A stretch of 21,784 nucleotides of DNA, from positions 1 to 21,784 of IMG/VR virus record IMGVR_UViG_3300007734_000465; one strand, written 5' to 3'. This document shows, piece by piece, positions 1-21,784 of this stretch (within the stretch, counting starts at the first letter, position 1; every line of letters starts with the position of its first letter). The notes under the pieces are model-generated. The model was not told where the DNA came from, did not search any database, and was given only the letters and a program-made list of their open reading frames with translations. Source of the DNA: a virus. The translations under genes were made by a program, and so were the position numbers.

Positions 1-100
1 ACCAATCTTTAATGAATTTAAAGTAATCATTGTAGAACTTTTCTACAGACTCTTTATATTCAGAATAAGATGGAACTTTGAATGGATTAAAGTTGAACAT
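1..100 (-). CDS. Unknown protein, 5' part only (runs off the left edge)
   Basis: The reading frame starts at ATG (complement of 98-100) and stays open for 33 codons to the window edge. A strong Shine-Dalgarno AAGGAG lies 7-12 bases upstream. The N-terminus begins MFNFNPFKVPSYSEYKESVE and continues rich in Phe, Tyr and Lys. This loosely resembles the N-termini of phasin-like helical proteins, but that is only an impression and no function is assigned. It is separated from the virion operon by a 108-base repeat-bearing leader, so it probably begins its own transcription unit. Its upstream AACTAACTAAGGAGA closely matches the leader of the first rightward early gene near 17270-17287. Confidence 0.7.
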   Translation of the reverse strand, partial: MFNFNPFKVPSYSEYKESVEKFYNDYFKFIKDW

Positions 101-143
101 AGTATTCTCCTTAGTTAGTTAGAGAATGTATGTATGTTGCGTT

Positions 144-208
144 GCAACAATAATCAATAGATAATTGTTAAATTAATTGCTTTGCAATTAAAGCAACAAT
201 AATCAATA
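144..208. repeat. Pair of identical 16-bp direct repeats in an intergenic leader
   Basis: GCAACAATAATCAATA occurs at 144-159 and again, identical, at 193-208. The copies are 49 bp apart. Between them lies a perfect hairpin (173-191). The core AATAATCAAT recurs at 17248-17257 inside the palindrome of the divergent control region. The position just upstream of a leftward gene suggests binding sites for a regulator, but this is inference. Confidence 0.7.
173..191 (-). terminator. Stem-loop after the 34-aa gene, weak terminator candidate
   Basis: TTAATTGC (173-180), a TTT loop, and GCAATTAA (184-191) form a perfect 8-bp stem. Read leftward it lies downstream of the virion operon's last gene and is followed by TTTAACAATT. 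The short U-rich tail and AT-rich stem make it a weak terminator at best. It may instead be part of the repeat-bearing control element around it. Confidence 0.35.
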
Positions 209-313
209 CTATTTTAATTTTAATTTTATAGATTCAATAATGTCATTAACAACTGATTCATATTTCCATCCTAGAAATACTCCAATTGCTAATCCAATGA
301 TAAATATAATCAT
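209..313 (-). CDS. 34-residue single-span membrane peptide
   Basis: The ATG (complement 311-313) is one base beyond the stop of the upstream 117-residue gene, so the two are probably translationally coupled. The product begins MIIFIIGLAIGVFLGWKYES. Residues 2-18 form one hydrophobic helix, followed by a short tail that ends basic (KLKLK). Very small single-span peptides at the end of a late operon are often lysis-related (pinholin- or spanin-like), but nothing here proves it. No endolysin is adjacent in this window. The gene is short, and its support is the clean frame, coupling and clear membrane segment. Confidence 0.6.
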   Translation of the reverse strand: MIIFIIGLAIGVFLGWKYESVVNDIIESIKLKLK

Positions 314-314
314 A

Positions 315-668
315 TTATTTACTTGGTTTTAAAGGATAAGCTACGTTATTTACTTTTTCAATAGTATCTAATCCTTGTGTTAAATTTCTTAATGCAGTTC
401 TGTAATTCATCCATTCAGATTTTTTTGCAGGAGTAATTGGACTATCCGCAAGTACAATGTAATCGCTATCAGCTAATAGTTTATTTCTTTTGGCTCTTAG
501 ATTGTCTAGTGCCATATCCAATTCTACCTGAGGTATGATGGCTAGTATCTGTTCCTTAGGTATTGGTGGTGTGCCATTTAACCAATTAATATTATCAGTA
601 TTATTATCTATAATACTAAATTCAGCATTAGGATTAATCTTTAAAATTGCTTTATTATAATTTTTCAT
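315..668 (-). CDS. Tail fibre assembly chaperone-like protein (Phage_tail_APC type)
   Basis: This 117-residue protein has the C-terminal signature of small phage tail-assembly chaperones. An LRAKRNKLLADSDY stretch at residues 57-70 is followed by a D-x-P turn and a W-x-x-Y-R-x-A-L-R motif at about 86-94. Known relatives sit directly behind fibre genes and help fold or attach the fibre. This one follows the 180-residue fibre-like gene after a 3-base gap, the third such fibre/chaperone pair here. The N-terminal half (residues 1-55) is divergent and probably contacts the partner fibre. The role is inferred from the family pattern and position. Confidence 0.7.
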   Translation of the reverse strand: MKNYNKAILKINPNAEFSIIDNNTDNINWLNGTPPIPKEQILAIIPQVELDMALDNLRAKRNKLLADSDYIVLADSPITPAKKSEWMNYRTALRNLTQGLDTIEKVNNVAYPLKPSK

Positions 669-671
669 TTT

Positions 672-1214
672 TTAAACTGCTATTTCATAAATGTTTAACC
701 ACAGCATACCACCTCTGTTTTGATGAACAGATGCACTTTTAGCATATAATCTATAAGTAATTGTTGATGTAGTATTATGTGAATTATCATAAAGATTCAT
801 AGGTATTATTCTATAAACATCAAATCTAGTTTGCTGACTAGCATTATATTCTGAATCAGTAAAACTAGTGCTACTTGGATTACCAACCTCTGTATCTGTA
901 TTAGCTGGTGTTCCACTATCTCTACATAATTTAAATCCAAATGCTAAACTTGTAGCACCAGTTACATCACACCCATAAGTTACAAAACCACTTCCAACAA
1001 TAATTGAAGAAGCACTTGTTGGTGTAAATGTTACTGTTCTTCCTGTGTTAGTAAGAGTAGTAGAAGTTATATTCCAATCTCCAGAAGAAGCATCAAAATT
1101 TCCTGAAGATACTTTTGCATGTTTTAATACTTTACCACCTACTCCAGTAGCTAAATCACCAGCACTTATTGTGCCATCTAATATTCCTCTACTTCTTAAT
1201 TGTACTAAACTCAT
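672..1214 (-). CDS. Probable tail fibre or receptor-binding tip protein
   Basis: This 180-residue protein is rich in Ser, Thr, Gly and Asn, as fibre beta-domains are. Its N-terminus contains an LDGTISAGDLATGVGGKVL stretch, a linker type common in marine phage fibres. The rest alternates short beta-prone segments and ends in a hydrophobic strand (LWLNIYEIAV), typical of a compact trimeric head domain. Conserved-looking Cys residues are at about 83 and 97. It lies last in the fibre series and is followed by a chaperone-like gene. The likely role is host recognition at the virion surface. No catalytic motif is seen. Confidence 0.6.
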   Translation of the reverse strand: MSLVQLRSRGILDGTISAGDLATGVGGKVLKHAKVSSGNFDASSGDWNITSTTLTNTGRTVTFTPTSASSIIVGSGFVTYGCDVTGATSLAFGFKLCRDSGTPANTDTEVGNPSSTSFTDSEYNASQQTRFDVYRIIPMNLYDNSHNTTSTITYRLYAKSASVHQNRGGMLWLNIYEIAV

Positions 1215-1217
1215 AAT

Positions 1218-1538
1218 TTATTCCTTTGGGTATTTAGCTTTTATACTATTAACTTTTGACTGCCAAGCATCTAAGCCATTTTCAGTTATATATTCTATTT
1301 GTTCTGCAATAGAACCATATTCTTTAATTCTCTTTTGTACTTGTGCCTGATTGCTTTCAACAATGTTAGCTTGTGCTTCATAGGCATCTAGTTGCTCTAA
1401 TGTAGGTTTAGGAATATCAAGATTCCATTCAGCTATAAATACTCCTTTGCCATCTGAGTTTTCTTGTAATCTTACATCTTTAGTAAAATCTATTTCTCTA
1501 TTTGCGTATAATTTTATTTTAGTTGATAAGTTTGTCAT
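1218..1538 (-). CDS. Small fibre-associated protein, putative assembly chaperone
   Basis: The 106-residue product has a beta-like N-terminal half (IKLYANREIDFTKDVRLQ) and a helical, charged C-terminal half. A P-K-P-T-x-E-Q-L motif sits near residues 44-51. An equivalent KPT-x-x-E-L occurs in the 103-residue gene at 2417-2728, which also directly follows a fibre gene. The C-terminus (about 70-106) loosely recalls XkdW-type phage proteins. Taken together, the position behind the 291-residue fibre and the shared motif suggest a folding or attachment helper. The specific function is unproven. Spacing to both neighbours is 1-3 bases, implying coupled translation. Confidence 0.55.
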   Translation of the reverse strand: MTNLSTKIKLYANREIDFTKDVRLQENSDGKGVFIAEWNLDIPKPTLEQLDAYEAQANIVESNQAQVQKRIKEYGSIAEQIEYITENGLDAWQSKVNSIKAKYPKE

Positions 1539-1539
1539 A

Positions 1540-2415
1540 TTATGCTCCTATTAATTTATAACCACCAAAAAATGATGCCGCTCTTAATCCACCTTCTCCA
1601 ACAGTTTTTGAACTGCCAGAAGATTGATATAAATAAACCGAAACATAATCATCTGTATCTAAATCAAATATTCCATTTACTCTAAATGTAGCTTCTTCTT
1701 GATAGTGTAATTGTGCAACAGCACTACTACCACTAGCATTACTATTATTTTTGGAAATAAAAATATAACTTTGACCAGTAATAGTTGCACTTATATATAT
1801 ACTTGCTGTAACAAAATATTTTCCAGCAACAGTTGGAGTAAATCTTCCTGTTGTAGTATTAAATTTATTATCTGAATCAAAAACCTCAGTACCATATACT
1901 GTTAATTCTGTTTCAGTTCCACTTGAAACAGATTGTGTTGTGCTTGAATAAGCCATAAAAGCTGGAGTATTAGTTCCACCAATTCCTGCAACAAAATTAG
2001 TTCTAGTCATTTTCCTTAATGCACTAGCACTATCATCATAAATTAATATTGAATCTCCACCTGCAATAGAAGTTTCTGCAGTAGCACCAGTTATTAAATT
2101 AGAAGTTATTTTAGAAAAACCTACTGTGGCATCACTTGGTACACCTACGTTTAAAGTGTCGCCTAAAATTAAAATAAAATCTATAACATCACTAGATGTT
2201 AAAGCTGAAGCAAATACAATAGTTGAACCTGATATAGTAAATGAAGTGTTTGGCGATTGAATAACACCATTTAAAGATACGATACAATGATTAGCTGATT
2301 GTGGGGAATAAGCAACTCCACCACTTAATAAATTGAATGTAGTTGTGGCAGAAGTTACTATGCTGTCTAATTTAACGAAGTTTCCTACTGTTGGTTGTTT
2401 GCCGATATATGCCAT
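1540..2415 (-). CDS. Tail fibre protein with C-terminal C1q-like domain
   Basis: This is a 291-residue fibre. The N-terminal tag MAYIGKQPTVGNF is of the kind that docks phage fibres to the tail, and a related tag (MPFIGNQP) starts the 207-residue fibre. Residues 43-72 (SLNGVIQSP, then FTISGSTIVF) match a recurrent small fibre beta-domain. Residues 152-291 look like a C1q/TNF-type trimeric head: FNTTTGRFTPTVAGKYFV near 185-202, an FDLDTDDYVSVYLYQ strand, and a terminal FFGGYKL. Such heads usually bind receptors or sugars. The domain call comes from reading motifs; no search was run. Confidence 0.75.
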   Translation of the reverse strand: MAYIGKQPTVGNFVKLDSIVTSATTTFNLLSGGVAYSPQSANHCIVSLNGVIQSPNTSFTISGSTIVFASALTSSDVIDFILILGDTLNVGVPSDATVGFSKITSNLITGATAETSIAGGDSILIYDDSASALRKMTRTNFVAGIGGTNTPAFMAYSSTTQSVSSGTETELTVYGTEVFDSDNKFNTTTGRFTPTVAGKYFVTASIYISATITGQSYIFISKNNSNASGSSAVAQLHYQEEATFRVNGIFDLDTDDYVSVYLYQSSGSSKTVGEGGLRAASFFGGYKLIGA

Positions 2416-2416
2416 A

Positions 2417-2728
2417 TTATCCTATTATTGCTTTGATTTCAGCTTCAGTTAAACCTAAAGCAGATAATTTAGTTAATGCTGATTGTTTGTTGGCTTCTTG
2501 TTGTGCAATTCTTTGTTCATGTTCAGTTTTTAACTGTTCAATTCTATCTTCTAATTCTTGTTTAGTAGGTTTAATAGCACCTTCTTTAATAACAATAACA
2601 TGCTCCCAACACATTCTTTGATTGTTAGGAATTTTATTTCCATTATCATCATGTGTTCTCCAACCATACCAATTTGGAGTATCTAAATTAAAACTATGTA
2701 ATGCGTCTTGTAAATAATCTATTATCAT
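2417..2728 (-). CDS. Small fibre-associated protein, putative assembly chaperone
   Basis: The 103-residue product starts with a short segment containing WYGW and WEHVIV, then an AIKPTKQELEDRIEQLK stretch that begins a long charged helix. It ends ALGLTEAEIKAIIG, a motif I recognise from many phage proteins encoded behind fibres or tail-tip genes. Its start overlaps the stop of the upstream 207-residue fibre by 4 bases (2725-2728), so the two are coupled. The arrangement and the shared KPT-x-E motif with the 106-residue gene suggest a fibre-folding helper. No enzymatic motif is visible. Confidence 0.6.
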   Translation of the reverse strand: MIIDYLQDALHSFNLDTPNWYGWRTHDDNGNKIPNNQRMCWEHVIVIKEGAIKPTKQELEDRIEQLKTEHEQRIAQQEANKQSALTKLSALGLTEAEIKAIIG

Positions 2729-3348
2729 ACTGAATCTCCTAATCTTATAAATGATACATAAGTAGCATTTGAGGCTGTTTCTCCAAAAGCCGTAACAGTA
2801 GTAACTTGTGCTTGCATTCGGAATTTACATTTTCTATTTGTAGTACTTGATACATTAAATATAAATTGTAAAGTATTAGTATTATAATCATTAACTCTAG
2901 CAGCAGAAAGAGTTGCTGCTGCAGCGTCATAAGAACTATTATCTAATGTTGTTAGAATAGAAGAACTAACATAATTTGCATCATTTGTAGTTTGTCTATA
3001 ATAAGTATTAAACTCTATTAAATAAACACCTGTGCTTGGAAAGGTAAATATACCAGAACTTTGCGACATTCCTGTACCAATATATCCAAAACCATCAGTA
3101 TCCACTCTTTCCCAATTTGATGTTAAATCTGTTCCAGCAGTAGCTATTGTAGTATCTGTGCTAACTCTCCACATATCTGCTTCTGTAATTCCAACACCAG
3201 AAAGTTTAGAATTAACTATAGCTGCACTAGCATTAATATCTGCATTGACTATTGTACCATCTGCTATCTTTGCAGAAGTAATAATACCATCTGTTATATC
3301 AGCAGAAGTTAAAGGAACTTTCGCTGGTTGATTTCCTATAAAAGGCAT
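2725..3348 (-). CDS. Short tail fibre protein, C1q-like C-terminus
   Basis: This 207-residue protein starts with the docking-type tag MPFIGNQPAKVPLT. A linker follows whose residues 28-44 (IADGTIVNADINASAAI) are identical to residues 261-277 of the 688-residue fibre, although the DNA differs at synonymous sites. Residues 75-207 form a beta-rich head with an FTFPSTGVYLIEFNTYY motif, resembling the core of C1q-like domains. It is probably one of several alternative or co-assembled fibres. The gene overlaps its downstream chaperone-like partner by 4 bases. Confidence 0.7.
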   Translation of the reverse strand: MPFIGNQPAKVPLTSADITDGIITSAKIADGTIVNADINASAAIVNSKLSGVGITEADMWRVSTDTTIATAGTDLTSNWERVDTDGFGYIGTGMSQSSGIFTFPSTGVYLIEFNTYYRQTTNDANYVSSSILTTLDNSSYDAAAATLSAARVNDYNTNTLQFIFNVSSTTNRKCKFRMQAQVTTVTAFGETASNATYVSFIRLGDSV

Positions 3349-3357
3349 TTAATTTTC

Positions 3358-3684
3358 CTATGTTGAAATATCGTCTACTGTGCTAACGACTGTGTCTAAA
3401 GACGTAGCAGTATCTGATACAATTTTTAAAGCATCACCTGATTGAACTACAAATTTTGCACCGCCATCAAGAACTTGTAATGAAGAACCTGCTGGTATTG
3501 GTGCATTTTTAATTATGTAATAATCTAAAGATGTGTTGGTAATATATACAGAAGCATTAACTGCACTTCCTGTTGTGTTAGCTATATTAATACCAACTAT
3601 AGTGTCGTAACTGTCTGATGTAAAAATTGTAACAGCAGAAGCACCTATATTTCTATTGATGTATCGTCTAAAGTTTTGTGCCAT
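3358..3684 (-). CDS. Small phage structural protein, tail or neck accessory
   Basis: The 108-residue product begins MAQNFRRYINRNIG and contains IPAGSSLQVLDGG and GDALKIVSDT segments. I recognise this pattern from small beta-barrel virion proteins of marine phages, including cyanophages, in which an RxIGxS N-terminus precedes a jelly-roll-like body. No precise role is established. It is expected to be a virion component near the baseplate, tail or fibre base. It sits between an HNH endonuclease gene and the first short fibre. Start choice is supported by AGGAAAT upstream on the minus strand. Confidence 0.6.
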   Translation of the reverse strand: MAQNFRRYINRNIGASAVTIFTSDSYDTIVGINIANTTGSAVNASVYITNTSLDYYIIKNAPIPAGSSLQVLDGGAKFVVQSGDALKIVSDTATSLDTVVSTVDDIST

Positions 3685-3699
3685 ATTTTATTTCCTATA

Positions 3700-4104
3700 T
3701 TAATTTCTACTTTTGTTTAAATACTTAATTGCATTATTTAATAAGTCAATGTTATCTTTTAATAAACCTATTCCGGTATTGCAATCACTACATAATAAAC
3801 CTCTGATTTTATTTGTAGTATGACAATGATCTACCGCAAATGCTCTTAGTTTTTTTCTGTAATACCCATTATTATCTACTCCGCAAATTGAACACTTACC
3901 ATTTTGCTTTGTTAATAATTCATTATAATCTTGTAAAGATATTCCGTATGCTTTTTTTAATTTACTATTTTTATCTACTTTATAATCGTAAATGTTCATG
4001 CACTTTTTACAAACATTTTGTCTTTTATATTTTCCGTTTTTATTAAAGTAAAATTTATCTAAATTAAAATTAATAGAACATTTTTTACATTCTATTGTTT
4101 GCAT
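3700..4104 (-). CDS. HNH endonuclease, recombination endonuclease VII-like
   Basis: This 134-residue nuclease has two zinc-binding pairs at the N-terminus (C6/C9 and C32/C35). The endonuclease VII core follows: C71-x2-C74, then D92-H93-C94-H95, then R101-G-L-L-C105-x2-C108-N109. The His cluster is the metal-binding catalytic site of this family, which includes Holliday-junction resolvases and freestanding homing enzymes. Its ATG overlaps the TGA of the 688-residue fibre (TGATG). The position inside the fibre block, far from replication genes, favours a mobile freestanding homing endonuclease. A resolvase acting before packaging is the alternative. It is more AT-rich and Lys/Asn-rich than its neighbours, which fits recent insertion. 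Confidence 0.85.
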   Translation of the reverse strand: MQTIECKKCSINFNLDKFYFNKNGKYKRQNVCKKCMNIYDYKVDKNSKLKKAYGISLQDYNELLTKQNGKCSICGVDNNGYYRKKLRAFAVDHCHTTNKIRGLLCSDCNTGIGLLKDNIDLLNNAIKYLNKSRN

Positions 4105-6170
4105 CAGAGAGCAATTGCCATAGCAATAGCAAAACCAGCTCCTGCTTTGTTGTCTATTTGAGTTTGTATAGCTGAAGTAACACCAGAAACATAACCTAAT
4201 TCTGTACTTGTTACAGATGATACAGCTACTTTTCCAGAAGCATCTGAAGCCAAAGCTCTACTAGCTGTAAGATCAGATGAAGTTATAGTTGTAGCTCCGC
4301 CTGTAATCGTTGCTTGTTTGCTATTTAATTGAGTTTGGATTGCACTTGTTACGCCATCCAAATAACTAAATTCAGTATTATTTACAACTCCTGTTCCAAT
4401 CTTAGTTGCAGCAATTGAATTAACTGCAATATTAATTGTACCAGATGTTGTTACTGGAGAATTAGTAATTGTAAATTCTGAAGATCCAGCATCAGCTAAA
4501 CCTACAGAAGTTACTGTTCCACCAGAACTAGGATAAACTTGTGTATATGTAATTGAACTAGAACCAAGTGTAGCACTAGTATCAGTAGTACATAACCATA
4601 ATGTATCTTGTTGTGATGAACCTTCTGAAACTAAAATTAATTGTCCAGCTAATTCTGTTATTGTATCAAATTCTGTATCTCTTGAAGCAGCACCTGATGC
4701 TACAACAGTATATAAACCATTTTGAGATGCAGTAGATTGATTTTTTAATAATACTCTATTTCCTGTTACTAAAGTAACACCATCAATTGTATCACCGTTT
4801 TCTAAACCAGATGCAATTGTAACGTTTGCAGTAGAAGCAACTCTAGCAACAACTCTTGTTCTAAGCCCAGCAACTAATGTATCAACATAGTTTTTGGTAG
4901 CAGCATCTGAAGTAGATGAAGGATCACCTAATCCTGTTACTGTACCACCTGAAATAGAAACGTTATTAGCATTTTGAGTTGCAATAGTTCCAAGACCAAG
5001 TGTAGTTCTTTGTGCTGATGCGTCAGCATCATCTAATAATGCTTTACCAGCAGTTGTTAAATCAAATGTTGAAGCTGTTCCAGAACCTGTAAATTGAATA
5101 CCTTTATCAGCAGCAGATGTAAGACCAGCAATTGCTTGAAGTTCAGCATCGTATGCTTGTACGTTTGTACCAATAGCTAATCCTAAATTAGTTCTTGCAG
5201 TAGATGCAGAAGATACATCAGATAAATTATTTGAAGCAGTTAATTTTGAATTAATTTGAGTTTGTATTGAAGATGTAACTCCATCTAAATACCCAAATTC
5301 TGTATTTGAAACTGAACCATCATGTATTTTAGTAGCATTAATTGCAGCACTAGCATTAATGTCTGCGTTAACAATAGTTCCGTCAGCAATTTTACCAGTT
5401 GTTATTGCATCGTCAGCAATCTTAGCTGTTGTTATATTTAAATCAGCTATTTTTGCGGTAGTAATATTTGAATCTGCTATCTTAGCAGTCGTTACATTTG
5501 AATCTAATATTTTAGATGTAGTAACTGCATCACTTGCAATTTTTGCAGCAGTAATATTACTATCTGCTATCTTAGCTGTTGTGATATTGGAGTCTGCAAT
5601 TTTAGCAGTTGTTATATTTGAGTCTGCTATTTTGGCAGTTGTAATATTTGCATCAGTAATTTTTACAGTAGTAACAGCATTAGAAGCAAGTTTAGCTGTA
5701 GTAATACTACCATCAGCAATATTGCTTGTACCAATAACTGAATCTGGAATTGATGAATTTGTTTTAGATAAAGCACCAACATAAATTGTTAAAGTTTCAT
5801 TTGATAATGAACCACTATCCCAAGATACAGTAACAGTTGTATTTGTTGAAAATGTTGAAGCACTAATTGATCCATAGATAGTTCCAGTAGAAGAACCTAC
5901 TGCTTTAATTCTACGACCAACATGATAAAAACTTGTTACATCTACACTAGATATTGTAAATGAAGTTGCTGATGCGTAAGTAATAGTAAAACCATTATCT
6001 CCATCACCATAAATAACCCATTGAGAATCGTTATACCATTCTCTAATTTCAGCACCTAAACCTCTAAAACAGTTATTAATATTAGAAGGCAACATACCTT
6101 CTGCTGTATTAATACTTCCTATTGTAGTGTTATTTGCTGCTGTTGTGCTATAATCTTTTATTCCTGCCAT
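4104..6170 (-). CDS. Main tail fibre with tandem 10-residue repeats
   Basis: This is a 688-residue fibre. Residues 1-135 form the probable virion-attachment region (EIREWYND, WVIYGDGDNGFTI). Residues 151-270 are twelve 10-residue units of the form I-A-D-S-N-I-T-T-A-K. After about 290 come typical fibre shaft motifs: EFGYLDGVTSSIQTQI twice, NNLSDVSSASTARTNLGL, and a domain at about 440-545 (VASTANVTIASG, GVTLVTGNRVLLKNQ, QNGLYTV) that I recognise from many phage fibres. It ends GFAIAMAIAL. It is probably a trimeric elongated fibre that reaches toward the host. The start follows GGGAGATTA, a good ribosome binding site. Its N-terminus presumably binds the hub encoded just upstream. Confidence 0.85.
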   Translation of the reverse strand: MAGIKDYSTTAANNTTIGSINTAEGMLPSNINNCFRGLGAEIREWYNDSQWVIYGDGDNGFTITYASATSFTISSVDVTSFYHVGRRIKAVGSSTGTIYGSISASTFSTNTTVTVSWDSGSLSNETLTIYVGALSKTNSSIPDSVIGTSNIADGSITTAKLASNAVTTVKITDANITTAKIADSNITTAKIADSNITTAKIADSNITAAKIASDAVTTSKILDSNVTTAKIADSNITTAKIADLNITTAKIADDAITTGKIADGTIVNADINASAAINATKIHDGSVSNTEFGYLDGVTSSIQTQINSKLTASNNLSDVSSASTARTNLGLAIGTNVQAYDAELQAIAGLTSAADKGIQFTGSGTASTFDLTTAGKALLDDADASAQRTTLGLGTIATQNANNVSISGGTVTGLGDPSSTSDAATKNYVDTLVAGLRTRVVARVASTANVTIASGLENGDTIDGVTLVTGNRVLLKNQSTASQNGLYTVVASGAASRDTEFDTITELAGQLILVSEGSSQQDTLWLCTTDTSATLGSSSITYTQVYPSSGGTVTSVGLADAGSSEFTITNSPVTTSGTINIAVNSIAATKIGTGVVNNTEFSYLDGVTSAIQTQLNSKQATITGGATTITSSDLTASRALASDASGKVAVSSVTSTELGYVSGVTSAIQTQIDNKAGAGFAIAMAIAL
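5361..5720 (-). repeat. Twelve in-frame 30-bp repeats inside the main fibre gene
   Basis: The DNA encodes twelve 10-residue units (residues 151-270 of the fibre), near-consensus IADSNITTAK. Copies at 5461-5490, 5581-5610 and 5611-5640 are largely the same in protein but differ at many third codon positions. The array is therefore old or under protein-level selection, and is not a fresh slippage expansion. It probably forms a repeating shaft whose length can vary by recombination between units. Confidence 0.9.
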
Positions 6171-6171
6171 A

Positions 6172-6327
6172 TTAATCTCCCATAAACCATGTGAAAACTT
6201 TATCGTTTTCGGTATTAAATTTATTTATATAAACATTCACAGCTTCTTCAATCTGTCTTTGAAAATATTCTTGTGTCTCAAAAGAATATCTAACATTATC
6301 TATATCTTTTTCAACAATATCTACCAT
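6172..6327 (-). CDS. Small unknown protein (51 residues) between hub and fibre genes
   Basis: The frame opens at ATG (complement 6325-6327), which overlaps the stop of the 488-residue gene (TAATG). It ends at 6172, one base before the fibre start. The product begins MVDIVEKDIDNVRYSFETQE and is helical and acidic to neutral. It ends WFMGD; the GGGAGATTA encoding its end doubles as the fibre ribosome binding site. Coupling on both sides and a clean frame argue it is real. Its position between the tail hub and the fibre suggests a tail assembly or linker role, but nothing in the sequence identifies one. Confidence 0.65.
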   Translation of the reverse strand: MVDIVEKDIDNVRYSFETQEYFQRQIEEAVNVYINKFNTENDKVFTWFMGD

Positions 6328-7793
6328 TATCTATATCCTGCTGGTGCTGCTGTTACATCAATACCTTGAGCATCACTCCAGTTAGTTCCAGAAGCTATTT
6401 TAACATTAGCTCTAACATATCTACCAGATTGTCTCAATGGTGCTATACCAGTAGTATTTGCTGCAACATAACTAGAAGTTGTTGCAGTATCTACTAAAGC
6501 ATCTCTAGTTTTAATAGCTACTGTCGAAGCACAATCTACTATAGGTCTAACTCCAGTAATTTTAGTTCTTTGTCCTGGAATAGGTTCTATTTCAGATGTT
6601 TCTATTTCTGCTTCTAATTGATTACCAGAAAAGATTGCAGCTTTATAATTGTTATCAATTGCACCTAAATATAATTGTCCACCAGACCAGAAATCCGTAT
6701 CTAATGCAATATTAATATCATCTAAATTTTGAGATATAATATCCATTAATTCAACTGTATATGCACCAACAAATTGAGTAAATATTGTTGAAGCATTTGC
6801 AGTAGCTGATGACCATTTTTCTGTAACATAATTATAAATTAATAATTTATCACAAATACCAGTAGTATTATTTGCATTAGCAACAGAAGGATATAACCAT
6901 AAAGCTAAGTTATTAAATGGATCTATTGCTGCAACAATACGATCTGTATAAGCTTTATTTAAATCAGCATCAAAAAATCTATTTACTTTTTCTGCACCAA
7001 TTGCTTTAAGTGCATCACCATTAACTTCAAAGAAACCATCGTCTGCGTAAAAGAAAACTCGTCTATCTGTTTGTGTTACAGTCTGTCCATATACAGCACC
7101 ACGATTAGCAGATATAACGGAAAATCTGAATACTGTTTGTCCGCCAATATAGTCCATACGAACAATTTGATTTTGTCTAAATACATATCCTATCTCACCT
7201 GAAGTTATAGCTACAATTTTTCCACCAGCTCCTGGAATATCTTGAAAGTCAGCTTGTTTTTTACCAAGTTCCCAAGTAGCAATATCATCATTACCTGCCC
7301 ATTGTACTCTATTAACATTAGTTGGTTGGCTTCCAGTAACTAAAAAATTTCTTATAATTCCTGATACTCTAAATGTAGGTACAGTTCCAGATGTAGCAAT
7401 TGCAGATAAATTTGCAAAGTTAGTTGAAGTTCCCATTAAGTAATATTGGGGTGCATCAACACCATTACTTGCTATAATGTAATTTCCAAATTGTGTAAAT
7501 GTCCAAAAGTCAGTATCAGTTCCTGTTAAACTTGCTTTACGAGATGTAAATGTACCACCATCTAATTGGTAAAGATTAGTTTTATTACCAACAAAGTTGT
7601 AAACATTATTAGATCCATCTCTAAATGAACCTGCACCTTTTGAATCAGCTCCAATATTATTTGAGCTATAACTAACTAAACTTTTAAATGGTTTGTAACT
7701 TTGTAAAGCATAATAAACATTATGAGCTACATTAGCTCCTTTGTTTAAATGTTTAGGTTGATCAGGTAACCATTCTCCAAATGCTAATTGCAT
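6327..7793 (-). CDS. Tail hub / packaged-DNA stabilisation protein, P22 gp10-like
   Basis: This 488-residue beta-rich protein contains repeated blade-like motifs: GAGSFRDGSNNVYNFVGNKT, FTQFGNYIIASNG, GKIVAITSGEIGYVFRQNQI, and RVFFYADDGFFEVNG. Together they suggest a beta-propeller-like fold of the P22 gp10 hub family. In P22, gp10 plugs the portal below gp4 and carries the fibres. Here the gene lies directly after the adaptor and before the main fibre, exactly the position expected of the hub. The N-terminus (FGEWLPDQPKHLN) fits related podoviral proteins. The family call is by motif and context. It is less certain than the terminase or portal. Confidence 0.65.
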   Translation of the reverse strand: MQLAFGEWLPDQPKHLNKGANVAHNVYYALQSYKPFKSLVSYSSNNIGADSKGAGSFRDGSNNVYNFVGNKTNLYQLDGGTFTSRKASLTGTDTDFWTFTQFGNYIIASNGVDAPQYYLMGTSTNFANLSAIATSGTVPTFRVSGIIRNFLVTGSQPTNVNRVQWAGNDDIATWELGKKQADFQDIPGAGGKIVAITSGEIGYVFRQNQIVRMDYIGGQTVFRFSVISANRGAVYGQTVTQTDRRVFFYADDGFFEVNGDALKAIGAEKVNRFFDADLNKAYTDRIVAAIDPFNNLALWLYPSVANANNTTGICDKLLIYNYVTEKWSSATANASTIFTQFVGAYTVELMDIISQNLDDINIALDTDFWSGGQLYLGAIDNNYKAAIFSGNQLEAEIETSEIEPIPGQRTKITGVRPIVDCASTVAIKTRDALVDTATTSSYVAANTTGIAPLRQSGRYVRANVKIASGTNWSDAQGIDVTAAPAGYR

Positions 7794-7795
7794 AG

Positions 7796-8461
7796 TTACT
7801 TTCTTCTATAAAATGAAAGATCAGTACCTACATCGGTATGTTGTACAACAGGAGATCCACCAAATGAATCTTGTTGATCGTTGCTTTCTAATCTTTCTAA
7901 TGCTGTTTGATACATAGCTATCCAGTTTTGGACTTGAGCTTGATCTATACCACCAATAAAATTAGCAGCATGAAATAAACTTCCATATAAATAAACTGCA
8001 GGATGTGAAGCTAAAATATAATTAGAAGCATTAGTAGATGATAGAGGTGTAAATGCTTTGTAGTATTGTAAATATCCTGTGTAAGTTGTATCTGGACTTG
8101 GAGCAAATCTAAATTTTTCTACACTATCATCAGATTCAATTGTATAAACTCTTGGTAAACCAGTAGTAGAACCACCTTTAATTGCAAATAAATTTGCAGG
8201 TGTAATATAATTTAAATGATATTTTGTACTACCAGATAAAATATAAAATGATCTAACTGCTATAAATCCTGTTGGAACTGTAACTGTTTCGCTGTTAATA
8301 GTAACAGTATCAATTTGTTCCATTTGTCTAATTCTTAATTTAGCATTAAGATCAGCTTCAACTAATTTTATAAAGTCATCAGATATTTCAGATGTAAGGT
8401 CAGCTCTATTAAGCCAGTTAGCTATTGTGGATTTTAATTCTGTATAGGTACTAATTGCCAT
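7796..8461 (-). CDS. Head-tail adaptor protein (SU10 adaptor / P22 gp4-like)
   Basis: The 221-residue product starts AISTYTELKSTIANWLNR, followed by a DDFIKLVEADLNAKLRIRQME helix at about 27-47. It then alternates beta segments (FIAVRSFYI, LPRVYTIESDD) and ends with a helix (WIAMYQTALERLE) near 180-192. This is the pattern of the phage adaptor family typified by the podovirus SU10. It forms a dodecameric ring beneath the portal. Its start overlaps the upstream stop as TAATG. Together with the SU10-like portal and capsid it supports one inherited virion module. Confidence 0.75.
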   Translation of the reverse strand: MAISTYTELKSTIANWLNRADLTSEISDDFIKLVEADLNAKLRIRQMEQIDTVTINSETVTVPTGFIAVRSFYILSGSTKYHLNYITPANLFAIKGGSTTGLPRVYTIESDDSVEKFRFAPSPDTTYTGYLQYYKAFTPLSSTNASNYILASHPAVYLYGSLFHAANFIGGIDQAQVQNWIAMYQTALERLESNDQQDSFGGSPVVQHTDVGTDLSFYRRK

Positions 8462-8796
8462 TATATTTTTCCTTCTGCAGTTCTAAAATATCTATACTCA
8501 TTAGAGTTTAATTTTTTTTTTAAAATCTTTTTACGTTCAACATCTGGTATTCCAAACCAATTATTAGTTCCATTATATTCTTTGGCCCAAATGGTTAGAC
8601 AAATATTTGGAATACTAGCTACTCTTTTTAAATCTCTAGATTTAGAATAGCCATCATTTAAAGTAATAAGTTGTTTATTCTTTTTAAGAACAGGTTCAAC
8701 ATCTTGAGTTTGTTTAATAGTAAGTTTACCATCAGATTCTTTAATATAATCTGAACGGATTACTCCATCAAACTCAACGTCTCTTAACTTGGACAT
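8461..8796 (-). CDS. Conserved phage protein of unknown function, probable neck component
   Basis: This 111-residue protein has a VASIPNICLTIWAKEYN segment (about 59-75) and a C-terminus with KKKLNSNEYRYFRTAEGKI. I recognise the pattern of a hydrophobic-P-x-V/I-x-x-x-W stretch followed by a K-L-N-D-x-E-Y-R-x-L-R-T motif from small podoviral genes beside the capsid and adaptor genes, which are usually left unnamed. The family has no established biochemical role known to me. Position suggests head completion or neck assembly. It overlaps both neighbours as TAATG. Confidence 0.6.
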   Translation of the reverse strand: MSKLRDVEFDGVIRSDYIKESDGKLTIKQTQDVEPVLKKNKQLITLNDGYSKSRDLKRVASIPNICLTIWAKEYNGTNNWFGIPDVERKKILKKKLNSNEYRYFRTAEGKI

Positions 8797-9074
8797 TACT
8801 CAGTTAATGATGTAACGTATAAATTTCCAGATGCACAAATTCCAGCTACTTTTTCACCTTCAGAAATTTTAATAATTTCTATTTCACCAAGTGGTAAATA
8901 AACTGAACTTGTTGTAGCAGTAGGATTAACACCAATATTGTAATGACAGTTAGCATCAGCTACTAATCTTACGTATTGTATGTTTGCACCTATTGCAGAA
9001 CTTTGAGCAGATGAACCACTCATAGCTACTTTAGATGTTGTTACTGGTCTAAGACCATAATTCATAATTGCCAT
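8796..9074 (-). CDS. Small structural protein, possible head accessory
   Basis: The 92-residue product is beta-rich and contains NCHYNIGVNPTATTSSVYLP (about 61-80 region of the frame) and a GEKVAGICASGNLYVTSLTE ending. This NPTAT-x-x-S-x-x-LP pattern recurs in many small phage proteins near the capsid gene. It probably decorates or completes the head. It is the first gene after the strong hairpin at 9098-9117, with AAGGAAATAT as its ribosome binding site, so it starts the tail sub-block of the operon. Confidence 0.55.
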   Translation of the reverse strand: MAIMNYGLRPVTTSKVAMSGSSAQSSAIGANIQYVRLVADANCHYNIGVNPTATTSSVYLPLGEIEIIKISEGEKVAGICASGNLYVTSLTE

Positions 9075-9092
9075 ATATTTCCTTTTTAAATT

Positions 9093-9117
9093 AAAAAAGG
9101 GGGTATTGCTACCCCCT
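9093..9117 (-). terminator. Intrinsic terminator after the capsid/decoration genes
   Basis: Read leftward, AGGGGGTA, a GCAA loop and TACCCCCT form a perfect 8-bp GC-rich stem followed by six T's and TAATTT. This is a textbook rho-independent terminator with a GNRA-type loop. It lies between the decoration gene (stop 9127) and the 92-residue gene (start 9074). It probably reduces but does not abolish transcription into the tail genes, since no clear new promoter is evident in the 53-base gap. Confidence 0.85.
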
Positions 9118-9126
9118 AATGTAAAA

Positions 9127-9474
9127 TTATCTTCTGATAATAACTGTTATATCAATTGGTTGTGTTGTTGATGACGCACCATCTGATGTAATTGTTATAT
9201 AATCACCTTCTTTGACACTATTAGCAGCTGTTGGTTCAGCAGTATCAATGTCTCCTGCAGCTGATCCTGAAAAAGCAACTGTGAATGATCCACCTGTTAC
9301 AGCAGTTCCATTTATAGCACTTGTTACAGCTGAGTTAGCACCTGTAATTGCTCCACCTAATACAGAAATAATTTTAATAATTTTTCCATCATCAGGTACA
9401 GCGATATTAACTGAACTAGGAGCTGATACATCAGCTAATCTAGCAGTTAAAAAGTAGTCGTTTAATGTTCTCAT
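9127..9474 (-). CDS. Probable capsid decoration protein
   Basis: This 115-residue, Ala/Ser/Thr/Gly-rich beta protein begins MRTLNDYFLTARLADVSAP. It then has IAVPDDGKIIKIISVLGG and a C-terminal GDYITITSDGASS / IDITVIIRR. The ATG at 9474 is preferred over an upstream in-frame ATG at 9525 because AGGAAAA sits 9 bases before it; the extra 17 residues would be Lys/Arg-rich and unlike the body. The location right after the major capsid gene and flanking hairpins imply a high-copy virion protein. Decoration or head-surface function is inferred from composition and context. Confidence 0.6.
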   Translation of the reverse strand: MRTLNDYFLTARLADVSAPSSVNIAVPDDGKIIKIISVLGGAITGANSAVTSAINGTAVTGGSFTVAFSGSAAGDIDTAEPTAANSVKEGDYITITSDGASSTTQPIDITVIIRR

Positions 9475-9540
9475 TTTTATTTTCCTATGTTTGCTTCGTT
9501 CCGTCTTTAAGACTTCAAAGACCAAACAAATGTTTATGAA

Positions 9541-9558
9541 GGGGAGATTGCTCTCCCC
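9541..9558 (-). promoter_or_regulatory. GCAA-loop hairpin between capsid and decoration genes
   Basis: Read leftward, GGGGAGA, loop GCAA, TCTCCCC form a perfect 7-bp GC-rich stem 16 bases after the capsid stop. It is not followed by a U-tract (TTCATAAACA follows). An mRNA-stabilising or processing element, or a leaky pause site, is therefore more likely than a terminator. It uses the same GCAA loop as the terminator at 9093-9117. Confidence 0.7.
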
Positions 9559-9573
9559 CTCAGATTATTTATA

Positions 9574-10518
9574 CTATGACGTTGTTAAGTCTGCAACAAG
9601 TCCACTAGCACCTTCGTTTCTAGAGATTAAAGTAAGCTCAACTAAAAGCTGTCTTTTTTCGCTATCACCAGTTTTTGATAACTCGTGCATAGTGAAGTCT
9701 CTTAAGAAACCTACAGACCAGTAGTCCATATCCAGAACCCACGCATCTCTATCTCTAGAGAATCTGTTAGGTACAACTTCTAGATCACCGAAGTCAGATG
9801 AGTAAACATCAATACTTGCGTATAATGTTTTATCTTCTGAAGCATCAAATCTAGTAGATCCACCTGTGAATCCAGATACTTTTTGTTTGTTGAAAGGACC
9901 AACCATTAGGATTGATGGACTTCCACCTGCGTTCCAAACAGATTTGATAACTGATTTCAGTTGATCTTCTGTGAAAGCTCTTTGTGTTCCATCAGTTCTA
10001 GCATCAGTACCATCTCCAGTTGGAGATGCACCGCCAGAACCTAATACGTCATTTGAGTACACCCATGCTCCAAGAGATGCAAATTTTCTTGCAGTTGAAG
10101 CATCACCAGTTACTTTAGCTTGATTAGCAAGTAAAGTAGCTTCGATGTCTCGTTTTAGTTCTTTTGATTTTTTAGCAATTTGATAAGCCAATTCACTTGC
10201 TCTACCAGCTTTATCAACTGCTTCTTGAGTGCCTGTAATAACTACAGTTTTATCCATGATTTGCGTTTTGTTTGCAAGTCTTGTTGTAGCTGTAGAAGCA
10301 TCAAGAGTAGCTTCATCGCCCTCGATAACAGCATTAGATGTTGATGCTGCAGCAAGTGCGTCTGTTTGCCATTCGTGTGTTGTTGATTTAACTTGTTCTC
10401 TAGCAGCTGAACTCATGAAAGGAGTTTCAGTTGGAGAAATAGAATAAATCACATCTTGTAAGTCCTCTCTAATACCTACTGTATCGTAAGTATCGAAAGT
10501 ATTTGATGGTTGTGCCAT
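9574..10518 (-). CDS. Major capsid protein, SU10 / DUF5309-like
   Basis: This is a 314-residue HK97-fold-type capsid protein. The N-terminus TFDTYDTVGIREDLQDVIYS and the segment ISPTETPFMSSAAREQVKS (about 27-45) are diagnostic of the SU10/DUF5309 family. It continues with HEWQTDALAAASTSNAVIEG and a long helix near 105-135 (KAGRASELAYQIAKKSKELK) equivalent to the spine helix region. The C-terminal part includes ILMVGPFNKQKVSGF and RDAWVLDMDYWSVGF. The length is normal for the family. It lies directly after the scaffold gene. AAGGAAAAATAAATG gives the start. It should be the most abundant virion protein. Confidence 0.88.
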   Translation of the reverse strand: MAQPSNTFDTYDTVGIREDLQDVIYSISPTETPFMSSAAREQVKSTTHEWQTDALAAASTSNAVIEGDEATLDASTATTRLANKTQIMDKTVVITGTQEAVDKAGRASELAYQIAKKSKELKRDIEATLLANQAKVTGDASTARKFASLGAWVYSNDVLGSGGASPTGDGTDARTDGTQRAFTEDQLKSVIKSVWNAGGSPSILMVGPFNKQKVSGFTGGSTRFDASEDKTLYASIDVYSSDFGDLEVVPNRFSRDRDAWVLDMDYWSVGFLRDFTMHELSKTGDSEKRQLLVELTLISRNEGASGLVADLTTS

Positions 10519-10528
10519 TTATTTTTCC

Positions 10529-11521
10529 TTATTTTTTTTGTGTTATCATTTGAAGTATGGCAGACTGAGCATCTTCCATGCGACCAGTCTTTCTTACTTT
10601 CCCAATTTTTTGTTTTATGACATCACGAACTGAACTATCTGTTTTTGCAACACCAGCTTTAATAACTTTTGGAGCAGTAACTACCTTTTTTGGAGAAAGG
10701 TCTTTAGGTGCTTTAGAGTTTTTATATTGCATAGCATCTTTAAGTACCAATAAAAATCTATGATCAGTTAATGAAGATATTTCATTATCTTTAAATCCAT
10801 AATCAGCTAAAAGTTTTTTAGCATTAGATTTAAACTCAACAGATTTTACTGGATCTGCAAACTCAGGTATGCGTTCTTCTGCAAGTTTTATTTCTTTTTT
10901 AAGATAGTTAGTAAATTCACTTTGAAAAGCTTCATCAGCTTTTTTACGTAAATCATTAATGCGAGTTTGTTGTTGTCTAATTTTAAACTCTAACTTAGCT
11001 GCATGACTAGGATCTTCTTCATATAATTTATTAAGATCCGTAGCACCTAACTGTTCTTTAAAGAGTAAATCTGCAGATTGAATTGCATTATTAAGTTCTT
11101 TAATTCGAGAATCATAAGTCTGACGTAAACTTTCTTTTTCACTTTCAAGATTTTTCTTTTCAAGTGATAATTGATGAGTTTTTTGTCTATAATCTGAATC
11201 TCTAGAATAACCAGACTTAAGTTCATCGAGAGTAACCTCAAGCTCTTGACCTTGTACTTTTACTCGGTGGAGATTTGGTTTCTCAACTTCTTCTTTTTGT
11301 GTTGGTTGTTCTGTTACTTCTTCGTTTATGTTTTCAGTAGCTACGGCTTCTTCAACAATTTCGTCAGACGTTGATTGATTGTCATTTGAAACTTCCTGAG
11401 TTTTAACTTCAGGCTCTACTGATGGTTCTGCTTTGACTACTGGTGCTGATTGTCCTTCTTTAGGATTCAGTAAACCAAGTATTTTCTCAGCAGCACCTGA
11501 TACAGATTTATCATCTGCCAT
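10529..11521 (-). CDS. Capsid scaffolding protein
   Basis: This 330-residue protein has an acidic, disordered N-terminal third (residues 20-85, rich in Glu, Val, Pro). A conserved-looking segment follows (HRVKVQGQELEVTLDELKSG, about 85-104, then YSRDSDYRQKTHQLSLEKK). A long coiled coil runs from about 112-215, and the C-terminal tail is basic (about 270-330). This charge layout, with an acidic N-terminus and a basic capsid-binding C-terminus, is classic for scaffolds. So is the position just before the major capsid gene. A strong AAAGGAGC ribosome binding site precedes ATG. It should be absent from mature virions. Confidence 0.8.
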   Translation of the reverse strand: MADDKSVSGAAEKILGLLNPKEGQSAPVVKAEPSVEPEVKTQEVSNDNQSTSDEIVEEAVATENINEEVTEQPTQKEEVEKPNLHRVKVQGQELEVTLDELKSGYSRDSDYRQKTHQLSLEKKNLESEKESLRQTYDSRIKELNNAIQSADLLFKEQLGATDLNKLYEEDPSHAAKLEFKIRQQQTRINDLRKKADEAFQSEFTNYLKKEIKLAEERIPEFADPVKSVEFKSNAKKLLADYGFKDNEISSLTDHRFLLVLKDAMQYKNSKAPKDLSPKKVVTAPKVIKAGVAKTDSSVRDVIKQKIGKVRKTGRMEDAQSAILQMITQKK

Positions 11522-11554
11522 ATATGCTCCTTTAGGGTTATCGTTTCGTAATTA

Positions 11555-11836
11555 TTACGATTGACGTTTTAGGTTTTCTAGCTCATGGGCAGCTAGTTTG
11601 CCAGTCTCCATTACACTAACAAGATGTCCTTTAATTTTGTCTAGCATATTAAATGCCATCCAAAGAACTTGTCTTTGTTCGTGGTCGGAATATGAAGTTT
11701 TAAATATTTCTGATCTATAAGATTCAGATAAATATTCAAAAGCTTCCTTCAGCAAGGGTTCTTCTAATAAAATAGAAGCTTGTTTACCCCTGAGAATCTG
11801 TTGATCCAGGTTCGATTGTGGAATTTTGTTGTCCAT
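11555..11836 (-). CDS. Conserved phage protein of unknown function between portal and scaffold
   Basis: The 93-residue protein is mostly helical, with a QQILRGKQASILLEEPLLKE segment (12-31) and a C-terminal HEQRQVLWMAFNMLDKIKGH segment. Similar small genes occur between portal and scaffold in podoviruses, and members typically carry an LWM...L..KIRGHL pattern. No function is established to my knowledge. Its first 53 bases overlap the portal 3' end in another frame, an unusually long overlap in this operon. It may assist portal incorporation, but this is speculation from position. Confidence 0.65.
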   Translation of the reverse strand: MDNKIPQSNLDQQILRGKQASILLEEPLLKEAFEYLSESYRSEIFKTSYSDHEQRQVLWMAFNMLDKIKGHLVSVMETGKLAAHELENLKRQS

Positions 11837-13901
11837 TATTAAAAAACTCTTTTTGTCCTTCCATTATCTTTTTAAATATATCACTTGTTGTAGCAAGTTT
11901 TTGAGATTCTATCATAGATCTGTTCTTTAAATCAATCTCATTAATTTTAGTGTTATATTTAAGCTCTAATTCTTTGATTTGCAATTCGTAATCAAGTAAT
12001 TTAGCTCTCATTTCAGCTTCAATACGTTTAAGTTCAACGTTAGTTTTAATAACTTCTCTTTCGTTTTGACCTTGTACTTGAGCTAATGAAACTTTTTCAA
12101 ATTCAGTTGGAGGTTTAGGCGGCAACTGTGGCATTTGAGCTTGTCCAACATCTGGATCCATAAAGTATGGCTCAATATTACCAAGTCCTGCGTTCTCTAT
12201 AAGTTTCTTTAATGTATTGTAAATGTTCCTTAAATTTACCATTGGGCCATAAACGTTCTGTTGAAGGTTTATAGCTTGTAATTGTCTTTCTAAAATTGAA
12301 GTTAATAAAATTAATTGTTGTTCTTTAGAACCTGTGCCTAATCCTACGGCTACAGTAACATTAACTTTATCTCTCCATTCAAATGGTCTCATAGGAATAA
12401 ACTTCCCACGAATTTTTAATATCTTTTCTTTTTGTTGATACTTACAAATAAGCTCAAACATTTTATATCCTAAATCTTTAATACCTGTTTCAGCAAATAT
12501 TCTAGCAATTAACTCCATTCTCATTTGAGATTGTGTTAAGATCTGATTAATACCAGTTGCTGTTTTGTTTAAAGTATTTGGATCTAATCCTTGAGATTGT
12601 CTTGTAATACCAGTTCTAGATTCTTTTACTGAATCTAAATATCCTAATAGTCCTGCAGCTTGATCACCAATTGGTTGGGTGTTCATAGCCATCATAACAT
12701 TTGCAGGTGGTTGTTTAGTTCTAACAATTCCTCCTGGTCTATTAGTTAATAGATCATCTAATGAAACTTGTCCGTCTTGTACTGCAATACGATTATTATT
12801 TGTTAGATACATATTATCTAACATCTGTCTCATTACAGTAGATTTAATTAATTGTATATCTTCTACTAATTCAGAAACTGATCTGCCATAAAATCTGTGT
12901 GGCATAATTACAGGAGTTATAGAAATAAATGGCATTGAATCTACTTCTTCAATACTGAGTGCTTTATATGTAGAATCTCCTGCAAGTAATATTTTTACTA
13001 ATTCTGATTTGCCATCATCATTAATATCTATTCTAGAATAACATTCATGAATTAAAATTTCATCTGATGATTTATCTCCATCATCATTAATGCCTACTAA
13101 ATCTTCTTGATATCTAACTTGATTATCTTCTAAGTAATCTATTGAGTTTCCAGTTGGAAGTTTATTAATTTCATCTTTGTCAAATCCCATTTCAATTAAT
13201 TGAGATCGAGTCATGTTAGTTCTATGACAAACAAAATTAGCTGAGTTAATACACTTAGCTTGACGTTCAATTAAAAATTCTTCTGGTGGTACAGGTTCAA
13301 TTCTAACTTGTCCAAATGATTCTGTTTTTTTAATAACGATATCATGATAAGTAATTTTATCTATTTCATTATTGTCTTGATCTAATAATGATTCTTGATA
13401 TTCGCTATGCTCTACAATTTCAATTTCTTTATCATTAACTAAAAGATTATATTCATCAGTTGTTAATCTTTTATATTCTTCTCTTGTAGTTCTTTGAGAG
13501 TTATCCCAATAAACTTTTAAAATTCCATTACGTTGTATAAGTGCATCTTTAAATGCAGTATATAAACTTATAAACCCTGAGTTTTCTTTGTAAAAAATAT
13601 AATTTAAATAATCAGAACATTGTCTAGCTGTTTCAGAATCTTCAACTCCTACTGGCTCACAATGAAATACATTTTCACCAGCAGTAAATATTCTCATTAA
13701 TGAAGGCAATAAACTTTCAACAGTATCTGATACATCAGTACTTACAACTTGTGATCTGCCTTCTACTTCATTACCAAAAGGTTTTCCTAAATAATATTCT
13801 AAGGATTTTTTTCTTTTATTAACTATTTCACCACCAATAAAACCAGTCGATGATTTAATTTCTTTATTTAATATTGCTATAATTTCTCGTTCAGTTTTCA
13901 T
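11784..13901 (-). CDS. Portal protein, SU10-type
   Basis: This is a 705-residue portal. The ATG at 13901 makes a 4-base ATGA overlap with the terminase stop, which decides it over an in-frame ATG at 13940. Features include SDTVESLLPSLMRIFTAGEN (about 58-77), EDSETARQCSDYLNYIF, and a DALIQRNGILKVYWD strand-turn typical of portal wings. A central VRQMLDNMYLTNNNR-like segment forms part of the stem-crown region, and a C-terminal coiled coil (Lys/Glu-rich, about 600-680) is followed by a disordered Ser/Gly tail. It should form the dodecameric DNA channel at the head vertex, binding terminase and adaptor. Confidence 0.88.
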   Translation of the reverse strand: MKTEREIIAILNKEIKSSTGFIGGEIVNKRKKSLEYYLGKPFGNEVEGRSQVVSTDVSDTVESLLPSLMRIFTAGENVFHCEPVGVEDSETARQCSDYLNYIFYKENSGFISLYTAFKDALIQRNGILKVYWDNSQRTTREEYKRLTTDEYNLLVNDKEIEIVEHSEYQESLLDQDNNEIDKITYHDIVIKKTESFGQVRIEPVPPEEFLIERQAKCINSANFVCHRTNMTRSQLIEMGFDKDEINKLPTGNSIDYLEDNQVRYQEDLVGINDDGDKSSDEILIHECYSRIDINDDGKSELVKILLAGDSTYKALSIEEVDSMPFISITPVIMPHRFYGRSVSELVEDIQLIKSTVMRQMLDNMYLTNNNRIAVQDGQVSLDDLLTNRPGGIVRTKQPPANVMMAMNTQPIGDQAAGLLGYLDSVKESRTGITRQSQGLDPNTLNKTATGINQILTQSQMRMELIARIFAETGIKDLGYKMFELICKYQQKEKILKIRGKFIPMRPFEWRDKVNVTVAVGLGTGSKEQQLILLTSILERQLQAINLQQNVYGPMVNLRNIYNTLKKLIENAGLGNIEPYFMDPDVGQAQMPQLPPKPPTEFEKVSLAQVQGQNEREVIKTNVELKRIEAEMRAKLLDYELQIKELELKYNTKINEIDLKNRSMIESQKLATTSDIFKKIMEGQKEFFNNGQQNSTIEPGSTDSQG

Positions 13902-15199
13902 ATTACGTATTTTGTATCTATATAGATTGGTTTTGTCCATTGACTTGTATCAATTGGACTATGTACACAACCATATCTAAATGCGTCTGCTGCATGGGAA
14001 CACCAGTCATGCAAAGGTTTATTTTTAAATACTTGGTTTCTTTCATCCCATTGTTTTCGATATTGACGTAAAGCATCTAAACCGATCTTACATTTTTCTC
14101 TATCAAAATAACAATATGGCAAAGTATTTCTAACACTTTCAATTCCGTGATCTACTTCAAGTTTAGCAGCAATTTCAAAATCAATTCCGATTTCATTAGC
14201 TACTTCTAATCTTGATTTACCAGTACCTAGTTCTCTAGCTACTATATCATGTGGAGCTACATGTCTATTATAGTTATAATTTTTTTGCTCTAAAACTTCA
14301 GCATAGTGATATAAACTTTCACCTGAAGTTTCATAATAATCTATAACGTGTATTTCTTCACCAACTCTTTGTATAAACCAAATTGCTGTTGAATCTCCTA
14401 TACCTAAATCCCACCAAGTTTCAACTGGTATAGATGTGTCATAAGGTACTTCACAAATTCTTCCATCATTATCTGCTGCTGTAATTAGTTTACCATAGTA
14501 ACTACCACTTACTGCTGCAGTAAATGAACATTCAAATTCTTGATTGTATTGCTCCTCAGTCATAATAGACTGAGCTTCTTTTAATTCATCTGCTGGAATT
14601 ATTTGAGTTTCTGAAGCTCTATATAATTGACCAAACCAATCTTTGTGTCCACGTTTTGCATAATCGTAAACTTCCCAGAATTGATTGTGGCCCATTGGAG
14701 TTCCAATAAATATTACCCAACCATTTGTATCTGAGATTGCAGGTCTAATAATTTCTGTCCAAGTTCTAGGAGACATGATTGCATACTCATCAAGTACGAC
14801 ACCATTGAATCCCATACCTCGAAGTGAATCGGCATTATCAGCACCATAAATTTGGATACGTGATTCGTTATACAAATCTACTCGTAGTTCAGATTCATTA
14901 CGATCACCACCAAATGCCATTAGTGGTCTTGTATAAAATTTTAAATAATCCCAAGCAATAGCTTTACCTTGTCTATAAGTTGGAGCTATGTATGCAAGTT
15001 TAGATCTTGGTTTATCTGTTGCAGTTTTAATTAATTCATTTATTGCAAGAACAGATTTTCCAAATCGTCTATGACAAACTAATACATTAAATCGTTTTAA
15101 TGATTCATGTACTTGTCGTTGTAATGGTCTTGGTTTATAACCTACAGAAACTTCGTAGGTTTTATTCTTCCCATTTGACTTTAACATTGAGCTGTCCAT
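13898..15199 (-). CDS. terL: Terminase large subunit
   Basis: This 433-residue packaging motor has the ATPase-nuclease layout. Walker A is CHRRFGKS (42-49), an adenine-type loop RPLQRQV is at 24-30, Walker B is VVLDE (134-138), and the coupling motif is IGTP (165-168). The C-terminal RNase H-like nuclease shows D264 in WDLGIGD, D287 in VIDYYE, D318 in APHD and D405 in HAADAFRY. Its 5' end overlaps the small-subunit gene by 38 bases and its stop overlaps the portal start. ATG at 15187 is an alternative start, four residues in. Packaging type (headful or site-specific) cannot be read from this alone. Confidence 0.93.
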   Translation of the reverse strand: MDSSMLKSNGKNKTYEVSVGYKPRPLQRQVHESLKRFNVLVCHRRFGKSVLAINELIKTATDKPRSKLAYIAPTYRQGKAIAWDYLKFYTRPLMAFGGDRNESELRVDLYNESRIQIYGADNADSLRGMGFNGVVLDEYAIMSPRTWTEIIRPAISDTNGWVIFIGTPMGHNQFWEVYDYAKRGHKDWFGQLYRASETQIIPADELKEAQSIMTEEQYNQEFECSFTAAVSGSYYGKLITAADNDGRICEVPYDTSIPVETWWDLGIGDSTAIWFIQRVGEEIHVIDYYETSGESLYHYAEVLEQKNYNYNRHVAPHDIVARELGTGKSRLEVANEIGIDFEIAAKLEVDHGIESVRNTLPYCYFDREKCKIGLDALRQYRKQWDERNQVFKNKPLHDWCSHAADAFRYGCVHSPIDTSQWTKPIYIDTKYVI

Positions 15200-15506
15200 T
15201 GAATCCTATTCTACTTGTTGAGTTAGCAAGTTTAGGATGCACAAATGGAGCTGCTTTTTCTGCTGCATATAATTTTCTTTCTGGTGATGTCTTTGGACAA
15301 TTAAGTACAGACAACATATAATCTAATGGTGATTGTTGATATTTAGTTGCTAGATCTTCAACCATCTTCCATTGTCTTTGTTTTCTTGGTCCTATAGGTC
15401 TCCCAGCTCCAGGTCTTTTACCTCCTAGATTAGATTTTTTTACAGGTAAAGATGTTTCTTCAATAACCTTTACGTCAACTATTTCTGTTTTTATTTCTTC
15501 AGTCAT
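15162..15506 (-). CDS. terS: Probable terminase small subunit
   Basis: This 114-residue protein has a GGKRPGAGRPIGPRKQRQW stretch (29-47), the basic AT-hook-like motif common at the N-terminus of phage small terminases. SPLDYMLSVLNCPKTSPERK and LYAAEKAAPFVHPKLA follow (about 59-94), a helical pattern I recognise from that family. It would bind phage DNA at the packaging start and load the large subunit encoded next, with which it overlaps by 38 bases. Its start overlaps the previous stop as TAATG. The assignment rests on motif and position, without a structure match. Confidence 0.8.
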   Translation of the reverse strand: MTEEIKTEIVDVKVIEETSLPVKKSNLGGKRPGAGRPIGPRKQRQWKMVEDLATKYQQSPLDYMLSVLNCPKTSPERKLYAAEKAAPFVHPKLANSTSRIGFNGQLNVKVKWEE

Positions 15507-15790
15507 TAAAAATCTTCTGATGGTCTATATATAATTGGACTTCTTAAATCTCTAGGCTCATAAGTTTTAGGAGCTTTGGCATAATTTCTTTCTGGTTCAA
15601 ATAATAAATAACCAGCTCCAGTAAGAGCAGCACCTGCTACACCATACTTAATGCCTTTTTTAACTACAGATTTAACTGAGTCACCAAACCCTCTTTGAGC
15701 AACTATTTTTTTATTTACAGGTCTCCTGTAGATAGTTTCTCTTTGTGTTCTTACTCCTTCGCCTGGTATAATCTTTGGTAATTTTTCCAT
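15506..15790 (-). CDS. Small basic membrane-like protein, unknown
   Basis: This 94-residue protein has an Arg/Lys-rich N-terminal half (TIYRRPVNKKIVAQRGFGDS), a Gly/Ala-rich hydrophobic segment at about 50-64 (GVAGAALTGAGYLLF), and a Pro-rich tail (APKTYEPRDLRSPIIY). Two other genes of this block (16456-16695 and 16700-17014) share the order basic body, short glycine-rich hydrophobic stretch, polar tail. Such proteins can be minor virion components that leave with the DNA, but no relative of known function is recognised. It precedes the small terminase gene with a TAATG overlap. Confidence 0.6.
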   Translation of the reverse strand: MEKLPKIIPGEGVRTQRETIYRRPVNKKIVAQRGFGDSVKSVVKKGIKYGVAGAALTGAGYLLFEPERNYAKAPKTYEPRDLRSPIIYRPSEDF

Positions 15791-15804
15791 GTGGTCTCCC
15801 TATG

Positions 15805-15975
15805 TTATCGTTTTCCTTTAGCGGCTAATTGTTGGAATTTTTTTTTACCATATTTTTTTCTTCCAATATATGCTGCTAAGGCTTTTGGATTTTTAACTCC
15901 ACGTTTAGCTAATTGACTTGTCAATTGTTTAAATCGTGTGCCAGATCCAAGTTTTGGTTTATTCTTCATCATCAT
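15805..15975 (-). CDS. Small highly basic protein, possible DNA-binding
   Basis: The product is 56 residues when started at the run of three ATGs (15975, 15972, 15969). The upstream in-frame extension to 16014 reads through the neighbouring acidic gene and is less likely. The sequence KLGSGTRFKQLTSQLAKRGV, then NPKALAAYIGRKKYGKKKFQ, is a pattern I recognise from many phages, a GVxNPxALAAxIGRKKYG motif with about one third Lys/Arg. DNA binding or a head-internal role is plausible but unproven. It overlaps the end of the acidic gene at 15959-16090. Confidence 0.65.
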   Translation of the reverse strand: MMMKNKPKLGSGTRFKQLTSQLAKRGVKNPKALAAYIGRKKYGKKKFQQLAAKGKR

Positions 15976-16090
15976 CTTCTTCTGATAGTTCTCCAAATTC
16001 AGCTTCAAAATCATTTAGCAGTTCTTCTTGTTCTGCGTAAATTTCTTTTAGCTGATCGATGAAGTCTTGTATTGATCTTTCTCTAGGCAT
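15959..16090 (-). CDS. Small acidic protein (43 residues), unknown
   Basis: The frame runs from ATG (complement 16088-16090) after AAGGATATTA. The product begins MPRERSIQDFIDQLKEIYAE and ends in an acidic tail, SEEDDDEE. A single amphipathic helix is likely. It is coupled on both sides: its start overlaps the upstream stop (TAATG) and its last 17 bases overlap the basic 56-residue gene. The pairing of a very acidic with very basic neighbours suggests they could associate by charge, which is inference. No known family is recognised. Confidence 0.6.
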   Translation of the reverse strand: MPRERSIQDFIDQLKEIYAEQEELLNDFEAEFGELSEEDDDEE

Positions 16091-16200
16091 TAATATCCTT
16101 TTTTCTTAGTCATTTTCATACCTTTTTTTTTGGCAAACTTTTTAGCAGCTGCCATACCTTTTTTAGTATATGAAAATTTTTTATTTCCTACCATTGGCAT
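16090..16200 (-). CDS. Very small Lys-rich protein (36 residues)
   Basis: It starts at ATG (complement 16198-16200) after a strong AAGGAG 9 bases upstream. The sequence begins MPMVGNKKFSYTKKGMAAAK, and roughly 40 percent of the protein is Lys. Small MPMVGxKKFxYTxxGMxAA proteins of this type are common in tailed phage genomes beside terminase or portal genes, and their function is unknown. The recurrence of the pattern, the good ribosome binding site and the TAATG overlap with the next gene make it credible despite its length. Confidence 0.65.
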   Translation of the reverse strand: MPMVGNKKFSYTKKGMAAAKKFAKKKGMKMTKKKGY

Positions 16201-16228
16201 ATTAGATTTTCTCCTTTCTAATTACCTA

Positions 16229-16456
16229 TTAACCCAATAAGCTGCGTAAAGCAACATCTCGAGTTGTTGGAGGAGCCATAGCAGGTTCAACTGGTCTAGC
16301 CATTTGATCTACTTGGGGATTTGCCACTTGCTCATCTAGTAAGCCTTTTTGTTTTTCAACTTCAGGCATTACTTTCGCTTTTAAAATTACTTGTAATTGT
16401 TGAGCTTGTTCTGGTGATAATTGTATGATTTGGTCGGCTAGTTTTTCTAGGTCCAT
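16229..16456 (-). CDS. Small helical protein, unknown
   Basis: This 75-residue protein starts with a helix (LEKLADQIIQLSPEQAQQLQ), continues with a charged stretch, and has a Pro/Met/Ala-rich middle (ARPVEPAMAPPT). It ends TRDVALRSLLG. An LSPEQAQQL-type N-terminus is seen in small virion or scaffold-associated phage proteins, but no specific family is recognised. Its ATG overlaps the upstream stop (TAATG), so its translation is probably coupled to the basic membrane-like protein before it. Confidence 0.6.
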   Translation of the reverse strand: MDLEKLADQIIQLSPEQAQQLQVILKAKVMPEVEKQKGLLDEQVANPQVDQMARPVEPAMAPPTTRDVALRSLLG

Positions 16457-16695
16457 TACATCATATCATCTTCTTCATAGGCATTTCTTTTGCCATTATA
16501 AAGATAGAAGCCAGTTCCTGCTGCTCCTGCTGCACCTATTGCCGCAGATTTTTTAGGGTTACGTCTAATAGCTCTACCTGCTTCTCTTACCATTTTTGCA
16601 GGTTTTTTAGCTTTAGATTTAACTATGCCTACAACATCAGCACCTACTGCTTTTGCAGCTTGAGCTAGATTTGCTAGGTTTGTTTTTAGTACCAT
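16456..16695 (-). CDS. Small basic protein with Gly/Ala membrane-like segment
   Basis: The 79-residue product has a Lys/Arg-rich body (KSKAKKPAKMVREAGRAIRR, about 26-45). A short hydrophobic stretch follows (AAIGAAGAAGTGFYLYNG, about 51-68), then an acidic end (YEEDDMM). The same order, including the NG turn and acidic tail, appears in the 104-residue gene just before it. This suggests the two are diverged duplicates or parallel designs. Virion-internal or membrane-interacting functions are possible, but nothing decisive is visible. Confidence 0.6.
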   Translation of the reverse strand: MVLKTNLANLAQAAKAVGADVVGIVKSKAKKPAKMVREAGRAIRRNPKKSAAIGAAGAAGTGFYLYNGKRNAYEEDDMM

Positions 16696-16699
16696 GTGT

Positions 16700-17014
16700 T
16701 TACTCCTCTAATTCGTCATCTTCTCCATTGAGAAATGACATTGTTGTGTAAGTTCCTAATACCCCACTAGTTACCTTACGTCTAGTTGAAGAACCTAAAG
16801 TTCCTGCGTATAAGCTTCTATAACCGCTAGAAATCTTTTTCTTAGCTCCTTCTAAGCCTTTTGTAACCATTGGAGAAAATTCGGCTTCTTTGACGGCTAC
16901 AGGGGTAATCTTTTTGATAATTGATCCTACCTTAGTAGGTCTTAATGATCTAGCTATACCATATCCAAATCTTGCTAATGCTGGATATATACCTGCTAAA
17001 AATGGTGCTGCCAT
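16700..17014 (-). CDS. First gene of the virion operon, basic membrane-like protein
   Basis: This 104-residue protein has a hydrophobic N-terminus (APFLAGIYPALARFGYGIAR), a Lys-rich middle (KEAEFSPMVTKGLEGAKKKI), a short hydrophobic stretch (SGVLGTYTTMSFLNG), and an acidic tail, EDDELEE. It is the promoter-proximal gene of the leftward block, with AAAGGT ahead of ATG. It has no recognised family. The layout resembles its neighbour at 16456-16695. Confidence 0.6.
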   Translation of the reverse strand: MAAPFLAGIYPALARFGYGIARSLRPTKVGSIIKKITPVAVKEAEFSPMVTKGLEGAKKKISSGYRSLYAGTLGSSTRRKVTSGVLGTYTTMSFLNGEDDELEE

Positions 17015-17107
17015 ATATTTACCTTTCTATTATTGTTGTTTTTGTTAAAGTTATGGAGTTTAATACAAAACCCCCCTTTTCTATTACTCACTTACTACTG
17101 CTATCTC

Positions 17108-17136
17108 GTTGGGGGTTCGAGCAAAACCCACCCAAC
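17108..17136. promoter_or_regulatory. Strong stem-loop near the leftward leader
   Basis: GTTGGG+GGTT pairs with AACC+CCCAAC around a 7-base loop (CGAGCAA), with a 2-base CA bulge. The G5 run here could alternatively pair with the C6 run at 17071-17076. If leftward transcription starts upstream, the 5' leader would contain both options, a possible attenuation or packaging-signal structure. Function is unknown. Confidence 0.5.
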
Positions 17137-17158
17137 TCAACTTTCTTGTTAGAAAGAA

Positions 17159-17182
17159 TTTATATTGTATTGTCTATATAAT
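17159..17182. promoter_or_regulatory. Candidate overlapping divergent promoters (-10 boxes)
   Basis: TATAAT at 17177-17182 reads rightward and TATAAA (complement of 17159-17164) reads leftward, inside an imperfect palindrome (TTATAT...ATATAA). The positions suit starts for both operons. No good -35 TTGACA is at 17 bp for either, so sigma70 use or an activator is uncertain. A T7-type promoter was not recognised. Confidence 0.4.
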
Positions 17183-17197
17183 TTACTTGCTTGTATC

Positions 17198-17232
17198 GTT
17201 GCTGTTCCCCTCACTTTGTGAGGGAACGCAAC
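17198..17232 (+). promoter_or_regulatory. Long stable hairpin in the early-gene leader
   Basis: GTTGC, GTTCCC and TCAC pair with GTGA, GGGAAC and GCAAC around a TTT loop, with single-base bulges T203 and C210. The 15-bp stem has no U-tract on either strand, so it is not a normal intrinsic terminator. It lies between the candidate rightward -10 and the first early gene, where it may stabilise or regulate the transcript. Confidence 0.65.
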
Positions 17233-17255
17233 TGATTATTGATTGTTAATAATCA
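17233..17255. promoter_or_regulatory. Palindrome, operator candidate
   Basis: TGATTATT and AATAATCA are perfect inverted arms around a 7-base spacer GATTGTT. The spacing suits a dimeric helix-turn-helix repressor, and an XRE-type protein is encoded at 18653-18973. The arm sequence recurs in the repeats at 144-159 and 193-208. Operator function is inferred. Confidence 0.45.
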
Positions 17256-17291
17256 ATTAACTCCCTGATATAACTAACTAAAGGAGATAGT

Positions 17292-17450
17292 ATGTATAAA
17301 AATGTACATGAAAAAGTAGCACAACTAGAGCTATTTAATGTATCAGAACTACCATTGATACCAATTCCTAAGAAAAAACCACATAATCATGATAGAAAGT
17401 TTGAGAACTATCTAACTAGATTTGTTGTTAAATACAAACGATTGAAATAA
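17292..17450 (+). CDS. 52-residue early protein with sliding-clamp-binding-like motif
   Basis: This is the first rightward gene, with AAGGAG 7 bases before ATG. The product begins MYKNVHEKVAQLELFNVSEL. Residues 11-15, QLELF, match the known bacterial beta sliding-clamp binding pentapeptide pattern QL(S/D)LF, with E in the variable position. A Pro/Ile/Lys stretch follows (LPLIPIPKKKP), then a basic C-terminus. Small phage proteins that bind the host clamp to redirect or stop replication are known in other phages. That role here is inference from a five-residue motif and the promoter-proximal position. No homologue is recognised. Confidence 0.6.
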   Translation: MYKNVHEKVAQLELFNVSELPLIPIPKKKPHNHDRKFENYLTRFVVKYKRLK

Positions 17451-17452
17451 TT

Positions 17453-17620
17453 ATGAATAAATATCCAAATAGTAAGTTTGAACAATGGTTATTAACTAAC
17501 CATGAAAGAACTATTGAATCATTAACGTGGCAAGAATACAACAAATACCACGTGATGTACAATACACAAACATTCTATGAAAGAATGGTTAAACCTTATT
17601 TAGATAGGGAGATAACATGA
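17453..17620 (+). CDS. 55-residue early protein, unknown
   Basis: The frame begins at ATG 17453, two bases after the previous stop, and ends in TGA that overlaps the next ATG (ATGA). The product begins MNKYPNSKFEQWLLTNHERT and contains many aromatic residues (WQEYNKYHVMYNTQTFYERM). It is probably a small helical protein. No family is recognised. Coupling to both neighbours and clean coding character support it. The SD for it is weak, consistent with re-initiation from the preceding gene. Confidence 0.55.
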   Translation: MNKYPNSKFEQWLLTNHERTIESLTWQEYNKYHVMYNTQTFYERMVKPYLDREIT

Positions 17621-17769
17621 GTATATTCTACGGAATAGTAATGACTATAGTATTTCTTGGACTGTTGTTTGCCGTTTTAATGTCGGCTTACAATATCTAT
17701 ATGAATTATAAAGAACAAAAAGAGTTCGATATAGAATATAGAAAAGAACAAGAAAGAAAGGGTAAATAA
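17617..17769 (+). CDS. 50-residue single-span membrane protein
   Basis: It starts at ATG 17617, overlapping the upstream stop by 4 bases, with GGGAGA just before. Residues 4-25 (FYGIVMTIVFLGLLFAVLMS) form one transmembrane helix, followed by a charged cytoplasmic-type tail (NYKEQKEFDIEYRKEQERKG). The lack of a basic N-terminus leaves topology uncertain. Early phage membrane peptides sometimes act in superinfection exclusion or membrane takeover, but nothing specific shows that here. Confidence 0.65.
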   Translation: MSIFYGIVMTIVFLGLLFAVLMSAYNIYMNYKEQKEFDIEYRKEQERKGK

Positions 17770-17799
17770 CCCAACACAAGTGATTGGGTATTAACCCAA
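17769..17799 (+). promoter_or_regulatory. Two mutually exclusive hairpins sharing a central arm
   Basis: ACCCAA (17769-17774), TTGGGT (17784-17789) and ACCCAA (17794-17799) allow the central arm to pair with either flank. The loops would be 9 and 4 bases. The first arm touches the stop codon of the membrane protein gene, so a terminating ribosome could block that pairing. No U-tract follows. A translation-linked switch for the next gene is possible. Confidence 0.55.
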
Positions 17800-17822
17800 A
17801 ATAACTAACAATAGGAGAACCT

Positions 17823-17996
17823 ATGACTGACTATACAAATAAGCCAATTGACATGAATAGTGATTATGTCAAAAAAGTACAAGCTGGTATTCTAATACCT
17901 AAAGTACTTCATAATAGATTAATTGCTCAAGATGAAAAACTTGAAAGCATAGAAAATCTATTAAAAGATATTGCAGTAAGATTAACTGCTGAATAA
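17823..17996 (+). CDS. 57-residue early protein, unknown
   Basis: It begins at ATG 17823 after AATAGGAGAACCT, a strong ribosome binding site set within the motif AACTAAC-n-ATAGGAG. That motif is shared in part with the leaders of the genes at 17292 and 1-100. The product begins MTDYTNKPIDMNSDYVKKVQ, has an AGILIPKVLHNRLIAQDEKL stretch, and ends in a likely helix (ESIENLLKDIAVRLTAE). It is probably soluble and helical. No family is recognised. It is bracketed by stem-loops on both sides (17769-17799 and 18007-18033). Confidence 0.6.
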   Translation: MTDYTNKPIDMNSDYVKKVQAGILIPKVLHNRLIAQDEKLESIENLLKDIAVRLTAE

Positions 17997-18006
17997 CCTG
18001 AAATCG

Positions 18007-18033
18007 TTAGCCCCTGTCTAGTGCAGGGGTTAA
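18007..18033 (+). terminator. Stem-loop between early genes, possible partial terminator
   Basis: TTAGCCCCTG pairs with CAGGGGTTAA (one G-U pair) around a 7-base loop TCTAGTG, giving a 10-bp stem 10 bases after a stop codon. ACTAAACAAT follows rather than a T-run. Transcript pausing, 3'-end protection or weak termination are the possibilities. Confidence 0.55.
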
Positions 18034-18048
18034 CTAAACAATAAATAT

Positions 18049-18231
18049 ATGGATACAAATACAATCATGATGATAGCATTATTACTAATACAGACTGTAT
18101 TATTTTTAATACTAGTCGTACAATTTATGAGAGAGTCTGATGAAAGACAGAATATTAATATAACTCTTATGAGAGTAAATCAAAAGTTAGAAGATATTAA
18201 TATGCGACTCTATAAAATGGAGATTAAATAA
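18049..18231 (+). CDS. 60-residue membrane protein with coiled-coil tail
   Basis: Residues 4-27 (NTIMMIALLLIQTVLFLILV) form a transmembrane helix. From about 33 a heptad-like amphipathic helix follows (INITLMRVNQKLEDINMRLY), suggesting an oligomer on the cytoplasmic side. The layout, one span plus a short coiled coil, is common to small phage membrane proteins, some of them holins, but this gene lies in the early-type block. No good Shine-Dalgarno is seen before ATG 18049, and the upstream hairpin may affect access. The stop overlaps the next ATG (TAATG). Confidence 0.65.
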   Translation: MDTNTIMMIALLLIQTVLFLILVVQFMRESDERQNINITLMRVNQKLEDINMRLYKMEIK

Positions 18232-18407
18232 TGTTTAACAAAGAGAATCAAGCCAAAGAATTATTAGCATTAATAGATTCAATGGCAGACAGCGAAGTTA
18301 AATACAGACTATACTGTGAACTTCAGAAATGGGTTGAAAACAATGTACGTTATAACATTAAAGAACAGGTTCAAAAACAAGAGAGTCCCATTAAAACGAT
18401 CTCTTGA
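18231..18407 (+). CDS. 58-residue early protein, unknown
   Basis: Its ATG shares a base with the upstream stop. The product begins MFNKENQAKELLALIDSMAD and continues as charged helix (YRLYCELQKWVENNVRYNIK). It ends shortly after overlapping the next gene by 65 bases. One Cys is present. No family is recognised. It is helical and probably soluble. Coding is supported by frame length, coupling and ordinary composition. The long overlap begins a chain of five overlapping genes. Confidence 0.55.
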   Translation: MFNKENQAKELLALIDSMADSEVKYRLYCELQKWVENNVRYNIKEQVQKQESPIKTIS

Positions 18408-18771
18408 AATAGTATATAGCCTACCATTTAGTGGCTTTATACAACAAGAGAGAATGAAATGGTGGACTCCGTATATTGAACACATGACGTATCAATCAAT
18501 CTTATATCCTAAACAAGGATATTTAGTTGTTATACGTCTAAATCATAAATCAAAAGAGCCTAACACCATAAGAGTGGTTACATCAAAGACAAGCAGCGAC
18601 AAAAGAGAGCTGTTTGTTTTAAAATCACTCTTTGGTACAGCGAAAGAAATATATGAGAAAAAACACAGAAGATATTCAGATAGCAAAGCATCTGTATCTG
18701 ATCAGAAAAAAAATGAAAAAAACATTAACACAAATGGCAGACATAATGGGGGTAGCATACCAACAGTATGA
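18343..18771 (+). CDS. 142-residue basic protein, unknown, overlapped at both ends
   Basis: ATG 18343 is chosen; a GTG at 18316 would add nine residues. The N-terminal 100 residues are protein-like: MYVITLKNRFKNKRVPLKRS, an aromatic cluster MKWWTPYIEHM, and a strand ILYPKQGYLVVIRLNH. The last 35 or so residues, encoded where the XRE gene overlaps, are low-complexity (Ser, Asn, Lys, Gly), as if dictated by the other frame. A run of eight A's (18706-18713) lies in the shared segment and could allow slippage into the XRE frame. No family is recognised. A basic, possibly nucleic-acid-binding protein is inferred from charge alone. Confidence 0.5.
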   Translation: MYVITLKNRFKNKRVPLKRSLEIVYSLPFSGFIQQERMKWWTPYIEHMTYQSILYPKQGYLVVIRLNHKSKEPNTIRVVTSKTSSDKRELFVLKSLFGTAKEIYEKKHRRYSDSKASVSDQKKNEKNINTNGRHNGGSIPTV

Positions 18772-18973
18772 TAAATACGAGACTGCAAAGAATCGTATGA
18801 GATGTGGTCATTTGTTGTTATTAGCAAAGCATTTTGGGTTAGACTTAAATCAATTCAAGCAAGATCCTAATCAATTTATTGATTTGACTGTGCATGAACA
18901 AGATAGAGTCAACGCAAAATTTGCCAGAATAGAAAGGGAAATAAATAATGAATCCATTATTTCACATAGTTAA
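18653..18973 (+). CDS. XRE-family helix-turn-helix regulator
   Basis: This is a 106-residue DNA-binding protein. The Cro/CI-type fold spans about 10-67: helix 1 IAKHLYLIRKKM, helix 2 TLTQMADIMG (24-33), turn, then recognition helix AYQQYDKYETAKNRM (35-49), and LLLLAKHFGLDLNQF. The C-terminal 40 residues are charged and may dimerise. ATG 18653 keeps the whole first helix; a later ATG would cut it. It overlaps the upstream gene by 119 bases in another frame. It could repress the early promoter or time the switch to the virion operon, with the palindrome at 17233-17255 as a candidate target. A lysogeny role is less likely as no integrase is seen. Confidence 0.8.
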   Translation: MRKNTEDIQIAKHLYLIRKKMKKTLTQMADIMGVAYQQYDKYETAKNRMRCGHLLLLAKHFGLDLNQFKQDPNQFIDLTVHEQDRVNAKFARIEREINNESIISHS

Positions 18974-19148
18974 ATATGTAGGTTTCACTCTATTAGGCAT
19001 AGTAACAAAAAAAAGCTGGGATTGGCTCACCAAAGATGTCGATCCAATTCCAGGAACGAAAGAGTTTGCACAAGAGTATCGTGAAACTCAAAGTAAACTA
19101 GAAAGGTTAAATAAAAAATATGAAAAATATAGACAACATAAAAAATAA
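18948..19148 (+). CDS. 66-residue protein with N-terminal hydrophobic helix
   Basis: The product begins MNPLFHIVKYVGFTLLGIVT with a short hydrophobic helix (about 4-19) that may anchor in the membrane. KKSWDWLTKDVDPIPGTKEF follows, and then a Lys/Glu-rich helix to the end (SKLERLNKKYEKYRQHKK). A GGGAAA precedes ATG 18948. It overlaps the XRE gene by 26 bases and the next gene by 29 bases. No family is recognised. Confidence 0.55.
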   Translation: MNPLFHIVKYVGFTLLGIVTKKSWDWLTKDVDPIPGTKEFAQEYRETQSKLERLNKKYEKYRQHKK

Positions 19149-19293
19149 TACAATTAAAATTCTTACACTACCTGTGAGAATCAGTATTGGACTATTCAAT
19201 GCTGTACTAAACAACATGCCTGATGAAGTAGAATTACCATTCGAAATCAGGAAGAAAGAGAAAAAAGAAGATGTCAACAGAAAAGCTGACTAA
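19120..19293 (+). CDS. 57-residue protein, unknown
   Basis: The frame starts at ATG 19120 inside the previous gene and ends at TAA 19293 inside the next. The product begins MKNIDNIKNNTIKILTLPVR and has a moderately hydrophobic middle (ISIGLFNAVLNNMPDEVELP) and a very basic-acidic tail (EIRKKEKKEDVN). It fills what would otherwise be a 122-base gap, and GAAAGAG-type purines sit ahead of the following start. It has no recognised family. Coding is likely but supported only by frame continuity and tight packing. Confidence 0.5.
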   Translation: MKNIDNIKNNTIKILTLPVRISIGLFNAVLNNMPDEVELPFEIRKKEKKEDVNRKAD

Positions 19294-19552
19294 ATCTCAA
19301 CAAGAGAGAGTGGCAGATAAGTATAGCAAAATGTGTGATTATTACGCACATTTATTAGCTACATGTCATACTGCTGTAAAAAGCAATAAGATATTAGCTG
19401 CATTGGACCCAATGGGCCAAAAAACATCTGCGACTACGTTATTCATCCGTGTATGTTCACGAATGGATGCAAGTGAAGCAACAAAACAAACTGCTGAGCA
19501 AATGATTAAATTGTCTGAAAAGTCAATTAATAATCTATCTGAATCGGCATAA
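19271..19552 (+). CDS. 93-residue helical protein, unknown
   Basis: The product begins MSTEKLTKSQQERVADKYSK and is almost entirely helical, with three Cys residues (C23, C32 and C62). ASATTLFIRVCSRMDASEAT-like central residues and a C-terminal EQMIKLSEKSINNLSES helix follow. A small helical bundle is likely. AAAGAAG precedes ATG 19271. It is the last member of the overlapping chain starting at 18231. No DNA-binding or catalytic motif is seen. Confidence 0.6.
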   Translation: MSTEKLTKSQQERVADKYSKMCDYYAHLLATCHTAVKSNKILAALDPMGQKTSATTLFIRVCSRMDASEATKQTAEQMIKLSEKSINNLSESA

Positions 19553-19560
19553 ATAAACAA

Positions 19561-19598
19561 TAGGGTATTGATTGAACCTACAAGTGATCAGTACCCTA
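19561..19598 (+). terminator. 12-bp stem-loop after the overlapping gene chain
   Basis: TAGGGTATTGAT (19561-19572) pairs with ATCAGTACCCTA (19587-19598) with one G-U pair, leaving a 14-base loop. It sits 8 bases after a stop codon and 15 bases before the next ATG. AACTAAAAGGA follows, with no U-run, so RNA processing or stability control is as likely as termination. Confidence 0.6.
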
Positions 19599-19613
19599 AA
19601 CTAAAAGGAATGT

Positions 19614-20219
19614 ATGATACCTATCAGAAAAAACGAGCTAGAGTATTTAGAAAAATACGTCAAAGATAAATTTATCAATAGACGTAAAAAAATAGAGTCT
19701 GAAATACATCTAGAAACTAATAAAGCCATAGAGAAAAATTTCAAAACTTTTCTTAATAAATTAGATCTTGAAAAAGATTTAAAAGCAGTAGAAGCTGCAA
19801 AAGAAAAACTTGAAAGATTTCAAGACAGCAAAGATACTTACGAAAGTAAGTTAAGAGCAGCTGTTGCAGATAGTGCTGACAAGTTAAAAAGAAGTTTAGA
19901 AAAATGGCAATCACTACGAAGATGGGATAATGAAAATTCAGATACTAGACTTCGTAATAAAAGTGATGATTGGTTTCATAATGTAAATAACGTAAAACAT
20001 TATTTACGTGAAAAATGTGCAGACGAAACTACTAAACTTATTGAAAGATCAGATAAGTTTAAAGAAAAAAAGATCTTAGATGTAATGGAAGAAGAAGCTC
20101 AGAATATTTTATATTCTGGACAAAGCATACAAGATGTTTGGAAATATCTTGGTAATACATTTAAGAAAGCTAATATTGAAGTACAAGCTCCTAAAGCTAT
20201 GCTTCAATTAGAAAAATAA
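19614..20219 (+). CDS. 201-residue coiled-coil protein, unknown
   Basis: The product begins MIPIRKNELEYLEKYVKDKF. It is strongly charged and helical through about 1-105, with heptad-like stretches (DLEKDLKAVEAAKEKLERFQ), so a coiled coil is likely. A middle segment, SLRRWDNENSDTRLRNKSDD, and a second helical half (DVMEEEAQNILYSGQSIQDV) follow, ending near AMLQLEK. The ribosome binding site is AAAAGGA before ATG 19614. Long coiled-coil early proteins may be scaffolds, inhibitors or DNA-management factors, and nothing here separates these. No family is recognised. Confidence 0.65.
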   Translation: MIPIRKNELEYLEKYVKDKFINRRKKIESEIHLETNKAIEKNFKTFLNKLDLEKDLKAVEAAKEKLERFQDSKDTYESKLRAAVADSADKLKRSLEKWQSLRRWDNENSDTRLRNKSDDWFHNVNNVKHYLREKCADETTKLIERSDKFKEKKILDVMEEEAQNILYSGQSIQDVWKYLGNTFKKANIEVQAPKAMLQLEK

Positions 20220-20226
20220 AATAACA

Positions 20227-20319
20227 ATGGGTTTGGGAGTAAGGGTTTAACTACCATCCAGGAAATCCAATTAAAATTATTCCTGGTGAATGAATTAACA
20301 TTCTATAAACAATGCCCAT
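20227..20319 (+). ncRNA. Candidate structured RNA, junction-like fold
   Basis: Outer arms ATGGG (20227-20231) and CCCAT (20315-20319) enclose two internal hairpins: CCAGGAA...TTCCTGG (20258-20264 with 20280-20286) and GAATG...CATTC (20288-20292 with 20299-20303). A GGGAGT/ACTACC near-pair (20236-20256 area) may add a third. The element fills most of a 115-base gap before the gene at 20335. It could be a leader, small RNA or processing element. The pairings are from inspection only; no energy calculation was done. Confidence 0.45.
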
Positions 20320-20334
20320 AACAAAAGGATAACA

Positions 20335-20910
20335 ATGATATATACATCGTTAAATTTTATAGAAACAGTAAAAAATACAAAACGTAAAAATAAGTTTTAC
20401 GAAAGACAAAGAATATTAAGTCAAGAAGTAAACCACAAAAACGTATCTAATTTTCTTGAAGGATTCGCAGAAGAATTTGAAAGATTAAAAATTAATTATG
20501 CTCAAGCTGAATTTTCAGGTGGGCATGATGAAGGTGGTTATGATAGTTTTGCATGGTTAGACAAAAATAAAGACAATGTTGATTTAAAGGATTGTACTAA
20601 TCAATCTTATTACATAAGAGAATTAGTCAAAAGAGAATATCTTGATAAACATAAAGCTGTAACAAAAGCAGATATATTTTATCATGATATTTGCAAGTAC
20701 GAAAGATTAGACGAAATACATTTAGACGATATCTTTTGGAAACTTGGTGCTTTAGATCGATTTGGTTCATTTGCTGGAGAATACAATGTAAATGGTACAG
20801 TATTATTAAATGTAATTACTGGAGAATATACATTAGAAGGAAATGAAACAGTAGAAGATTGGCAACCATTAAAAGATTCTGGAAGAATCAGTATAACTTT
20901 AAGCAAATAA
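20335..20910 (+). CDS. DUF6878-like protein
   Basis: This 191-residue protein has a helical N-terminus, then FAEEFERLKINYAQAEFSGG followed by HDEGGYDSFAW (about 59-75). This is the acidic Gly-rich strand pattern (V-x-F-x-G-x-D-x-G) of the DUF6878 family. Its C-terminal part has the expected second pattern, LGALDRFGSFAGEYNVNGTV followed by ITGEYTLEGNETV. No biochemical activity is known for that family to my knowledge. It is adjacent to a DUF6915-like gene with a 4-base gap, so the two are probably co-translated and may work together. AAAAGGATAAC precedes ATG. The family name is a recollection from motifs, not a database result. Confidence 0.5.
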   Translation: MIYTSLNFIETVKNTKRKNKFYERQRILSQEVNHKNVSNFLEGFAEEFERLKINYAQAEFSGGHDEGGYDSFAWLDKNKDNVDLKDCTNQSYYIRELVKREYLDKHKAVTKADIFYHDICKYERLDEIHLDDIFWKLGALDRFGSFAGEYNVNGTVLLNVITGEYTLEGNETVEDWQPLKDSGRISITLSK

Positions 20911-20914
20911 TAAT

Positions 20915-21295
20915 ATGGCAACACCAGTATATCATGCTCAATCAAGTGTAAGTAAATGGGGTGGAACTTTAGATGATTATCTTCGAATCCATAATTGGTT
21001 CGATTTCACTAAAGCTTTCCATCCAGACTTTAGACATAGAGCATTAAGACACCACTCATTAGGAATACAAGAATGTATAAATGAGTTTGGTGATTACATA
21101 GTACTTAATTCTGGAAAGCACGTTCCAGTTAAATTAATTGCTGAACAGCATGTAATAGAAGATTGTGGCTATATACCATCCGTAAGCGACTGGTTAAGTA
21201 ATTTAACTCCAGTTGAATGGATGTCAAAAGCTAGAAACTTAAGTAAAATATATGGAGATAAAAATGAAAGATCAATTGCAAAAGTGGTTAAATAA
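20915..21295 (+). CDS. DUF6915-like protein
   Basis: This 126-residue protein is rich in conserved-looking His and acidic residues: H7 in VYHAQSSVSKWGG, H26 in DYLRIHNWFD, DFRHRALRHH (about 38-47), and AEQHVIEDCGYIPSVSDWL (about 76-94). I recognise this as the DUF6915 family of phage and bacterial proteins. The His, Asp and Glu pattern suggests a metal site, but no activity is known to me. The start ATG 20915 has no clear Shine-Dalgarno, so re-initiation after the 20335 gene is likely. Its 3' end overlaps the next gene. Confidence 0.7.
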   Translation: MATPVYHAQSSVSKWGGTLDDYLRIHNWFDFTKAFHPDFRHRALRHHSLGIQECINEFGDYIVLNSGKHVPVKLIAEQHVIEDCGYIPSVSDWLSNLTPVEWMSKARNLSKIYGDKNERSIAKVVK

Positions 21296-21470
21296 ACACG
21301 TTAAAGTTTTAACATTTTCTGATGATAAAGAAACTAATCAAAAATGGGAAAAAGTTTTGCATGAAAAAATCAAACAGAAACTAACAAGTTCTGTAGAGCC
21401 ACAGGCAACTACCGAACTTTATGAAAGGAACAATGTTAAATCCAATAAAACAACTAAAGATTCTAGATAA
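21264..21470 (+). CDS. 68-residue basic protein, unknown
   Basis: ATG 21264 is chosen because GGAG lies seven bases ahead; an in-frame ATG at 21252 would contain that site within the gene. The product begins MKDQLQKWLNKHVKVLTFSD and has a KWEKVLHEKIKQKLTSSVEP helix, followed by a Thr/Asn/Lys-rich tail that looks disordered. It overlaps the DUF6915-like gene by 32 bases and the next gene by 38 bases. No family is recognised. Confidence 0.6.
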   Translation: MKDQLQKWLNKHVKVLTFSDDKETNQKWEKVLHEKIKQKLTSSVEPQATTELYERNNVKSNKTTKDSR

Positions 21471-21594
21471 AGCTACTAAAGAAGCTTTTGAAGAAATCAA
21501 AAAAAAAAGAAGTAAAGAGTATCGTAATTATTTTAAAGAATTTTACGATTGGGTTGATATAGTAAAAAGTAAAATACGAAAGTATTTAGATTAA
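21433..21594 (+). CDS. 53-residue basic helical protein, unknown
   Basis: ATG 21433 follows AAAGGAAC, a good ribosome binding site; an in-frame ATG at 21421 would bury it. The product begins MLNPIKQLKILDKATKEAFE and continues as Lys/Arg-rich helix with an aromatic centre (YRNYFKEFYDWVDIVKSKIR). It starts inside the previous gene and its stop overlaps the next ATG (TAATG). DNA or RNA binding is possible from charge but unproven. No family is recognised. Confidence 0.6.
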   Translation: MLNPIKQLKILDKATKEAFEEIKKKRSKEYRNYFKEFYDWVDIVKSKIRKYLD

Positions 21595-21784
21595 TGAAAA
21601 CAATAGCATTAATATTAACATTTATGAATGGATCAACGTTATTAGTACCAGTAAATAATTCAACATCATTTAATGATTGTGATAAAAAGTTTACTGAAAT
21701 AACTTATTCAAAAATTGTTAAAAATTATAGCGGAAGAAAACAATTAGCTACCTTTTATAAAGGTAATGAAGTTTTTATGTATCA
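21594..21784 (+). CDS. Unknown protein, 5' part only, possibly exported (runs off right edge)
   Basis: ATG 21594 overlaps the previous stop. The open part encodes 63 complete codons, starting MKTIALILTFMNGSTLLVPV. Residues 4-20 are hydrophobic, like a signal peptide or membrane anchor, and a Cys is at about 29 (FNDCDKKF). Small phage proteins of this layout are common in marine phages and have no known function. The C-terminus lies beyond the window. Confidence 0.6.
   Translation, partial: MKTIALILTFMNGSTLLVPVNNSTSFNDCDKKFTEITYSKIVKNYSGRKQLATFYKGNEVFMY

Follow-up and report, generated by a model that had tools for sequence, protein, structure and literature searches.

The locus described here raises the question of whether a very small phage protein docks on the replication clamp (DnaN) of its host and, if it does, to what end. 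The DNA analysed, referred to below as the window, is a virus record of 21,784 bases with a GC content of 30-35%. Its ORF at 17292-17450 on the + strand starts with ATG and is translated into a 52-residue product, MYKNVHEKVAQLELFNVSELPLIPIPKKKPHNHDRKFENYLTRFVVKYKRLK. An earlier note had pointed to a clamp-binding-like QLELF at residues 11-15 of this protein, and the translation bears this out, placing the pentapeptide at nucleotides 17322-17336. The gene is the first + strand gene past a divergent gap of 277 bases (17015-17291), and the packaging and virion genes point the opposite way. From this gene order, it is presumed to be an early gene. The features of the locus are the following.

17198-17255, + strand: a pair of directly adjoining stem-loops in the leader that precedes the gene (MFE fold)
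17281-17286, + strand: ribosome-binding site AAGGAG, read from the sequence and conserved in close relatives
17292-17450, + strand: first gene of the rightward (presumably early) operon, encoding the 52-residue founder of a small phage family (ORF; 21 distinct homologues)
17322-17336, + strand: Q-L-E-L-F codons of the canonical beta-clamp-binding pentapeptide, residues 11-15 (Q11, L14 and F15 invariant; synonymous codon changes)
17361-17393, + strand: second conserved block P-x-P-x4-H-[PN]-H-D, residues 24-34 (P26, H31, H33 and D34 invariant)
17385-17444, + strand: predicted basic C-terminal helix, residues 32-51 (AlphaFold2, low confidence)

No consensus sigma-70 promoter was scored for the gene; a TATAAT is present at 17177-17182. 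The stem-loops, GTTGCTGTTCCCCTCACTTTGTGAGGGAACGCAAC and then TGATTATTGATTGTTAATAATCA, lie between this TATAAT and the first gene, and distant relatives have hairpins of different sequence at the same place in the leader. The stem-loops at 17198-17255 might form an antitermination or regulatory leader.

The canonical clamp-binding motif is Q-phi-x-[L/M]-[F/L], in which the third residue is the least important and positions 4 and 5 are the most constrained; QLDLF is among the strongest binders (PMC11139829). QLELF conforms to this consensus. The same type of pentapeptide, Q-phi-x-L-F, is common to the 52-residue protein and to the bacterial clamp ligands DnaE, Pol IV, Pol V, Hda and MutS, although the phage protein differs from these in having 52 residues and no recognisable enzyme domain.

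The motif by its presence alone is weak evidence, given its background rate in proteins of related phages. QLxLF turns up in 0.07% of shuffles of the 52-residue protein. Among 636 proxy proteins (113,463 aa), obtained from nine named phages plus the sister contig by taking the longest ORFs that do not overlap, it occurs three times, one of these being the gene itself. The other two, QLLLF in a 1085-aa protein and QLNLF in gp41 of HTVC106P, lie deep inside long proteins and were set aside as background. A phage with about 60 proteins would thus be expected to carry one QLxLF by chance perhaps once per five genomes. The case for the motif rests instead on its conservation. Nine IMG/VR homologues, 71-100% identical to the protein, all have QLELF, but they are uninformative on this point because much of the protein is likewise unchanged. 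Taken together, the roughly two occurrences elsewhere in 113,000 residues and the closeness of these nine sequences are what one would expect if QLELF were a common short pentapeptide that has been kept merely because the relatives are close.

More distant homologues argue against such a chance origin. The six frames of 80 large-terminase relatives were searched with the family profile, which identified homologues on eleven further contigs. These are encoded on the strand opposite the terminase and beyond its 5' side, so that they share the locus as the first gene opposite the packaging genes. Pattern and alignment scans enlarged the set, and a final profile search gave 21 distinct sequences at E <= 1e-20, with noise from E 0.03. 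Conservation in homologues, on which the earlier note had staked its reading, holds throughout: Q[LY]xLF is present in all 21, the distant ones being 31-50% identical. The variants are QLELF, QLSLF, QLDLF, QLVLF, QLILF and QYSLF, and family members differ by synonymous codon changes inside the motif. Since Q, L and F persist in the homologues at 31-50% identity, where most of the remaining columns differ, the chance reading is disfavoured, and we regard it as very improbable.

An alignment of 20 sequences has eight invariant columns: M1, Q11, L14, F15, P26, H31, H33 and D34. Position 12 is L or Y and position 13 is highly variable (S/D/E/V/I); across about 8 clusters at 70% identity, the third position of the motif varies while Q, L and F stay constant. 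The suggestion that the pentapeptide is the most conserved part of the gene therefore stood only in part, as Q, L and F are among the invariant columns but residues 24-34 (P24-x-P26 ... H31-x-H33-D34) are about equally conserved. Profile-based retrieval is partly biased toward motif-bearing sequences. A scan blind to the motif, with the pattern P..P.P....HPHD (which includes P21), gave hits of which all those judged to be true members, picked by eye from frame, length and context, carry the motif. The other hits, in unrelated and mostly high-GC reading frames, were dismissed by eye as chance matches.

The conservation follows the positions that contact the pocket, with Q11, L14 and F15 invariant and position 13 free. 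This family pattern of an invariant Q, L and F with a variable third position matches the tolerance reported for the bacterial beta-clamp pocket (PMC11139829). Both QLDLF and QLSLF are present in the family; the QYSLF subgroup departs from the consensus at the second position, where Y is not aliphatic. There is thus good support for a docking motif of the clamp type that is conserved in this small early phage protein, and we consider it fairly probable that clamp binding is the function of Q-[LY]-x-L-F.

The conserved residues could also serve something other than the clamp. Q..LF may be structural, belonging to an amphipathic N-terminal helix, or a dock for another partner such as RNA polymerase, and the protein might work together with the leader hairpins as a small early regulator of transcription. 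AlphaFold2 predicts helices at residues 4-14 and 32-51 at low confidence (mean pLDDT 69, pTM 0.23), with a mean pLDDT of 58-64 over residues 1-20, and folding of the low-confidence helix at 4-14 could account for conservation of the motif. The hairpins upstream of the gene and the basic C-terminal tail would suit a regulator of this kind. Possible orthologues without the motif point the same way. Among terminase relatives at a greater distance, the first early genes are unlike the family. In two of these relatives (L110 and L111) the product has 52 residues, can be aligned with the family over its full length (hhalign probability 23%, E 0.0009, from a single comparison) and resembles the family's tail; the motif is absent from both, L110 having QLVYDY and L111 no Q. 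It is plausible from these alignments that they are motif-less orthologues at the same locus, and hence that the motif is not universal there; should such first early proteins be orthologues, the lineage has either acquired or lost the motif. Other short first early proteins (L080, L105, L089, L065 and L119) resemble the family faintly. Against a structural or other-partner role, the motif obeys the rules of the clamp pocket in that its third position is free and its Q, L and F are invariant, and a helix-packing motif does not obviously predict an invariant Q. We consider such a role rather unlikely.

The clamp-binding reading calls for a host whose clamp has a suitable pocket. The closest cultured terminase is that of Pelagibacter phage HTVC106P (50% identity), followed by that of a Methylophilales phage (47%), and a SAR11 host is plausible because HTVC106P ranks first. 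Terminase relatives with 45-47% identity are also found in Pelagibacteraceae single-cell genomes (L200, CACMZL010000001.1; L201; L203); the contig of one of the three measures 399 kb, suggestive of an integrated prophage. DnaN and DnaE were taken from Pelagibacteraceae single-cell genomes with such terminase relatives. In four Pelagibacteraceae DnaN sequences, 11 of the 15 pocket residues named in PMC11139829 are identical to those of E. coli, the differences being at positions 174, 177, 246 and 344. By this comparison, the SAR11-type pocket appears near-canonical. The three Pelagibacteraceae with a full dnaE gene have QIDLF near residue 912 of DnaE.

The earlier note had left open whether the clamp would be captured or blocked. 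The clamp-type motif behind that suggestion proved to be conserved; simple blocking is disfavoured by the replication genes of the phage group, in which no polymerase was detected. The sister contig (G001), a near-complete sequence of 36,987 bases, has an identical copy of the 52-residue protein. DNA polymerase A and a clamp gave no match in this contig and relatives (15 records), and polymerase B, polymerase III alpha and the DnaB C-terminal domain gave none in 7 records of the sister contig and relatives. HTVC106P is close to the HTVC010P type by its terminase, and according to PMC10504331 phages of that type have no DNA polymerase and depend on that of the host. A protein that fills the DnaN pocket could shut off replication of the host chromosome, as SocB inhibits elongation through the clamp. 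The motif speaks for such a blocker as much as for recruitment, the gene is the first on the early side, and host shut-off is a common early task of phages. However, a phage group with no polymerase gene found probably needs the host clamp, and a full block would halt phage replication too unless it were timed or partial. A pure clamp block would therefore harm the phage itself, and we hold this reading to be unlikely. A better fit, and the more likely outcome, is that the clamp is recruited or that its host clients face partial competition; about half of the probability that we give to clamp binding goes to recruitment of the clamp rather than to its blocking.

We propose that the small and probably flexible early protein would use Q-[LY]-x-L-F to dock on the host's DnaN, in its peptide pocket, with a motif that would copy that of the host's own DnaE (QIDLF in Pelagibacteraceae). 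The P-x-P...H-x-H-D block and the basic tail may serve a separate function, for instance by binding phage DNA or a partner from either phage or host. As an outcome, clamps would be diverted to phage DNA, and the host's own clamp clients would be outcompeted. More tentatively, the family may represent a hitherto undescribed kind of phage clamp adaptor in polymerase-less aquatic phages: a tiny early protein that has a motif like that of the host polymerase at one of its ends and another conserved module at the opposite end, and by which host clamps would be redirected to phage DNA. This is possible, and we put it below an even chance.

Phage attack on the clamp is already known. Gp168 of Staphylococcus phage Twort is also small and targets the clamp of its host, as proposed here for the 52-residue protein, but its binding site is the DNA channel and not the peptide pocket (PMC11139829), whereas the 52-residue protein has a pocket-type motif; the two are compared by description only. 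The Caulobacter toxin SocB, in the passage of PMC9851616 that cites Aakre et al. 2013, inhibits replication through the clamp; likened here by description only, it is a chromosomal toxin of a toxin-antitoxin pair, unlike the phage protein. The T4-like clamp of a methylophage (PMC9004378) is not a protein of this kind, and a search of open-licence literature yielded no account of such a clamp ligand from a pelagiphage.

Searches with three family members against 50,697 phage records (tblastn) and with one subgroup against genome contigs gave no match, Pfam had no match to the protein, and a PDB sequence search with the family gave none that was informative. The best match in PHROGs, phrog_22934 (E 0.034, function unknown), is not convincing.

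Pelagiphages are very abundant, and to our knowledge it is not known by what means the polymerase-less ones gain control of replication in the host. If true, a conserved early clamp ligand would provide a concrete and testable entry to this takeover.

Several other observations concern the surroundings of the gene. The small ORFs next to it have no convincing family match, and among the early genes scanned, clear family matches were obtained only for a HTH regulator at 18632-18973 and for a 126-aa protein at window positions 20915-21295, which matches DUF6915 strongly (PF21866, E 2e-41). The sister contig encodes a DUF968/Ref-like HNH nuclease (L021:14253-14630), related to RecA-dependent nucleases. 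In the divergent gap (window positions 17015-17200) and in the leaders of related loci, a pattern of ACCCCCC ... TTGGGGGT ... AAAACCC is present, and it recurs in most relatives.
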